Shown piece after piece: positions 1 to 64,000 of a DNA stretch of 64,000 bases. The notes under the pieces are model-generated. The model made no database searches. It was not told the DNA's origin and was given only the letters and a program-made list of their open reading frames with translations. How positions within the stretch are numbered: position 1 is the first letter of the stretch; every line of letters starts with the position of its first letter. The translations under genes and the position numbers were made by a program. This DNA comes from Alphaproteobacteria bacterium HGW-Alphaproteobacteria-7 (GTDB taxonomy: Bacteria > Pseudomonadota > Alphaproteobacteria > Sphingomonadales > Sphingomonadaceae): contig PHEB01000006.1 of NCBI GenBank assembly GCA_002842735.1, positions 1 through 64,000 on the forward strand. Reading direction: 5' to 3'.

Positions 1-190
1 ATTCGTCATTGGTGATTTCAGGAAACTCATAGCGTTCGACGGTGATGCTCAACGAGCCTGTTGGCCCCTCGAAGGTTGTTGGTGCGACGCTCTCCACTCT
101 TCCACCATAACGGCCAGATGCGATGTCAGCAACGGGCTCGCAACCCGAACGCCAGCTCTTTTCCCAGCTCGGCCCGATAGCCGCCTTCAC
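1..190 (-). CDS. Partial hypothetical protein, coupled to the end of mfd
   Basis: A reading frame opens with GTG at 190 on the minus strand and stays open for 63 codons to the window edge. Its GTG overlaps the mfd stop codon as GTGA, and an AAGAAGG sequence lies about six bases upstream, in the 3' end of mfd, as a plausible ribosome-binding site. The visible N-terminus begins VKAAIGPSWEKSW and shows no signal peptide or motif I recognise. Base composition is less GC-rich than the neighbouring genes. The overlap and the Shine-Dalgarno match support a real gene, but the length and function cannot be seen here. Chance openness over 63 codons is not negligible. Confidence 0.5.
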   Translation of the reverse strand, partial: MKAAIGPSWEKSWRSGCEPVADIASGRYGGRVESVAPTTFEGPTGSLSITVERYEFPEITNDE

Positions 191-3100
191 GCCGCCTTCT
201 TCGCCTTCGCTGCTTTCTTCACAACCCCGGAGAGCCCCTTGGTCAGCTGGAACAATCCGTTCAGCCGGTTTTGCGGATCGCCCCATGCGCGGTTGATGAC
301 CAGTTTCATGTCGGGGCGCAGTTTGGCGGTGTCTTTGGCGCCTTGATTGATCCGTTCGACATAGGCGATCAGGCCCATCGGATCGGGGAAATCATCATTG
401 TGGAAGGTGACGAGCGTGCCGCGCGCGCCGACATCGATCTTGGCGATGTTGGCACCGATTGCCTGATGCTTGATCTCGATCAGGCGGATCAGGTTTTTGG
501 TCGGCTGCGGCAGATCGCCGAAGCGGTCGATCATTTCGGCCGCCAGACTTTCGATCTCGTGTTGCCCTTCGGTCTGATTGAGCCTGCGGTAGAGCGCCAT
601 GCGCACCGCCAGATCGGGGACGTAATCCTCGGGGATCATGATCGGCGCATCGACGGTGATCTGCGGCGAAACCTTGTCGCGCGCCGGGGCGAGGCCCAGT
701 TCGCCCGCTTTGGCCGCCAGAATCGCCTCCTCCAGCATCGCCTGATAGAGTTCGAACCCGACTTCGCGGATGTGGCCCGATTGTTCATCGCCCAGCAGAT
801 TGCCCGCGCCGCGAATGTCGAGATCGTGGCTGGCAAGCTGGAACCCTGCACCCAGCGAATCAAGATCGCCGAGCACCTTCAGCCGTTTCTGCGCGACTTC
901 GGATAGCGCCACGTCTTTCTCATGCGTCAGATAGGCATAGGCGCGCAGTTTGGCCCGACCCACACGCCCGCGCAGCTGATACAATTGCGCAAGCCCGAAC
1001 CGATCAGCGCGGTGGATGATGATGGTGTTGGCGTTGGGCAGGTCCAGCCCGCTCTCGACGATGGTGGTCGAAAGCAGCACCTCGTACTTGCCTTCGTAGA
1101 AAGCGCTCATCCGGCTTTCGATTTCTCCTGCACCCATCTGGCCATGAGCAGAGATCGCCTTGATTTCGGGCACGTGTTCGCGCAGCCATGCTTCGACATC
1201 GGCCATGTCCGAAATGCGCGGCACGACGATGAAGCTCTGCCCGCCGCGATGATGTTCGCGCAGCAGCGCCTCACGCATCACCATGTCGTCCCACTCCATC
1301 ACATAGGTGCGCACGGCGAGCCGGTCGACCGGCGGGGTCTGGATGGTGGAGAGTTCGCGCAGGCCCGACATCGCCATTTGCAGCGTGCGCGGGATGGGCG
1401 TGGCGGTGAGGGTGAGGACGTGAACATCGGCGCGCAGCTGTTTCAGCTTTTCCTTGTGGGTGACGCCGAAACGCTGTTCCTCATCCACGATCACAAGGCC
1501 GAGGTTCTTGAATTGCGTCGATTTTGATAGGATCGCATGGGTGCCGATCACCAGATCGACCTGGCCATTTTTCAACCCTTCGCGGGTCGCGGTCGCTTCC
1601 TTGGCGGAGACGAGGCGCGAGAGCCGCCCGATCTGGAGCGGAAAGCCTGCGAAGCGTTCGACAAAGTTCTGATAATGCTGGCGCGCGAGCAGGGTGGTGG
1701 GGGCCACGATAGCCACCTGCTGCCCCGCCATTGCCGCGACGAATGCGGCGCGCAAGGCGACCTCGGTCTTGCCGAAGCCGACATCGCCGCACACCAGCCG
1801 ATCCATCGGACGCCCGCTTTCCAGATCGCCCAGCACATCGGCGATGGCGCGTTCCTGATCCTCGGTCTCCGACCACGGGAAGCGGTCGACGAATTGGTTG
1901 AGCGTGGCGTGATCGGTTGCCAGCACGGTGGCTTTCCGCAACGCGCGTGCGGCGGCGACCTGCATCAACTCGCCCGCGATGGCGGTGATGCGTTCTTTCA
2001 GCTTGGCACGGCGGCGCTGCCATGCCTCACCGCCCAGCCGATCGAGCGGAACCGCCTGTTCGGACGAGCCATAGCGCGAGAGAACGTCGATATTTTCGAC
2101 CGGGATGAACAGCTTGTCCCCGCCCGCATATTCCAGCGCGACGCAATCATGCTGGCTTTTGCCGACGGTGATCGGATCAAGCCCGAGATAGCGTCCGATC
2201 CCGTGTTCGATATGCACCACCAGATCGCCGCGCGACAGGGCCTGAAGCTCGGCAAGGAAGGCATCGGAATCCCGCCGCTTTTTCTTGCGGCGCACCAGCC
2301 GGTCGCCCAGCACATCGGCTTCGGTGAGGAGTTCGAGCGTGTCACTGGCGAACCCGGTTTCCAGCGGCAGGACAACCACCGCGCATTTGCCTTTGGCAGC
2401 GAGCCCTAGCGCGTGTTGCCAATTGTCCGCCAGCACCGTCGGCGCGCCCGCTTCTTCAAGGATTGATGCGATGCGGCGGGCGCTGCCAGTGGAATAGGCG
2501 GCGAACAGCGGCTTACGCCCGGCTTTGGCAACAGATTTGAGATGCCTGGCGGCGGCTTCGTAAACATTTTCACCGCGCCCGCGCTCAGGCGCAAAATCGC
2601 GCGCCGAACGGAAGCCGAAATCGAGCACATTGGCGTTGCCCTCGGCAACAAAACCGCTGGCCCGGTGGGCGGGGGCGGCGGCCAATGCAGCGTCAAATTC
2701 AGCCCGCGTCAGATACAGCGCGTCGGGGCCGAGCGGGCGGTAGCTGCCTTTCTTCTCGCTCGCGATCCGGCCGCGTTGTTCGTGGTAATCGGCGATGTCA
2801 CCAAGCCGTTCCTCGGCCGCGCCAATCGCGCCCTGATCGATGACCACGACATCATCCTTGTCGAGGTGATCGAACAAAGTCGCCAACCGTTCCTCAAACA
2901 ACGGCAACCAATGTTCCATGCCCGCCAGCCGCCGCCCGTCAGACACTGCCTCATACAGCGGATCCTGCGTGGCGTTCGCGCCGAACAGTTCGCGGTAACG
3001 GCTGCGAAAGCGTTTGATGCTGTCTTCGTCAAGCAGCGCTTCGGACGCAGGCAGCAGCAGGTGCTGATCCACCCGTTCCACCGTCATCTGCGTGGCCGGA

Positions 3101-3687
3101 TCGAACAGTCGCAGGCTTTCCAGTTCATCACCGAAGAAATCGAGCCGAAGGCCTGCATCAAGGCTGGAAGGGAAAATATCGACAATCGATCCCCGCACCG
3201 CAAATTCGCCGTGGTCGATCACCGTGTCGGTGCGCGCATAGCCCTGCCGGGTCAGCAGCGCGGCAAGGCTGGCATGGCCGATATTGGTGCCGACGCGGAA
3301 TTCACGCACGCTTTCGCGCACCCGGAATGGGGTGAGCACGCGTTGCAAGACGGCGTTGACTGTCGTGACCAGCAATTGCTGCGCAGTGCCGGGTTGTTGC
3401 AAGCGGTGGAGCGCGGCCAGCCGTTCGGCACTGATCGTCAGCGCGGGGCTGGCCCGGTCATACGGGAGGCAATCCCACGCGGGGAAGGCGAAGACATCAA
3501 TTTCGGGCGCGAAGAACTGCGCCGCGTCCACCGCCGCGCGCATCGCCGCATCGTCCGGCGCGATGAACACCGCCCGGCGTTTGGCCGCGCGCGCGAGATC
3601 GGCCAGCACCAGCGGCAGGCTCCCGCGCGGGAGCGAGGCGAGGGTCAGCGGATCGTTGGCCGCAAGGATGCGCGAGAGATCGGGCAT
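187..3687 (-). CDS. mfd: Transcription-repair coupling factor Mfd
   Basis: Mfd is a DNA translocase that displaces RNA polymerase stalled at lesions and recruits UvrA for nucleotide excision repair. The 1166-aa product has the usual family length and order: a UvrB-like N-terminal module, an RNA-polymerase-interacting domain around residues 490-560, and a RecG-like helicase core. Walker A GDVGFGKT falls near residue 636, Walker B DEEQRFG near 734, and the motif VI region GRVGR follows FGLAQLYQLR. The C-terminus carries the regulatory TRCF domain and a Lys/Ala-rich tail. The gene starts 27 bases after sdhE on the same strand, so the two may be co-transcribed. The start at 3687 gives a normal N-terminus. 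Identification is secure. Confidence 0.97.
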   Translation of the reverse strand: MPDLSRILAANDPLTLASLPRGSLPLVLADLARAAKRRAVFIAPDDAAMRAAVDAAQFFAPEIDVFAFPAWDCLPYDRASPALTISAERLAALHRLQQPGTAQQLLVTTVNAVLQRVLTPFRVRESVREFRVGTNIGHASLAALLTRQGYARTDTVIDHGEFAVRGSIVDIFPSSLDAGLRLDFFGDELESLRLFDPATQMTVERVDQHLLLPASEALLDEDSIKRFRSRYRELFGANATQDPLYEAVSDGRRLAGMEHWLPLFEERLATLFDHLDKDDVVVIDQGAIGAAEERLGDIADYHEQRGRIASEKKGSYRPLGPDALYLTRAEFDAALAAAPAHRASGFVAEGNANVLDFGFRSARDFAPERGRGENVYEAAARHLKSVAKAGRKPLFAAYSTGSARRIASILEEAGAPTVLADNWQHALGLAAKGKCAVVVLPLETGFASDTLELLTEADVLGDRLVRRKKKRRDSDAFLAELQALSRGDLVVHIEHGIGRYLGLDPITVGKSQHDCVALEYAGGDKLFIPVENIDVLSRYGSSEQAVPLDRLGGEAWQRRRAKLKERITAIAGELMQVAAARALRKATVLATDHATLNQFVDRFPWSETEDQERAIADVLGDLESGRPMDRLVCGDVGFGKTEVALRAAFVAAMAGQQVAIVAPTTLLARQHYQNFVERFAGFPLQIGRLSRLVSAKEATATREGLKNGQVDLVIGTHAILSKSTQFKNLGLVIVDEEQRFGVTHKEKLKQLRADVHVLTLTATPIPRTLQMAMSGLRELSTIQTPPVDRLAVRTYVMEWDDMVMREALLREHHRGGQSFIVVPRISDMADVEAWLREHVPEIKAISAHGQMGAGEIESRMSAFYEGKYEVLLSTTIVESGLDLPNANTIIIHRADRFGLAQLYQLRGRVGRAKLRAYAYLTHEKDVALSEVAQKRLKVLGDLDSLGAGFQLASHDLDIRGAGNLLGDEQSGHIREVGFELYQAMLEEAILAAKAGELGLAPARDKVSPQITVDAPIMIPEDYVPDLAVRMALYRRLNQTEGQHEIESLAAEMIDRFGDLPQPTKNLIRLIEIKHQAIGANIAKIDVGARGTLVTFHNDDFPDPMGLIAYVERINQGAKDTAKLRPDMKLVINRAWGDPQNRLNGLFQLTKGLSGVVKKAAKAKKAA

Positions 3688-3714
3688 AGGTTTCCAGTAA
3701 AGCGGCGCGCGCGA

Positions 3715-3993
3715 TCAGCGCGGAATATCAACGTAATCGAGTTTTTGCATGGCGGTGAGCAGGTCGCCCGCCAGATGCGCCGGCGGCGCGGCGGTGCCGA
3801 GCGCGAAAGCCATCACATCGACGTCATCTTCATCGAGCAAGGCTTCGAACCACGCCAGTTCCGGCTCGCCCCAAGCGGCGTGATAGCGATCAAAGTAACC
3901 GCCGATCATGTAATCGGCCTCACGCGTGCCGCGATGCCACGCGCGGAACTTCGCGCGGGCCAGGCGATCGGCAAAGCTATGCGGTTCAGGCAT
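3715..3993 (-). CDS. sdhE: Succinate dehydrogenase assembly factor SdhE (FAD assembly factor, Sdh5 family)
   Basis: This small cytoplasmic protein promotes covalent attachment of FAD to the flavoprotein subunit SdhA. The 92-aa product has the family length and the diagnostic RGTRE motif (residues 21-25), followed by MIGGYFDRY and an acidic DEDDVDVM stretch. The protein's target, SdhA, is encoded 15 kb away at 18407. No other in-frame ATG precedes the RGTRE motif, so the start at 3993 is firm. The start codon immediately follows the T-tract of a terminator-like hairpin (3994-4027), so the putative ribosome-binding site GAAGGTG lies inside that hairpin. mfd follows 27 bases downstream. Confidence 0.93.
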   Translation of the reverse strand: MPEPHSFADRLARAKFRAWHRGTREADYMIGGYFDRYHAAWGEPELAWFEALLDEDDVDVMAFALGTAAPPAHLAGDLLTAMQKLDYVDIPR

Positions 3994-4027
3994 GAAAAAG
4001 GGGCACCTTCGGTTGGAAAGGCGCCCC
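3994..4027 (-). terminator. Intrinsic terminator-like hairpin between the secreted-protein gene and sdhE
   Basis: The arms GGGGCACCTT (4000-4009) and AAGGCGCCCC (4018-4027) pair with one mismatch around an 8-base loop. On the minus strand the hairpin is followed by TTTTTC and then directly by the sdhE ATG. This fits termination of the upstream minus-strand gene ending at 4069. Because it also holds the sdhE ribosome-binding site, it could equally act as an attenuator. Confidence 0.65.
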
Positions 4028-4068
4028 TAATCCCAGATCAATCATTCAGGTTCAAGTGAGTATCGCGG

Positions 4069-4503
4069 TTATGGGTGGGTGTGGCTGTAAGTGACCAGAG
4101 AATCCGTTACCAACCCACCCAATTCATCGCGAATTTTCCGCGCAGCTTCCTCACCGCCAGCAACTTCGACAAACGCCTTGTTATATGCTGCCTGCGCCGG
4201 AGGATTATGAGTGTCGAGCGCGGAAAGACCATCCGGCATTGGGATGAGAAGCATCAAATCCCAATTTCCGGTCATCAACCAATGCACCGTGACTGGTTTC
4301 AACCCAGCCTTTTCCGCTGCGCGCGCATTATAAGTCTCCTGGATTTCTGTCCATCGCGGGCCTGCGCCATCGGCAAGCTTGAGATAGACAACCCGGTAAG
4401 TGGTCCGCGCCTCTTCGGCTTCCTGCGCCATGGCTGGCGTGGCTGGAATGGCAATCAACGCCGCTGAGGTAGCGGCGATTCCGAACATAAGTTCCCGTAT
4501 CAT
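4069..4503 (-). CDS. Small secreted protein of unknown function
   Basis: The product is 144 aa with a clear Sec signal peptide: a short charged N-terminus, a hydrophobic stretch and a cleavage site after AMA (about residue 26). The mature part is about 118 aa with no cysteines. It contains an RVVYLKL strand, a helix with Trp and an HWLMTGNWDLMLLIPM strand pair, which loosely recalls the dimeric alpha/beta-barrel fold (DUF1330 or stress-responsive A/B-barrel). That fold is my guess from pattern, not from a motif. GGGGAAG upstream can serve as the ribosome-binding site. A terminator-like hairpin follows the gene. It is probably monocistronic and periplasmic. Confidence 0.75.
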   Translation of the reverse strand: MIRELMFGIAATSAALIAIPATPAMAQEAEEARTTYRVVYLKLADGAGPRWTEIQETYNARAAEKAGLKPVTVHWLMTGNWDLMLLIPMPDGLSALDTHNPPAQAAYNKAFVEVAGGEEAARKIRDELGGLVTDSLVTYSHTHP

Positions 4504-4623
4504 AGTCAGGTCTTCCCCCCGTGAAAAACACGTTTGTGAGCGACCCTACTGGTTTGACTGTTACAAGGATGAAGCAATGAAATCATTGCGAGCCGTAACG
4601 TCAAGGGCAGATTAGACCACATA

Positions 4624-4631
4624 TTAACCAT
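4624..4631 (+). promoter_or_regulatory. Possible CtrA half-site upstream of recG
   Basis: TTAACCAT is an exact match to the CtrA half-site, 58 bases before the recG start codon. Only one half-site is present, so chance occurrence is quite possible. Confidence 0.2.
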
Positions 4632-4689
4632 GCAAACAAGCGCCGTCGTAAGGCTTCGCAGAACGGATGATTGGGGTTAGAGCCCCCTT

Positions 4690-6780
4690 ATGCGGCCCGA
4701 AATCCTCAATCCCCTGTTCGCCGAAACCGAAGCGCTCGATGGCGTCGGGCCAAAGCTGATGAAGCCGCTGGAGAAGCTCGGCCTCACGCGGATCAAGGAT
4801 GTCGCCTATCACCTGCCCGAACGCTTCGTCAGTCGCCATGCGATTGCCGATCTGGATGAAGCGGGCGAGGGCGAACAGGTGGTGATCGCGCTGACCCCGA
4901 TTGAACACCGCAGCCCCCGCCCCGGAAGCCGCGGGCCGTATCGGGTGCTGGCACAGGATGCCAAGGGCAATGTCTGCGCGCTGACGTGGTTCGGCAAGGC
5001 CGCCTATACCGCCAAAAAGCTGCTGCCTGTGGGGGAGACGCGCTGGATCGCCGGACGGCTCGATCGCTATGGCGATATGCTCCAGATCGTCCACCCCGAT
5101 CATGTCGAGGAAGCCAGCGCGGCGCATCTGGGGCGGCTGTGTGAACCGGTCTATCGCCTGTCCGAAGGGCTGACCCAGCCGCGCGTGGCGAGCATGGTGG
5201 AACAGGCGCTGACCCGCCTGCCAGACCTGCCCGAATGGATTGATCCGGGCCAGTTCGCCAAGGCTGGCTGGCCCGCCTGGCGTGATGCATTGCACCTGGC
5301 GCACAAGCAGGACAACCCCAAGGCGCGGGACCGCCTCGCCTATGATGAATTGCTGGCCAACAGCCTCGCGCTGCTGCTGGTCAAGGCCGAGGGCCGCCGC
5401 CGCCGTGGGCAGGCGCTGGCGGGGGATGGGGCCTTGCGCGCCAAGCTGCAATTGCCGTTCGCGCTGACGGGCGCGCAGACGCGCTCGATTGCCGAGATCG
5501 CGGGTGATCTGGCGCAGGAAGCGCCGATGTTGCGGTTGCTGCAAGGTGATGTTGGTGCGGGCAAAACCGTGGTCGCGCTCAATGCCATGCTGATCGCGGT
5601 GGAGGCGGGCAAGCAGGCGGCGTTGCTCGCGCCCACTGAAATCCTCGCCCGCCAGCATTTTGAAACGTTGCGCACCATGCTGCGCCCGACAGGGGTGGAA
5701 ATCGCATTGCTGACCGGCCGCGCCAAGGGGCGCGAGCGCGAGAGCATTTTGATGGGCCTGATGGATGGTTCAATCCAGCTGCTGGTCGGCACCCATGCGA
5801 TCTTTCAAGACACGGTAAATTACCGCGATCTGGGGCTGGTGGTGATCGATGAACAGCACCGCTTTGGCGTGGCGCAGCGGCTGGCGCTGGCGGGGAAGGG
5901 ACGGCGCGCTCCGCATACGCTGGCGATGACCGCGACCCCGATCCCGCGCTCGCTCACCCTTGCGCAATATGGCGAGATGGATGTCAGCCGCCTCGATGAA
6001 CTGCCCCCCGGACGGCAGGCGATTGATACCCGCGTCGTGCCGCAGGAACGGATGGATGAGGTGGTCGCCGGCGTCGAACGGCATCTCGCCAGCGGGCAAC
6101 AGGCCTATTGGGTGTGCCCGATGGTGCGCGAAATCGACGGGGTGCCCGACCTCGCCGAAATTGCCGCTGCCGAGGCCCGCTATGCCGCGCTGAAAGAGCG
6201 GTTTGGCGAGGCGGTGGTGCTGGTGCACGGGCAGTTGCGGCCAGAGGTAAAAGACGCCGCGATGGAGCGGTTTGCCAGCGGGCAGGCGCGGTTGCTGGTG
6301 GCGACCACGGTGATCGAGGTGGGGGTGGATGTCCCGGCGGCGACGCTGATGGTGATCGAACAGGCCGAACGCTTTGGCCTTGCCCAATTGCACCAACTGC
6401 GCGGGCGGGTGGGGCGCGGGGCGGAGAAATCCACCTGCCTGCTGCTGCGCGGCGGGGCACTGTCTGAAACCGCGCGCGCGCGGCTCGCCCTGATGCGCGA
6501 AACGCAGGACGGGTTCCGCATCGCCGAGGAGGATCTTGAATTGCGCGGTGGGGGCGAATTGCTCGGCACAAGGCAATCGGGCGAAGCGGCGTTCCGGATC
6601 GCCAATCTGGAACAGATGCAGCGGCTGCTGCCGACCGCCCATGCCGATGCGCGGCTGCTGATCGAGCGGGACGATGGGGCACCGGGCGGCGGGCTGGCTT
6701 CCCCGCGCGGAGAAGCGGCGCGGTTGCTGTTATATTTGTTTGAACGCGATTGGGGCGTGCAGTTGTTGCGCGGGGGTTAG
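4690..6780 (+). CDS. recG: ATP-dependent DNA helicase RecG
   Basis: RecG is a branch-migration helicase that regresses stalled forks and processes recombination intermediates. The 696-aa protein has the family layout: an N-terminal wedge/OB domain, then two helicase lobes. Walker A GDVGAGKT starts at about residue 286, the DEQHRFG box lies near 387, and the motif V/VI region reads ATTVIEVGVDVP...QLHQLRGRVGRG. The C-terminal RecG wedge-type domain includes the ELRGGGELLGTRQSG signature. The gene overlaps the tail-to-tail tyrosine phosphatase gene by four bases. A single CtrA-like half-site lies 58 bases upstream. Identification is secure. Confidence 0.97.
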   Translation: MRPEILNPLFAETEALDGVGPKLMKPLEKLGLTRIKDVAYHLPERFVSRHAIADLDEAGEGEQVVIALTPIEHRSPRPGSRGPYRVLAQDAKGNVCALTWFGKAAYTAKKLLPVGETRWIAGRLDRYGDMLQIVHPDHVEEASAAHLGRLCEPVYRLSEGLTQPRVASMVEQALTRLPDLPEWIDPGQFAKAGWPAWRDALHLAHKQDNPKARDRLAYDELLANSLALLLVKAEGRRRRGQALAGDGALRAKLQLPFALTGAQTRSIAEIAGDLAQEAPMLRLLQGDVGAGKTVVALNAMLIAVEAGKQAALLAPTEILARQHFETLRTMLRPTGVEIALLTGRAKGRERESILMGLMDGSIQLLVGTHAIFQDTVNYRDLGLVVIDEQHRFGVAQRLALAGKGRRAPHTLAMTATPIPRSLTLAQYGEMDVSRLDELPPGRQAIDTRVVPQERMDEVVAGVERHLASGQQAYWVCPMVREIDGVPDLAEIAAAEARYAALKERFGEAVVLVHGQLRPEVKDAAMERFASGQARLLVATTVIEVGVDVPAATLMVIEQAERFGLAQLHQLRGRVGRGAEKSTCLLLRGGALSETARARLALMRETQDGFRIAEEDLELRGGGELLGTRQSGEAAFRIANLEQMQRLLPTAHADARLLIERDDGAPGGGLASPRGEAARLLLYLFERDWGVQLLRGG

Positions 6781-7277
6781 GCGACCGGGTCAGACCCTGC
6801 GCTGGCCAGACGCTGCACCAGCGCCTGTGCCCCTTCGGTGATGATCTGCCACGCCGCTTCGAAGGCGGCGCTATCGCCGTAATAGGGATCAGGCACGGGC
6901 TCACCTTCGCGGCCATTGACCGCATCCAGCAGCAGCGCGACCGTGGCTGTCCCGTCGCGCGGGGCGTGGGCCTTGATCCCTTCAAGATTGGCGCGGTCGA
7001 GCGCGATGACGTGGGTGAAGCGGTAGAAGTCATCGGCCTTCAACTGACGCGCGATTAGTCCGGCAATGTCCACGCCGTTGGAGCGGGCAACTGCAATGGC
7101 GCGCGGATCGGGCGGATCGCCAATGTGATAGGATGCGGTCCCGGCGGAATCGACGTGGCAATCGAGGCCGCTCTGCGCTGCGGCGGCGCGAAACGCGCCT
7201 TCGGCCATGGGTGATCGGCAGATATTGCCGAGGCACACGAACAGTACCGATGTTATGTGATCACCCCCAGCGAACAT
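6777..7277 (-). CDS. Low-molecular-weight protein-tyrosine phosphatase
   Basis: This is a cytoplasmic phosphatase of the arsenate-reductase/LMW-PTP fold. The 166-aa protein shows the P-loop CLGNICRSP, the C-x5-R-S signature (Cys at residue 15), and the general-acid aspartate in VPDPYYG near residue 127. In other bacteria such enzymes dephosphorylate tyrosine kinases that control exopolysaccharide export. A BY-kinase-like gene of the XrtA locus lies at 62914, but no functional link is visible from position. The start at 7277 leaves a short MFAGGDHITS leader before the first strand; an alternative start would have to be non-ATG. Its stop overlaps the recG stop. Confidence 0.9.
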   Translation of the reverse strand: MFAGGDHITSVLFVCLGNICRSPMAEGAFRAAAAQSGLDCHVDSAGTASYHIGDPPDPRAIAVARSNGVDIAGLIARQLKADDFYRFTHVIALDRANLEGIKAHAPRDGTATVALLLDAVNGREGEPVPDPYYGDSAAFEAAWQIITEGAQALVQRLASAGSDPVA

Positions 7278-7326
7278 CGCGATTAACTATGACAAGCTGG
7301 CTGCCATGTCCACTGCCAGCAACCGA

Positions 7327-7342
7327 TGTTTCACGTGAAACA
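7327..7342. other. parS site (ParB-binding centromere)
   Basis: TGTTTCACGTGAAACA is a perfect 16-bp palindrome and equals the alphaproteobacterial parS consensus; palindromy extends to 7325-7344. It lies between the divergently arranged phosphatase and CHASE2-EAL genes, 198 bases before the latter. ParB binds such sites to segregate the origin region, so this window is probably origin-proximal. That last point is inference from other genomes. Confidence 0.9.
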
Positions 7343-7363
7343 TCAGGAAAACAGGCGATAAAT

Positions 7364-7418
7364 CGGGTCTAGGAGGGGTCTAAGGGGGGGCAAGGAGGGG
7401 TCTAGCAGGGGTCAAGCA
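7364..7418 (+). repeat. Five tandem 11-bp G-rich units next to parS
   Basis: Five consecutive 11-base units begin at 7364, 7375, 7386, 7397 and 7408, of the form GGGGTCTAGGA with small changes (first unit starts CGGG; third reads GGGGGCAAGGA). The period is exactly 11, close to one helical turn. The G-tracts are separated by 5-7 bases, so the plus strand also fits the G3+N1-7 quadruplex pattern. A sister array lies at 56347-56390 beside the second parS-like site. Confidence 0.85.
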
Positions 7419-7487
7419 ACCGCTGCGGGCCGAGGATGGTGGCCGGCAGTGCCCCGCCATCGCATCGCGATCAGCGTTTGCGATGAA

Positions 7488-7513
7488 TTAACCAACGCGA
7501 CCTAAGGTTAACC
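7488..7513 (+). promoter_or_regulatory. Two TTAACC direct repeats upstream of the CHASE2-EAL gene
   Basis: TTAACC occurs at 7488-7493 and 7508-7513, exactly 20 bases (two helical turns) apart and 29-54 bases before the ATG at 7542. Each resembles a CtrA half-site, but the spacing is not the canonical N7. They may bind a regulator of this cyclic-di-GMP gene. Confidence 0.25.
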
Positions 7514-7541
7514 GCAGTTCCCGTTCGGATTTGCGCGCTTC

Positions 7542-9908
7542 ATGATCAGATCACTGCAATCAACAGTACACTACCTGCGGCGCGCCTTTGGCTTTGCCGG
7601 CGATGAGGTTGCTGTGCTGAACGGCGGAATCATCCGCAATTCGGGCGCGGCGCTGCTCCGGCGCAAGCGTGCCAAGGTGGCGGGTTTTGCGATCCTGTTC
7701 GGGATCGTGTCAGCCGTGATTGAGCTGCCGTTGCCTGCCGAAGACTTCTACCGCGCGATGCGGGCCGAGGTGCGATCCAAGCCTGCACCGCAGGACGTGG
7801 TGATGATCGCGATCGACGACAAGACACTCAATGCGTTCCAGCGGGCAATGCCGTCGCGCGTGGATGACAGCCGCCTGATCGACACGCTGATCGCATCGGG
7901 GGTAGAAAGAGTCGTATTTGACCGCGCGCATGCTGATCCAGAAAGCCCGCAAGCCGATACGCTGTTTGCCCAGACCCTTGCCCGTCACAAGGGCAAGGTC
8001 TGGCTCGGCTTCGTGCCCAGGCATGAATTTGGGTTCCAGACTGTCGAGGAGATTGTTCCGCGAGTTGCGTTTCGCGAGGAGGTGCAACTTGCAGCAATGA
8101 ACGGGTTTGGAGCCCCTTTCGGCTTTTCGGTTACCTTTCCAACTAGTGCTAATCTAAACGGAAAAAAGCATTCGTCGCTCTCTGCGGTCTTGGGGGAATA
8201 TAATGGCCCAGACCGTCTTTATCGCCCGGATTATGCGTTCAACCCGGACACTATTCCGACTTTCAGTTACATTGATGTCCTCAGAGGCGAGGTTTCTGCT
8301 AACGGCCTCGCGGGGAAAAACGTGGTTGTTGGCGAGACGTACTATTTATCGACCGACTATTTTCGCCTGCCCCTGCGGGACGGCAAAGTTCCCGGTGCCT
8401 ATTTTCACATCATGGGCGCACATACGCTCAAGCGCGGGGTGCCGGTTGACCTGATGTGGGTTCCGGCGCTGCTGGTTGCCGGGCTCGCGATAATGGCGCA
8501 GGTTCTGGCGAATTCGAAATCGTCGCGCGCGCTGGTGGTTTCGGCAGGCGGATTGCTCACCGTGCCGCTGGTGCTCGACGAATTCGGCGTCAATATTGAT
8601 GTGATGTCAGCGCTGCTGGCCATGCTGGCAGCGGGCATCGGGTTTCAACGCATCGCCCGCAAATATTATAGCCAGGATGTCGATGCGATGAGCACTTCGG
8701 CGTTGAGTTCCGATCAGGTCAGCGCCGGACGCGATGTCTATGCTTTGAAAATCGCCAGCCTGGCTGAAATGTCGGAAGAATGGACCGCGCGCGAACTGGG
8801 CGAGTTTGTCAGCACGCTGATCGCTTATATCAAAGGGCCGGGCGAGACGGGCGATGTTGCGTTTGATCGCGACGTTCTGGTGTGGCTGGCCCCGCGGATG
8901 GACACTGTCAGTCTCGAACGGCATGCCGATGGCCTTGCGCTGATGCTCAAGACTGCGATCAGCCATGATTGGCAATCGGCCAGCAGTGCACCGGCGCTGG
9001 GGATCGATACCAATTATGACCTGCCGCTTGGCCAGCGTATCAAGAAGGCGATGCAGGCGGCTGAGGAAGCCGCTTCGCGCGGCGCGCGGTTTATCATCAA
9101 TGATCCCGCCTATCTCGAAGCCCGCAACCAGCGGGTTGGATTGTTGCGGGTGCTGGAAAAAGGGCTGCGTGATCGCAGTATCGGGGTGGCTTTCCAACCC
9201 AAGGTCGATCTGCTCACCGGCCGGATTGTCGGCGCGGAAACGCTGATCCGCTGGCAGCCTGATGGCAAGGAGTGGGTCAATCCGCAAGAATTGGTGCTCG
9301 CCGCCGAAGCCGGGGATCGCATCAACGAATTGACGCTGGTGGTGATGGAAGCCGCGTTGGTTGACGGCAGGAAAGCGATTGCGCTTGATCCGGCCTTCAA
9401 GCTGGCAGTCAACATGTCAGCCAAAAGCCTGAGCGACGCGCATCTGATGTTCGACATCATGACAATGCTGGGCCGCCATGCCTTCCCGCCGGGCAACCTC
9501 ACGCTGGAACTGACCGAGACTGCCAAGTTGGAGGACGAGCGAATCGCGCCGCAAATCGCCGCGCTCAAACAGCGCGGGATCAGTCTGTCGATCGATGATT
9601 TCGGCACCGGGCAATCAAATCTCGAATATATCGAGAAGTTGCCCAGTACCGAACTCAAGATCGACAAACGCTTTGTGCAGAACATGGCGACATCGGAAGA
9701 AAGCCGCGCCGTGGTGCGCGCCACGATCGAAATCGCCCACTCGCTGGGCAAGGTGGTGGTGGCCGAAGGTGTCGAGGATCAGGCAGTCGCCGCCACCTTG
9801 CGCGCGATGGGCTGCGACCATGCGCAAGGCTACCTGTTTGCACGGGCAATTACGATGCCAGAGCTGCTGTCGATGATGGGCGGCGGGAGAATCGTAGTTA
9901 ACGGTTGA
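7542..9908 (+). CDS. CHASE2-sensor, EAL-domain cyclic-di-GMP phosphodiesterase
   Basis: The 788-aa membrane protein has a transmembrane helix at about residues 43-62, then a periplasmic CHASE2-type sensor to about residue 300. Two or three closely spaced transmembrane helices follow (about 304-370), then a linker. Next comes a region (about 440-530) with the look of a degenerate GGDEF fold lacking the signature. A C-terminal EAL domain ends the protein. EAL residues look competent: E-x-L-x-R at E566 (the motif reads ETL rather than EAL), NMSAKS, ELTE, DDFGTG near 685, KIDK, AEGVE and QGYLFA. It should hydrolyse c-di-GMP in response to an extracytoplasmic signal. A PilZ effector candidate is encoded at 32740. 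The stop is followed within seven bases by a CtrA-type box. Confidence 0.9.
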   Translation: MIRSLQSTVHYLRRAFGFAGDEVAVLNGGIIRNSGAALLRRKRAKVAGFAILFGIVSAVIELPLPAEDFYRAMRAEVRSKPAPQDVVMIAIDDKTLNAFQRAMPSRVDDSRLIDTLIASGVERVVFDRAHADPESPQADTLFAQTLARHKGKVWLGFVPRHEFGFQTVEEIVPRVAFREEVQLAAMNGFGAPFGFSVTFPTSANLNGKKHSSLSAVLGEYNGPDRLYRPDYAFNPDTIPTFSYIDVLRGEVSANGLAGKNVVVGETYYLSTDYFRLPLRDGKVPGAYFHIMGAHTLKRGVPVDLMWVPALLVAGLAIMAQVLANSKSSRALVVSAGGLLTVPLVLDEFGVNIDVMSALLAMLAAGIGFQRIARKYYSQDVDAMSTSALSSDQVSAGRDVYALKIASLAEMSEEWTARELGEFVSTLIAYIKGPGETGDVAFDRDVLVWLAPRMDTVSLERHADGLALMLKTAISHDWQSASSAPALGIDTNYDLPLGQRIKKAMQAAEEAASRGARFIINDPAYLEARNQRVGLLRVLEKGLRDRSIGVAFQPKVDLLTGRIVGAETLIRWQPDGKEWVNPQELVLAAEAGDRINELTLVVMEAALVDGRKAIALDPAFKLAVNMSAKSLSDAHLMFDIMTMLGRHAFPPGNLTLELTETAKLEDERIAPQIAALKQRGISLSIDDFGTGQSNLEYIEKLPSTELKIDKRFVQNMATSEESRAVVRATIEIAHSLGKVVVAEGVEDQAVAATLRAMGCDHAQGYLFARAITMPELLSMMGGGRIVVNG

Positions 9909-9914
9909 TTATGG

Positions 9915-9929
9915 TTAATTTTGTGTTAA
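9915..9929 (+). promoter_or_regulatory. CtrA-type box before a tiny transcription unit
   Basis: TTAA (9915-9918), seven bases, TTAA (9926-9929) matches the CtrA consensus TTAA-N7-TTAA exactly. It lies 40 bases before a 12-codon ORF and its terminator. A clear sigma-70 -35/-10 pair is not visible, which is common for CtrA-activated promoters. Confidence 0.5.
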
Positions 9930-9968
9930 AACGCTCCCACAGCATTTGCCGCTGATAGGAGAAACGTT

Positions 9969-10007
9969 ATGTGGGGCTGGATTTCAATCGCTTTCGGCTC
10001 TCGCTAA
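9969..10007 (+). CDS. 12-codon small ORF (MWGWISIAFGSR)
   Basis: An ATG at 9969 follows AGGAG (9957-9961) with a seven-base spacer, the best-looking ribosome-binding site in this stretch. The ORF codes MWGWISIAFGSR and stops at 10005-10007. Codons 8-11 lie in the left arm of a perfect 8-bp hairpin, CTTTCGGC (9991-9998) with GCCGAAAG (10014-10021). A rho-independent terminator follows at 10033-10057. Two early Trp codons plus competing hairpins recall attenuation leaders, but no amino-acid gene lies downstream. It may be a microprotein, a leader peptide or part of a small RNA. I do not recognise it. Confidence 0.45.
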   Translation: MWGWISIAFGSR

Positions 10008-10032
10008 GTCGGCGCCGAAAGAGTTAGTAAAA

Positions 10033-10057
10033 AGCCTCGGGAAACCGGGGCTTTTTT
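10033..10057 (+). terminator. Rho-independent terminator with GAAA tetraloop
   Basis: AGCCTCGG (10033-10040) pairs with CCGGGGCT (10045-10052), with one G-U pair, around a GAAA loop. A run of six T follows. It closes the tiny unit beginning near 9930 and separates it from recN. Confidence 0.9.
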
Positions 10058-10270
10058 CGTTTTGGGGCCGAATTTCAGCACAAATGGATGGTCTTGCGCC
10101 GCCTACCGCGAATCGGTGCGGGGCCGAATCGGTCAGGTGATTCGCAACCACAAAATTTCAGCATCGGCCGTGGGTTTTCAACGTCCTGAAACCCGGCGCA
10201 TGGGCTTGGGGATTGCCCCTCGCTTGGCGCGTGACGGCGGCGGCGGCCTGCGCTATCCCTTGCACCGCCC
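10058..10270. other. Noncoding gap before recN, no clear feature
   Basis: These 213 bases contain two short direct repeats (GGGGCCGAAT and an AATTTCAGCA variant) and a GCGAATC/GATTCGC inverted pair near 10107-10143. I see no convincing gene, promoter pair or riboswitch. The recN promoter is presumably here. Confidence 0.4.
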
Positions 10271-11937
10271 ATGCTGACCCGCCTTTCAATCCGCAATATC
10301 GTCCTCATCGAAGCGCTCGATCTCACCTTCGCGCGCGGGCTGGGCGTGTTGACGGGGGAGACGGGGGCGGGCAAGTCGATCCTGCTTGATGCGCTGGGGC
10401 TGATCCTGGGCGACCGGGCGGAGACATCGCTGGTCCGTGCCGGAGAGGACAAGGCGAGCGTCACCGCCAGTTTTGAATTCGCCGCGCTGCCTGCGCCCAT
10501 CGCCGCCGCGCTGGATGATGCGGAGATCGCCATCGAACCGGGTGAGCCGCTGCTGATCCGGCGGCAGGTGAAGGCCGATGGCGGCTCCAAAGCCTTCATC
10601 AACGATCAACCCGCCAGCGTCGCACTGCTGCGCGAACTCGCACCTGCGTTGGTCGAACTCCACGGCCAGCATGATGATCGCGGGCTGGTCAATCCGCGGG
10701 GCCACCGGGTGTTGCTGGATCGCTATGCGGGCACCGATGTAGCCGGGCTGGAACGCGCCTTTGCCGTCTGGGCGAGGGCCGAAGCGCAGCTCGCCGAGGC
10801 GCGCGGCGCGGTGGAACAGGCCAAGGCGGATCAGGACTTGCTGATCGCGCATCTGGCGGAGCTGGCCGCGCTCGAACCGGTGGCAGGTGAAGAAGCGCGC
10901 CTCGCCGCGACTCGCGCCGATATGCAGAAGGGTGAGCGGCTGGCGGGCGATCTGGAGGCACTTCGGCACGTGTGGGAAGGTTCGGATTCGCCGCTCGCCG
11001 CCTTGCGCGTGGCCGCGCGCAAGCTTGACCGGATCGCGGGCGAACACGCATTGCTGACCGAGGCGCTGGCTGCGCTCGACCGCGCCGTGATCGAAGCGGG
11101 TGAGGCGGAGGACAAGCTGCAAGCCGCTGCCGAGGCGCTGCTGCACGATCCCAACGCCCTGGAAAATGCCGAAACCCGGCTGTTCGAACTGCGCGCCGCC
11201 GCGCGCAAGCACCGCTGCGAGGTGGACGACCTGCCCGAATTGATGCGCACGATGCGCGGCCGACTCGATGCGATTGAGGGCGGGGAGGCGCAGTTGGACG
11301 CGCTCGAGGCCGCCGCCAAGGAAGCGCGCACCGCCTACGTGACAACGGCGCAGAAGGCACACGCGGCGCGGGTTGCGGGCGCGGCGAAGCTGGACGCGGC
11401 AGTGGCGGCGGAGCTTGCGCCGTTGAAGCTCGACGCCGCGCGGTTCCTGACGCAAATCACCGCGCTGCCCGAAGATCGCTGGGGCGCAAGCGGGATGGAC
11501 GCGGTCGAGTTCCTCATCTCGACCAACCCCGGCGCGGATTTCGCAGCCCTCGGCAAGATCGCGAGCGGCGGGGAATTGTCGCGCTTTATCCTCGCATTGA
11601 AGGTCGCGCTGGCCGAACAGGGCGGGGCGGCAACGATCATCTTTGACGAAATCGACCGCGGCGTGGGCGGGGCGGTGGCGAGCGCCATCGGAGAACGCCT
11701 CGCGCGGTTGGCAGCACAGGAAGGCCAATTGCTCGCCGTAACGCACAGCCCGCAGGTCGCCGCGCGGGGCGGGCAGCACTACCTGATTGCCAAGGCATCG
11801 AGCGGCACGGTGACACGCACCAGCGTGGTGCTGCTGGATGCTGAAGGGCGGCAAGAGGAAATCGCCCGGATGCTGTCTGGTGCGGAAGTAACGCCCGAAG
11901 CGCGTGCGCAGGCGGATCGGTTGCTGGAGGGGGTGTG

Positions 11938-11938
<1 letters not shown>
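10271..11938 (+). CDS. recN: DNA repair protein RecN
   Basis: RecN is an SMC-like ATPase that acts at double-strand breaks. The 555-aa protein has Walker A GETGAGKS at residues 29-36 and a long Ala/Glu-rich coiled-coil region in the middle. The SGGELSR signature lies near residue 432 and Walker B TIIFDEIDRGVGG near 454, and the C-terminal part has AVTHSPQVAARG. Length and order match the family. The stop TGA overlaps the ATG of the next gene by one base (TGATG), so recN, the GNAT gene and ligA form a tightly packed unit. No LexA box is obvious in the upstream gap. Confidence 0.96.
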
Positions 11939-14848
<2,910 letters not shown>

Positions 14849-14870
14849 AGAGTCGCGCATTAAATCCGAA

Positions 14871-14958
14871 CCGTTCACCCTGAGCTTGTCGAAGGGCTGC
14901 ACTTTCTTTGAACCATCAGCAAGGAAGGACGGTGCTTCGACAGGCTCAGCACGAACGG
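14871..14958. repeat. Intergenic inverted repeat, CTTCGACA-GCTCAGCACGAACGG family
   Basis: The left arm (CCGTTCACCCTGAGCTTGTC, 14871-14890, then GAAG) is the near reverse complement of the right arm (CTTCGACAGGCTCAGCACGA, 14935-14954, then ACGG). It lies between the convergent ligA and prmA genes. The same family recurs at 49380-49475 and inside ligA. Confidence 0.85.
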
Positions 14959-14974
14959 ACTGGTGAGCGGCGGG

Positions 14975-15886
14975 TTAGCGCCGTTTGCGCAGCCACAATA
15001 TCGCCCAATCGCCGCGTTGCAGCCGTGCCGCCATGCGGAATCCCGCCAGCCGCATCGCGCGCCTGACCGCCGCTTCCTGTTCGCCCGCGAGCAATCCGGC
15101 GAGTAACAAGCTGCCCCCCGGCGCGACCGCGCGGGCAAAATCGGGCGCGAGTTCCACCAGCGGCCCGGCGAGGATGTTGGCGATCAGCAGGTCATAGGCC
15201 CCGCGCACCTTGATCAGTGGATCGTCCATCCCGTCGGCCACCACCATCACGGCCTCGCCCGCGCGGGGGCCGAGCGGGATGCCGTTCAGCGCAGCGTTTT
15301 CCTCGACCACCGGCACGCACACGGCGTCGATATCGGTAAGGGTGATGCGCGCACGCGGCCACAGCGCCAGCGCGGCAAAGCCGAGCAAACCGGTGCCGGT
15401 GCCGATATCGGCAATATTGCGCGCGACCATGCCGCTCGCCTTGACCGCGTCCAGCATTTCGAGGCAACCGGCGGTGGTGCGGTGCTGCCCGGTGCCGAAC
15501 GCCTGACTGGCGGGGATCACAAAGTCGATGGCTTGCGGATCAGCGGGGTAATCGGGCGTGTGGACGTGGAACCGCCCGGCTCGGATCGGGGTGACATTGT
15601 GCTGGCTCAGCGTCACCCAATCCTGCGGGGGGAGTTCCTCTACAGTGAGTTTGGGCACCCCACCTTCTAACACGCCCGCGAACAAGCCCGTCAGTGCGGC
15701 TTTCTGCGCCTTGCCGGGTTTGCGCGGATACCAGCCTTCGAGCACCCAGTCGTCGGGCCGATCTTCCGCAACCTCGCGCCCCCCGATGACGAGTTCAAAG
15801 TCCCAATCGTCGATTTTGTCATGCGCCAGCAGCGCCGACTGCACCACCGTCTTGGGCGCGTGGAGGCTCAATTTCCACGTGGTCAT
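14975..15886 (-). CDS. prmA: Ribosomal protein L11 methyltransferase PrmA
   Basis: PrmA trimethylates ribosomal protein L11 using S-adenosylmethionine. The 303-aa protein has an N-terminal substrate-binding region and a Rossmann methyltransferase core. Motif I reads IADIGTGTGLLGFAA, motif post-I TLTDIDAVCV, and the acceptor-site motif LIANILAGPL corresponds to the family NILA box. A preceding DFVIPASQAFGTGQHRTT segment is also diagnostic. Its ATG overlaps the stop of the upstream metallo-beta-lactamase gene by four bases (ATGA), indicating translational coupling. ligA ends convergently, with a dispersed repeat in between. Confidence 0.94.
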   Translation of the reverse strand: MTTWKLSLHAPKTVVQSALLAHDKIDDWDFELVIGGREVAEDRPDDWVLEGWYPRKPGKAQKAALTGLFAGVLEGGVPKLTVEELPPQDWVTLSQHNVTPIRAGRFHVHTPDYPADPQAIDFVIPASQAFGTGQHRTTAGCLEMLDAVKASGMVARNIADIGTGTGLLGFAALALWPRARITLTDIDAVCVPVVEENAALNGIPLGPRAGEAVMVVADGMDDPLIKVRGAYDLLIANILAGPLVELAPDFARAVAPGGSLLLAGLLAGEQEAAVRRAMRLAGFRMAARLQRGDWAILWLRKRR

Positions 15887-16815
15887 TGGCTGGCCGCTTC
15901 CTTGGCGAGCCGATCATCCAGCGCCTTGGTCTTGCTGGCGGCGTAGGCGGGGCAGGTTATGCCGCCTTCGAATGAACCGGTGCGGGCGCGGGCAGGCATT
16001 TGGCTCGCCGAAGGGTGCGGGGTGATCAGCATATCGCATTCCAGCCCTGCCAGCCGCGCGATCCCGCGCCGGAACATCGCGACATATTCAGGGTGATCGG
16101 TGAAACGGTATTCGTCGGCGCTGACGGGCGAGAGGCTGTCACCATAAACAATGGTCACGCATCCGCCCGCAGTGCAGCTTTCCCACTGCCAGCTCATCGC
16201 GCCGCTGGTGTGGCCGGGGGTGGCGATGGCGGTGAGGGTGATGCCCGCTGTTTCAAGCACCTCTCCGTCTGCGACTGCGCGGATCGTGCCGGTGACCGGT
16301 GCCATGGCTGCGTGCAGCCCGGACTGCGGATCGCGCGGATCGTCCTTGCCGGTGCGCATCACCTCGGCCGCGCCTTCGCCGACCCATAGCGGCGCGCCGC
16401 TCAGCCCCTGAAGCCGGGCCATCCCGCCGACATGGTCATAATGTTCATGGCTGACGAGCAATGCCTTCACATCGCGCATTGTGTAGCCGAGTGCCGCGAT
16501 ATTGGCCTCGATCACTTCTGAGCCTGTGTTGGTGCCGCTGTCGATCAGCACCGCGCCATCATCGCCCTTGATCAGGATCGCCGCGATCCCGCAGGTGCCG
16601 ACATACCAGGTGTTGCCGTGGATCTGGAACGGCTCTGTCGGCTTGTCCCAATCGTCCCAATCTTCGCACATCGATGCAAAGCGCACCATGTCGCTCGAAT
16701 GCTGCGCGTCCGCGACCCGTGCGGTTATGTCCGAGGCGGGGATGCTGGCGCCGCACCCGGCGAGTGCCAGCGCGGCCAGAGCGAAGAGGGATTTATCGAA
16801 CAAAACTGGCTCCAT
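15883..16815 (-). CDS. Subclass B3 metallo-beta-lactamase (lipoprotein-type leader)
   Basis: The 310-aa protein carries the MBL zinc ligands in B3 arrangement: HEHYDH (three His and the Asp), the distal His in TPGHTSG, and the last His in ITPHPSASQM. A hydrophobic N-terminus ends in LALAGCG, a lipobox, so the enzyme may be a periplasmic or outer-membrane lipoprotein. Intrinsic B3 enzymes have been reported from several Erythrobacter species; their usual role is hydrolysis of penicillins, cephalosporins and carbapenems. Activity is inferred. The gene overlaps the upstream SDR by 23 bases and couples to prmA downstream, so it looks like a resident gene with no mobile element around it. Confidence 0.88.
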   Translation of the reverse strand: MEPVLFDKSLFALAALALAGCGASIPASDITARVADAQHSSDMVRFASMCEDWDDWDKPTEPFQIHGNTWYVGTCGIAAILIKGDDGAVLIDSGTNTGSEVIEANIAALGYTMRDVKALLVSHEHYDHVGGMARLQGLSGAPLWVGEGAAEVMRTGKDDPRDPQSGLHAAMAPVTGTIRAVADGEVLETAGITLTAIATPGHTSGAMSWQWESCTAGGCVTIVYGDSLSPVSADEYRFTDHPEYVAMFRRGIARLAGLECDMLITPHPSASQMPARARTGSFEGGITCPAYAASKTKALDDRLAKEAASQ

Positions 16816-17518
16816 TGGCGTCGATCACCGCGCCGGTCATACTTGGGGGGGCATCGAGCGCGCAAAAGGCGATGATCGCGGCGATTTCGTCCGGCGTCGC
16901 CACCCGGCCCAGCGGAATGTCGGCCAGCAGCCCCGGCCCGCCGCGACTGGCGAGGTAATCATCGGCCATGCTGGTATCGGTGAACCCCGGCGTAATCGCG
17001 AAGCTGAGGATGCCGTCCGCAGCATAGGCGCGCGCAATCGTCTTGTGCATCGCCACCATCCCGCCCTTGGCAGCGGCATAGTGCCAATGCGCTGGCGAAT
17101 CCCCGCGATAGGCCGCGCGGCTCGCCACATGAACCAGCCGCCCTGCAAAACCGCGCGCCTGCCAGTGCAGCACCGCCAACCGCGAAAGCTGGGCCGCAGC
17201 GGTGAGGTTGACCCGCAGCGTATCTTCCCAGGCATCCAGCCATTCGATGTCCGAACGGTCGAGCCGGTTGGCCTCGAACCGCCCGGCATTGTTAACGACC
17301 GCGTCAATTTTCCCGCCCGCCAGTTCCAGCGCCGCTTCCCACAGCGATTGGACGGCCAGCGGATCACCGAAATCGGCGGCGATGATCGGCGGAGCGCCCG
17401 GCGCAGCGGGTTGCGGGCGCGAGGCATGGCCGATCACCGGCACGCCCTTTGCTGCCAATGATTCGAGTGCCGCCTTACCAATTCCGCGGCTTGATCCGGT
17501 GACGAGAATGTGTCCCAT
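16793..17518 (-). CDS. Short-chain dehydrogenase/reductase
   Basis: The 241-aa protein is a classical SDR with an N-terminal NAD(P)-binding motif TGSSRGIG (residues 7-14), a DAVVNNAG motif and a Ser-Tyr-Lys-type catalytic region. The tyrosine lies in HYAAAKGG, the equivalent of YxxxK. The C-terminus GAVIDANGASFVR resembles FabG-like reductases. The substrate is unknown. It is the first gene of the SDR, metallo-beta-lactamase, prmA unit, whose members overlap. Confidence 0.88.
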   Translation of the reverse strand: MGHILVTGSSRGIGKAALESLAAKGVPVIGHASRPQPAAPGAPPIIAADFGDPLAVQSLWEAALELAGGKIDAVVNNAGRFEANRLDRSDIEWLDAWEDTLRVNLTAAAQLSRLAVLHWQARGFAGRLVHVASRAAYRGDSPAHWHYAAAKGGMVAMHKTIARAYAADGILSFAITPGFTDTSMADDYLASRGGPGLLADIPLGRVATPDEIAAIIAFCALDAPPSMTGAVIDANGASFVR

Positions 17519-17627
17519 GCAAGTGCCTATCCGAAACTTTGCAAGCTGTGTCCACCGCTCGCCGCTTGCGTCAAGCGATAGCGATGCTTAGTGGGATGAC
17601 AAAATCCAGCGACCAGACGGGATCATC

Positions 17628-18008
17628 ATGAACCAAAGACCGCTTTCTCCCCATTTGCAGGTGTGGCGCTGGGGCCCGCACATGCTGGTATCAATCCTCC
17701 ACCGCGCCACCGGCGATGGCTTGGCGCTGGTTGGTCTTGGCGTGCTGGTATGGTGGCTGGGCGCGCTGGCGAGCGGGCCTGCGGCCTATGCCAGTTTCCA
17801 GTCGATCATGGGATCGCCTGTCGGCATGGTGGTGCTGGTCGGCCTGTCATGGGCGTTCTTCAATCACATGATGAGCGGGCTGCGCCACTTCGTGCTCGAT
17901 ATCGGCGCGGGCTATGAACTGGATACCAATCGCCTATGGTCCATCGCCGCTCCGGTGATCGCCATCCTTCTCACCGCGGGCTTCTGGGCCCTGATCCTGC
18001 TGCGCTGA
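17628..18008 (+). CDS. sdhC: Succinate dehydrogenase cytochrome b556 subunit SdhC
   Basis: SdhC is one of the two membrane anchors of complex II and binds haem b and ubiquinone. The 126-aa protein starts with the RPLSPHLQVWRW signature and has three transmembrane helices. The haem-ligand histidine lies in HMMSGLRHFVLD, near residue 84. sdhD follows 12 bases after the stop. The promoter should lie in the 109-base gap shared with the divergent SDR gene at 17518. Confidence 0.95.
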   Translation: MNQRPLSPHLQVWRWGPHMLVSILHRATGDGLALVGLGVLVWWLGALASGPAAYASFQSIMGSPVGMVVLVGLSWAFFNHMMSGLRHFVLDIGAGYELDTNRLWSIAAPVIAILLTAGFWALILLR

Positions 18009-18020
18009 GGAGACAGGCAT

Positions 18021-18407
18021 ATGGGTAACGGAACTTCCATCGGACGCGTTCGCGGGCTGGGCGCATCGCACCACGGCGCGCATCACTGGCTGGTGCAGCG
18101 CTTCACTGCGATCGGCAATGTGGTGTTGATGAGCTGGCTGCTGGTCAGCCTCGTGATGCTCGGCGATTTTGGCTATGCCAGCGTCGCCAAGTGGCTTTCG
18201 CAGCCGGTGGCGGCGGTGCCGATGATCCTGCTGGTGATCAGCCTGTTCTGGCACGCACGGCTTGGCCTGCAGGTGCTGATCGAGGATTATGTCCACAACG
18301 CTGGCACCAAGTTCGGGGCGCTTGTCGCGCTCAATCTCGCAATTTTCGGCGGCGGCGCTTTTGCCATTTTCAGCGTTGCCGCACTCGCATTTGGAGGTCA
18401 GGCCTGA
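18021..18407 (+). CDS. sdhD: Succinate dehydrogenase membrane anchor subunit SdhD
   Basis: The 128-aa second anchor subunit has three transmembrane segments, a His-rich N-terminus ([16 protein letters not shown]) and the conserved haem/quinone region [17 protein letters not shown] near residues 81-97. The ribosome-binding site GAGGAGACAGG precedes the ATG. Its TGA shares a base with the sdhA ATG (TGATG), so the pair is translationally coupled. Confidence 0.95.
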
Positions 18408-20254
18408 TGGCTACGACAGCAGCAGCAAGCGAAACCGGCTCGGCTTCGTACCTGAGGGGCGCTTATAAGATCATCGACCACACCTATGATGTGGTGGTGG
18501 TGGGCGCGGGCGGTTCTGGCCTACGCGCGACGATGGGCGCGGCGGAAGCGGGACTCAAGACCGCAAATATCACCAAGGTGTTCCCCACCCGCTCGCACAC
18601 AGTCGCGGCGCAGGGCGGGATCGCGGCATCGCTGGGTAATAATTCGCCCGATCACTGGACCTGGCACATGTATGACACGGTCAAAGGGTCAGACTGGCTG
18701 GGCGATCAGGACGCGATCGAATATCTGGTGCGCGAAGCGCCCAATGCGGTGTACGAGCTGGAACATGCCGGGATGCCGTTTACCCGCACCGAAGAAGGCA
18801 AGATTTACCAACGCCCGTTTGGCGGGATGATGCAGAACATGGGTGAAGGCCCGCCCGCGCAGCGCACCTGCGCCGCCGCCGACCGCACCGGGCACGCCAT
18901 GCTGCACACGCTCTATCAGCAGAGCCTCAAGCACGATGCCGATTTCTTCATCGAATATTTCGCGCTCGATCTGATCATGGAAAATGGCGCGTGCCGCGGG
19001 GTGATCGCGCAATGTCTTGATGATGGCACGATCCACCGTTTCCGCAGCCATGCCGTGGTGCTGGCGACGGGCGGCTATGGCCGCGCCTATTTCACCTGCA
19101 CCGGCGCGCATACCTGCACCGGCGACGGCGGCGGGATGGTGGCGCGTGCAGGCCTGCCGTTGCAGGACATGGAATTCGTGCAGTTCCACCCCACCGGGGT
19201 CTATGGCGCGGGCATGCTGATAACCGAAGGTGCGCGCGGCGAAGGCGGCTACCTTACCAACTCCGAAGGCGAGCGGTTCATGGAACGCTATGCCCCTTCG
19301 GCCAAGGATCTTGCCAGTCGCGATGTGGTTTCGCGCGCGATGACGGTGGAAATGCTTGAAGGGCGCGGGGTTGGTGCCAATGGCGACCATATCCATCTGC
19401 ACCTTGATCACATTGATCCCAAAGTGCTGGCCGAACGGCTGCCGGGGATTACCGAAACCGGCAAGATTTTTGCGGGCGTCGATCTGACCCGTGAACCGCT
19501 GCCGGTCAGCCCCACGGTGCATTACAACATGGGCGGGATCCCCACCAATTATCATGGCGAGGTGATTAACCCCACTCCGGGTAATCCCGATGCGACGGTG
19601 CCCGGCCTGTTTGCGGTGGGCGAGGCGGCCTGTGTGTCGGTGCACGGTGCCAACCGGCTGGGTTCGAATTCGCTGATCGATCTGGTGGTGTTTGGCCGGG
19701 CCACCGGCCATCGGCTGAAAGAAACGGTCAAGGCCGGGGTTGCGCATGCCGAACTGGCAAAAGATTCGGCTGATTTCGCGCTCACCCGGCTCGATCACTT
19801 CCGTCACGCCAAGGGCGGATCACCCACGGCCCAGGTGCGGGTGGAAATGCAGCAGGCGATGCAGGCGCATTGTGCCGTATTCCGTAAGCAGGACATACTC
19901 GAACAGGGCGTGGAAAAGCTTGCTGCGGCCTATCGGCGGATGGAGGATATCAGCATTACGGATCGCTCGCTGATCTGGAACAGTGACCTGATCGAAACGC
20001 TTGAGCTTGATAACCTGATGGCGCAGGCCACGGTGACGATCAATGGCGCGATGGCGCGCAAGGAAAGCCGCGGTGCCCATGCGCGTGACGACTTCCCCGA
20101 TCGCAACGACGCCGAATGGATGAAGCACACCGTGGCGTGGTTTGATGGCTGGGGCGGTTCGGGCGGACAGGTGCGGATCGATTACCGCCCGGTGCACGAA
20201 TACACGCTGACCGATGATATCGCCTATATCGAGCCTAAGGCGCGGGTGTATTGA
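18407..20254 (+). CDS. sdhA: Succinate dehydrogenase flavoprotein subunit SdhA
   Basis: SdhA oxidises succinate to fumarate with covalently bound FAD. The 615-aa protein has the dinucleotide motif [13 protein letters not shown] near residue 28. The FAD-attachment histidine lies in [12 protein letters not shown], and the active-site region is [21 protein letters not shown]. The C-terminus is typical (WFDGW...[11 protein letters not shown]). ATG at 18407 overlaps the sdhD stop. Unusually, the iron-sulfur subunit gene sdhB does not follow; the next genes are on the other strand. The flavinylation factor sdhE is at 3715. Confidence 0.97.
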
Positions 20255-20287
20255 TCGGGCTTATCGGCTGCCAACAACATTGACAGA

Positions 20288-20316
20288 AGGCCTGGCTCCG
20301 TAGGGGGGCCGGGCCT
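20288..20316. terminator. Hairpin between convergent sdhA and a secreted-protein gene
   Basis: AGGCCTGGCTCC (20288-20299) can pair with GGGGGCCGGGCCT (ending 20316), allowing wobble pairs. It lies 34 bases after the sdhA stop and touches the stop of the opposing gene. There is no good T-tract, so its role in termination is uncertain. Confidence 0.4.
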
Positions 20317-20827
20317 ATTCTCCTGCGCCGGTTTCAGGCTTCGGCCGCGCCGGATAGTCGCAGCCGCGCCCCAGACCCCAGCCTTTTAGGAATGCGCGCC
20401 GCACCATGCCCGCCGTATAGGCGGCGCGCAGCCCGCGCTCGGCGTCAGCGGCGCCGGTTACTTCGCGCACGACGCCGCGAAACGGGATGATCGATCCGAC
20501 CACGCTTTGACCGATGCGCCCTTTGTTGAGGCCGCCTTTGCCATCATCCACGGCAATGTCATAATCCGCGCCGAGCACTTGATCCAAGGCGGCGATTTCG
20601 TGGACCATGAGATCGCATCGATCCAGTCCTGCGGTGGCGTAGGGATCGCGTTCGGCAACGCGCAACACTTCGGGAATGTCGCGCGATGCGATGTTGAAAT
20701 CGCGCAAGGGTGTTTTGGCAACTTCGGTGGTGTCGGGGTCGGGCACCACCTGCGCCGCCGCCGGGGTAGCCATCAGCGCAGTCCCGGCCAGCAGCGCGAA
20801 TGGCTTAACCCGCTTCGAAGAACACAT
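20315..20827 (-). CDS. Secreted protein of unknown function
   Basis: The 170-aa product starts MCSSKRVKPFALLAG and has a signal peptide cleaved after AAA near residue 26. The mature protein has two cysteines (LDRCDLM and GRGCDYP), which may form a disulfide. The segment VDDGKGGLNKGRIGQSVVGSIIPFRGVVREVTG could be a short glycine-zipper-like turn. I do not recognise a family. Four earlier in-frame ATGs exist up to 20842; 20827 is chosen because it still gives a full signal peptide with less overlap on the upstream metallopeptidase gene. Confidence 0.72.
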   Translation of the reverse strand: MCSSKRVKPFALLAGTALMATPAAAQVVPDPDTTEVAKTPLRDFNIASRDIPEVLRVAERDPYATAGLDRCDLMVHEIAALDQVLGADYDIAVDDGKGGLNKGRIGQSVVGSIIPFRGVVREVTGAADAERGLRAAYTAGMVRRAFLKGWGLGRGCDYPARPKPETGAGE

Positions 20828-21689
20828 CGCAGGCATCATCATTGCGACTTTCCAATCCTAGTTTGAGCGCTTGCATCCGCTGGCGGCTGGTGCCGTGCGT
20901 GAAGCTTTCAGGGTTTATGCGCTGCCCCGCATTGCGCATCAAGGTATCATCGCCGATCGCGCTGGCGGCTTTCAACCCTTCTTCCAGATCGCCCGGTTCG
21001 ATCAGGTTGCGATTGCGGCCCGCCCACATTCCGGCATAGCAATCGGCCTGCAATTCCATCGCCACCTGCAATTGATTGGCCTGCGACGGGTTGCGTTGCT
21101 GCGCGGATCGCACCTGCGGGGAAAGCCCGGTGATGGTCTGGATGTGGTGGCCATATTCATGCGCGATCACATAAAGCCGCGCAAAATCGCCCCCGGTGCC
21201 AGCCATCTGCGCGAGCTGATCGTAAAAGCTGGTGTCGATATAGATGCCCTTGTCCGCCGGGCAGTAGAACGGCCCTGCGGCAGAGGTGGCGCTGCCGCAG
21301 CCATCGGTTGCCACCCGGCCATCGCGGTAAAGATCGAGGAACGGTTGTTCGAACGGGATTCCGGCGCGGTCAAACGCCGCTTCCCATGTGGTGTTGAGGC
21401 TGGTGAGAGCGTTGCAGGCTTCGGTGGCATAGGCGCTGGTGGCGCAGACTTCGGCTTCGGTCAGATCGTCGCTGCCGCCGCTGCCGCTTTGCGCCGGGCG
21501 GGCCTGCTGCTGCACGCCTTCAACCAGGCCGATGGTGTCCATCGGATCAAGCCCGAATACCACCGCGCCGATCAGCGCAATCGCCAATGTGCCGCAGCCG
21601 ATCCCGCCCGCACGCCGCGCGCCGCCACCGCCGCCCGCGCTGCTGGATCGAACATTGATCCGTGAAGTATCAAAAGGGCCCAACCGCAT
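20805..21689 (-). CDS. YpfJ-family neutral zinc metallopeptidase
   Basis: The 294-aa protein has a short cytoplasmic N-terminus (MRLGPFDTSRINVRSS), a Gly/Ala-rich single transmembrane segment and a periplasmic putative zinc peptidase domain. The motif HEYGHH (in YVIAHEYGHHIQ) and the downstream glutamate in LQADCYAGMW match the family. The start at 21689 is preferred over the longer ORF start at 21755 because GGGGGAGG lies eight bases upstream and the resulting N-terminus fits the family. The substrate is unknown. It heads a two-gene unit with the secreted protein. Confidence 0.88.
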   Translation of the reverse strand: MRLGPFDTSRINVRSSSAGGGGGARRAGGIGCGTLAIALIGAVVFGLDPMDTIGLVEGVQQQARPAQSGSGGSDDLTEAEVCATSAYATEACNALTSLNTTWEAAFDRAGIPFEQPFLDLYRDGRVATDGCGSATSAAGPFYCPADKGIYIDTSFYDQLAQMAGTGGDFARLYVIAHEYGHHIQTITGLSPQVRSAQQRNPSQANQLQVAMELQADCYAGMWAGRNRNLIEPGDLEEGLKAASAIGDDTLMRNAGQRINPESFTHGTSRQRMQALKLGLESRNDDACDVFFEAG

Positions 21690-21796
21690 CCAGAATCCTC
21701 CCCCATCGCGCGCCGCTTTAAGCAATTTGCTGGACAGCCGCTTTTCGGGCGGCAAAAGCGAACGTGAATAGCCCGAACGTGCAGGAGATGCGGCGA

Positions 21797-22549
21797 ATGC
21801 TCAAGGAAAAGCGTGCACTGGTTACCGGCTCAACCTCTGGCATCGGTCTGGCGATTGCCCGTGCGTTGGCGGCGGAAGGGGCCGAAGTGATCCTCAACGG
21901 GCTGGGCGATGCGGATGAAATCGCGCGCCTGTGCGAAGAACTGGGCGCGACCTATAATGGCGCAAACCTGCTTGATCCGGCGGCTATCGCGCAGATGATG
22001 GCAGATATCGGCCCGGTTGATATCCTCGTCAACAATGCCGGGATGCAGCACGTCGCCCCGGTTGAAGATTTCCCGCCGGAAAAGTGGGATGCGATACTGG
22101 CGCTGAACCTTTCGGCGGCGTTTCATACCACGCGGCTTGCCGTGCCGGGGATGAAGGCCAAAGGCTGGGGCCGGATCATCGCCACCGCCAGCGCGCATTC
22201 GCTCACCGCTTCGCCGTTCAAAAGCGCTTATGTCGCGGCGAAACACGCGATGGCTGGCTTTACCAAAAGCATCGCACTGGAACTTGCCACGCACGGCATC
22301 ACCGCCAATTGCATCAGCCCCGGCTATGTCTGGACGCCGCTGGTCGAAGGCCAGATCCCCGACACAATGGCCGCACGCGGGTTGACGCGCGATCAGGTTA
22401 TCAATGATGTCTTGCTGGCAAAGCAGCCCACCAAAAGCTTCGTCCAGCCCGAAGATGTCGCCGCGCTGGCGCTGTTCCTGTGCGGCGATGCCGCGCGCAA
22501 CATCACCGGTGCCAATTACAGCATCGACGGGGGGTGGACCGCCGGATGA
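21797..22549 (+). CDS. bdhA: 3-hydroxybutyrate dehydrogenase (SDR)
   Basis: The 250-aa SDR has the nucleotide motif TGSTSGIG near the N-terminus, a DILVNNAG motif and catalytic Ser/Tyr/Lys in SAHSLTASPFKSAYVAAKHAM. The C-terminus contains the 3-hydroxybutyrate dehydrogenase pattern GYVWTPLVEGQI...KQPTKSFVQPEDVAALALFLCGDAA. It should interconvert (R)-3-hydroxybutyrate and acetoacetate with NAD, in ketone-body or polyhydroxybutyrate use. The start at 21797 is chosen because AGGAG lies about 11 bases upstream; an ATG nine bases earlier abuts that site and is unlikely. The stop overlaps the next gene's ATG (ATGA). Confidence 0.9.
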   Translation: MLKEKRALVTGSTSGIGLAIARALAAEGAEVILNGLGDADEIARLCEELGATYNGANLLDPAAIAQMMADIGPVDILVNNAGMQHVAPVEDFPPEKWDAILALNLSAAFHTTRLAVPGMKAKGWGRIIATASAHSLTASPFKSAYVAAKHAMAGFTKSIALELATHGITANCISPGYVWTPLVEGQIPDTMAARGLTRDQVINDVLLAKQPTKSFVQPEDVAALALFLCGDAARNITGANYSIDGGWTAG

Positions 22550-24051
22550 TTGGCGCGCCCGCCCGGCTTTTTCTGGCGGTTCTGGTCAGCCTGACGCTGA
22601 CCGCCTGCGCGCGTGCGCCGATTACCAGTGCTCCGCTGGCCGAACGCGCCGCAATCGAACAGCGGTTGATGGCGGATATCGCCGTGCTGGCGAGCGACGA
22701 TTTCGGCGGGCGCAAACCGGGCACACCGGGTGAGGACAAGACGCTCAGCTATCTTGAACGACGCATGGGCGAGGTGGGGCTGGTATCGGGCACCAATGAT
22801 CCGGGTTCGTACTGGCGGATGCCGGTCGATCTGGTGTCCACCCGCCCGCTGACCGGCAGCCTGACCCTGACACAGGGGCGCAGCAGCGTAACCGTGCCGG
22901 AAACGGACGCCGCCGTGTTCACGCCGCGCCGCCGCGCGCTTGCCGCCAGCGGGCCGGGCACGGGGGTGCCGGTGGTGTTTGTCGGTTACGGCGATGGATC
23001 AGTGCTGGGCGATGCGATGGCGGGCGCGGTGGCGGTGATGCTCGCCGATCCGGGCCGCGATGCCGCACGGCGCGCGGCCTTGTTCGCGCAGCGGGCGACC
23101 GCAGTCGTCACCGTGCTGCCCGATGCCGGTGCGCTCACCCGCGTGCGCATGGCCGGAACGCGCGAAAGGCTGCAACTCGCCAGCGAGGATCAGGACACAT
23201 TGTCGGCCTATGTCACCGATGCTGCGCTGGCAGAGGCGGTGGGGGCACATCGCTGGGAGAGCTACAAGGCGGATGCGCAAGCGCCGGATTTCGCCCCGCT
23301 GGAAATCAATCTGGCGATCACGTTGCAGGCAAGTGCAGAGCGCCGCGAATTCACCTCCAGCAATCTGGTGGGCAGGGTACCGGGTAGCGTGCCGGGGGCG
23401 GGCGCGATCCTGCTGTTGGCGCATTGGGATCATCTGGGCGAATGCCGTCCACCCGAAGAGATCGACCATATCTGCAATGGCGCAGCGGATAATGCCAGCG
23501 GGCTTGCCGCAATGCTCGAACTGTCGCGGCGGTTGAAGGCTGGCGGGCCGCTGGGCCGCGATATTTATGTGCTGGCGACCACCGCCGAAGAAGGCGGCCT
23601 GCTGGGCGCGCGGGCATTCGCCAAGGCCGCGCCGTTGCCGCTCGGCTCTATCATCGCCGCGTTCAATTTCGACATGGTAGCCATCGCACCAGAAGCCAGC
23701 CCGGTGGGCTTTATCGGGCGCGGGCAGACGCCGCTGGATCAGGTGATCCTCGATTATCTCGCGCGCAGTGGGCGCGAACTTGGCGAACAGGACTTGGCTG
23801 ACAGCTTTATTCAGCGCCACGATGGCTGGGCGTTGCAGCAAAACGGCGTGCCGGCGGTGCTGCTGTCGAGCAGTTATGGCAGCCGTGCGATCCTGCGCCC
23901 GTTCCTTGACAGCCGATACCATCGCCCGTCGGATGATACGGCACAAATCGAGCTGGGCGGGGCGATTGATGACCTGTTGCTGCACGAAGGATTGATTCGC
24001 CTGTTGGCCGACCCGGCGCGCTATCAGCCCGTGGCAGATGACCAGCCCTAG
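22546..24051 (+). CDS. M28-family metallopeptidase lipoprotein
   Basis: The 501-aa protein starts with a lipoprotein signal (LVSLTLTACARA). The M28 zinc-site elements are visible: LLLAHWDHLGE, NGAADNASGLAAMLEL (bridging Asp), TTAEEGGLLGA (catalytic Glu-Glu), FNFDMV and the last His in SRYHRPSDD. A PA-like insertion sits between the N-terminus and the catalytic part. It is probably a periplasmic or surface aminopeptidase. The ATG at 22546 overlaps the bdhA stop by four bases. Confidence 0.9.
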   Translation: MIGAPARLFLAVLVSLTLTACARAPITSAPLAERAAIEQRLMADIAVLASDDFGGRKPGTPGEDKTLSYLERRMGEVGLVSGTNDPGSYWRMPVDLVSTRPLTGSLTLTQGRSSVTVPETDAAVFTPRRRALAASGPGTGVPVVFVGYGDGSVLGDAMAGAVAVMLADPGRDAARRAALFAQRATAVVTVLPDAGALTRVRMAGTRERLQLASEDQDTLSAYVTDAALAEAVGAHRWESYKADAQAPDFAPLEINLAITLQASAERREFTSSNLVGRVPGSVPGAGAILLLAHWDHLGECRPPEEIDHICNGAADNASGLAAMLELSRRLKAGGPLGRDIYVLATTAEEGGLLGARAFAKAAPLPLGSIIAAFNFDMVAIAPEASPVGFIGRGQTPLDQVILDYLARSGRELGEQDLADSFIQRHDGWALQQNGVPAVLLSSSYGSRAILRPFLDSRYHRPSDDTAQIELGGAIDDLLLHEGLIRLLADPARYQPVADDQP

Positions 24052-24119
24052 CCTATTGCGCCAAGCGCGGTTACATGGGCCGCCACGATTCCCCCTCTCC
24101 CGGTGATTGCAGCGATTGA

Positions 24120-25589
<1,470 letters not shown>

Positions 25590-25609
25590 TCTTTCGCAGC
25601 CATGCGGCG

Positions 25610-25682
25610 ATTCCCCGCGCAGGCGGGGACCTTTGTCGGCTGAGTGCGATATTGCGAGAGATCCCCGCCTGCGCGGGGATTC
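25610..25682. repeat. Inverted repeat of CCCCGCGCAGGCGGGG units
   Basis: TTCCCCGCGCAGGCGGGGAC (25611-25630) and ATCCCCGCCTGCGCGGGGAT (25661-25680) are inverted copies separated by 30 bases. They lie between guaB and rsmB, and the right copy ends 11 bases before the rsmB ATG. This type of hairpin repeat is common in sphingomonad genomes. Confidence 0.85.
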
Positions 25683-25691
25683 ACATCCGTT

Positions 25692-26870
25692 ATGACCCCC
25701 GCCGCAAGGGTGCAGGCAGCCATCGATCTGCTCGATACGGTTATCACCGCTGCGCGCGGCAAGGGCGCGCCGGCTGACCGCATTATCGCCGAATATTTCC
25801 GCACCCGCCGCTATGCCGGCTCGAAAGACCGGCGCGCGGTGCGTGATCTGGTGTATCAGGCGATCCGCCTGTGCGGCCCGGTGCCCGAAAACGGGCGCGC
25901 GGCGATGCTGGCGGTCGCGGGGCAGGACGCTGCGATTGCGGCGCTGTTCGATGGATCGCCCCACGGCCCCGCGCCCAAAGCCGAGGGCGAGCTGGTGGCC
26001 AAAACTGGCCTCGCGCCCAAATGGTTGGTGGCGGCGCTGCGTGCTTCGGGACTGGGCGGGCCAGAGATTGCCGCGCTGCTCGACCGTGCACCGCTTGATA
26101 TACGGGTCAACGCGCTCAAGGCTGATCGCGCCACGATCGCATTGCCCGAAGCAGGCGAGCCACTCGCCGCCGCGCAGGCGCTGCGGTTCCCGTCGGGCAC
26201 GCAGGTCGAACAGTGGGATGCCTATTCCGCAGGGCTGATCGAGGTGCAGGATCACGGCAGTCAGCTGATCATCGATGCGCTTCCCGTGCAGCACGGCGAC
26301 ACCATCATCGATCTGTGCGCAGGCGGCGGCGGCAAAACGCTGGCGCTGGCAGCGCGGTTGGGCAATGCGGCGAGCATTATTGCCGCCGATACCGACAAGC
26401 GGCGGCTGGGCAACCTTGCCCCGCGTGCGGAGCGGGCGGGTGCGGCAATCGATCACATCGTACTGCTCGATCCCACCCGCGAAATGCGCGCGCTGGGCGA
26501 TTGGGCGGGCAAGGCCGATCACGTGCTGGTAGACGCCCCGTGTTCGGGCAGCGGAACGTGGCGGCGCAGCCCCGAAGGGCGCTGGCGGCTCGATCAGACG
26601 GAACTGAAACGGCTCAATGCCTTGCAGGATCATGTGCTGGATGTCGGCTCCTATCTGGTGCGTCCCGGCGGTTCGCTGGTGTTCGTCACCTGCTCGGTGC
26701 TCGATGCCGAGGGGGTAGACCGGATCGCTGCGTTTCTGGCGCGTCATCCCGGTTGGCAGGCCGAACCATTGCCGCTGCCATTGGGCCGCGCGCACGGGGC
26801 AGGCCACCGGCTCGATCCGCTCCATGATGGTACGGATGGATTTTTCATCGCCTGCTTGCGTTCACCGTGA
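25692..26870 (+). CDS. rsmB: 16S rRNA m5C methyltransferase, RsmB/NOP family
   Basis: The 392-aa protein has an N-terminal NusB-like RNA-binding part and a C-terminal Fmu/RsmB methyltransferase domain. Motif I is IDLCAGGGGKTLALAA, motif IV with the first cysteine is VDAPCSGSGTWRR, and motif VI with the catalytic cysteine is VTCSVLDAEG. ATG at 25692 begins MTPAARVQAAIDLL, as expected; an ORF start 48 bases upstream would translate the repeat DNA. The exact cytosine (position 967 in RsmB) is inferred. Confidence 0.9.
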   Translation: MTPAARVQAAIDLLDTVITAARGKGAPADRIIAEYFRTRRYAGSKDRRAVRDLVYQAIRLCGPVPENGRAAMLAVAGQDAAIAALFDGSPHGPAPKAEGELVAKTGLAPKWLVAALRASGLGGPEIAALLDRAPLDIRVNALKADRATIALPEAGEPLAAAQALRFPSGTQVEQWDAYSAGLIEVQDHGSQLIIDALPVQHGDTIIDLCAGGGGKTLALAARLGNAASIIAADTDKRRLGNLAPRAERAGAAIDHIVLLDPTREMRALGDWAGKADHVLVDAPCSGSGTWRRSPEGRWRLDQTELKRLNALQDHVLDVGSYLVRPGGSLVFVTCSVLDAEGVDRIAAFLARHPGWQAEPLPLPLGRAHGAGHRLDPLHDGTDGFFIACLRSP

Positions 26871-26932
26871 TAGTCTCCAATGCTATGACCCAACCTTCCG
26901 GTTCCCGGTCCAAAGCATTGAAGGAGCTTTTG

Positions 26933-27433
26933 ATGCGTTTTGCGCCTGCTGCTGCCGCCCTTTCGCTGTGTCTGGCCATGACGGCGAGCGTGACTTTCGC
27001 TGGGTCAGGCACTCCCGATGCGCGCGCAGCGGCGCTGGTGGCGCAGGGGCAGGCGGCCTTGCAGGCGGGTGAAACGCAGGCCGCGATTGACGCGTTTGAG
27101 GCCGCGCTGGCGGTGGATCCGGGCTACACCCCGATCTTCATCGATCTGGCCGAAGCCGCGCGGCAAAGCGGGCTGCAGGGCAAGGCGATCCACTACTACC
27201 GCGAAGCGCTCGAACGCGATCCGGGTAATTTCGCGGCGATTTCAGGCGAAGGCGCGGCCTTGGTGGAAAAGGGCGCGCTCGAAAAGGCCAAGCGCAATCT
27301 TGCCACGCTGCAAAGCCTTTGCGGCAGTAATTGCCCCGAAACCGTGGCGCTGCAAGGCACCATCGCGCGCGGGGTTCCGGCAGCGCGGCTGGCAGCCGAT
27401 AGCGGGGCCGATGGCGCAGCGGTCAGCAACTAA
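26933..27433 (+). CDS. Secreted tetratricopeptide-repeat protein
   Basis: The 166-aa product has a signal peptide (MRFAPAAAALSLCLAMTASV, cleavage near TFA-GSG) and at least two TPR units: ALVAQGQAALQAGETQAAID and an AIHYYREALERDPGN-type repeat. Two cysteines (CGSNC) lie near the C-terminus. AAGGAG about eight bases before the ATG at 26933 supports this start over the longer ORF from 26867. It is probably a periplasmic scaffold for protein contacts; the partner is unknown. Confidence 0.82.
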   Translation: MRFAPAAAALSLCLAMTASVTFAGSGTPDARAAALVAQGQAALQAGETQAAIDAFEAALAVDPGYTPIFIDLAEAARQSGLQGKAIHYYREALERDPGNFAAISGEGAALVEKGALEKAKRNLATLQSLCGSNCPETVALQGTIARGVPAARLAADSGADGAAVSN

Positions 27434-27436
27434 CGA

Positions 27437-27916
27437 TCAGACAAGCGCGCGAAACTCCGCCACCAGCGCGGCGTAAACATTGCGTTTGAACGGGATGATC
27501 AGATCGGGCAGCGTTTCGATCTCGACCCAGCGATAGGCGTTGAATTCGGGCGAATCGTGCGCTTCCAGATCGATATCCGCATCGGTGCCGAGGAATCGGC
27601 CAAGGAACCAGTATTGTTCCTGCCCGCGATATTTGCCCTTCCACAGCTTGCCCAGCAATTCGGGCGGCAGGTCGTAGAATAACGGGCGTGAGGCCGGAGC
27701 GATCACTTCGACCAAGTGCGGCCCGATGCCAGTTTCCTCCACCAATTCGCGCAAGGCGGCATCGCGCGTGTCTTCGCCCGGATCGATCCCGCCTTGCGGC
27801 ATCTGCCAGAAACCGTGGGCCGATGCGTCGATGCGCTCGCCCACGAACACCAGCCCTTCGGCGTTGACCAGCATGAAGCCCGCGCAGGGGCGATAGGGCA
27901 GGCCTTCGTGGCTCAT
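27437..27916 (-). CDS. rppH: RNA pyrophosphohydrolase RppH (Nudix)
   Basis: RppH removes pyrophosphate from 5'-triphosphate mRNA and triggers decay. The 159-aa protein has the Nudix box GGIDPGEDTRDAALRELVEE plus TG, in the expected place (residues 41-63), preceded by YRPCAGFMLVN and followed by the EQYWFLGRFLG segment typical of RppH. Its ATG overlaps the stop of the esterase gene upstream by four bases. The end faces the TPR gene with only three bases between stops. Confidence 0.93.
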   Translation of the reverse strand: MSHEGLPYRPCAGFMLVNAEGLVFVGERIDASAHGFWQMPQGGIDPGEDTRDAALRELVEETGIGPHLVEVIAPASRPLFYDLPPELLGKLWKGKYRGQEQYWFLGRFLGTDADIDLEAHDSPEFNAYRWVEIETLPDLIIPFKRNVYAALVAEFRALV

Positions 27917-28878
27917 GCCGGATTCGCCAGCATGAACTGCATCGCGGCGATGATGCGTTCCAGATCGGCTTGGGTGCTCGGCACTGCGCCGCGCAGGTTG
28001 GTGAAGGAATGGGTTACCCCGCGCATTTCAAGGAACACCACATCGCGCCCCGCATCAACCAGCGCGCATGCATAGGCGCGGCCCGAATCGCGGATCGGAT
28101 CAAGGCTGGCGGTAGCGACGATGGTGGGCGGGGCGGCGCTGTGGTCGGACAGGATCGGGAAGCCGCGCGGGTCGCTGCGGTCGGCACCATAAGCGGCATC
28201 GAAAAAGCCCATCGTGTCGGACGTCAGTAGGAAGCCCTCGGAAAAAGCCGCCATGCTGGCCGATCCATTGGCATCGGCAACCAGCGGGAAGATCGGCACT
28301 TGCAGCACCACCGGCACGGCGGCGGGGTTCGCGCCCAGCATCTGGCTGACGACCACGGCGGCATTGCCCCCGGCACTGTCCCCGATGGTGATGATGCCGG
28401 AGGCTTGGCGGCCCAATTCGGCAGGACTGCCCGCCACCCAGCGCGCCGCCGCCGCGCAATCGAGGATCGCGGCGGGGAAGGGCGCTTCCGGCGCGAGCGC
28501 ATAATCCACCGCCACCAGCGGCAGATCGATCAGCGCCGCTATTTCGGTGCAGAGTGCGTGGTGCGTGTCCAAATCACCGATCACGAACCCGCCGCCGTGG
28601 AAGAACACCACCACCGGTGAGGCTTCGTCGCGGCTCTCGCGTGCATCGTAGAGCCGCAGCGGGATGGCGCCAGCGGGGCCGGGGCAGGAAAGATCGCGGA
28701 TCACTGCCAGATCGCGCGCCGGGCGGTCAGCGATATTGTGCATCGCCTGATAGGACGCGCGCGCCTCCTCCAGTGACAAATCGGCAAGCTTTGGCCCGTT
28801 CACTGCCGCCATCATGTCGAGGAAGCCCTTCATGTCGGGGCGGATGTATGGGCCAGAACTATTAGAGTGATCGGTCAT
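27913..28878 (-). CDS. Alpha/beta-hydrolase, hormone-sensitive-lipase family esterase
   Basis: The 321-aa protein has the HSL oxyanion motif HGGGFVIGD, the nucleophile motif GDSAGGN and a catalytic Asp/His pair in the C-terminal third (ASLDPIRDSG and GVTHSFTNLRG). It is likely a cytoplasmic esterase of short acyl chains; the physiological substrate is unknown. There is no signal peptide. It is translationally coupled to rppH (ATGA overlap), with no obvious functional link. Confidence 0.9.
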   Translation of the reverse strand: MTDHSNSSGPYIRPDMKGFLDMMAAVNGPKLADLSLEEARASYQAMHNIADRPARDLAVIRDLSCPGPAGAIPLRLYDARESRDEASPVVVFFHGGGFVIGDLDTHHALCTEIAALIDLPLVAVDYALAPEAPFPAAILDCAAAARWVAGSPAELGRQASGIITIGDSAGGNAAVVVSQMLGANPAAVPVVLQVPIFPLVADANGSASMAAFSEGFLLTSDTMGFFDAAYGADRSDPRGFPILSDHSAAPPTIVATASLDPIRDSGRAYACALVDAGRDVVFLEMRGVTHSFTNLRGAVPSTQADLERIIAAMQFMLANPA

Positions 28879-28988
28879 TGCGGTTCTCTCCTGGAATTGC
28901 TTTGGCGCTGCGATAGGCGAGGGCGCACCAGTTTTCCAAGCGCATTTGCAGTTCCCTTGCCGTCCGCGCGTCGCTAGCCAGCGAAGTC

Positions 28989-29930
28989 ATGGACAATCTG
29001 ACACATAGCATTGTCGGCGCGGTGCTGGGGCAGGCGGGGCTGAAGCGCACCACCGGCCTTGCGAGCCCTGCGCTGATCATCGGCGCGAACTTGCCCGATG
29101 TGGATGCGGCGTGTTTTTTCTGGCTGGAGGGCACCGAACACCTCGCCTTCCGCAGAGGCATCACCCACGGCCCGCCCGCGCTGGTACTGTTGCCGTTGAT
29201 ATTGGCGGGGCTGCTGTGGGGTTTTGACCGCTGGCAGACGAAACGTGGCATCCGTCCCGAGGGGCGGCTGCCGGTGCGGTTCGGGTGGCTTTATGGACTC
29301 GCCTTCATCGGTTGCCTTGCCCACCCGGCGCTGGACTGGCTCAACGTTTACGGAATCCGGCTGCTGGAGCCGTTTTCGTCGCAATGGTTCTACGGCGATA
29401 CGCTGTTTATTATCGACGTATGGCTGTGGGCGGTGTTGATCGCCAGCGTGTGGTGGTCGCGGCGGCGGGAGAAAGCTGGGGCGGATTGGGTGCGGCCTGC
29501 GCGGGTGGGGATCGCGGTGGGTTTGGCGTATATCGGGATGAATGGCTTGGTATCGGCAACCCACGGTTACCACTCGACAAGCCGACAGCCGGGTGCCGCC
29601 GAAATCAGCAGCCCTTTGCCCTTCTTGCCATTTGCTCGGGAGGAGATTTCCGGCAGCCGGAACGAATGGTATTACCTTCACGATTCCGCCGAAGCTTGGG
29701 TGCCGTTCGTGAAGCCCGAGGATCGCTGCGAATGGCCCGACTTCACCGAAGCGCGCCGCACCAACACCCAACTCGACGCCTTCCTGTTCTGGTCACGCGC
29801 GCCCTTTGCGACCAGCGCCCCGGACGGCTCGGTGATCCTTTACGACGCCCGCTTCTATGATCCGCGCGCGCGGGGACGGTTCTCGGTTGCGTTGCCGGAT
29901 GTGCGGTGCGAGGAACTTACCCTGCCTTAA
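28989..29930 (+). CDS. Membrane-bound metal-dependent hydrolase (YdjM/DUF457 family)
   Basis: The 313-aa protein begins MDNLTHSIVGAVLGQAGL and has GANLPDVDA, RGITHGPPAL and LAHPALDWLN motifs, the His/Asp pattern of the LexA-regulated YdjM/DUF457 membrane hydrolases. Four to five transmembrane helices occupy residues 60-195, and the C-terminal about 120 residues look soluble and periplasmic. The biochemical role of the family is poorly defined. The stop is followed at once by a dispersed repeat. Confidence 0.83.
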   Translation: MDNLTHSIVGAVLGQAGLKRTTGLASPALIIGANLPDVDAACFFWLEGTEHLAFRRGITHGPPALVLLPLILAGLLWGFDRWQTKRGIRPEGRLPVRFGWLYGLAFIGCLAHPALDWLNVYGIRLLEPFSSQWFYGDTLFIIDVWLWAVLIASVWWSRRREKAGADWVRPARVGIAVGLAYIGMNGLVSATHGYHSTSRQPGAAEISSPLPFLPFAREEISGSRNEWYYLHDSAEAWVPFVKPEDRCEWPDFTEARRTNTQLDAFLFWSRAPFATSAPDGSVILYDARFYDPRARGRFSVALPDVRCEELTLP

Positions 29931-29931
29931 T

Positions 29932-30019
29932 TCGTCATTGCGAGCGTAGCGAAGCAATCCAGATCGGCACGCCGAACGCTCTGGATTGCCGCGTCGCCTT
30001 CGGCTCCTCGCAATGACGA
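29932..30019. repeat. Dispersed repeat, CGTCATTGCGAGC family, copy 1
   Basis: The element opens with TCGTCATTGCGAGCGTAGCG and closes with its partial inverse CTCCTCGCAATGACGA, with GCAATCCAG/CTGGATTGC internal arms. It occupies the gap between the DUF457 gene and phrB. Other copies lie at 38099 and 48428. Confidence 0.9.
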
Positions 30020-30036
30020 CTGTTTGAAAGCTCTCA

Positions 30037-31425
30037 ATGACCCAACTCGTATGGCTGCGGCGCGATTTGCGCCTTGCCGATAACCCGGCGCTCTACCACG
30101 CCACGAAGGCTTCCGGGCCGGTGGTGTGCGTCTATGTGCTCGATGATGACGCGCCCAGACATCACGCCTATGGCGGCGCATCGCGCTGGTGGTTGCATCA
30201 TTCGCTGTCGAGCCTTGCCCGCAGCCTTGAGGCACGCGGGAGCAAGCTGATCCTGCGGCGCGGCGATGCGGTGGAGGAGCTTTGCAAAGTCGTCGAGGAA
30301 ATCGGCGCGGCTACCATCCACGCCAATCGCCACTACGAACCGTGGTGGAGGAAAGCGCAAGGGCGGCTGGCCGAACGCCTCAACCTGCAACTTTACGACG
30401 GCAATTATCTGATGCCGCCGGGCAGCATCACCACCGGGACGGGCGGGCAGTACAAGATCTACACCCCGTTCAGCCGTGCGGTGCGCGCAGAGTTCCCCCC
30501 GCGCGATGAATTGCCTGCACCCGAAACACTAAGCGCGCCGGATAACTGGCCCGCGTCCGACGACCTCGCATCATGGAACTTGCTCCCGGCCAAGCCCGAC
30601 TGGGCAGGGGGGATGCGTGATTTCTGGCAGGTGGGAGAGGCCGCCGCGCAAGAACGCCTCAACTGGTGGGAAACCCACGTCGACGATTACGATGAAAAGC
30701 GCAATTTCCCCAGCGTCGACAAAGTCTCACGCCTCTCCCCCCACCTGCATTTCGGCGAGATTTCGCCCGTTCAGGTGTGGCACCGCTTTCAACACAAGCG
30801 CTCGGATGGCTGGCGCACTTTTGAAGGCGAACTGATCTGGCGCGACTATGCACAGAACGCGATCCTGCAATTCCCCGCCTATGCCTCGAAGAACTACCGC
30901 GAGGATTTCGACCGCTTCCCGTGGCGCGACCCCTCGATGGACGACGCTGCGGCCCGCGATCTCAAAGCGTGGAAAGAAGGCCGCACCGGATATCCGATCA
31001 TTGATGCCGGGATGCGCCAACTGTGGCAGACCGGCTGGATGCACAACCGTGTGCGGATGATAACCGCCAGCTTCCTCATCAAGCACCTGCTGATCGACTG
31101 GCGTGAGGGGGAAAAGTGGTTCTGGGATACGCTGGTCGATGCCGATTATGCCTCCAATGCCACCAACTGGCAGTGGACGGCGGGGACGGGCGTGGATTCC
31201 AATATGTTCAGCCGGATCATGGCCCCGCTGACCCAATCGGAAAAGTTCGACGCCGCGCGTTATATCCGCACCTATGTGCCTGAACTCGCCGCGCTGGATG
31301 CGCCCTATATCCACGATCCCGAGGAATTCGGGCGGCGACCGGCGGGCTATCCGCGCAAGATCATCGCGCACCGCGCCGCGCGCGAACGGGCGCTGGCGGC
31401 GTTGCAGGCGATGAAGGGCGGGTGA
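30037..31425 (+). CDS. phrB: Deoxyribodipyrimidine photolyase (cryptochrome/photolyase family)
   Basis: The enzyme repairs cyclobutane pyrimidine dimers using blue light and FAD. The 462-aa protein has an N-terminal antenna-binding domain (LVWLRRDLRLADNPAL) and the FAD domain. Signature segments are KVSRLSPHLHFGEISP, the TGYPIIDAGMRQL helix, the active-site MHNRVRM and the DADYASNATNWQW signature. Start at 30037, just after a dispersed repeat. Class I CPD photolyase is most likely; a cryptochrome role cannot be excluded. Confidence 0.95.
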   Translation: MTQLVWLRRDLRLADNPALYHATKASGPVVCVYVLDDDAPRHHAYGGASRWWLHHSLSSLARSLEARGSKLILRRGDAVEELCKVVEEIGAATIHANRHYEPWWRKAQGRLAERLNLQLYDGNYLMPPGSITTGTGGQYKIYTPFSRAVRAEFPPRDELPAPETLSAPDNWPASDDLASWNLLPAKPDWAGGMRDFWQVGEAAAQERLNWWETHVDDYDEKRNFPSVDKVSRLSPHLHFGEISPVQVWHRFQHKRSDGWRTFEGELIWRDYAQNAILQFPAYASKNYREDFDRFPWRDPSMDDAAARDLKAWKEGRTGYPIIDAGMRQLWQTGWMHNRVRMITASFLIKHLLIDWREGEKWFWDTLVDADYASNATNWQWTAGTGVDSNMFSRIMAPLTQSEKFDAARYIRTYVPELAALDAPYIHDPEEFGRRPAGYPRKIIAHRAARERALAALQAMKGG

Positions 31426-31506
31426 GCGAGGAGACCCCACAGGGCTTGCCCCCGCCGCCTTCCCCCGCCTATGCACCGCGTATAAATGCATGAAAGGGAT
31501 ATGATG

Positions 31507-32721
31507 ATGGGCGGCGCACAGCGGATTTCGCGTTTGGTTTCAGGCGGCGCGCTCGCTGCATTGCTGGCGGGATGCACCGGCACAATTGGCGGCGAATCGG
31601 CTGTCGTCCCGCCGCCTCCGCTCACCGCGCCAATCACCCAACCGCCGCCGCGCGACCAAGCCGATTTGCAGATATTGTTCTGGAACGATGATCAGCGCAG
31701 CAAACGCTTCCGCGCGATGGAGCAGTGGTTTGCCGGCCACGAAGTGCCCGCCGCGCGCACGCCGCGCATCTTGCCGAAAGGCGCGCCGTTCAGCCCCGCT
31801 TTGCAGGCCGATCTGAAGGCGTTGATGAAGGATACCAATGCCGCCGGGATCATGGTGCTGGTTGATGGCAAGGTGCGGTATGAAAGCTATGCTCTCGGCC
31901 TTGGCCCCAAGGATCGCTGGACCAGTTTTTCGGTCGCCAAAAGCTTTACTTCGACGCTGCTGGGCGCGGCGATCAAGGATGGGTTTATCGCCAGCCTTGA
32001 TGATCCGGTTACGCAGTATATCCCTGACCTCGCCGGTTCAGCCTATGAAGGCGTGAGCGTGCGCCAACTCGCCACCATGACCAGCGGGGTCGCCTGGAAC
32101 GAGAATTATACCGATCCCAATTCCGATGTCGCGCAGATGGCCCGGTTCGTGGTCGACCATGGCCCCGATGCGGTGGTCGCCCAGATGAAGGCACTCCTGC
32201 GCGAGGCACCGGCGGGTGAAAAGTGGGTTTATAAAACCGGTGAGACCAACCTGATCGGTGTGCTGGTTGAAAACGCGGTCGGGATGCCGCTGGCCGAATA
32301 TGCGCGGGCCAAGATTGTTGAACCGGCGGGCTTTGCCGGGGGCATGTTCTGGATGGTTGATCCGCGCGGCGGCAATATCGGCGGGTGCTGCCTATCGCTG
32401 CGGCTGTCGGATTATGCGCGGATGGGACAATTCGCGCTTGAAGGCGGCAATGGCACAGTTCCCGAAGGCTGGTTTGCCGAAGCAGGCAAGCCGCAGGTCG
32501 ATTTCGGCCCTGATGCGCCGGGCTTTGGCTATGGCTACCAGTGGTGGACCTATCCCGACGGCAATTACGGCGCGCAGGGGATTTTCGGGCAGGCGATCAC
32601 GCTGGTGCCGGATAAAAAGCTGGTGATGGCGGTGGTCAGCAATTGGCCGACGGCGACCTCCAGCGAAGCGCGCAGTCAAGCCCGCGCGGTGGCGGCCAAG
32701 ATTGCGGAGAGCCTGGAATAA
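31507..32721 (+). CDS. Serine hydrolase, class C beta-lactamase/esterase family, lipoprotein
   Basis: The 404-aa product has a lipobox (ALLAGC) after a hydrophobic N-terminus and a proline-rich linker, then a beta-lactamase-related serine hydrolase domain. The SxxK nucleophile motif is SVAKSF, and the ENY segment after the TMTSG motif may supply the Tyr; a KTG triad occurs in VYKTGETN. It may be an esterase or D-Ala-D-Ala peptidase rather than an antibiotic-degrading enzyme. Three consecutive ATGs lie at 31501-31509; the third has AAGGG at best spacing (eight bases), and an earlier ATG at 31486 is less likely. Confidence 0.85.
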   Translation: MGGAQRISRLVSGGALAALLAGCTGTIGGESAVVPPPPLTAPITQPPPRDQADLQILFWNDDQRSKRFRAMEQWFAGHEVPAARTPRILPKGAPFSPALQADLKALMKDTNAAGIMVLVDGKVRYESYALGLGPKDRWTSFSVAKSFTSTLLGAAIKDGFIASLDDPVTQYIPDLAGSAYEGVSVRQLATMTSGVAWNENYTDPNSDVAQMARFVVDHGPDAVVAQMKALLREAPAGEKWVYKTGETNLIGVLVENAVGMPLAEYARAKIVEPAGFAGGMFWMVDPRGGNIGGCCLSLRLSDYARMGQFALEGGNGTVPEGWFAEAGKPQVDFGPDAPGFGYGYQWWTYPDGNYGAQGIFGQAITLVPDKKLVMAVVSNWPTATSSEARSQARAVAAKIAESLE

Positions 32722-32739
32722 CCTCCAGACCCGGCCCGA

Positions 32740-33087
32740 TCAGATCACCTGACGGTACACGCCGATATTGCTGTAACGTTGCAGGATATTGTCGTGCACG
32801 ATCGGGCTGAGCAGTTCCGAAAAGGCGCAGCCGACGATGCAGTTGTCCCACCACACGACCTCGGCCTGCAGCGATTCGAGCCCCGGCAATGTCAGCCAGC
32901 ACATCTGGCCTTCGTGCATCCGGTTGATCGACGCGGCGGAAAAGCCGGAAATCGACAGGTCATGCACCACGCTCTGAAAAGCGCGCCCGCCCGATGCGCG
33001 CAAGGTCGCCGGGATCGTCAACCGTGTTCGCGGCGCGCAGCGATCTTCCTGTGCGGCCGTAAGGTAGGGATCAGAAGTAAGCGCCAT
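32740..33087 (-). CDS. PilZ-domain protein, probable cyclic-di-GMP effector
   Basis: The 115-aa protein has an N-terminal RTRLTIPATL segment and a DLSISGF motif, the R-x3-R...D-x-S-x-x-G arrangement that binds c-di-GMP in PilZ proteins. A CWLTLPGLESLQAEVVWW strand pair follows. There is no other domain, so it would act by contacting a partner. The start at 33087 (MALTSDPYL) with AAGG upstream is preferred; the frame stays open to 33159 but the extra residues do not look conserved. It could respond to the CHASE2-EAL enzyme encoded at 7542. Confidence 0.82.
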   Translation of the reverse strand: MALTSDPYLTAAQEDRCAPRTRLTIPATLRASGGRAFQSVVHDLSISGFSAASINRMHEGQMCWLTLPGLESLQAEVVWWDNCIVGCAFSELLSPIVHDNILQRYSNIGVYRQVI

Positions 33088-33239
33088 CACTGGGAACCTT
33101 GTATACTTAGCCTGTGGTCTCGAGAGTCGGATGGTCCAGCGGTTGCTGTACCAGCGCATCCCCTAAGACGCGTTTGCCGAAAAGGGTTAACGACCAGGTA
33201 GGTATTTGCAGGCAGTGGCGCCCGAACCGGGGCGCGGCC

Positions 33240-33956
33240 CTATCCGATGCGTTCGCGGCGGAGCGTGTCAAACCCTTGGGAAAGCAGCGCAACCAGACGG
33301 TTGGCGACCACTTCTGGGGCCTTGACCGTTTGCGGGTCTTCGCCCGGATAGGCGCGGGCGCGCATTTCGGTGCGGGTCGCGCCCGGATCAATGATGGCCA
33401 CGCGCAAGGGGCTCAGCCGCTCGACTTCGGCGGCATAGGTTTCAAGCAGGTTTTCAAACGCCGCCTTGGTCGATCCATAGGCACCCCAATAGGGGCGGGG
33501 GGTAGCGCCGACGCTGCTGGTCAGCCCGATGATGCGGCCTGCCTCGGCCCGGCGCAGCAGCGGATCGAACCCGGCGATCAGCGCCTGCGTGGCGACCACG
33601 TTGGTGAGCAAGGCCTGATTGAACTGCTTTGGTTCAACCTGCGCCAGCGGGGTCAGTTCGGGCAGGTAGGCGGCGGCCAGCACCATAATGTCGAGCGTGT
33701 TCCAGCGTCCGGCAATCGCACCCGCCAGCCGCGTGACCGCATCGGGCTCCATCAGATCGAGCGGCGCGATGGTTGAGGTGCCGCCGAAAGCGTGAATCTC
33801 ATCCTCGACCGCTTCCAGTGCCTTGACCTTGCGCGCCACCAGAATCACGTGCGCACCAGCCTCGGCCAGCGCTTTGGCAGTTGCAGCCCCGATCCCGCGG
33901 CTTGCACCTGTGACAAGCGCGGTGCGCCCGGATAGCGGTTTTGTCGTCTCGGTCAT
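33240..33956 (-). CDS. Short-chain dehydrogenase/reductase downstream of purF
   Basis: The 238-aa SDR has TGASRGIG near residue 16, a catalytic serine in GLTSSVGA and YGSTKAAFE (YxxxK). The N-terminus TETTKPLSGRTALVTG fits a start at 33956; an upstream in-frame start lies inside purF. It begins four bases after the purF stop, so the two are very probably co-transcribed. The substrate is unknown. Similar purF-SDR neighbours are known to me from other alphaproteobacteria, without a clear metabolic reason. Confidence 0.88.
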   Translation of the reverse strand: MTETTKPLSGRTALVTGASRGIGAATAKALAEAGAHVILVARKVKALEAVEDEIHAFGGTSTIAPLDLMEPDAVTRLAGAIAGRWNTLDIMVLAAAYLPELTPLAQVEPKQFNQALLTNVVATQALIAGFDPLLRRAEAGRIIGLTSSVGATPRPYWGAYGSTKAAFENLLETYAAEVERLSPLRVAIIDPGATRTEMRARAYPGEDPQTVKAPEVVANRLVALLSQGFDTLRRERIG

Positions 33957-33960
33957 GGGA

Positions 33961-35442
33961 TCAGGCGGCTTTCGGATCGGCAAAGGGAAGTTCGGCAGCC
34001 TTGTTTTCGGCCTGTGTCAGGTCGGTCAACGCGGTGGGGTAATCGCCCGAGAAGCAAGCGTCGCAGAATTGCGGGCAGGCGGCATTGCGATTTTGCGAAC
34101 CGACGGCGCGGTACAATCCGTCAATCGACACAAAGGCGAGGCTGTCGGCTTTGATGAATTCGCGCATCGGTTCCAGATCCATCCGCGCGGCGAGCAGTTT
34201 GGAACGCTCCGGTGTATCGACCCCGTAGAAACACGAATGCGCAGTCGGCGGGCTGGCGACGCGGAAATGCACTTCGGTGGCCCCAGCTTCGCGCATCATC
34301 TCGACGATTTTCATGCTGGTGGTGCCGCGCACAATCGAATCGTCGATCAACACGATCCGCTTGCCCGCCACCAGCGCGCGGTTGGCGTTGTGCTTGCGCT
34401 TGACCCCCGAATGGCGCGCACCGTCAGACGGTTGAATGAAGGTGCGCCCGACATAGTGCGAACGGATGATGCCGAGTTCAAACGGCAGGCCCGAAGCTTG
34501 TGCAAAGCCGATTGCGGCCGGCACGCCGCTATCGGGCACCGGCACCACCAGATCGGCATCGCACGGGGCTTCCAATGCCAGCTGGGTGCCGATCGCCTTG
34601 CGCGCTTCGTAAACGCTACGCCCGGCAAATACGCTGTCGGGGCGGCTGAAATAGACGTGTTCAAAGATGCACGGGCGCGGCTGCGGTCTGCCAAACGGGC
34701 GCACACTGGTAATTTCGCCGGAGAAATCGACCAGCACCAATTCGCCCGGTTCCACTTCTCGGATGAATTCGCCGCCAACCACATCGAAGGCGACGGTTTC
34801 GCTGGCAAACAGGATCGTCTCTCCCATCCGGCCCATCACCAGCGGACGAATGCCTAGCGGGTCACGGCAGGCGATCATGCCTTCAGGCGTCATCACGATC
34901 AGCGCATAGGCACCTTCGACCAGCCGCAGCGCGTCAACCAGACGGTCTGCAATCGTGGGGTAGCGACTGGTGGCGACGAGGTGGATGATCACTTCGGTGT
35001 CTGACGTCGATTGAAAGATCGAACCCTTGTTCACCAGATCGGTGCGCAGCATCATCGCGTTGGAGATATTGCCGTTGTGCGCCACCGCGAACCCGCCGCT
35101 GGCGAGTTCGGCATAAAGCGGCTGGACGTTGCGCAGGCCCGATCCGCCGGTGGTGGAATAACGCACATGGCCTGCCGCCATGTGGCCGGGCAGTTCCGCG
35201 ATAGCTTCGGGTGAGGAGAAATTTTCGGCAACATGGCCAAGCCCCCGGCGCGAGTAAAACTCGTGGCCGTCAAAGCTGGTGATCCCGGCGGCTTCCTGCC
35301 CGCGATGCTGCAACGCGTGGAGGCCCAAAGCCGTCGCCGCGGCCGCATCGGAGGCATTGATCGCGCCAAATACCCCGCATTCTTCGCGCAGCTTGTCTCC
35401 ATCCGCATCAAGGAAGGGGTGGGTCATATTCAGGGGTGTCAT
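33961..35442 (-). CDS. purF: Amidophosphoribosyltransferase PurF
   Basis: PurF starts purine synthesis, making phosphoribosylamine from PRPP and glutamine. The 493-aa protein has a class II glutamine amidotransferase domain with the catalytic cysteine in REECGVFG, then a phosphoribosyltransferase domain with the PRPP loop VLIDDSIVRGTT. The C-terminal cysteines (CPQFCDACFSGDYP) match the iron-sulfur type of PurF. ATGs at 35442 and 35427 are both plausible; a short propeptide before the cysteine would be removed. An ORF start at 35493 has no support. It is divergent from lolC, with the promoters in 35443-35676. Confidence 0.95.
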   Translation of the reverse strand: MTPLNMTHPFLDADGDKLREECGVFGAINASDAAAATALGLHALQHRGQEAAGITSFDGHEFYSRRGLGHVAENFSSPEAIAELPGHMAAGHVRYSTTGGSGLRNVQPLYAELASGGFAVAHNGNISNAMMLRTDLVNKGSIFQSTSDTEVIIHLVATSRYPTIADRLVDALRLVEGAYALIVMTPEGMIACRDPLGIRPLVMGRMGETILFASETVAFDVVGGEFIREVEPGELVLVDFSGEITSVRPFGRPQPRPCIFEHVYFSRPDSVFAGRSVYEARKAIGTQLALEAPCDADLVVPVPDSGVPAAIGFAQASGLPFELGIIRSHYVGRTFIQPSDGARHSGVKRKHNANRALVAGKRIVLIDDSIVRGTTSMKIVEMMREAGATEVHFRVASPPTAHSCFYGVDTPERSKLLAARMDLEPMREFIKADSLAFVSIDGLYRAVGSQNRNAACPQFCDACFSGDYPTALTDLTQAENKAAELPFADPKAA

Positions 35443-35676
35443 CGGTATCACCAGACCTGTCCGCAAGATTGCTTCCGGGGCGCTCCGCCCCAATGGCGAT
35501 GTGACGGATCAATTACAAGCGAAAGCGGGATGGCGATGCCCGGCTTTTTGCTGACCGCGTTGTGACAAGTCTGGATTGCTTTGGTGGTGCCGGGGACAGG
35601 CTTTCACGCGGGATTGCGGCCTTTGCCCCGGCGCACTACAGGCAATGTTCACCTTACAGGCAGCACTGACCTTCCC

Positions 35677-36915
35677 ATGCTCTCCCCATTCGAATGGATG
35701 ATCGCCAAACGGTACCTCTGGCCCGGCAAGGGGGAGGCTTTTATCGCGCTGGTCGCCGGGATTTCGGTGGGCGTGGTGATGTTGTCGGTCGCGATGCTGG
35801 TGATCGTGATGAGCGTGATGAACGGCTTTCGCGCTGAATTGATGGACAAGATCGTGGGGCTGAACGGCCATGCAATTGTGCAGGCCTATGGCGGCAGGTT
35901 GGATGATTGGGAAAGCGTGCTCGCCAATGTCGAACGCACGCCCGGCGTCGTCGACGCCTCACCGCTGATCGAACAGCCGCTGTTGACCAGCTTCAATGGC
36001 CGGGCAGAAGCAGTGTTCGTGCGCGGCCAGACTGACAAGGATATTGCCGAACTGGGTGAAAAGGTCGTGCTGGGCGACATGGCAAGCTTGCGCGATGGAT
36101 CGGGCCGGATCGCCATCGGAATGCGGCTGGCGCAGAATATCGGCGCGCGGGTGGGGGATACCATCACCATCATCAACCCGCAGGGCCGCGCGACGCCGTT
36201 TGGCACCTCGATCCGCCAGGTCGGGTATGAAGTCGGCGCGATCTTTGAAGTCGGCATCTATGACTATGACGAGAAATTCGTCGTGCTTCCGATCAAGGAT
36301 GCGCAGACATTGCTGTTGATGGGCGATTCGATCGGGATGATCGAAGTGACCGTGGATGATCCTGACCGGGTCGGCCAAATCCTTGAACCGCTGGCTGCGC
36401 AACTGACTGGCAAGGCGGTGATTGCCGATTGGAAAACGATTAACTCCGCGCTGTTCGAAGCCTTGCAGGTTGAACGCGTGGCGATGGCATTCGCGCTCAG
36501 TTTCATGGTGCTGGTGGCCGCATTTAATATTCTTTCCAGCCTGGTGATGCTGGTGCGCGCCAAAACCCGCGACATTGCGATCATGCGGACAATGGGGGCA
36601 ACGCGCAGGAGCTTGCTCAAGATTTTCGTCACCACCGGCACCACCGTCGGTGCGATTGGCACCTTTGCCGGTCTGGTGCTGGGCGCGATCGTGCTGTTCT
36701 TCCGAGAGCCGATTGTCGATTTCATCGCCTTCACCACCGGGCAGGAAATCTGGGATCCGCAGGTGCGGTTCCTTTCCACCCTGCCATCGCGCACCGATCC
36801 GTGGGAGATCGCCGGGATCGTCACGCTGGCGCTGGTGATGAGCTTTCTGGCGACGCTCTATCCGGCGCTAAAGGCGGCCAATACTGATCCGGTGCAGGTG
36901 CTGCGTTATGAATAG
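35677..36915 (+). CDS. lolC: Lipoprotein-releasing ABC transporter permease LolC/LolE
   Basis: This permease extracts outer-membrane lipoproteins from the inner membrane and hands them to LolA. The 412-aa protein starts [14 protein letters not shown] and has one N-terminal transmembrane helix followed by a large periplasmic domain. Three C-terminal helices form an FtsX-like domain with the coupling segment [24 protein letters not shown] single permease gene suggests a homodimer (LolF-like) as in many alphaproteobacteria. The ORF is open from 35581, but the first 32 residues do not fit the family. It overlaps lolD by eight bases. Confidence 0.93.
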
Positions 36916-37597
36916 TGGTGCTCCCATCGTTTCGTTGAAGGGCTTGAAGCGCACCTTTGAACAAGGCGGCCAGCGTATCGAAGTGCTGCGCGGGGTCGAT
37001 CTTGACATCATGCCGGGGGAAATTGTCGCGCTGCTCGGCCCATCGGGTTCGGGTAAATCGACGATGCTGCAAGCGGTCGGCCTGCTTGAAGGCGGTTTCG
37101 AAGGCTCGATCAGCGTGGCGGGGGAACGCGCGGAGGAGCTTGCCAGCGATCAGCGCACCCGGTTGCGGCGTGAACATCTGGGGTTCGTGTACCAGTTCCA
37201 CCACCTGCTACCCGATTTCGATGCGCGCGAGAATGTGGTGATGCCGCAGATGATCCTCGGCACGCCGCGCGCTGAGTGCGAGGAACGGGCCGATAGTCTG
37301 CTCACCAGCCTCGGCCTCGGCGAGCGGCTGACCCATCGCCCCAGCCAGCTTTCGGGCGGTGAACAGCAGCGCGTCGCGGTGGCGCGCGCGCTCGCCAACC
37401 GGCCAATGCTGGTGCTGGCAGACGAACCGACCGGCAATCTTGATGAACACACGGCGGACAAGGTGTTAGAACAATTCCTCGCATTGGTGCGCGGTGAAGG
37501 TAGCGCGGCGCTGGTCGCGACGCATAATGAACGGCTTGCCCGGCGGATGGACCGCGTGGTGCGGCTGCACGACGGCGTGCTGACCCACGGGCTTTGA
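36908..37597 (+). CDS. lolD: Lipoprotein-releasing ABC transporter ATPase LolD
   Basis: The 229-aa ATPase partner of the Lol permease has Walker A GPSGSGKS (residues 45-52), the Q-loop region with [11 protein letters not shown], the signature LSGGEQQR and Walker [14 protein letters not shown], then an H-loop in VATHNE. The gene overlaps lolC by eight bases, so the complex is made from one message. Glutathione peroxidase follows 13 bases downstream. Confidence 0.96.
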
Positions 37598-37610
37598 AAA
37601 GGACGGGCGC

Positions 37611-38090
<480 letters not shown>

Positions 38091-38098
38091 GCATACCT

Positions 38099-38201
38099 TC
38101 GTCATTGCGAGCGCCGCAGGCGCGCGGCAATCCATGGTCTGACCATTTCGACTGGGCATCGGGTTCGGCCATGGATTGCTTCGCTGCGCTCGCAATGACG
38201 A
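38099..38201. repeat. Dispersed repeat, CGTCATTGCGAGC family, copy 2
   Basis: The element starts TCGTCATTGCGAGCGCCGCA and ends GCTCGCAATGACGA, with an internal GCAATCCATGGTC/GCCATGGATTGC pair. It sits between the glutathione peroxidase gene and dnaE, ending 62 bases before the dnaE start. Confidence 0.9.
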
Positions 38202-38263
38202 CATGCCGGAAAAGCTGACTGCTGGCGCTTGGCGAATCTCGAACTGGTCAGCATAGTGGGCAG

Positions 38264-41200
38264 ATGCCCTTTGCCCCATTCGTTCCCCTGCGCGTGCTCT
38301 CGTCCTTCTCGATGCTCGAAGGAGCAATCGATCCCAAGGACATTGCCAAGCTGGCAAAGGAACGCGGCTTTCCCGCCATCGCCATCTGCGACCGCAACGG
38401 GCTTTACGGGGTCATGCCCTTCGCCGCCGCGTGCAAGGCCGAAGGCGTGCAGCCGATCATCGGCGCATTGCTGGGGGTGGCGCGCGAAGGGGTGGCGGGA
38501 TCGGATGCGCGCAGCATCGATTACCTCGCGCTGCTGGCGCAGGATGATGAAGGCTATGGCAACCTGTGCCACCTGGTTTCGCAGGCCCATCTCGATCGCC
38601 CGCTGGAGCTTGACCCGCACGTTACGCTCGCCGATCTTGAAGGGCATACGGGCGGGCTGATCGCGCTGACCGGCGCAGGTGAGGGCGGGCTGACCCGGCT
38701 GCTCGCCGATGGACAGGCCGAGGCGGCGGCGCGGCTGGCCACGCAGTTGGAGGCATTGTTTCCGCAGCGGCTCTACATTGAACTCGCGCGCCACGGTGAT
38801 CCGGTGTGCGAACGGGTAGAGAGCGCACTGATCGATCTTGCCTATGCGCGCGATCTGCCGCTGGCAGCCACCAACCCCGCCAATTTCGCCGAACCGCATA
38901 TGCACAAGGCGCATGACGCGATGCTGTGCATTGCCCATTCGACCCAGATCGAAGCGGAGGATCGCCCGCGTTCCAACCCGCAGGCTTTCGTCAAATCGGC
39001 CAGCATGATGGACGAGGCCTTCGCTGACCTGCCCGAAGCGACCGCCAACACGCTGGTGATTGCGCAACGCTGCGCCTTCGCGCCGCCGTATCGCAAACCG
39101 ATCCTGCCGAGCCTTGCGGGCGACCTGTCAGGCGAAGCGCGGGCGCTGGCGGAGGATTCGCGCAAGGGGTTGGAGGCGCGATTGGCTGCCTATTCAGACC
39201 TGCTGCCCGAAGGTCGGCAGGTCTATTTCAGCCGCCTCGAATTCGAAATCGACGTGATCGTGAAAATGGGCTTTCCCGGCTATTTTCTGATCGTGGCCGA
39301 TTTCATCAAATGGGCCAAGGAACAGGGCATTCCGGTGGGGCCGGGGCGCGGGTCGGGCGCGGGTTCGGTGGTCGCTTGGGCGCTGACCATCACCGATCTT
39401 GATCCGATCCGGCTGGGGCTGCTGTTCGAACGCTTCCTCAACCCCGAACGCGTGTCGATGCCTGACTTTGATATCGATTTCTGCGAAACCCGGCGCGGCG
39501 AGGTGATCCGCTATGTGCAAGCCAAATATGGCAGCGATCACGTCGCGCAAATCATCACTTTCGGCAAGCTGAAAGCGCGCGCGGTGCTGCGCGATTGCGG
39601 GCGGATTTTGCAGATGAGCTATGGTCAGGTTGACCGGCTGTGCAAGATGATCCCCAACCACCCGACCGACCCGTGGCCGCTACCGCGTGCGCTGAACGGA
39701 GTGGCGGAGTTCAAGCGCGAATATGATAATGACAAGGAGGTAAAACGCCTCGTCGATCTCGCCATGCAATTGGAAGGGATGCCGCGCAATTCATCGACCC
39801 ACGCGGCAGGCGTGGTGATCGGGGATCGTCCCTTGGCGCAGCTGGTGCCGCTCTACCGCGATCCGCGATCGGATATGCCGGTGACGCAATTCGACATGAA
39901 ATATGTCGAATCCAGCGGGCTGGTGAAGTTCGATTTTCTCGGCCTCAAAACCCTGTCGGTGCTGCGCAAGGCGGTTGATCTGCTGGGTGAGCGCGGGATC
40001 AGCATTGATCTGGGGGCGCTGCCGCTGGATGATCCGGCGGTCTATAACCTGATGCAAACGGGCAATACCGTGGGCGTGTTCCAGCTGGAATCCGAAGGGA
40101 TGCGCCGCACGCTGAAAGCGGTGAAGCCAACCAATTTTGGCGACATCATCGCGCTTGTCTCGCTCTATCGCCCTGGCCCGATGGACAATATCCCGCTGTT
40201 CGGTCAGCGCAAGGCGGGCGCGGTGCCGATCGAATATCCGCACCCCAAGCTTGAAGGTATTCTGGCCGAAACCTACGGGATTTTCGTCTATCAGGAACAG
40301 GTGATGCAGGCCGCGCAGGTGCTGGCGGGCTATTCGCTCGGCGATGCCGACTTGCTGCGCCGCGCGATGGGCAAAAAGAACCAGTCAGAAATGGACGACC
40401 AGCGCCAGCGCTTCATCGAAGGCTGCCGCGAGGTGTCGGGCATTGAGGCCAGGCACGCCAATGATCTGTTCGATTTGATCGACAAGTTTGCCGGTTACGG
40501 TTTCAACAAATCCCACGCCGCCGCCTATGCGCTGCTGGCCTATCAGACAGGCTGGCTGAAAGCGCACTACCCGGAAGAATTCTACGCCGCGTCGATGTGT
40601 TTTGATCTGCACCAGTCGGACAAACTGAGCGTGTTTGTCGACGATGCACGGCGTTACCCGAACGGAAATGGCGGGGTTGAGGTGTTACCGCCCGATATCA
40701 ACGCGAGCCAGGCGCGCTTTACCGTTGAACAGACCGATCACGGTTACGCGGTGCGCTATGCGCTCGCTGGCATTCGCAATGTCGGTGAAAAGGCGATGGA
40801 AGCGATCGCGGCGCAGCGGCAGGCGGGCGGGGCCTTTGCCAGCATCAAAGACCTGTTCGAACGCTTGCCGCAGGGCAGCATGAACCGGCGGCAGCTGGAA
40901 GGCCTGATCTGCGCGGGCGCGTTTGACGGCCTCGAACCTGATCGCGGGCTGCTTTATGCCAATGCCGATCTGCTGATGGCGGTGGCCGATGCGGCGATGC
41001 GCGAACGATCGAGCGGGCAGGCGGCCTTGTTCGGCGGCGAGACGGCGGCGGAGGAGGATTTGCGCCTGCAACCCGCCCCTGCGTGGAGCCGGGCCGAACG
41101 CATGGCGAAGGAGCGGGAGAATTTCGGCTTCTATTTCTCCGCCCACCCGGTGCAGCAATACCGGGATGTTGCCTCGGCCAATGGTGCGCGCACCTATCAA

Positions 41201-41776
41201 AGCCTGATGGAAGCAGGCGCGCCGCCGGGCGGGCGCGGAACGGCGGTGATGGCGGCGCTGGTCGAAGGCATCACCAAGGCGCGCACCCGCAAGGGCGGCA
41301 CCTTTGTGCGCGCGGATTTTTCGGATTCGTCGGGCCAGTTTTCGGCCGCCTGTTTTGAAGAGGCGCTGGTGCCGCAGTTTGAACGCTGGGGACAGGAAGG
41401 CGAATGCCTGCTGCTGACGGTGGAGCTGGATGCGCCCAACCCTGATGAGCCGCCGCGCCTGACCGTGCGCGGCGCGCGGCCCCTTGCGGCGGTCAGCGGG
41501 GCGACGGCGATGCAGCTGACCGCCGATATCGCCAGCATTGAGGCGCTGCTCGAACTGCGGATCGAGCTCGATCTTGCGCAGGAACACCAGCGTAGCGGCA
41601 GCGGCGAAGTGGTGGTGCGCCTTGTTCTGGCGGCGGGCGGCCATGCGCAGGTGCGGCTGGGCGGCGGGTTCGGGCTGAATGGTGAACTGGCCGAGCGGCT
41701 GGCGGCGGTTGAGGGGATCGACAATGTCGCGCTGGTGCCATTGAAGGGCAAAGCGCGGCTGCGGCTGGTGGCGTGA
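38264..41776 (+). CDS. dnaE: DNA polymerase III alpha subunit DnaE
   Basis: DnaE is the replicative polymerase. The 1170-aa protein begins with a PHP domain, here probably without full metal ligands since the first HxH is replaced in VPLRVLSSFSM. The polymerase core has PVGPGRGSGAGSVVAWAL and the catalytic aspartates MPDFDIDF (near residues 401-408). The palm/fingers region includes YQEQVMQ and GYGFNKSHAAAYALLAYQT. HhH and OB-fold regions and a tau-binding C-terminus follow. Length and order are normal. The start at 38264 gives MPFAPFVPLRV, which fits the family. Confidence 0.97.
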   Translation: MPFAPFVPLRVLSSFSMLEGAIDPKDIAKLAKERGFPAIAICDRNGLYGVMPFAAACKAEGVQPIIGALLGVAREGVAGSDARSIDYLALLAQDDEGYGNLCHLVSQAHLDRPLELDPHVTLADLEGHTGGLIALTGAGEGGLTRLLADGQAEAAARLATQLEALFPQRLYIELARHGDPVCERVESALIDLAYARDLPLAATNPANFAEPHMHKAHDAMLCIAHSTQIEAEDRPRSNPQAFVKSASMMDEAFADLPEATANTLVIAQRCAFAPPYRKPILPSLAGDLSGEARALAEDSRKGLEARLAAYSDLLPEGRQVYFSRLEFEIDVIVKMGFPGYFLIVADFIKWAKEQGIPVGPGRGSGAGSVVAWALTITDLDPIRLGLLFERFLNPERVSMPDFDIDFCETRRGEVIRYVQAKYGSDHVAQIITFGKLKARAVLRDCGRILQMSYGQVDRLCKMIPNHPTDPWPLPRALNGVAEFKREYDNDKEVKRLVDLAMQLEGMPRNSSTHAAGVVIGDRPLAQLVPLYRDPRSDMPVTQFDMKYVESSGLVKFDFLGLKTLSVLRKAVDLLGERGISIDLGALPLDDPAVYNLMQTGNTVGVFQLESEGMRRTLKAVKPTNFGDIIALVSLYRPGPMDNIPLFGQRKAGAVPIEYPHPKLEGILAETYGIFVYQEQVMQAAQVLAGYSLGDADLLRRAMGKKNQSEMDDQRQRFIEGCREVSGIEARHANDLFDLIDKFAGYGFNKSHAAAYALLAYQTGWLKAHYPEEFYAASMCFDLHQSDKLSVFVDDARRYPNGNGGVEVLPPDINASQARFTVEQTDHGYAVRYALAGIRNVGEKAMEAIAAQRQAGGAFASIKDLFERLPQGSMNRRQLEGLICAGAFDGLEPDRGLLYANADLLMAVADAAMRERSSGQAALFGGETAAEEDLRLQPAPAWSRAERMAKERENFGFYFSAHPVQQYRDVASANGARTYQSLMEAGAPPGGRGTAVMAALVEGITKARTRKGGTFVRADFSDSSGQFSAACFEEALVPQFERWGQEGECLLLTVELDAPNPDEPPRLTVRGARPLAAVSGATAMQLTADIASIEALLELRIELDLAQEHQRSGSGEVVVRLVLAAGGHAQVRLGGGFGLNGELAERLAAVEGIDNVALVPLKGKARLRLVA

Positions 41777-41897
41777 ATCCCGCGCACATCGCACGGTCGG
41801 GAGCGCAAACTGCTCGCCACAAGCGCGATGGCGGCGTTGGATGATTGCCAAGCCGTCCAGCGATGGGCATTGAATGGCCATGATTCACCAAATTTGA

Positions 41898-41911
41898 CGC
41901 AATAAATTGCG
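41898..41911. promoter_or_regulatory. Palindrome CGCAAT-AA-ATTGCG upstream of the acyl-CoA synthetase
   Basis: This perfect 6-bp inverted repeat lies 22 bases before the ATG at 41934 and overlaps TTGACG (41894-41899), a possible -35 box. The size suits a TetR-type operator, as for many fatty-acid genes, but no regulator gene is nearby. Confidence 0.35.
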
Positions 41912-41933
41912 CTATTGAGGGAGAGATACAGCG

Positions 41934-43544
41934 ATGGCCGGATCAAGGCTTGGGGCAATGCAGGACTGGACGATGCGGGTGACGGCGGTGATCGATCACG
42001 CCGCCCGTGAAGCGCCGACGCGCGAAATCGTTACCCACTGGGCCGACGGCAGCGTCACCCGCACCGATTGGGCCGGTATCCGCCGCGATGCGTTGAAGAT
42101 GGCGCAGGCGTTGCAGGCGCTTGGCCTCAAACCGGGCGACAAGGTCGCGAGCCTCGCCATGAACCATGCGCGCCATCTGGTCAGCTGGTATGGCGTCGCA
42201 GGCATGGGCGGGGTGCTGCACACGGTGAACCCGCGGCTGTTTGACGATCAGCTCGAATATATCGTCAACCACGCCGAAGACCGTGTGCTGTGTTACGATG
42301 CGGCCTTCCAGCCGATTGTTGACCGGATGAAATCGCGCTGGCCGATGGTTGAACATTACATATGCTACGATAGCGGCGATCACGCCCCGGCGTTTGAGGA
42401 TTGGATCGGGGCGCAGGATGGCGACTTCGAATGGGTTAGCGGGGCGGAAAGCGATCCCTGTATGATCTGCTACACCTCCGGCACCACCGGCAATCCCAAG
42501 GGCGTGCAATACGAACACCGCTCCACCCTGATGCACGCCATGGCCGGGCTGCAACCATCGGCGTTCAACTTCTCCAGTGCCTCGGTAATGCTGCCCGTGG
42601 TGCCGATGTTCCACGCGGCTAGCTGGGGCCTGCCCTATGCGGGCGCGATGGCGGGGATCAAGTTCGTGTTTTCGGCGGTCAATGATCCCGCCGTGCTGCA
42701 CGAACTGATGCTGCGCGAAGGCGTGACCGATTCTGCGGGCGTGCCGACGGTGTGGCTGGCGCACTTTCAGTATTGCGATGCCAATGGCCTCGACCTGCCG
42801 CCGTTGAAGGCCGCCACCATCGGCGGATCAGCCGCGCCGAAGTTCATGATCGAACGATTGCTGAAAAACGGCACCCGCGTGCAGCACGCCTGGGGGATGA
42901 CCGAAACCAGCCCGATCGGCACGGTGGGCGGGCCGACCTGGGATTGGGACAGCCTGACCCTTGAACAAAGGATCGAAAAGATCGCGATGCAGGGGCGCCC
43001 GATTTTCGGGGTGCAATTGCGTACCGTCGATCTCGACGACATGACGACAGAGCTGCCACGCGATGGCCAGACCAGCGGCGCGCTGCAAATTCGTGGGCCG
43101 TGGATCATCAAACGTTACTTCAAGGCGGAGAAGGACGCGGTTGGCGATGATGGCTGGTTCGATACCGGCGATGTCGGCATCCTGCACCCCGATGGCACCC
43201 TGCAACTGACCGACCGCACCAAGGACGTTATCAAATCGGGCGGCGAATGGATCAGCTCGGTCGAGCTGGAAAATGCCGCTTGCGGGCACCCGGCGGTGGC
43301 TGAGGCTGCGTGCATCGGCATCACTCACCCCAAGTGGGATGAGCGTCCGGTGCTGTTCGTGGTCAGGAAGGCTGGCGCGGACGTCACCGGCGGGGAGATC
43401 ATCGAGCATCTGAAGCCGATTGTCGCCAAGTGGTGGCTGCCCGACGCGGTCGAATTCGTCGATGACATCCCGCACACCGCGACCGGCAAGATTTCAAAGA
43501 AAGACCTGCGCGACCGATTTTGCGATTACAAACTGGAGGCGTGA
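41934..43544 (+). CDS. Fatty-acid (medium/long-chain) acyl-CoA synthetase
   Basis: The 536-aa AMP-forming ligase has the P-loop motif [11 protein letters not shown] near residues 180-190, the adenylate motif AWGMTE, then [10 protein letters not shown] and [14 protein letters not shown]. The catalytic lysine lies in the terminal [10 protein letters not shown]. It resembles alkane/fatty-acid utilisation ligases of about 540 residues. GAGGGAGA eight bases upstream fixes the ATG at 41934. A palindrome at 41898 may be its operator. The DUF1330-like gene starts four bases after its stop. Confidence 0.92.
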
Positions 43545-43548
43545 GCCG

Positions 43549-43986
43549 ATGACAAACCGAACCTATATTGACCCATCACCCGCCAATTTTGCCGCATTCA
43601 AGGATCTGCCGCGTGATGAGCCGATTGCGATGCTCAACCTGCTGCTTTACCGCGACCATGCCGAATATCCGGAAGGCCACGAACACGCGGGCAAGGGCTG
43701 GAGCGGACGGCGCGCCTATCAGGAATACGGCAAAACCAGCGGCCCGATCTTTGCCCGCGTCGGCGGTACCATCGTGTGGCGCGGCACGTTCCAGGCGATG
43801 GTGACTGGCCCGGATGACCGCGTCTGGCACGATGGGTTCATCGCGCAATACGCCAATGCGGGCGCGTTTTTCGACATGATCAAAGACCCGGATTACCAGC
43901 TGGCTGTGGCGAACCGTACCGCTGCGCTGGCAGACAGCCGCCTGATCCGCTTTGCACCGGGCAAGGTGGGTGAGGCGTTTGGGTGA
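43549..43986 (+). CDS. DUF1330-like small protein
   Basis: The 145-aa cytoplasmic protein looks like a dimeric alpha/beta-barrel of the DUF1330 type: PIAMLNLLLYR as first strand, a helix with YQEYGKTSGPIFARVGGTIVWRG, and HDGFIAQYANAGAFFDMIKDPDYQ near the end. Family members have no firmly known activity. The ORF is open further upstream in the preceding gene, but the ATG at 43549, just after the ligase stop, fits the family N-terminus. It is likely co-transcribed with the acyl-CoA synthetase. Confidence 0.83.
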   Translation: MTNRTYIDPSPANFAAFKDLPRDEPIAMLNLLLYRDHAEYPEGHEHAGKGWSGRRAYQEYGKTSGPIFARVGGTIVWRGTFQAMVTGPDDRVWHDGFIAQYANAGAFFDMIKDPDYQLAVANRTAALADSRLIRFAPGKVGEAFG

Positions 43987-44078
43987 GAGGCAGGCGTTAA
44001 CCCTTCGCGCTGCCTAATCCGCCCCAGCCCAACCCGTCATCCTAGCGAAAGCTGGGTTCTCGCCCGTAAACCGCGCCA
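43987..44078. repeat. Convergent gap with a short repeat fragment
   Basis: Around 44023-44058, CCCAGC and GCTGGG arms flank GTCATCCTAGCGAAA, a fragment of a palindromic repeat type (CATCCCAGCGAAAGCTGGG) that is common in related genomes. It may help terminate the two convergent genes. Confidence 0.45.
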
Positions 44079-45833
44079 TTACCGTTCCAGCAGGGCAGAC
44101 CGCACCGCTTGCGCTTGCGGAAATTCCGGCCAGCGACCCTGCGCCAGCGCGCGGCGGCTGGGGGATGGCGCTCCGGCAGCGCGTTCATACATCCAGTAAT
44201 TGCGCATCACGATCGCGACATAGCCGCGCGTTTCCCAATAGGGGATCGATTCCATCCACAACAGCGGATCGTTCTGGTCGTTGATCTCGGAATTCCAGCG
44301 CGCCACCGGGGTCAGGCCGGCATTATAGGCGGCCATGATCTTGGGCAGTGTTCCGCCGGTTGCAGGCGAATCGCGCAGCATTTCAAGATTGCGCTGGCCG
44401 AATGCGAGGTTCACTTCGGGATCGTCGAGATTGACGTAGGACGCGCTCATATTGAGGCGCGGTGCGTGTTGGCGCACGGTGATCGGGGTGATCTGCATCA
44501 ACCCGCGCGCATTGGCGGGGCTGACCGCAGTGGCGCGGAAATTGGATTCCTGCAGCGCGTGGGCAAAGGCGAGCGAGGGATCGACCTGCCAGCCATCCAC
44601 CGGCTGCCAGCGCGCCACCGGGAACCGCAGCGATGGATCGCTGCGGGTGCCGTAAGGCGCGTTGTGCGCCATGAACAATTGCGTGGCGGGCATCCCCAAT
44701 TCGCGCGCCAGCCGCGACAATGCGGCAAACTGGCTGGCGGGGCCGATCCGCGCTTCTTGGCGCAGCACCTCATCGGCGAGCGCGGGGCGGCCAATCTCGG
44801 CCAGCGCCACCGCCACGCGGACATTGCTACGGCGGGCCAGCTGTTCCCAATCGGTGCGCCCGAATGTCTGCGGCGGAGCATGGGCGGGCAGTTCGATGCC
44901 AAGCTGATCGGCGGCGAGCATCCCGTAGAGCGTTTCGTCCATCTGCGCGGCCGCGGAAAGGTGCTGCTGCGCCTGTCCCGGTTCGCGGCAGCGCACAGCT
45001 GCGCGGTGCGCCCAGTAATGGCCTGCAGCGGCGAGTTCGACATTCGAAGCGCGCGATGCGGTGCGGGAAAATGCGTCCCCGGCCAGCGAGCAATGGCCCA
45101 ACCGCCACGCGGCCAGCCCTTCGACCCATGCGCCTTCAGCCACCCATTCACCCGAACCTTCGGCAACGGTGCGCGCCAGTTCGAGCGCGGCAGCGTCATC
45201 ATTCTCGATATAATGGCTCCACGCCACGCGCTGGCGCCATTCGGCGCGAGCATCGCTGGAGAGTTGCCAATCCGTTTCGGCCAGCAGGCGTTGGGCTTCG
45301 GCGGGATTGTCAGCCTTGATCGCTTCAAGGATCGCCGTTGCGGTCGCGGCGGTCATCGTGCCATCGTTCACAGTGCGCGGCAGGATCCGCTTTGGCGCAT
45401 AGGGCTGGCGGGCGAAGCCTTGTTCGGGAGGAAGCGCGGGCAGGTATTCGACTCCGCGCTTGGCCCCCATCCGCCCCAACTGCTCAGCCTGCGGCAGATC
45501 GACTCCGGCGGTGAACCAATCAGCGATCTGTTCGGGCGTAATTTTGGGACTATTGGCGTGAGTGTAATATTCGGCGCGCGCGACCTGCATCAGAATGCCA
45601 TCGGGGCGTTGTGCCAGCAGTTCTTCAACCACGCTCCATTGCTGGGCATCAATCGCTGCGAACAACTGGCGGAAATGCGCGCGTTCTTCCTGCCCAAGCA
45701 CCGCTGGAAGCGCGCTTTCGCCGCGCGTCTGATTGCCCCATTGCGCGACAAGGCTGCCCGATTGCGCCTGTGCGGCGACCGGCAGGGCCAGCCCCGCCAA
45801 GGCAATTGCCGCAAATCCGGCGCGCTTGCGCAT
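44079..45833 (-). CDS. Soluble lytic murein transglycosylase Slt
   Basis: This periplasmic enzyme cleaves peptidoglycan glycan strands. The 584-aa product has a signal peptide (GFAAIALAGLALPVAAQAQ), a long helical superhelix of roughly 350 residues and a C-terminal SLT domain. Domain motifs are the catalytic glutamate in ALQESNF, ARGLMQITPITV, and the substrate-binding MAAYNAG. The ATG at 45833 shares a base with the stop of the upstream gene (TAATG); ATGs at 45851 and 45860 are also possible. Confidence 0.92.
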   Translation of the reverse strand: MRKRAGFAAIALAGLALPVAAQAQSGSLVAQWGNQTRGESALPAVLGQEERAHFRQLFAAIDAQQWSVVEELLAQRPDGILMQVARAEYYTHANSPKITPEQIADWFTAGVDLPQAEQLGRMGAKRGVEYLPALPPEQGFARQPYAPKRILPRTVNDGTMTAATATAILEAIKADNPAEAQRLLAETDWQLSSDARAEWRQRVAWSHYIENDDAAALELARTVAEGSGEWVAEGAWVEGLAAWRLGHCSLAGDAFSRTASRASNVELAAAGHYWAHRAAVRCREPGQAQQHLSAAAQMDETLYGMLAADQLGIELPAHAPPQTFGRTDWEQLARRSNVRVAVALAEIGRPALADEVLRQEARIGPASQFAALSRLARELGMPATQLFMAHNAPYGTRSDPSLRFPVARWQPVDGWQVDPSLAFAHALQESNFRATAVSPANARGLMQITPITVRQHAPRLNMSASYVNLDDPEVNLAFGQRNLEMLRDSPATGGTLPKIMAAYNAGLTPVARWNSEINDQNDPLLWMESIPYWETRGYVAIVMRNYWMYERAAGAPSPSRRALAQGRWPEFPQAQAVRSALLER

Positions 45834-46645
45834 TAGTTTGAGGCTGACCATTCCATCCATCTCTTCCAGAAGCGGGCTTTGAGCCGGGGCATATCCATCA
45901 TGGCATCAAGCGTTTCGCTGACCATGACCGGCGTGTTAACCACAGTCTGGTTGATCTCACGTAAAATGTTGTCCTTAACAGGTGGTAACAAAGTGCCGAG
46001 CCCGGTGCCCAGCACCAGCAAGCGTTGCGGCGCGGCGCGCGCAATGTGATGCGCCAGCACCGCGTCCATCCCGCCAGCGGCCAAGGTGGCCAGATCGGCC
46101 ATCGGGGTGTGGCAGGGCAAGGCAGAGGCAATGTAAGTCGCGCTGTCATCCAGCCCCATCGCGGCCAGAATATTCGCCAGCAAGCGGCCCTGCGGCCCTT
46201 GCAGCAGCACGTCGCGGTCGTGTTCCTCGGGCTGCGGCACCAACACCATCAACGCGGCGCCGGAATCGCCGCGCGGCGCAATCCGGGGATAAAGCCCGCC
46301 GGTGTCGAGTTCGGGCGATTCCAGCCACCATTGGCGAAACGCAGCCAGATCAGCGGGCGGAGAATCGCCCAGCAGGTTGCGACGGGGTGATGCCGGGGCG
46401 GTGGGTTGCGGCACTGCGACGGGCGCGGTGCGGTTCGATGCCGGGTTGCTCTGTTGCCCCGTTGAGGATGCGGCACCGCTGGCCCCGATGCGGCCCGCTC
46501 CATCCGGCTGTGCCTGAGTCTCTGGTGCCGCATCAGCCAACCACGCCGTAGCGTCATCGGCAAAGTCACAGTCCACCCCAGCCGACCGCCACCAAGCGAG
46601 CGCCGCTGCGAATTCACGGGCGAGGGAGGGGTCTGATCGGGTCAT
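45833..46645 (-). CDS. Uracil-DNA-glycosylase-superfamily-like protein, probably degenerate
   Basis: The 270-aa protein has a variable, Ala/Pro/Ser-rich N-terminal region (to about residue 100), then a domain with the family-4 UDG outline: GRLLANILAAMGL, YIASALPCHTP, LLVLGTGLGTLLPP and a final helix LKARFWKRWMEW. The four iron-sulfur cysteines of family 4 are absent (only two Cys in total). The first motif, normally GExPG, reads VPQPEEHDR, and the HPS motif is also missing. It is therefore likely inactive on uracil or has another role. The ATG at 46645 is chosen over a TTG at 46675. It is coupled to slt downstream. Confidence 0.7.
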   Translation of the reverse strand: MTRSDPSLAREFAAALAWWRSAGVDCDFADDATAWLADAAPETQAQPDGAGRIGASGAASSTGQQSNPASNRTAPVAVPQPTAPASPRRNLLGDSPPADLAAFRQWWLESPELDTGGLYPRIAPRGDSGAALMVLVPQPEEHDRDVLLQGPQGRLLANILAAMGLDDSATYIASALPCHTPMADLATLAAGGMDAVLAHHIARAAPQRLLVLGTGLGTLLPPVKDNILREINQTVVNTPVMVSETLDAMMDMPRLKARFWKRWMEWSASN

Positions 46646-46759
46646 GCTATTCAAGGCAGGTCTTGACTGTCTCAAACCCAGTTAGCAAGTGGACAGACAG
46701 AGCAATTCGTCGGAATGTGCGGCGAGCGCGCCCAAAGCATCAGCAGACAGGAAAGCCCC

Positions 46760-48409
46760 ATGACGACACGTGAATCAATGCCCTGCGATGTCGTGATCGT
46801 CGGCGGCGGTCCGGCGGGGCTGGCAGCCGCGATACGGCTCAAGCAGATCAACGCCGAGCTTGAAGTGATCGTGCTGGAAAAGGGCTCCGAAATCGGGGCG
46901 CATATCCTGTCGGGCGCGGTGGTCGATCCCAAGGCTTTGGACGAATTGCTGCCTGATTGGCGCGAGATGGGCTGTCCGATGGCAGAAACCCCGGTAACAG
47001 ATAACTGGCACTGGGTGCTGTCGAAAACCGGCAAAACCTCAATGCCCCACGCAATCATGCCGCCGTTGATGAGCAATCATGGCTGCTACACCGGATCGCT
47101 CGGCAGTCTCACCCGCTGGCTGGCCGAGCAGGCCGAAGGGTTGGGGGTGATGGTGTTCCCCGGCTTCCCCGCCGCTGATGTCATCATCGACGATGAAGGC
47201 CGCGTCGGCGGCGTCATCACGCAGGACATGGGGGTGGCCGCTGATGGCAGCCACAAAGGTGACTACACCCCCGGCATGGAAATCCACGCCAAATATACGC
47301 TATTTGCCGAAGGCGCGCGGGGGCACCTGACCAAGCGGATGAAGGCGAAGTATGACCTTGAGGCGAACTGCCAGCCGCAGGTTTACGGCCTTGGCATCAA
47401 GGAATTGTGGGACATTGATCCTGCCAAACACAATCCCGGCCGCGTGATCCACACTCAAGGCTGGCCGCTGACCGAAAGCGACAGCTGGGGCGGGGGCTTC
47501 CTTTACCATCAGGCGAATGGACAGGTCGCTTTGGGCTTTGTGACAGCGCTCGATTACAAGAACCCCTGGGTCTCACCCTATCAGGAGTTCCAGCGCTGGA
47601 AACAGCACCCGGCGATCCGCGAATATCTCGAAGGCGGCAAGCGCGTGTCTTACGGTGCGCGGGCGATTAACGAGGGCGGCTGGCAATCGGTGCCGAAACT
47701 CGCGTTTCCCGGCGGGGCGTTGATCGGCTGCGCGGCGGGCTTTGTTAATGTCCCCCGCATCAAGGGCAGCCACACAGCGATGAAGAGCGGGATGTTGGCG
47801 GCGGAAAGCATCGCTGCGGCGATTGCGGCGGGGCATGAGAAAACCGAGCTTCCTGATTACGACGCGGCGGTGCGGTCAAGCTGGATCGCGGACGAGCTCA
47901 AGAAAGTGCAGAACGCGCAGCCCGCCGTTGCCAAATATGGCGGCGATATCGGCACGATGCTGGCGGGTGTTGATATGTGGATGCGCACGCTCAAGATCGG
48001 CCTGCCGATTTCGATGAAGCACAAGCCGGATTACACCTATACTGGCCGCGCCGATCTTTACCCCAAGATCGACTATCCTAAGCCCGATGGCGTGATCAGC
48101 TTCGACCGCCTCACCAACGTCGCCTACAGCTACACCAACCATGCCGAGGATCAGCCGGTGCACCTGCAGGTGAGCGACCTCGGCTTGCAGAAGGATAGCG
48201 AGCTGGCGGTGTTCGGCGGGCCTTCGGCGCGATACTGCCCTGCGGGGGTCTACGAATGGCTGACCGACGAGAAGACCGGCGAGCCCAAGTTCCAGATCAA
48301 CTCGCAAAACTGCGTCCACTGCAAGACCTGCGACATCAAGGACCCCAACCAGAACATCAACTGGGTCACGCCCGAAGGTGGCGGCGGGCCGAACTATCCG
48401 AATATGTGA
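46760..48409 (+). CDS. Electron transfer flavoprotein-ubiquinone oxidoreductase
   Basis: ETF-QO passes electrons from fatty-acid and amino-acid dehydrogenases, via ETF, to ubiquinone. The 549-aa protein has the FAD motif VVIVGGGPAGLAAAIRL near the N-terminus, a central ubiquinone-binding/membrane-associated region, and a C-terminal 4Fe-4S ferredoxin domain with CPAGVYEW and NCVHCKTCDIKDP. It is anchored at the inner membrane. ATG at 46760 with AGGAAA upstream is preferred over the in-frame ATG at 46715. A dispersed repeat follows the stop. It works with acyl-CoA oxidation, as does the ligase at 41934. Confidence 0.95.
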   Translation: MTTRESMPCDVVIVGGGPAGLAAAIRLKQINAELEVIVLEKGSEIGAHILSGAVVDPKALDELLPDWREMGCPMAETPVTDNWHWVLSKTGKTSMPHAIMPPLMSNHGCYTGSLGSLTRWLAEQAEGLGVMVFPGFPAADVIIDDEGRVGGVITQDMGVAADGSHKGDYTPGMEIHAKYTLFAEGARGHLTKRMKAKYDLEANCQPQVYGLGIKELWDIDPAKHNPGRVIHTQGWPLTESDSWGGGFLYHQANGQVALGFVTALDYKNPWVSPYQEFQRWKQHPAIREYLEGGKRVSYGARAINEGGWQSVPKLAFPGGALIGCAAGFVNVPRIKGSHTAMKSGMLAAESIAAAIAAGHEKTELPDYDAAVRSSWIADELKKVQNAQPAVAKYGGDIGTMLAGVDMWMRTLKIGLPISMKHKPDYTYTGRADLYPKIDYPKPDGVISFDRLTNVAYSYTNHAEDQPVHLQVSDLGLQKDSELAVFGGPSARYCPAGVYEWLTDEKTGEPKFQINSQNCVHCKTCDIKDPNQNINWVTPEGGGGPNYPNM

Positions 48410-48427
48410 GGTCGACACGCCAATCCT

Positions 48428-48531
48428 TCGTCATTGCGAGCGGAGCGAAGCAATCCAGCATCGACCGCCTCGCAATGGTGCGGCGTCGGAACCTGGATTG
48501 CCGCGTCGCCTGCGGCTCCTCGCAATGACGA
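48428..48531. repeat. Dispersed repeat, CGTCATTGCGAGC family, copy 3
   Basis: The element opens TCGTCATTGCGAGCGGAGCG and closes CTCCTCGCAATGACGA, with AAGCAATCCAG and CTGGATTGC inner arms. It ends 11 bases before the ispE start codon, so it makes up nearly the whole gap between ETF-QO and ispE. Confidence 0.9.
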
Positions 48532-48542
48532 AAGAGTGAAGT

Positions 48543-49367
48543 TTGCCCATTACCCAAACGGCCTACGCCAAGATCAACCTCGCACTGCACGTCCGTAAGG
48601 TGCGGGAGGATGGGTATCACGAGCTTGAGACCCTCTTCGCCTTCGTCGATGCGGGCGATGTTCTAACCGCCGCGCTTGCCGCTGAGGACAGCCTCAATGT
48701 CGTGGGTGAATTCTCTGTCTTGCTCGCACCTTCACCCCCCTCCCTTGTGGGAGGGGGCGACAACCTCGTCGCCAAGGCGCTTACCTCCCTCCCGCGCTCA
48801 CAGGGGTTGGCAATAATGCTGGAGAAGAACCTCCCCGTCGCGGCGGGGCTGGGCGGCGGGTCAGCGGATGCGGGGGCGGTGTTCCGGATGGTCGAGGCGC
48901 TCTACGGCTTGCCGGATGACTGGCCAGCGCGCGCGGCCACGCTTGGCGCGGATGTTCCCGCCTGCGTCCTCAGCCGCACCCATATCGGCCTCGGCACCGG
49001 CACTGAGCAGCGCGAAGTTAAGGACGATCTCGCCGGAACCCCCGTCCTGCTGGTGAACCCGCGTGTACCGCTGTCGACGGGCCCGGTGTTCAAGGCGTGG
49101 GATGGTTTGGATCGTGGCGCTTTGCCAGAAGGGCCTGCATCGCGGATCGCGAGCGAAGGGCGCAACGATCTTGAAGCCCCCGCCATTTCGCTCTGCCCGG
49201 TGATCGCCGAGGTGCTGGCGGCCTTGCAGGCAACCAAGCCGTGGCTCGCGCGAATGTCCGGTTCTGGCGCGACCTGCTTTGCGCTCTACGAGACCATCGC
49301 AGCCCGCGATGCGGCAGCGGGGGCCATGCCTGCCACGTGGTGGACGATGGCGGGGCGGCTGCGGTGA
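48543..49367 (+). CDS. ispE: 4-diphosphocytidyl-2-C-methyl-D-erythritol kinase IspE (TTG start)
   Basis: IspE phosphorylates CDP-methylerythritol in the MEP isoprenoid pathway. The 274-aa GHMP kinase has the N-terminal TAYAKINLALHV and the ATP loop PVAAGLGGGSADAGA. The C-terminal MSGSGATCFALYE motif completes the fold. No ATG or GTG is available before the conserved AKINL segment and a stop lies one codon before the TTG at 48543, so the TTG start is close to forced; GAAAGAGTGAAG provides ribosome binding. About 11 codons near 48733-48758 (SPPSLVGGG region) are encoded by a perfect hairpin, see the repeat entry. Confidence 0.93.
   Translation: MPITQTAYAKINLALHVRKVREDGYHELETLFAFVDAGDVLTAALAAEDSLNVVGEFSVLLAPSPPSLVGGGDNLVAKALTSLPRSQGLAIMLEKNLPVAAGLGGGSADAGAVFRMVEALYGLPDDWPARAATLGADVPACVLSRTHIGLGTGTEQREVKDDLAGTPVLLVNPRVPLSTGPVFKAWDGLDRGALPEGPASRIASEGRNDLEAPAISLCPVIAEVLAALQATKPWLARMSGSGATCFALYETIAARDAAAGAMPATWWTMAGRLR
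48736..48757. repeat. Perfect hairpin inside ispE
   Basis: CCCCCTCCC (48736-48744) and GGGAGGGGG (48749-48757) pair fully around TTGT. Hairpins of this type are usually intergenic repeat ends; here the DNA codes PPSLVGGG in a loop just before the conserved DNLV segment of IspE. Confidence 0.65.
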
Positions 49368-49379
49368 TTTTTCGAAAAT

Positions 49380-49475
49380 CCGTTCGCCATGAGCTTGTCG
49401 AAGGGCCGTCCTTTCTTGAAAGCCACTGCCCCCGCAAAAGAAGTGCAGTGCTTCGACAAGCTCAGCACGAACGGG
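49380..49475. repeat. Intergenic inverted repeat, CTTCGACAAGCTCAGCACGAACGG family, copy 2
   Basis: The left arm CCGTTCGCCATGAGCTTGTC (then GAAG) and right arm CTTCGACAAGCTCAGCACGA (then ACGGG) are near inverse copies. The element fills the ispE to amidohydrolase gap, and the amidohydrolase GTG start lies only ten bases after it. Confidence 0.85.
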
Positions 49476-49485
49476 GGTTGGGCTT

Positions 49486-50202
49486 GTGACTTTGCCTTAC
49501 CGCCAACGCGGCACGCCCACGCCGGGCGGGATCGTCTGCGTCGCCGACCATGCCAGCAACCATGTGCCGCAAGACCTTGATCTCGGCATCCCTGCGCTCT
49601 TGCTGGAAGACCACATCGCGGTCGATATCGGCACCGAAGCCATCGCCGAAATCCTCGCCCGTGATCACGCCGTCCCCGCGCACATCGCCGCCATCAGCCG
49701 CCTCGTGTGCGACTTCAACCGTGAGGAAACCGCGCCCGGCCTTGTCCCCGACACTAGCGACGGCCACCCGATCCCCGGCAATATCGGCGCGGATCGCAAG
49801 GCAAGGCTCACCCGCTTCCACCGGCCCTATCACACGATGCTGGAACAATGGCTGGCAGCGGCCGAACCGGCGCTGATCCTCTCGCTCCACAGTTTCACCC
49901 CGCAGCTTGCCTCGCGCGACGAGGCGCGTCCGTGGCAAGCTGGCGTGCTCTACAATCAGGACGACCGCGCCGCTCGCATCGCCATCCCGCTGCTGGCGGC
50001 GCAAGGACTCATCGTGGGTGACAACCTCCCCTATTCGGGCCGTGATCTCAATTACACCATGAACCGCCATGCCGAGTTGGCGGACAGGCGCTATCTTGGT
50101 ATCGAAATCCGGCAAGACTTGGCCCGAACCCCCGCAGACCACGCCCGCTGGGCCGCGTTGCTCGCCGATCTTGCGCAAAGGGTTGCGTCGGCGCTCGCCT
50201 GA
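49486..50202 (+). CDS. N-formylglutamate amidohydrolase family protein
   Basis: The 238-aa protein matches the FGase family, with VCVADHASNHVP, RLVCDFNRE, FHRPYH and LSLHSFTP motifs; the His/Asp/Glu positions suit a metal site. The classical reaction frees glutamate from N-formylglutamate in histidine degradation, but no hut gene is nearby, so another N-acyl amino acid or amide is possible. The start codon is GTG at 49486, ten bases after a dispersed repeat. ilvD follows 42 bases downstream. Confidence 0.86.
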   Translation: MTLPYRQRGTPTPGGIVCVADHASNHVPQDLDLGIPALLLEDHIAVDIGTEAIAEILARDHAVPAHIAAISRLVCDFNREETAPGLVPDTSDGHPIPGNIGADRKARLTRFHRPYHTMLEQWLAAAEPALILSLHSFTPQLASRDEARPWQAGVLYNQDDRAARIAIPLLAAQGLIVGDNLPYSGRDLNYTMNRHAELADRRYLGIEIRQDLARTPADHARWAALLADLAQRVASALA

Positions 50203-50244
50203 AGGCAGGGGAAGTTTCGCAAAATCCCCGAAACAGGAAATCTT

Positions 50245-51966
50245 ATGTCTCGCACGTTTGACAAGTCCAAACTCCCCAGCCGCCACGTCTCGGTCGGGCC
50301 AGAGCGCGCCCCGCACCGTTCCTATTACTACGCGATGGGCATGGCCGAGGAAGACATCGCCCGGCCCTTCGTTGGCGTGGCGAGCGCGGGCAACGATTCC
50401 GCGCCGTGCAACACCACCTTGAACGCGCAGGCCGACATCTGCCGCGAAGGCGTGATCGCAGGCGGTGGCACCCCGCGCCGGTTCAACACCATCACCGTCA
50501 CCGATGGCATCGCGATGGGCCATCAGGGCATGAAATCCTCGCTCGTCAGCCGCGAAGTGATTGCTGATTCGGTCGAGCTTTCGGTTAGAGGCCATTGTTA
50601 TGACGCGCTTGTCGGCTTTGCGGGCTGCGACAAGAGCCTGCCCGGCATGATGATGGCGATGCTGCGGCTCAACGTGCCGTCGATCTTCGTCTATGGCGGG
50701 TCGATCCTGCCCGGCACCCACCACGGCAAGGATGTGACCGTGGTCGATGTGTTCGAGGCGGTGGGGCAATTCGCGGCTGGAAATTGTCCGCTGCGAGAGC
50801 TGATCGCGCTCGAAAAGGTCGCTTGCCCCGGCCACGGCGCGTGCGGCGGTCAGTTCACCGCCAACACCATGGCCTGCGTGGGTGAGGCTATCGGATTATC
50901 TTTGCCGAACAGCAATATGGCACCGGCACCTTACACCTCACGCGAAGAAATCGCGCTGGCTGCGGGCGCGCAGGTGATGGAATTGGTGGCGCGCAACCTG
51001 CGCCCGCGCGATATCTGCACCCGCGCCGCCTTTGAAAACGCCGCGCGCGTTGTGGCGGCCACTGGCGGTTCGACCAACGCCGCGCTGCACCTGCCCGCCA
51101 TGGCGAGCGAATGCGGCATCGATTTCGACCTGTTTGACGTTGCCGAAATCTTCAAATCAACGCCTTACATCGCTGACCTGAAGCCCGGCGGGAAGTATGT
51201 CGCCAAGGATATGCACGAAGCGGGCGGGGTCTATATGGCGATGAAAACCCTGCTTGATGGCGGGTTTATCGATCCCAATCCGATCACCGTGACGGGCAAG
51301 ACCATCGGTGAAAACCTCGATGAAATCACCTGGAATCCCGATCAGAAGGTGTTCTACGACGTGAAGACCCCGATCACACCCACCGGCGGCGTGGTTGGTC
51401 TTGGCGGCAGCCTTGCCCCTGACGGCGCAATCGTGAAGGTTGCGGGGATGGCACGCTTGCAATTCAGCGGCCCGGCGCGGGTGTTTGAATGCGAGGAGGA
51501 CGCCTTTTCCGCCGTCGAACGACGCGACATTGCCGAAGGCTGCGTGATCGTGATCCGTTACGAAGGGCCCAAGGGCGGCCCCGGAATGCGCGAGATGCTG
51601 TCCACTACCGCGGCGCTCTATGGGCAGGGGATGGGCGAGAAGGTCGCGCTGATCACCGACGGTCGCTTTTCGGGCGCGACGCGCGGGTTTTGCATCGGCC
51701 ATGTCTGCCCCGAGGCTGCCGATTGCGGCCCGATTGCACTGGTCGAGGATGGCGACATCATCAGTATCGATGCCGAAGCGGGCACGATCGAACTTGAAGT
51801 GGCCGATGACGTGCTGGCTGAGCGGCGCAAGGCATGGCAGCCGCGCTCCAATGACTATCAGGCGGGCGCATTGTGGCGCTATGCCCAGAACGTCGGGCCG
51901 GCGCGTTATGGAGCGCTGACCCATCCCGGCGCGAAGGCGGAAACCCATGTGTTTGCGGATATCTAG
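50245..51966 (+). CDS. ilvD: Dihydroxy-acid dehydratase IlvD
   Basis: IlvD makes the 2-oxo acids for valine, leucine and isoleucine. The 573-aa protein has the expected iron-sulfur cysteines in [20 protein letters not shown] and [14 protein letters not shown]. The C-terminal motifs [11 protein letters not shown] and [16 protein letters not shown] are also family-typical. An AGGAAAT sequence precedes the ATG. Its end overlaps the following lipoprotein gene by 20 bases, starting a chain of four overlapping genes. Confidence 0.96.
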
Positions 51967-52294
51967 CGCCGTCTTATTGCTTGCGCTGACGGCGTGCGGA
52001 GCGGAAAGCCCTCCTCCGCCGGGTGATATCGTCGATTGCGCGATTGGCGCGGGCGCGGATCTGTCGCCGGTGTGCACGCTGGAACTGGTGGCCGGGACGC
52101 AGGAGATCGTGATCCATCACCCAGATGGCGGGTTCCGGCGGCTTTCCCGCGACCTCGCCACTGGCACACTGGCTCCTCTAGACGGAGCGGAGGCGCTAGT
52201 GCCGGAGCCTGGCGCAGGCGGCACGGTGCAATTCGCCATTGGCGAAGATCGGTACAGCATTCCGCCAGATCTGCTGGAACCCGCTCAGCCGTGA
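51947..52294 (+). CDS. Small putative lipoprotein
   Basis: The 115-aa product has a lipoprotein signal ([14 protein letters not shown]) and a mature region of about 97 residues. Two further cysteines occur (DCAIGAG and VCTLELV), with short beta-rich segments. I do not recognise a family. The ATG at 51947 lies inside the end of ilvD and the stop overlaps the nnrDE GTG start (GTGA). Retention of an intact frame between two overlapping genes supports that it is expressed. Confidence 0.72.
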
Positions 52295-53676
52295 GCGCCG
52301 CGCAAGTCCTCACGACTGCGCAAATGCGCGCTGCCGAGCAGGCGCTGTTCGATGCGGGGATGAGCGTTATCGAATTGATGGAAGTGGCGGCCAGCGGTGC
52401 GGCGGAATGGATCCGGCGCGTGGCCGCAGGACGCAGCGTTACGGTGCTATGCGGCCCCAGCAACAATGGCGGCGATGGCTATGTTATCGCAAGGCTTTTG
52501 CGCGAGGCTGGCAATGTTGTCACCGTGGTCGCTCCGCTTGAACCCACGACCGACGCGGCCAAGGAGGCGCGCAGGCGTTGGGGCGCTGCGACCATGCAAA
52601 CGGGCGCGGATGGCGATGTGCTGGTCGATTGCCTGTTCGGTTCCGGCCTGACCCGTCCGCTGGAAGCCGAACACGCGTTGCTGCTGCGCGATCTGGCGGG
52701 GCGGCACCGCTATCGGGTCGCGGTGGATGTGCCTTCGGGCATTGCCTCCGATAGCGGCGCAGTGCTGAATGAGCGGCTGCCGCGCTTTGATCTCACGCTG
52801 GCGCTCGGCGCGTGGAAATTCGCGCATTGGAGCCTGCCGGCGCGTGCGCTGATGGGGCAGTTGCGGCTTGTGCCGATCGGTATCGCGCCAACCGAGGGTG
52901 CGGCGCAGGTGATTACGCGCCCGCGCATCGCCGCTCCTGCCGCAAATAGTCATAAATATATCAGAGGCCTGCTGGGCGTTGTTGGCGTTGCTATGCCGGG
53001 GGCGAGCCTGCTGGCCGCCGCCGCTTCGCAACGTGCCGGGGCGGGCTATGTCAGGCTGCTCGGTCGCGCAGCCGATCCGCGCACGCCGCCCGATCTGGTG
53101 GTCGATACCACGCCGCTATCCGAAGCATTGGCCGATCCGCGCATGGCGGCGGTGCTGGTCGGGCCGGGGCTGGGGCGCGATGGCGCGGCAAAAGCGGCGC
53201 TGGGTGAGGCTTTGCGACGGGCGCAGACCTTGGTGCTGGATGCCGATGCGCTGGTGCTGCTCGCGCCCAATATGCTCGCCCGCGAGGTGCCGATGCTGGC
53301 CACCCCGCATGATGGTGAGCTGGAAACGCTGTGCCGCACCTTCGGAGTGATTGCCGAAGGGCGGCAGGCCCGCGCGCTGGCGCTTGCCAAGATGACCGGC
53401 ATGGTGGTGCTGGCCAAGGGGCCGGACACGGTCATCGCCGCGCCCGATGGCAGGCTGGCGCTCGGCACGCCTGCGCCAAGCTGGCTCTCGGTCGCAGGCA
53501 CGGGCGATGTGCTGGCGGGGATCGCAGCGAGCCGGATGGCCACCGGGGCCGATCCCTTCACTGCGGCGAGCGAGGCAGTGTGGCTGCATGGGGAGGCTGC
53601 GCGGCGCTCTGGCCCGGCTTTCACCGCGTCACAGCTTGCCGAACGGGTGTCAGAGGCGCTAGCGGCCTGTCGATGA
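52291..53676 (+). CDS. nnrD: Bifunctional NAD(P)H-hydrate epimerase/dehydratase
   Basis: This enzyme repairs hydrated NAD(P)H. The 461-aa fusion has an N-terminal YjeF_N epimerase domain (CGPSNNGGDGYVIARLL, then DCLFGSGLTRPL and VDVPSGIASDSG). A C-terminal ribokinase-like dehydratase domain follows (GPGLGRDGAAKAAL, then VLDADALVLL, VVVLAKGPDTVI and the catalytic VAGTGDVLAG). GTG at 52291 overlaps the lipoprotein stop and fits the domain start; a longer frame upstream is not supported. Its stop overlaps the next ATG (ATGA). Confidence 0.92.
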   Translation: MSAAQVLTTAQMRAAEQALFDAGMSVIELMEVAASGAAEWIRRVAAGRSVTVLCGPSNNGGDGYVIARLLREAGNVVTVVAPLEPTTDAAKEARRRWGAATMQTGADGDVLVDCLFGSGLTRPLEAEHALLLRDLAGRHRYRVAVDVPSGIASDSGAVLNERLPRFDLTLALGAWKFAHWSLPARALMGQLRLVPIGIAPTEGAAQVITRPRIAAPAANSHKYIRGLLGVVGVAMPGASLLAAAASQRAGAGYVRLLGRAADPRTPPDLVVDTTPLSEALADPRMAAVLVGPGLGRDGAAKAALGEALRRAQTLVLDADALVLLAPNMLAREVPMLATPHDGELETLCRTFGVIAEGRQARALALAKMTGMVVLAKGPDTVIAAPDGRLALGTPAPSWLSVAGTGDVLAGIAASRMATGADPFTAASEAVWLHGEAARRSGPAFTASQLAERVSEALAACR

Positions 53677-54881
53677 ACGCCGGCGTCAGCATTTCCGAAC
53701 CCATCATCCGCCTCGCTGCCAAGGGAGACGGCGTTGCCGCATCGGGCCGCCACGTGGCTGGCGCGGTGCCGGGCGATGCGGTGGACGCGGGCGGGGCGAT
53801 CACGCCGGGGCCGCACCATGTTGCGCCCGCTTGCCGCCACTTTGCAACGTGCGGCGGATGCCAGCTGCAAAACGCCGATGACGCGGTGCTGGCTGATTTC
53901 GTGCGCGACCGGGTGGTGAATGCCGCCAAAGGGCAGGGGCTTGAGCCTGCCGAACTGCTACCCGTCCACCTTTCGCCGCCCGCCAGTCGCCGCCGCGCCG
54001 GGTTGCATGGGTTGCGCACCGCCGGGGGCGCGGTGCTGGGCTATCGCGAAGGCGGATCGCACCGCGTGGTTGATCTGGCCGAATGCCCGGTGCTGCACCC
54101 CGAGCTGACCCCGCTGATCGCCCCTTTGCGCAAGTTTGTCGCGGCGCATGGCCCCAAGGCGATGGTCGGGATCGACCTGACGTTCGCCGATCAGGGCGTG
54201 GACGTAAATCTTGCGCACTTCCCGCTTGAAGGGCTGGGGCCGACCGAAGCCGCGCTCGATTTCGCGCGTGAACAAGGCCTTGCGCGGTTGAGTATCGATC
54301 AGGGGTATGGCCCGGAAACCGTGTGGGAGCCTGAGCCTGCCACGGTAACGCTTGCCGGGGTGCCGGTCAGCCTGCCAGCGGGTGCATTCCTGCAAGCGAC
54401 CATCGATGCCGAGGCCCGGATGGCTGCCGATGCCGCAGACTGGCTTGGCGGCGCGCGGTTGGTGGCTGATCTGTTCGCCGGGCTGGGCACCTTTGCCTTT
54501 GCGCTGCGGCAGGGACGAAAAGTGCTGGCGGTTGAGGCTGAGCGCGCGGCGCATCTGGCCTGCAAGTCTGCCGGTGCGCAATCGGGCGGAGGCGTTATGG
54601 CGTTGCACCGCGATCTGTTCCGCAATCCGTTGCAGCCTGAAGAATTGAACCGCTTTGATGCCGTGTTGCTCGATCCCCCGCGTGCAGGCGCACGGGCGCA
54701 AGTGACTGAAATCGCAGCAAGCACTTTGGCGCGGGTGGTCTATGTCAGCTGCAACCCGTCAAGCTGGGCGCGCGATGCGGCGACGTTGATGGCCGCGGGT
54801 TTCCGCTTGACCAAACTGCGCCCGGTAGGCCAGTTTCGGTGGTCTACCCATGTCGAACTGGTGAGCTATTTCGAGCGTTAA
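53673..54881 (+). CDS. Class I SAM-dependent RNA m5U methyltransferase (TrmA/RlmC/RlmD family)
   Basis: The 402-aa protein has a short TRAM-like N-terminus (RLAAKGDGVAASGRHVAGAVPGD) and an iron-sulfur cysteine group ACRHFATCGGCQLQ plus AECPVL. The SAM-binding core is VADLFAGLGTFAFAL, and the DPPRAGA and catalytic SCNPSSWARDA motifs are present. These define uracil-5 RNA methyltransferases; rRNA rather than tRNA is more likely for an iron-sulfur member. The ATG overlaps the nnrDE stop by four bases, and its stop overlaps that of the convergent hydrolase gene by four bases. Confidence 0.88.
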   Translation: MNAGVSISEPIIRLAAKGDGVAASGRHVAGAVPGDAVDAGGAITPGPHHVAPACRHFATCGGCQLQNADDAVLADFVRDRVVNAAKGQGLEPAELLPVHLSPPASRRRAGLHGLRTAGGAVLGYREGGSHRVVDLAECPVLHPELTPLIAPLRKFVAAHGPKAMVGIDLTFADQGVDVNLAHFPLEGLGPTEAALDFAREQGLARLSIDQGYGPETVWEPEPATVTLAGVPVSLPAGAFLQATIDAEARMAADAADWLGGARLVADLFAGLGTFAFALRQGRKVLAVEAERAAHLACKSAGAQSGGGVMALHRDLFRNPLQPEELNRFDAVLLDPPRAGARAQVTEIAASTLARVVYVSCNPSSWARDAATLMAAGFRLTKLRPVGQFRWSTHVELVSYFER

Positions 54882-55666
54882 GCCCGCAATGCGCTGAGGA
54901 TTTCGGCCTTCAGCCAGTCGCGATGTTCCGGTTCAACATAGGCGTGGCCTGCGCCGTCGCAGCGCCGGATGCGCGGGTCGGATGGGTTCCATGCGCTCTC
55001 GAACACTTGCGCGGTGCGGTCTACGGTGGCGAGCAGGATGCGGACATCGCCAGCAAAGCCTGCCAACCCCGCGCGCATTTCCTCGGCCAGCGTTGATGGC
55101 GGCGGGGCAGGGCGCAGAGAACGGGTGAGGCCGCGCGCCAGCTTGCGCAGATCAACCCCGCCGCCCAGCAAACGCGCAATTTCGCGCGGGTTTTTGAGCT
55201 TTTCGAGATAACGCGCGCGGATCGCTGCGGGGGGCGGGGTGGCATCATCCTCGGCCCCGTCATCCTGCTCGATCGTCCAGGGGTTCGAGAGCACCAGCCC
55301 ATCGCATCCCGCGCCGCCAGCCAGCATCAGCGCCGAGGCGGCATCGCAATTGCCGAAAGCAACCACGCGGGTGATCTGCGGTGCCATCGCCCGGAATGCG
55401 TCGAGCGCGGCGGCGATATCGCCCGCGCTTTTGCGAAATCCGCGGTTTTCACCCTCGCTGTCACCCACCCCGCGCCGGTCAAACCGGAACACGGGGAACC
55501 CGGCGCAGGCGATGCGCGCGGCGAGCTGCGCCTGTCCGCCAAACGCGCCGCTGCGGATTTCGTTGCCGCCGCTGACGATCAGCAGTCCGCAGGTGCCCGG
55601 CGCGGTGTCGAGCGTGCCCGCCAGCGTCTGGCTGCCGCAGCCGAAGGTGAGCGGGAGGCGGGTCAT
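54878..55666 (-). CDS. Hydrolase 1, exosortase A system-associated
   Basis: The 262-aa alpha/beta-hydrolase belongs to the TIGR03100-like group found beside XrtA exopolysaccharide genes. Visible motifs are IVSGGNEIRSGAFGGQAQLA, the FRFDRRGVGDSEG segment and the nucleophile region VAFGNCDAASAL, where cysteine sits in the GxCxA elbow. A late His occurs in DGAGHAYVEPEH. Its substrate is unknown; a role on acyl or glycan intermediates of the EPS pathway is inferred from context. It is the last gene of the minus-strand arm and overlaps hydrolase 2 by four bases. Confidence 0.87.
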   Translation of the reverse strand: MTRLPLTFGCGSQTLAGTLDTAPGTCGLLIVSGGNEIRSGAFGGQAQLAARIACAGFPVFRFDRRGVGDSEGENRGFRKSAGDIAAALDAFRAMAPQITRVVAFGNCDAASALMLAGGAGCDGLVLSNPWTIEQDDGAEDDATPPPAAIRARYLEKLKNPREIARLLGGGVDLRKLARGLTRSLRPAPPPSTLAEEMRAGLAGFAGDVRILLATVDRTAQVFESAWNPSDPRIRRCDGAGHAYVEPEHRDWLKAEILSALRA

Positions 55667-56340
55667 GCCAGTGCCTCGATGATGATCGTTGCCAGAGCGT
55701 CAGTCTGCGCGGCGTCTTCGGCAGGTTCGGCGCGGAGCCACAGGCCGGGGCCGCCGAGTTCCGGCTGCGCGATGCCGTGCTGACCGGGGGAGAGAGCGGG
55801 TTCTGCGGTCTCCAGCGCCGCAATCATCGCCGCGCCCATGTGCCAGCCGCCGAGCGTTAGCCCCGCGCTCCGGCCGATGGCCAACAGCTCGTCAGAAGTC
55901 TCTGAAATACCCGCCTCACGCGCAGCAATAATGCGGGCGCGGATCATGCCGCGCAGCAGTTTGGGGCCGGATTGCGCGGCATAATGCCACCCCGGCAGCC
56001 CCGCCGGGGCCAGCAGCGCACCGGCGCGGATCGCCAGCACATGGGTCGCGGCAAAGCTGGTGGCGGCAATATCGGCAGCCCTGCGCCAACCCTCCAACGT
56101 CTGGTACGCGAGCGGGGCGAGGCTTTCATTGCAACCGGGCAGATCGGGCAGAAAGCTGTCGATTCCGGCTGCATCAAGACGCCGCATAACCTCGACCGTA
56201 AAGCGCCGCAGCTTGTTTGCCTCGTCAAACCATGCGGGCAATATCAGCACCCGCGCCGCGCGGCCCCGGTCGAAGGGTACCAGCAGTTCTTCGCCGGGCG
56301 AGCCGCCATCGGGCGCCGGAATGTTCCACGTGAAACTCAC
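55663..56340 (-). CDS. Hydrolase 2, exosortase A system-associated
   Basis: The 225-aa protein matches the second hydrolase of XrtA loci (TIGR03101-like), with ARVLILPAWFDEANKLRR, FLPDLPGCNESL and a GGWHMGAAM segment. The nucleophile region (AIRAGALLAPAG) does not show a standard G-x-S-x-G, as is usual for this group. Function is inferred only from genomic context. The start is GTG at 56340; no clear Shine-Dalgarno precedes it. Codons 2-6 are encoded by a parS-like palindrome (56322-56337). Confidence 0.83.
   Translation of the reverse strand: MSFTWNIPAPDGGSPGEELLVPFDRGRAARVLILPAWFDEANKLRRFTVEVMRRLDAAGIDSFLPDLPGCNESLAPLAYQTLEGWRRAADIAATSFAATHVLAIRAGALLAPAGLPGWHYAAQSGPKLLRGMIRARIIAAREAGISETSDELLAIGRSAGLTLGGWHMGAAMIAALETAEPALSPGQHGIAQPELGGPGLWLRAEPAEDAAQTDALATIIIEALA
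56322..56337. other. Second parS-like site, on the first codons of hydrolase 2
   Basis: TGTTCCACGTGAAACT differs from the Bacillus-type parS TGTTCCACGTGAAACA only in the last base, and from the alphaproteobacterial form at 7327 in two bases. It lies directly after the GTG start codon of the minus-strand gene. Its location beside an 11-bp G-rich array, as at 7327, makes a chance match unlikely. Confidence 0.65.
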
Positions 56341-56346
56341 GCAAGC

Positions 56347-56390
56347 AGGGGCCTAAAGGGGGTCAAGAGGGGGTCTGGAGGGGGTCTAGC
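56347..56390 (+). repeat. Four tandem 11-bp G-rich units next to the second parS-like site
   Basis: Four 11-base units begin at 56347, 56358, 56369 and 56380 with G-tracts at constant period; the units include GGGGGTCAAGA, GGGGGTCTGGA and GGGGGTCTAGC. Loops of six bases between runs of four to five G fit the quadruplex pattern. The array overlaps the end of the acyl carrier protein gene, coding its last residues LDPLQTPS on the minus strand. It has the same consensus and orientation as the array at 7364-7418. Confidence 0.85.
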
Positions 56391-56671
56391 TTGGCGCGCG
56401 CAAATGCCCGCAGCCCGCCATAGGTTTCGAGCATTTCGCCATCCACATCGTCATCTTCGATCACGATGCCGAGCCGGTCTTCCATCTCGGTCAGCAGGCC
56501 CGCCACCGCCATCGAATCGAGTTCGGGCAAGTGACCAAACAGCCCCGAATCCGCGTCAAACGCAGCCGCCTGTGCCGGATCAAGGCCAAGCACATCGGCG
56601 ATCAGCGTCTGCAATTGCTGGTCGAGCGCGGCTTCGTCCAATTGGCCATCAATGATTGGCGTGATGCTCAT
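56363..56671 (-). CDS. Acyl carrier protein, exosortase A system-associated
   Basis: The 102-aa ACP has the phosphopantetheine-attachment serine in ELDSMAVAGLL (near residue 53) and acidic helices typical of ACPs. Next to an acyl-CoA ligase and a GNAT/FemAB-like acyltransferase, it probably carries an acyl group or amino acid used to modify the exopolysaccharide. Its last codons overlap the 11-bp G-rich array, and 22 bases separate it from hydrolase 2. Confidence 0.92.
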   Translation of the reverse strand: MSITPIIDGQLDEAALDQQLQTLIADVLGLDPAQAAAFDADSGLFGHLPELDSMAVAGLLTEMEDRLGIVIEDDDVDGEMLETYGGLRAFARAKLDPLQTPS

Positions 56672-56752
56672 TGGGGTACCTTGATCCCTGTCTCCAAGCG
56701 TGGCCGCGGGGCTTAGCCATGCGCGCGTGCGGGTGCAAGTATTGCGGGCCTG

Positions 56753-57727
56753 TCAGGCGCGCAGCCCCGCCAGCATCCGCTTGGCCAGCGGTGCCCAACT
56801 GCGCGGGCGTGCCGGGTTGAGACAATCGATGCGATAGCGTGGGCGCACGTCCTCCATCCAATCGGCCTTGTAGCTTTGATGGCCGGTGCCGAAATCGACC
56901 AGTTCGACCCGGTCGATGTCGATCACGTGAGCAAACAGCGCCGCGCTCAGGGTGGTGCCCGCTGACAATGGCTTATAGCTTTCAAGATGAGCGAGCTTAT
57001 GGATGTAGGCAATTGAATTTTCTACCGTCCAGCATTGCGCTGCCACCGCCACGCCCCCCGCCCGTGCCACCCCAAGCCGCAAACGCCCCGCCGCGCCTTC
57101 GACCTTGGCAAAGGCGCGCAGCATTGCGGGGTGATCCTCGGCGGGTTTCCAGCTGGCGGCATAGATCGCCTCGTATTCACCCCACACGCCCGCATCAAAG
57201 TGGGTGAGCACCTGCGTTTCGACCTTTTTGGCCTTGCGTTTCAGCGTTGTGCGCAATTGGCCGGGGCGGCTTTCCCAATATTCGGAAAAGCTGCGCCCGC
57301 GCACGGGGAGGACGTGGTTGGTGTCCGATTCCTCGACGCTGACGCGCCACCCGGCCGCGCGAAACGCCTGCGCCAGCCGCTCGGCCGAGCCATCCTCGCC
57401 CGGCACGGGTTCGAGCGTGACGCGCCAGCCGCGATGCTTCAAATCCTTTGCGATTCCCGCCAGCAAGCGGTCGCCCGCAGCCCCAGTGGGCGCCAACGCC
57501 CGCCAGGTGAAGCTGTACCAGTTGCGCAAGGGGGTGATCCGTCCGCCATCCTCGGTCAAAGCCATCGCGGCGGTGCTTTCACCGTCGCTGGCAGTGGCGA
57601 TCAGCGGCGTGATGCCGGTGGCCGCGATCAGCGCAAACCAATCGGCGCGGTCAAACGGCGCGGCGTCTGCGCCCGAAGTGAGGGCTTGCAAGACGTTAAC
57701 GCTATCGTGATACCGCGTTTCGATCAC
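56753..57727 (-). CDS. GNAT/FemAB-like acyltransferase of the XrtA locus
   Basis: The 324-aa protein looks like an Acetyltransf_6 (BcsL/CelD or FemAB-like) enzyme. It has an N-terminal WFALIAATG segment, a basic QLRTTLKRKAKKVETQVLTHFD helix-strand, WKPAEDHPAMLRAF, and a C-terminal GNAT half with AQCWTVENSIAYIHKLAHLESYKPLSAGT and VDFGTGHQSYKADWM. It may transfer an acyl or aminoacyl group, with the ACP gene just downstream as a possible donor. GTG at 57727 is chosen because AGGAG lies ten bases upstream; another in-frame GTG at 57757 would overlap the divergent ligase gene. Confidence 0.82.
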   Translation of the reverse strand: MIETRYHDSVNVLQALTSGADAAPFDRADWFALIAATGITPLIATASDGESTAAMALTEDGGRITPLRNWYSFTWRALAPTGAAGDRLLAGIAKDLKHRGWRVTLEPVPGEDGSAERLAQAFRAAGWRVSVEESDTNHVLPVRGRSFSEYWESRPGQLRTTLKRKAKKVETQVLTHFDAGVWGEYEAIYAASWKPAEDHPAMLRAFAKVEGAAGRLRLGVARAGGVAVAAQCWTVENSIAYIHKLAHLESYKPLSAGTTLSAALFAHVIDIDRVELVDFGTGHQSYKADWMEDVRPRYRIDCLNPARPRSWAPLAKRMLAGLRA

Positions 57728-57734
57728 TGAAAGA

Positions 57735-59294
57735 ATGCTCCTGCCGATGCCCACCACGCCCGATCCTTCCCCGCGTCCGCTCGATCACCTGGCCGAACTG
57801 GCCGGGGCGATGGGGCATGGGGAGCGCCCGGCGCTGCGCTTGCGCGATGCCACGCTTAACCACAATCAGTTAAGACAGCGTGTTGCTTGCCTTGCCGGGT
57901 GGCTGGCCGGGATGGTGCCACACAAAGGCGCGCGGGTGGCAAGCTGGGCGGCGAAGGGCGAACTCACCTGCCTGCTGCCGCTGGCGGCGGCGCGCGCGGG
58001 GCTGGTGCACGTGCCGATCAACCCGCTGCTCAAACGCGCGCAGGCGGCGCATATTCTGGGCGATAGCGGGGCGCGGCTGCTGATCGGCACGAGGTCGCGG
58101 CTGGCTTCGCTGGAACCGGGCGATTTGCCACCGGGCTGCGCGGCGCTGGGCGAGGGTGAGGCGCTGGCGGCGGCTGCCACGGCGGGGCGCGAACTTGGCC
58201 CCTCGTCGGCTGATCCCGATGATCTGGCGGCGATTCTCTACACCTCGGGTTCTACGGGGAAGCCCAAGGGCGTGATGCTCAGCCATGCCAATATGTGGCT
58301 CGGCGCGGTCAGCGTGGCGCATTATCTTGGGCTGGCGGCGGATGATGTGACGCTGGCGGTGCTGCCGCTATCGTTTGATTATGGGCAGAACCAGCTGTTT
58401 TCAACATGGTATGCAGGCGGTTGCGTGGTGCCGTTCGATTTCCTGTTCCCCAAGGATGTGGCCAAGGCCTGCGCGAAGCATGATGTGACCACGCTCGCCG
58501 CCGTGCCGCCGCTGTGGGTGCAACTGACCGAGATTGACTGGCCGGATGAGGCACGCGCGCCGCTGCGGCGGTTGACCAATAGCGGCGGGGCGTTGACCGT
58601 CGATCTGGTAACGGCTTTGCGCGGGATGTTCCCGGCGGCAAAGCTGTTCCCGATGTATGGTCTGACCGAGGCGTTCCGATCAACCTTCCTCGATCCTATT
58701 CTGGTCGATTCGCATCCGACTTCAATGGGTAAGGCAATACCCTTCGCAGAGATTCTGGTTATCAATGATGCGGGCAACATCGCTGCGGATGCCGAGGAGG
58801 GCGAGTTGGTGCATTGCGGCCCGCTGGTGGCGCAAGGTTACTGGCAGGACGCCGAGCGGACGGCGGAGCGTTTCAAGCCCGCGCCTGCTGGGTCGGCCTA
58901 TGGCGGCACCGCCGTTTGGTCAGGCGACCGGGTGCGGCGTGATGCGGATGGCTTGCTTTATTTTGCTGGACGGCGCGATGCGATGATCAAGAGCGCGGGC
59001 AACCGCATCAGCCCGCAGGAGGTTGAAGAGGCGGCCCTTGCTACCGGGCTGGTGGCGGAAGCCGTGGCGCTTGGCGTGGCGGATGCGCGGTTGGGCCAAG
59101 CGGTTCATCTGGTGGTGCGCGGAGCGGGTGATGATGAGGCGCGCACGCAGCTGCCGATCCGGCTCAAGCGCGAATTGCCCAATTTCATGCAGCCGCAGAT
59201 GATCCACTGGCGCGATGCGATGCCGTTGAACCCCAATGGCAAGATTGACCGTACCGCTTTGCAGGCTGAACTCACACAGGAATTTTCATCATGA
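57735..59294 (+). CDS. Acyl-CoA ligase (AMP-forming), exosortase A system-associated
   Basis: The 519-aa ligase has the motif LYTSGSTGKPKGVMLSH, the adenylate motif MYGLTEAF, then SGDRVRRDADGLLYFAGRRDAMIKSAGNRISP and a terminal catalytic lysine in NPNGKIDRTAL. It matches the TIGR03098-like ligases that pair with a PLP decarboxylase in XrtA loci. It probably activates a carboxylic acid for loading on the neighbouring ACP. Starts at 57735 and 57747 are both possible, leaving only 7-19 bases to the divergent acyltransferase. It overlaps the decarboxylase gene by four bases. Confidence 0.9.
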   Translation: MLLPMPTTPDPSPRPLDHLAELAGAMGHGERPALRLRDATLNHNQLRQRVACLAGWLAGMVPHKGARVASWAAKGELTCLLPLAAARAGLVHVPINPLLKRAQAAHILGDSGARLLIGTRSRLASLEPGDLPPGCAALGEGEALAAAATAGRELGPSSADPDDLAAILYTSGSTGKPKGVMLSHANMWLGAVSVAHYLGLAADDVTLAVLPLSFDYGQNQLFSTWYAGGCVVPFDFLFPKDVAKACAKHDVTTLAAVPPLWVQLTEIDWPDEARAPLRRLTNSGGALTVDLVTALRGMFPAAKLFPMYGLTEAFRSTFLDPILVDSHPTSMGKAIPFAEILVINDAGNIAADAEEGELVHCGPLVAQGYWQDAERTAERFKPAPAGSAYGGTAVWSGDRVRRDADGLLYFAGRRDAMIKSAGNRISPQEVEEAALATGLVAEAVALGVADARLGQAVHLVVRGAGDDEARTQLPIRLKRELPNFMQPQMIHWRDAMPLNPNGKIDRTALQAELTQEFSS

Positions 59295-60517
59295 AGCCCG
59301 TTGGCCCGATCCCTGCCGGTTACACCGCGATTGATGGAGAACTCGCCATCGGCGGGCGGCGCGTCAGCGAATTGGTGGCAGAGGCGGGGCGCACGCCGCT
59401 GTTCGTCTATTCGCGTGCGCATCTCGATGCCCGCGTCGCCGCATTGCGCGAGGCACTGCCCGCGCGGGTGGGGGTCAATTACGCGGTCAAGGCCAACCCG
59501 CATCTGGCGGTGATCGGCCATATGGCGGCGTTGGTTGACGGGTTCGACATTGCATCATCGGGAGAACTCGGCCTGTGCGTCGCAGTCGGGATTGATCCTG
59601 CGCGCATCAGCTTTGCCGGGCCGGGCAAGCGCGATGATGAGCTGGAGGCGGCGATTGCGGTTGGCGTGACGCTCAATTGCGAAAGCGCGGGCGAGGCGGC
59701 GCGCGCGCTCGCCATCGGGGAGCGGTTGGGCAAGTCGCCGCGCATTGCGATCCGGGTCAATCCCTCGTTCGAACTCAAGGGGTCGGGCATGAAGATGGGC
59801 GGCGGGGCCAAGCCGTTCGGGGTGGACGCCGATCAGGTGCCCGCGCTGGCGCGTCATGTCATCGCCGCAGGGGCCGAATGGCGCGGGCTGCACATCTTCA
59901 CCGGCAGCCAGGCGTTGAGCGCAGACGCAATCATCGAAGCACAGGGTAACGTGCTGGAACTGACCGCAAAACTGGTGGAGGATATCGGCCAGCCCTTGCC
60001 CAAACTGAATATGGGCGGGGGGCTGGGGATTCCCTATTTCCCCGGTGATACGCCGGTCGATCTGGCGCGGGTCGGCGCGGCACTGGCTGAGCGGGTGGAG
60101 AGCCTGCCCCCAGTGCTGGCCGAAACCGAATTGTGCATCGAACTTGGGCGCTATCTGGTGGGGGAGGCGGGCGTCTATCTCACCCGGATCATTGATCGCA
60201 AGGTCAGCCACGGTGTGACTTATCTCATCACCGATGGCGGGTTGCATCACCAACTGGCGGCCTCGGGCAATTTCGGCACGGTGGTGCGGCGCAATTATCC
60301 TTCTGCGATTGCAACGTGTTATGGCGCAGAGCCGACAGAGGAAGTCAACATCGTTGGCTGCCTGTGCACCCCGCTCGATCGGCTCGCCGATGCGGCTGCA
60401 ATGCCTGAGGCGCACGTGGGCGATCTGGTCGTGGTGTTTTGCGCCGGGGCTTACGGGGCAAGCGCATCGCCGGCCGCCTTTCTCGGCCACGGCCCGGCGG
60501 CGGAAATCCTGGTGTGA
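59291..60517 (+). CDS. PLP-dependent decarboxylase, exosortase A system-associated
   Basis: The 408-aa protein is a group IV (alanine-racemase-fold) decarboxylase related to LysA. The PLP lysine lies in NYAVKANPHLAV. Other features are SSGELGLCVAVG, the glycine-rich NMGGGLGIPYFPGD, and the C-terminal GCLCTPLDRLAD and FCAGAYGASASP, with the active-site cysteine. It matches TIGR03099-like enzymes of XrtA loci. The likely product is an amine that the partner ligase and ACP handle; the amino-acid substrate is unknown. The ATG overlaps the ligase stop (ATGA). Confidence 0.91.
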   Translation: MKPVGPIPAGYTAIDGELAIGGRRVSELVAEAGRTPLFVYSRAHLDARVAALREALPARVGVNYAVKANPHLAVIGHMAALVDGFDIASSGELGLCVAVGIDPARISFAGPGKRDDELEAAIAVGVTLNCESAGEAARALAIGERLGKSPRIAIRVNPSFELKGSGMKMGGGAKPFGVDADQVPALARHVIAAGAEWRGLHIFTGSQALSADAIIEAQGNVLELTAKLVEDIGQPLPKLNMGGGLGIPYFPGDTPVDLARVGAALAERVESLPPVLAETELCIELGRYLVGEAGVYLTRIIDRKVSHGVTYLITDGGLHHQLAASGNFGTVVRRNYPSAIATCYGAEPTEEVNIVGCLCTPLDRLADAAAMPEAHVGDLVVVFCAGAYGASASPAAFLGHGPAAEILV

Positions 60518-60584
60518 AACGCACCGGCTGCGCCGCGCGTTAACCCGCGCAAATCCGCTGTCCCGTATCGGGATGGGGTCGGGA

Positions 60585-60611
60585 TTGGCGCTGTATAACT
60601 AACGATATATT
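60585..60611 (+). promoter_or_regulatory. Possible promoter of the polysaccharide export genes
   Basis: TTGGCG (60585-60590) and TATATT (60606-60611) resemble -35 and -10 boxes, but the spacer is only 15 bases. They lie in the 201-base gap between the decarboxylase and export genes, about 110 bases before the ATG at 60719. No terminator is evident in the gap. Confidence 0.3.
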
Positions 60612-60718
60612 CACCAATTTCGGCGACAAGAACGCTTCAGCGCAGGATCATGTGTCGCAGGTCGCTCCTGCGGCGTGCACATGGCCCTCGCGAATTTTGG
60701 CCAAGGACTTGTGCGTCG

Positions 60719-61360
60719 ATGCTTACTTTCCCGTCTCTTCCCCGTTTGGCGACCCTGAGTGCCTCGGCGCTGGCGCTTGCCGCATGCGCTGCCGGGGGCA
60801 AAGAGCTGCCAACCGCCAACTATTCGAGCACCGCTATCGCGCCGAGCGAGGAATACACCATCGGCCCGCTTGACGAGATTACCATTCACGTCTGGCGCAA
60901 CCCCGAACTTTCGGCTGACAAGGTGCGCGTGCGCCCCGATGGGCGGCTGACGATCCCGCTGGTGCAGGACATCCCGGCGGTGGGCAAGACCGCGACCCAG
61001 CTGCAGGATTACATCGCGGGCGAGTTGGCAAAATATATCGAACAGCCGATTGTCTCGGTGATCGTCAACACGCCCGAGGGCAATTTCACCCAGCAGGTGC
61101 GGATTATCGGCGCGACCGGGCAACCGGCCTCGCTGCCGTTCCGCGCCAATATGACCGTGCTCGACGCGATGATTGCAGTCGGCGGCTTGAACGAATTTGC
61201 CGCGGGCAACCGGGCCAAGTTGATCCGGCTTGATCGCGATAGCGGTGAGCAGGTCGAATATCGCCTGCGCCTGTCGGATCTGATCCGCCGCGGCGATGCT
61301 ACCGCCAATGTCCTGTTGATGCCGGGGGATACGATCATCATCCCCGAAAGCCGGTTCTGA
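60719..61360 (+). CDS. Polysaccharide export lipoprotein, XrtA/PEP-CTERM system
   Basis: This Wza-type outer-membrane export protein forms the exit pore for exopolysaccharide. The 213-aa product has a lipobox (ASALALAACAAGG), a Poly_export domain beginning EEYTIGPLDEITIHVWRNPELS, and an SLBB-like part (VRIIGATGQPASLPFRANMTVLDAMIAVGGL). Length and motifs match the TIGR03027-like group. The frame is open from 60650, but the ATG at 60719 gives a clean lipoprotein signal. The chain-length gene follows 16 bases downstream. Confidence 0.92.
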   Translation: MLTFPSLPRLATLSASALALAACAAGGKELPTANYSSTAIAPSEEYTIGPLDEITIHVWRNPELSADKVRVRPDGRLTIPLVQDIPAVGKTATQLQDYIAGELAKYIEQPIVSVIVNTPEGNFTQQVRIIGATGQPASLPFRANMTVLDAMIAVGGLNEFAAGNRAKLIRLDRDSGEQVEYRLRLSDLIRRGDATANVLLMPGDTIIIPESRF

Positions 61361-61376
61361 CGGAGCCGTTGCACCC

Positions 61377-62897
61377 ATGAGCGAGATCTTCGACGAACTG
61401 CGCGCGGCGCTATGGTCGGTATGGCACCGGCGCTGGATCGCGATTGCGACCGCGTGGGGTGTGTGCCTGCTGGGCTGGCTGGTGATCGCGATGATCCCCA
61501 ATTCGTACGAATCCAAGGCGCGTGTTTACGTCGATGTGCAGGATGTGCTGTCCAAGCAGCTCGGCATTGCTGGCGACGGCAAGGAAGAGATCATGCGCGT
61601 GCGGCAAACTTTGTCGAGCGCCAAGAACCTCGAAAAGGTGATCACTGCCACCCGGCTGGGCGAAGGCATCACCGAACGCGGCGCGCTGGACACCGCGATT
61701 GCCGAGCTGGAAAAGAAGGTCAAGGTGACGAGCGAGCAGGATAACCTGTTCGAAATCACCGCCCAAATCGGCCGCAGCGACCTGTCCGACGCCGAAAACG
61801 CCGTGTTGGCGCGCGATGTGGTGCAGAAACTGCTCGATATCCTGCGCGAAGAACACGTCATCGGCAACCGCACCGGGATCAGCACCGCGATCGGCGATCT
61901 TGATCGGCAGCTGGACGAACGCAAGCTTGAGCTGGAGCAGGCCGAACAGCGCCGCCTGGCGTTTGAGGCGCAATATCCCGAACTGATCGGCGGGTCGGCG
62001 ACGCTGTCGAGCAAGGTGCAGCAGGCGCGCGCCGAACTGCGCGATGTCGATGCCAATCTGGCCGCTGCGCAAAGCGCGCTGGCGGCGATTTCCAGCCAGC
62101 TGGCCACCACCCCGCGCACCTTGGCGGGAGGCCGCGACGCCACCGGCCCGCGCGCCGCGTTGCAGCAGGCGCAGACTCAGCTGGCCGAACTGCGCGCACG
62201 CGGGCTGACCGATAATCACCCCGACGTGATTTCCTCCACGCGGCAGGTGGCGATCCTGACGCAGCAGGCCGCCGCTGCTGGCGATGATGCGGGCGGAACG
62301 CCCAACCCGGCGCATTCATCGCTGATCGCGATCCGCAGTGAACGGCAGGCCGGGGTTGAGGCCTTGCAGGCCCGCCGCGCCGCCTTGCAGAGCAATTTTG
62401 CCGCATTGATGGCAAGCCAGGCGAGCGAGCCGACCGTCGCCGCCGAAGCCAACCGCATCAGCCGCGATTACGACGTGCTGCGCCAGAATTATGAAAAGCT
62501 GCTGCAAGACCGCGAGGCGCTGCGCACGCGCGGGCAGGTTGAGGACAAGGCCAGCCAGTTCCGCTTCGATGTGATCCAGCAACCCGGCGTGCCGCAGAAA
62601 CCGGCTGCGCCCAATCGTCCGTTGCTGCTGTTTGGTGTGCTGATTGTCGGTTTCGGCGCGGGCGCGGCTGCGGCCTATGGGCTGAGCCAGGTGAAATCGA
62701 GCTTTGCCACCGCGCAAAAGCTGGAGCGGGCGTTTGATCTGCCGGTGATCGGTTCGATTTCGCTGACGGTATCCGATGCCGCGCGGGTGATTGAACGCAA
62801 GCGGCTGAAGCAGTTTGCCGGGGCCTGCACCGGGCTGGTGGCGATATTCGTGGTGCTTGTCGCCATTGAAATCATCGCTGTCGGAACGATTGCGTGA
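61377..62897 (+). CDS. Polysaccharide chain-length determinant, XrtA system
   Basis: The 506-aa Wzz-type co-polymerase has an N-terminal transmembrane helix (WIAIATAWGVCLLGWLVIAMI) and a periplasmic Wzz domain (YESKARVYVDVQ). Long coiled coils follow at about residues 160-400, then a second helix near residues 415-435 (PLLLFGVLIVGFGAGAAAAYGL). Unusually, a third hydrophobic helix ends the protein (ACTGLVAIFVVLVAIEIIAV). The length and layout match TIGR03007-like proteins. It controls chain length together with the ATPase encoded 16 bases downstream. Confidence 0.91.
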   Translation: MSEIFDELRAALWSVWHRRWIAIATAWGVCLLGWLVIAMIPNSYESKARVYVDVQDVLSKQLGIAGDGKEEIMRVRQTLSSAKNLEKVITATRLGEGITERGALDTAIAELEKKVKVTSEQDNLFEITAQIGRSDLSDAENAVLARDVVQKLLDILREEHVIGNRTGISTAIGDLDRQLDERKLELEQAEQRRLAFEAQYPELIGGSATLSSKVQQARAELRDVDANLAAAQSALAAISSQLATTPRTLAGGRDATGPRAALQQAQTQLAELRARGLTDNHPDVISSTRQVAILTQQAAAAGDDAGGTPNPAHSSLIAIRSERQAGVEALQARRAALQSNFAALMASQASEPTVAAEANRISRDYDVLRQNYEKLLQDREALRTRGQVEDKASQFRFDVIQQPGVPQKPAAPNRPLLLFGVLIVGFGAGAAAAYGLSQVKSSFATAQKLERAFDLPVIGSISLTVSDAARVIERKRLKQFAGACTGLVAIFVVLVAIEIIAVGTIA

Positions 62898-62913
62898 CGG
62901 TGGGAGCAATTCG

Positions 62914-63903
62914 ATGACCGAACAGAGCAAGATCAACCGCGAAGGCGCAACGCCTGCGTCGCTGTTTGAACGGGCCGATGCCGCGTTCGGGCTTGGCCCG
63001 GTGCGCGTGCCGCAGGTGCCGCCGGTTCCCGAACCACAACGCCGCGCGCCGGTGCCCGCGCCGCAACCACAACCGCCGCAGCAAAATGCAGCGCCAGTCG
63101 CTGCGCCTGCCGTTCAGCCGCAACCCGCTGCCCCCGCTCCCGTCCCCTCTCCAACCGCGCCGCGTGCCGTGGCGTTTGGCGGCCCGGTTGTATCGATCGA
63201 CCGCGATCACCTGCGCGACGAAGGCCTGATTGTGCCTGAAGACCCGGTGACGGGCCTGTTGGAGGAGTTCCGGATCGTCAAACGCGATCTGCTCGCCGAT
63301 GCGCGTGCGGGGGATACCCCGCTGGCGCGCCGGATTCTGGTATGTTCGCCGCATCAGGGGGAGGGCAAGACCTATTGCGCCACCAACCTTGCGATTGCGC
63401 TGGCGGCTGAACGCGGACTGGAAGTGCTGTTGGTCGATGCCGATGTGGTCAAGCCATCGGTGGCGAAGCGGTTGGGGATCGAAGCCGAACGCGGCCTGAT
63501 GGACGCGCTTTCCGATCCTGCAATCCTGCCCGAGAAGTTAGTGATTGCGACCGATATTGATGGCCTGTTCGTGCTGCCTGCGGGCACCGTGACATCGCTT
63601 GATTCCGAATACCTCGCGAGCGCGCGCACCGGCGAAGTGCTCGACCGGCTGACGCAGGGCGCGCCTGACCGGATCGTGATTTTCGATACCCCGCCCGCGC
63701 TCGCAGCGTCGGCGGCCGCCGAACTCGCCGCCCATGTCGGGCAGGCGCTGCTGGTGGTGCGTGCGGATGAAACGAGCCGCGCCGCGCTGGAAGATGCGCA
63801 GCAATTGCTGTCGGCCTGCGGGGACATCAAATTGCTACTTAACGCGGCGCGCTACAGCCCTTCGGGTCGGCGCTTTGGCTCTTACGGCACGAGGGGGAAA
63901 TGA
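62914..63903 (+). CDS. XrtA-system tyrosine-kinase-like ATPase (CpsD/CapB family)
   Basis: The 329-aa cytoplasmic protein has a proline/glutamine-rich linker at residues 30-85, then a BY-kinase nucleotide-binding domain. Walker A is SPHQGEGKTYCATNL, Walker A' VLLVDADVVKPSV and Walker B RIVIFDTPPALA. The C-terminus is short and holds only two tyrosines (ARYSPSGRRFGSYG), not the usual tyrosine cluster, so autophosphorylation may be limited. It pairs with the Wzz-type protein. ATG at 62914 follows the upstream stop; a longer frame lies inside that gene. Its stop overlaps the next ATG (ATGA). Confidence 0.9.
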   Translation: MTEQSKINREGATPASLFERADAAFGLGPVRVPQVPPVPEPQRRAPVPAPQPQPPQQNAAPVAAPAVQPQPAAPAPVPSPTAPRAVAFGGPVVSIDRDHLRDEGLIVPEDPVTGLLEEFRIVKRDLLADARAGDTPLARRILVCSPHQGEGKTYCATNLAIALAAERGLEVLLVDADVVKPSVAKRLGIEAERGLMDALSDPAILPEKLVIATDIDGLFVLPAGTVTSLDSEYLASARTGEVLDRLTQGAPDRIVIFDTPPALAASAAAELAAHVGQALLVVRADETSRAALEDAQQLLSACGDIKLLLNAARYSPSGRRFGSYGTRGK

Positions 63904-64000
63904 CGATGCGTGCCCGTTTCATCATGCCTGCGCTACTGGCTGTCGCTGCGGCGCTGACCGTCAGCCCCGCATTTGCACAGGATCAGGGTCAGGCCTTTGG
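63900..64000 (+). CDS. Start of a secreted protein in the XrtA locus (cut by the window edge)
   Basis: The frame opens at ATG 63900 (ATGA overlap with the kinase gene) or 63906, and runs to the edge. It encodes a clear signal peptide, MRARFIMPALLAVAAALTVS, cleaved near AFA-QDQ. In XrtA loci the gene after the kinase is often a beta-barrel outer-membrane protein (TIGR03016-like); this identity is inferred from order only. Confidence 0.7.
   Translation, partial: MTMRARFIMPALLAVAAALTVSPAFAQDQGQAF

Follow-up and report, generated by a model that had tools for sequence, protein, structure and literature searches.

Dispersed parS sites with one-sided, helically phased arrays in an Erythrobacter-type group

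The usual rule for chromosomal parS sites is that they belong at the origin. The sites described here resemble the ParABS sites of Bacillus subtilis and Caulobacter in having the common 16-bp palindrome (or a TTCC/GGAA spelling) and a cognate ParB gene at a cluster of sites without arrays. Unlike them, they are accompanied in each of the three genomes studied by a further 26–47 copies dispersed round the chromosome, the majority with a one-sided, phased array. Many dispersed ParB-type sites are also found in Bacillus as the Noc-binding sites, Noc being a paralogue of ParB. The present sites differ from that system in several respects: two of the richest genomes contain no ParB paralogue, the dispersed sites share the spelling of the par locus, there is no clear terminus avoidance, and an array is present. 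In Pseudomonas aeruginosa, ParB is found at hundreds of dispersed 7-bp half-parS sites, as described in excerpts of PMC7022226. Binding of ParB at many places off the origin would be a shared feature, although here it is predicted from sequence, and the sites are full 16-bp palindromes that are conserved in place and associated with arrays.

Direct-repeat arrays are associated with certain plasmid centromeres. The excerpted text of PMC9426499 states that ParR of plasmid R1 needs at least two 11-bp repeats and that the repeats of pB171 are 10 bp, whilst that of PMC9499535 gives four or more contiguous repeats as the requirement in pSM19035. The R1 parC, pB171 and pSM19035 centromeres are similar to the present element in being direct-repeat arrays, with repeats of ~10–11 bp in R1 and pB171 as here, but here the array is joined to a ParB-type parS and dispersed over the chromosome, with no parR (RHH) or parM gene beside the sites first noted. 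As portrayed in these excerpts, R1 parC and pSM19035 indicate that ordered partition complexes can be nucleated by arrays of this sort; the element may function in a similar way but is not one of them. A further likeness is to the sites of Escherichia coli gyrase, which have flanking arms whose GC content varies with a 10.75-bp period (PMC6379681, in excerpt); the reference list of the same paper includes work on gyrase binding at the pSC101 partition locus. The arrays have in common with strong gyrase sites and the E. coli motif a 10.75-bp periodicity over tens of base pairs, but differ in their single arm, base-specific units and lock to parS.

The two composite sites of the window

The window is the whole stretch of DNA that was analysed, 64,000 nucleotides in length. 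It belongs to contig C13 of its own genome, a 2.66-Mb assembly of 39 contigs referred to below as G000. The two sites and their neighbours are as follows.

6777..7277, minus strand: low-molecular-weight protein tyrosine phosphatase gene (PF01451), the divergent neighbour of the first site
7327..7342, no strand: parS palindrome TGTTTCACGTGAAACA, perfect, among the 30 exact copies of G000
7343..7363, plus strand: spacer, 21 bases between parS and the units
7364..7418, plus strand: one-sided array of five 11-bp units, CGGGTCTAGGA GGGGTCTAAGG GGGGGCAAGGA GGGGTCTAGCA GGGGTCAAGCA
7542..9908, plus strand: CHASE2-EAL domain gene, the other neighbour of the first site
55666..56352, minus strand: open reading frame without a Pfam hit; the second parS-like site lies in its upstream part
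56322..56337, no strand: second parS-like site, TGTTCCACGTGAAACT, with two mismatches
56348..56391, plus strand: second array, four 11-bp units, GGGGCCTAAAG GGGGTCAAGAG GGGGTCTGGAG GGGGTCTAGCT
56363..56671, minus strand: phosphopantetheine-attachment (acyl-carrier-like) gene (PF00550), with its stop codon within the second array

The first site proved to be as described in the original prediction, a perfect parS at 7327–7342 followed after 21 bases by five 11-bp units, and the phenomenon is larger than was first noted. No palindrome with up to two mismatches appeared in 100 shuffles. The array at 7364–7418 has a chain score of 54.3, against 1.2 for the other side of its parS, and Tandem Repeats Finder reports it with a period of 11, 4.5 copies and a score of 63. 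The second half of the spacer, 7353–7363 (AGGCGATAAAT), scores as a degenerate in-phase unit (locus L009). The second site had been called the same combination, a description that is loose because its parS has two mismatches; the array itself is present, at 56348–56391, where it begins 10 bases past the parS and overlaps the 3' end of the phosphopantetheine-binding reading frame. When both strands of the 64-kb window were searched for in-step GGGGTC triplets with up to one mismatch per unit, these two arrays only were returned. Neither site has an orthologue among the loci compared from relatives, and no partition genes are found beside them, the neighbours being the phosphatase and CHASE2-EAL genes in one case and the acyl-carrier-like gene and the Pfam-less reading frame in the other.

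Arrays at dispersed parS, their register and their spelling

Beyond the 30 exact copies of parS, G000 contains several with one or two mismatches. Four of the exact copies are clustered at the par locus, next to a ParB gene identified by family search on contig C38, and are arrayless; the other 26 are dispersed over many contigs, and C13 does not hold the cluster. The neighbouring genes of the C38 par locus are, from their sequences, presumably parA, gidB, gidA and trmE. A relative with a single 3.09-Mb contig, G003, has 52 exact parS, made up of seven in the par cluster and 45 dispersed. G022 contains no parS of the exact spelling. Next to its parB, however, are two parS of the form TGTTCCACGTGGAACA, and its 2.98-Mb chromosome has 55 matches to TGTTYCACGTGRAACA, of which 52 are spelled TGTTCCACGTGGAACA; eight of the 55 are in the par cluster and 47 are dispersed.

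Arrays were read site by site in G000, G003, G022 and a preselected set from G495, and by pattern only in G262, G483 and G494. Scoring was performed with a chain model based on an 11-bp weight matrix and steps of 10–12 bp. The sites scored also served to train and refine the unit matrix, and the controls, namely the opposite side of each parS and distant stretches, were scored with the same matrix. On this basis 22 of the 26 dispersed parS in G000 score at least 18.9 on one side, with a best opposite-side score of 9.5, and 40 of the 45 in G003 score at least 25, with the opposite side at or below 14.3. Arrays are present at 36 of the 40 sites read in G022 (the first 40 of its 47 dispersed sites), and in none of the three genomes does the opposite side of the same parS exceed 14.3. 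Distant 160-bp control stretches reached 15 in 2 of 758 cases in G000, 3 of 810 in G003 and 4 of 720 in G022, and the comparison with background DNA proposed in the original prediction thus came out in favour of an association. The top control scores were 30.3, 33.0 and 46.3, respectively, and hence a few strong arrays do stand apart from parS. Dispersed parS without arrays number 4 of 26 in G000, 5 of 45 in G003 and 4 of 40 in G022. At the par cluster no array was detected in the 50-bp flanks of the eight G022 sites, and within 160 bp of the 11 exact parS at the par loci of G000 and G003 there are three GGGTC pointing away and three pointing toward the site, which amounts to no array.

A number of local peculiarities were also recorded. 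Array-like matches lie on both sides of a few parS, in G483 (C11:46613–46663 and C44:121314–121373) and in G495 (C1:352811–352887 and 2921344–2921434). At L007 (G000:C11:97360) and L022 (C31:40181) a GC-rich, hairpin-like stretch (GGGCGCCGCGATC...CTCGCAGCGCCC), terminator-like in appearance, is located between parS and the array. The contig ends at L033 (end of C3) and L005 (start of C11) have the same DNA just downstream of their arrays, which suggests a break in the assembly where a stretch next to a parS-array element is duplicated.

The units hold a fixed phase to parS, with a best period of 10.75 bp, in keeping with the helical phasing that was originally proposed. When GGGTC motifs pointing away from parS are pooled at a period of 11, R is 0.82 in G003 (n=110) and 0.79 in G000 (n=53), and a scan in steps of 0.25 gives 10.75 bp as the best period in both; the motifs pointing toward parS (n=20 and n=9) have no significant phase. 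Because each array contributes several units, which are not independent, the pooled Rayleigh test overstates significance, and one value per site was used instead, taken from the nearest GGGTC pointing away from each parS at a period of 10.75. This gave R=0.91 (p~4e-15) for 40 of 45 sites in G003, R=0.78 (p~3e-6) for 21 of 26 in G000 and R=0.73 (p~2e-9) for 38 of 40 in G022. A GGGTC pointing toward parS is found at 15 of the 45 G003 sites, with a weak phase at 10.75 (p=0.04) that fades at 11 (p=0.21), at 8 of 26 in G000 (p=0.47) and at 10 of 40 in G022 (p=0.19, or 0.06 at a period of 11).

The claim of a repeat of exactly 11 bp holds for 7364–7418; genome-wide, 11- and 10-bp steps are mixed, with a mean of ~10.7 bp. 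Steps of 11, 10 and 12 bp number 172, 60 and 4 in G003, 65, 25 and 0 in G000, and 103, 20 and 0 in G022. The mean of 10.7–10.8 bp in these genomes is close to the helical repeat of B-DNA. The corresponding steps in G495 number 57, 5 and 5, with a mean of 11.0. Alignment of the G022 sites at fixed positions reveals a module of ~55–66 bp straight after parS, and the median far end of the array is at 87 bp in G003 and 64.5 bp in G000.

The unit approximates to ssGGG(T/G/C)C(T/A)RR. A C is found at position 6 in 94% of units in G003, 96% in G000 and 100% in G022, with values of 0.49–0.95 for the positions of the G-tract. In G495, where the 20 regions read came from 22 listed matches preselected as array-like and so show the unit and not its frequency, position 6 is C at 0.77, position 7 is A at 0.92 and the G positions stand at 0.60–0.77. 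The G-quadruplex that was originally considered is weakened by these figures, since the C after the G-tract is the most conserved base in G000, G003 and G022 and many in-phase units have no G-tract. By eye, the arrays of G495 (L262–L281) tend to open with CATC/CAAC-type units, which are followed by CAAA and finally by CTAG or CTGGAATC, an order suggestive of a module with a defined beginning and end.

The prevailing unit differs between genomes, as would be expected of a trans-acting reader. It is CTAG in G000, GGGGTCTAG/CTAA (i.e. CTAG/CTAA) in G022, CTGG/CTGA/CAAA in G003 and GGGGTCATC/GGGGTCAAC (CATC/CAAC type) in G494 and G495. With regard to parS itself, both arms are respelled at 21 of 21 aligned pairs between G022 and G003, the G003 members of which had been chosen for the other spelling. 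The spellings are mixed in other parS-rich genomes (G437, G439, G440 and G441), and near-uniform respelling is consequently a property of G022 alone and no rule.

Conservation, chromosomal position and taxonomic range

The best flanking segments of the loci are ~74–88% identical between species. Orthologous pairs were defined as those whose parS positions correspond within 250 bases, one pair beyond this limit being left out in each of the G022–G003 and G000–G003 comparisons. Arrays are present in both members of the pair in 16 of 20 cases (G022–G003), 14 of 19 (G000–G003) and 13 of 17 (G022–G000), figures that come from overlapping and so non-independent comparisons, with five sites of one to three mismatches included on the G000 side. 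Without exception, the two arrays of such a pair are on the same side (16 of 16, 14 of 14 and 13 of 13, in the same order). Neither member has an array in 3, 4 and 3 pairs, respectively, and one pair in each comparison is mixed. Dispersed parS are arrayless at the same places in all three species at L010/L095/L302, L020/L108/L315 and L028/L148/L328 (with one mismatch in L028), and such shared places point to two conserved classes of dispersed parS.

Arrays without parS, which the original prediction had named as evidence against itself, do occur and tell against it in part. The 54 array-pattern matches of G000 (four for a reversed-pattern control) were grouped into 27 loci, 11 of which have no nearby parS at up to three mismatches; six of these 11 were read, and no parS was seen at up to four mismatches within ~160 bases. 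Of 11 matches without an exact parS that were read in G003, four have a one-mismatch parS near them and seven have none. Two parS-less arrays, one from G000 and one from G003, align with parS-array loci of other species (L062–L106 and L145–L299), indicating that parS can be lost, or is not yet gained, at a standing array. A parS-less array also lies between the same two genes in L038 (G000:C13 near 123798) and L128 (G003:C1 near 2698366), genes which we take from their protein sequences to be comEC-like and lexA-like; it is possibly a case of a lost parS or an array with a use of its own.

The sites are located all round the chromosome in both G003 and G022 and are not confined to the origin domain. 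From origin to terminus, with the terminus taken as the antipode, the quartiles contain 16/10/11/10 sites in G022 and 15/11/13/6 in G003 (z=-1.7, not significant). With sites all round the chromosome and a par locus without arrays, the original idea that the array marks origin-proximal DNA had to be rejected. The sites keep a minimum distance which, with the par cluster counted once, is 11.6 kb in G022 (0.000 of 5000 simulations) and 8.3 kb in G003 (exact spelling, P=0.002 versus random), and the spacing is more even than random in G022 (P=0.016) and not in G003 (P=0.80). The arrays of G003 form runs that are mostly plus at 65–473 kb, mostly minus at 620–916, mostly plus at 985–1480 and mostly minus at 1685–2160. 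A chromosome-wide orientation rule for this genome, a post hoc idea, was rejected (16 circular switches, p=0.13; replichores 11+/12- and 9+/8-).

The trait is restricted to one Erythrobacter-type group within one genus. With either spelling of parS, 48 of the 114 genomes of the genus have 7–69 sites and 66 have 0–5, the three genomes with none being 72–84% complete; with the exact spelling alone, 47 have 5–60 and 67 have 0–3. Arrayless parS in relatives, a second finding that would have spoken against the original prediction, are seen in part, in that the parS-poor members of the genus, with their 0–5 sites, have them at the par locus where they are listed by place, the sites lying within ~4 kb of parB in all those with positions given (10 of 13 members, one of them in part). 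In a ParB tree of 18 members of the genus and four outgroups, the ten parS-rich genomes included form one clade with 100/100 support.

Among 16 genomes from other genera of the order, the exact parS count is 0–3. A wide array pattern, run on fewer genomes than a narrower one, was matched once or twice each in 22 of 244 genomes of the same family outside the genus, and the matched strings of 11 of these genomes share a recurring TGGCTxGAyyTxGG-like stretch, taken here for gidB coding sequence at the par locus. The narrower pattern, which is TTTC-spelled and CTRG-type and so misses genomes like G022 and G495, was found in none of 386 genomes outside the genus. A two-unit pattern was matched by 58 stretches of GTDB contigs, every one of which carries the title Erythrobacter, Porphyrobacter, Erythrobacteraceae or Sphingomonadales/Alphaproteobacteria MAG. 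Erythrobacter colymbi and Porphyrobacter sp. AAP60 are among the bacteria with the element. At least 120 stretches of viral contigs have a parS-like palindrome followed by GGGKCWR within 34 bases; in the 80 loci that were read from these, a loose-match choice (L335–L414), 107 of 108 parS score below 15 and none has a comparable array, the single parS above 15 scoring 15.8 with 12-bp steps. The occurrence of parS in phage DNA may merit a separate look.

Possible readers of the array

The composite elements exist, are conserved and keep a fixed phase. The best explanation for them, which we hold with middling confidence, is that the dispersed parS are ParB-loading sites and that the array is a binding track for a sequence-specific protein docking in register with ParB. 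ParB would be expected to load at the dispersed parS from their agreement with the consensus, and we infer both a protein that reads the array and its role. The fixed register, the one-sidedness, the conserved side and the base-specific yet drifting unit argue for a reader of double-stranded DNA working with ParB, and the companion array is probably read by a protein. A protein acting with ParB, as a loading partner or as a barrier, was among the original suggestions and remains the best reading, with the binding itself presumed.

According to this explanation, each composite element would be formed of parS and then, on one side, ~5–8 helical turns with one GGG(T/G)C(T/A)RR-like unit per turn. 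A candidate sequence-specific protein would bind the array cooperatively along one face of the double helix, docked against ParB. The resulting asymmetric complex at each site may hold or block ParB clamps on the array side, or may recruit SMC or a topoisomerase. Taken as a network, these complexes would give the chromosome an organisation into domains tens of kb in size, and the arrayless par-locus cluster, separate from the network, would do partition. A search of the par locus for a reader gene common to three parS-rich genomes yet absent from four parS-poor ones gave none, and nothing convincing as an autoregulated reader gene was seen beside parS-less arrays at 13 loci (six in G000 and seven in G003). 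Counting against this explanation are the parS-less arrays and high array scores off parS, the arrayless dispersed parS, the mixed parS spelling of other parS-rich genomes, the weak phase of the toward-pointing GGGTC in G003 and the mean period, which also fits a passive wrapping signal.

It is unlikely that the array is instead a DNA-wrapping arm for gyrase (or topoisomerase IV), making each element a strong topoisomerase site next to ParB that gives negative supercoils or a topological boundary. The arms of E. coli gyrase sites share their period with the parS arrays, as excerpted from PMC6379681, which speaks for a topoisomerase role, and most units contain one pyrimidine-purine step (TA/TG/CA) per turn. 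However, the gyrase motif in those excerpts is symmetrical, two-armed and degenerate, whilst the array is one-sided with the opposite side at background, and it is more base-specific (position 6 C at 94–100%) with a prevailing spelling that varies by genome.

Nor does it seem at all probable that no extra protein is required and that ParB itself, or bendable phased DNA, uses the array for fold-back or one-sided clamp release. The register is fixed relative to parS itself, and the ten parS-rich genomes represent one ParB clade, so that ParB may have changed with the trait. Per-base conservation and the drift of unit spelling would nevertheless exceed what bendability needs, and no extra ParB domain is visible in the aligned ParB proteins of the clade.

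A Noc-like nucleoid occlusion run by ParB itself, in which the sites tether or mark the nucleoid and division is blocked over it, would account for the resemblance of chromosome-wide ParB-type sites to the Noc-binding sites of Bacillus, but is regarded as quite improbable. G003 and G011 each contain a single TIGR00180 match, whereas Noc is a paralogue of ParB, and a Noc-like paralogue is therefore not needed; G000 has two further, weaker matches, in long proteins of 730 and 737 aa. Moreover, the dispersed parS are spelled like those of the par locus, G022 included, G022 has no gradient towards the terminus and G003 a weak, non-significant one, and the array would go unexplained.

Array-bearing parS are mainly intergenic (35 of 40 in G003 and 18 of 22 in G000). 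Pooled over G022, G003 and G000, convergent genes flank 47 of the 81 intergenic array sites for which both neighbours were called (20 of 35 in G003 alone), compared with 7 of 86 background gaps of at least 80 bp and 28 of 185 of all neighbouring pairs. The 81 sites include orthologues and are not independent, 13 sites inside genes and four at locus edges are excluded, and these gene-context counts are approximate, coming from a home-made gene caller trained on 28 open reading frames of the window. The convergent excess favours a transcription element, with the C-rich strand as a Rho utilisation track or as an insulator between convergent genes and parS as incidental, and yet we consider this very doubtful. 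In tandem gene pairs the array runs against the genes in 17 cases and with them in nine (p=0.17), which gives no clear strand rule, and neither the phase lock to parS nor the conserved side is explained by such an element.

A recent interspersed mobile repeat of the REP/MITE kind with parS as a chance passenger, as many similar, mostly intergenic copies in both orientations might suggest, is hardly credible and was rejected, given that the near-identical stretch between copies is parS alone, that the arrays vary in length and sequence, that many sites are orthologous between species with side conserved and a minimum distance kept, and that the viral loci read (80 of at least 120, by loose-match choice) gave parS scores below 15 in all but one case.

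Returning to a ParB-docked reader, a wider proposal can be put forward more tentatively. The elements, which look like a novel mode of loading for the partition machinery along a chromosome, could constitute a chromosome-organising code peculiar to this group: a dispersed second class of chromosomal centromere sites, in which ParB is paired with a dedicated array reader in helical register, each of several dozen sites would have a direction and a boundary, and the spellings of site and reader would co-evolve. Among the listed results of open-access literature searches, no paper on dispersed parS with arrays was recognised by title or abstract.

In these bacteria the rule of an origin-bound parS is broken, with dozens of parS round the chromosome and, at most of those examined, a one-sided phased module. 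The group thereby provides a natural experiment on what limits ParB and SMC loading sites, and the comparison of G022 with its sisters provides another, on the respelling of a DNA-binding protein together with dozens of its sites. Should the array prove to be a barrier or loader with a direction, what determines which way and how far ParB slides and SMC is loaded could be tested on DNA pieces of ~100 bp.
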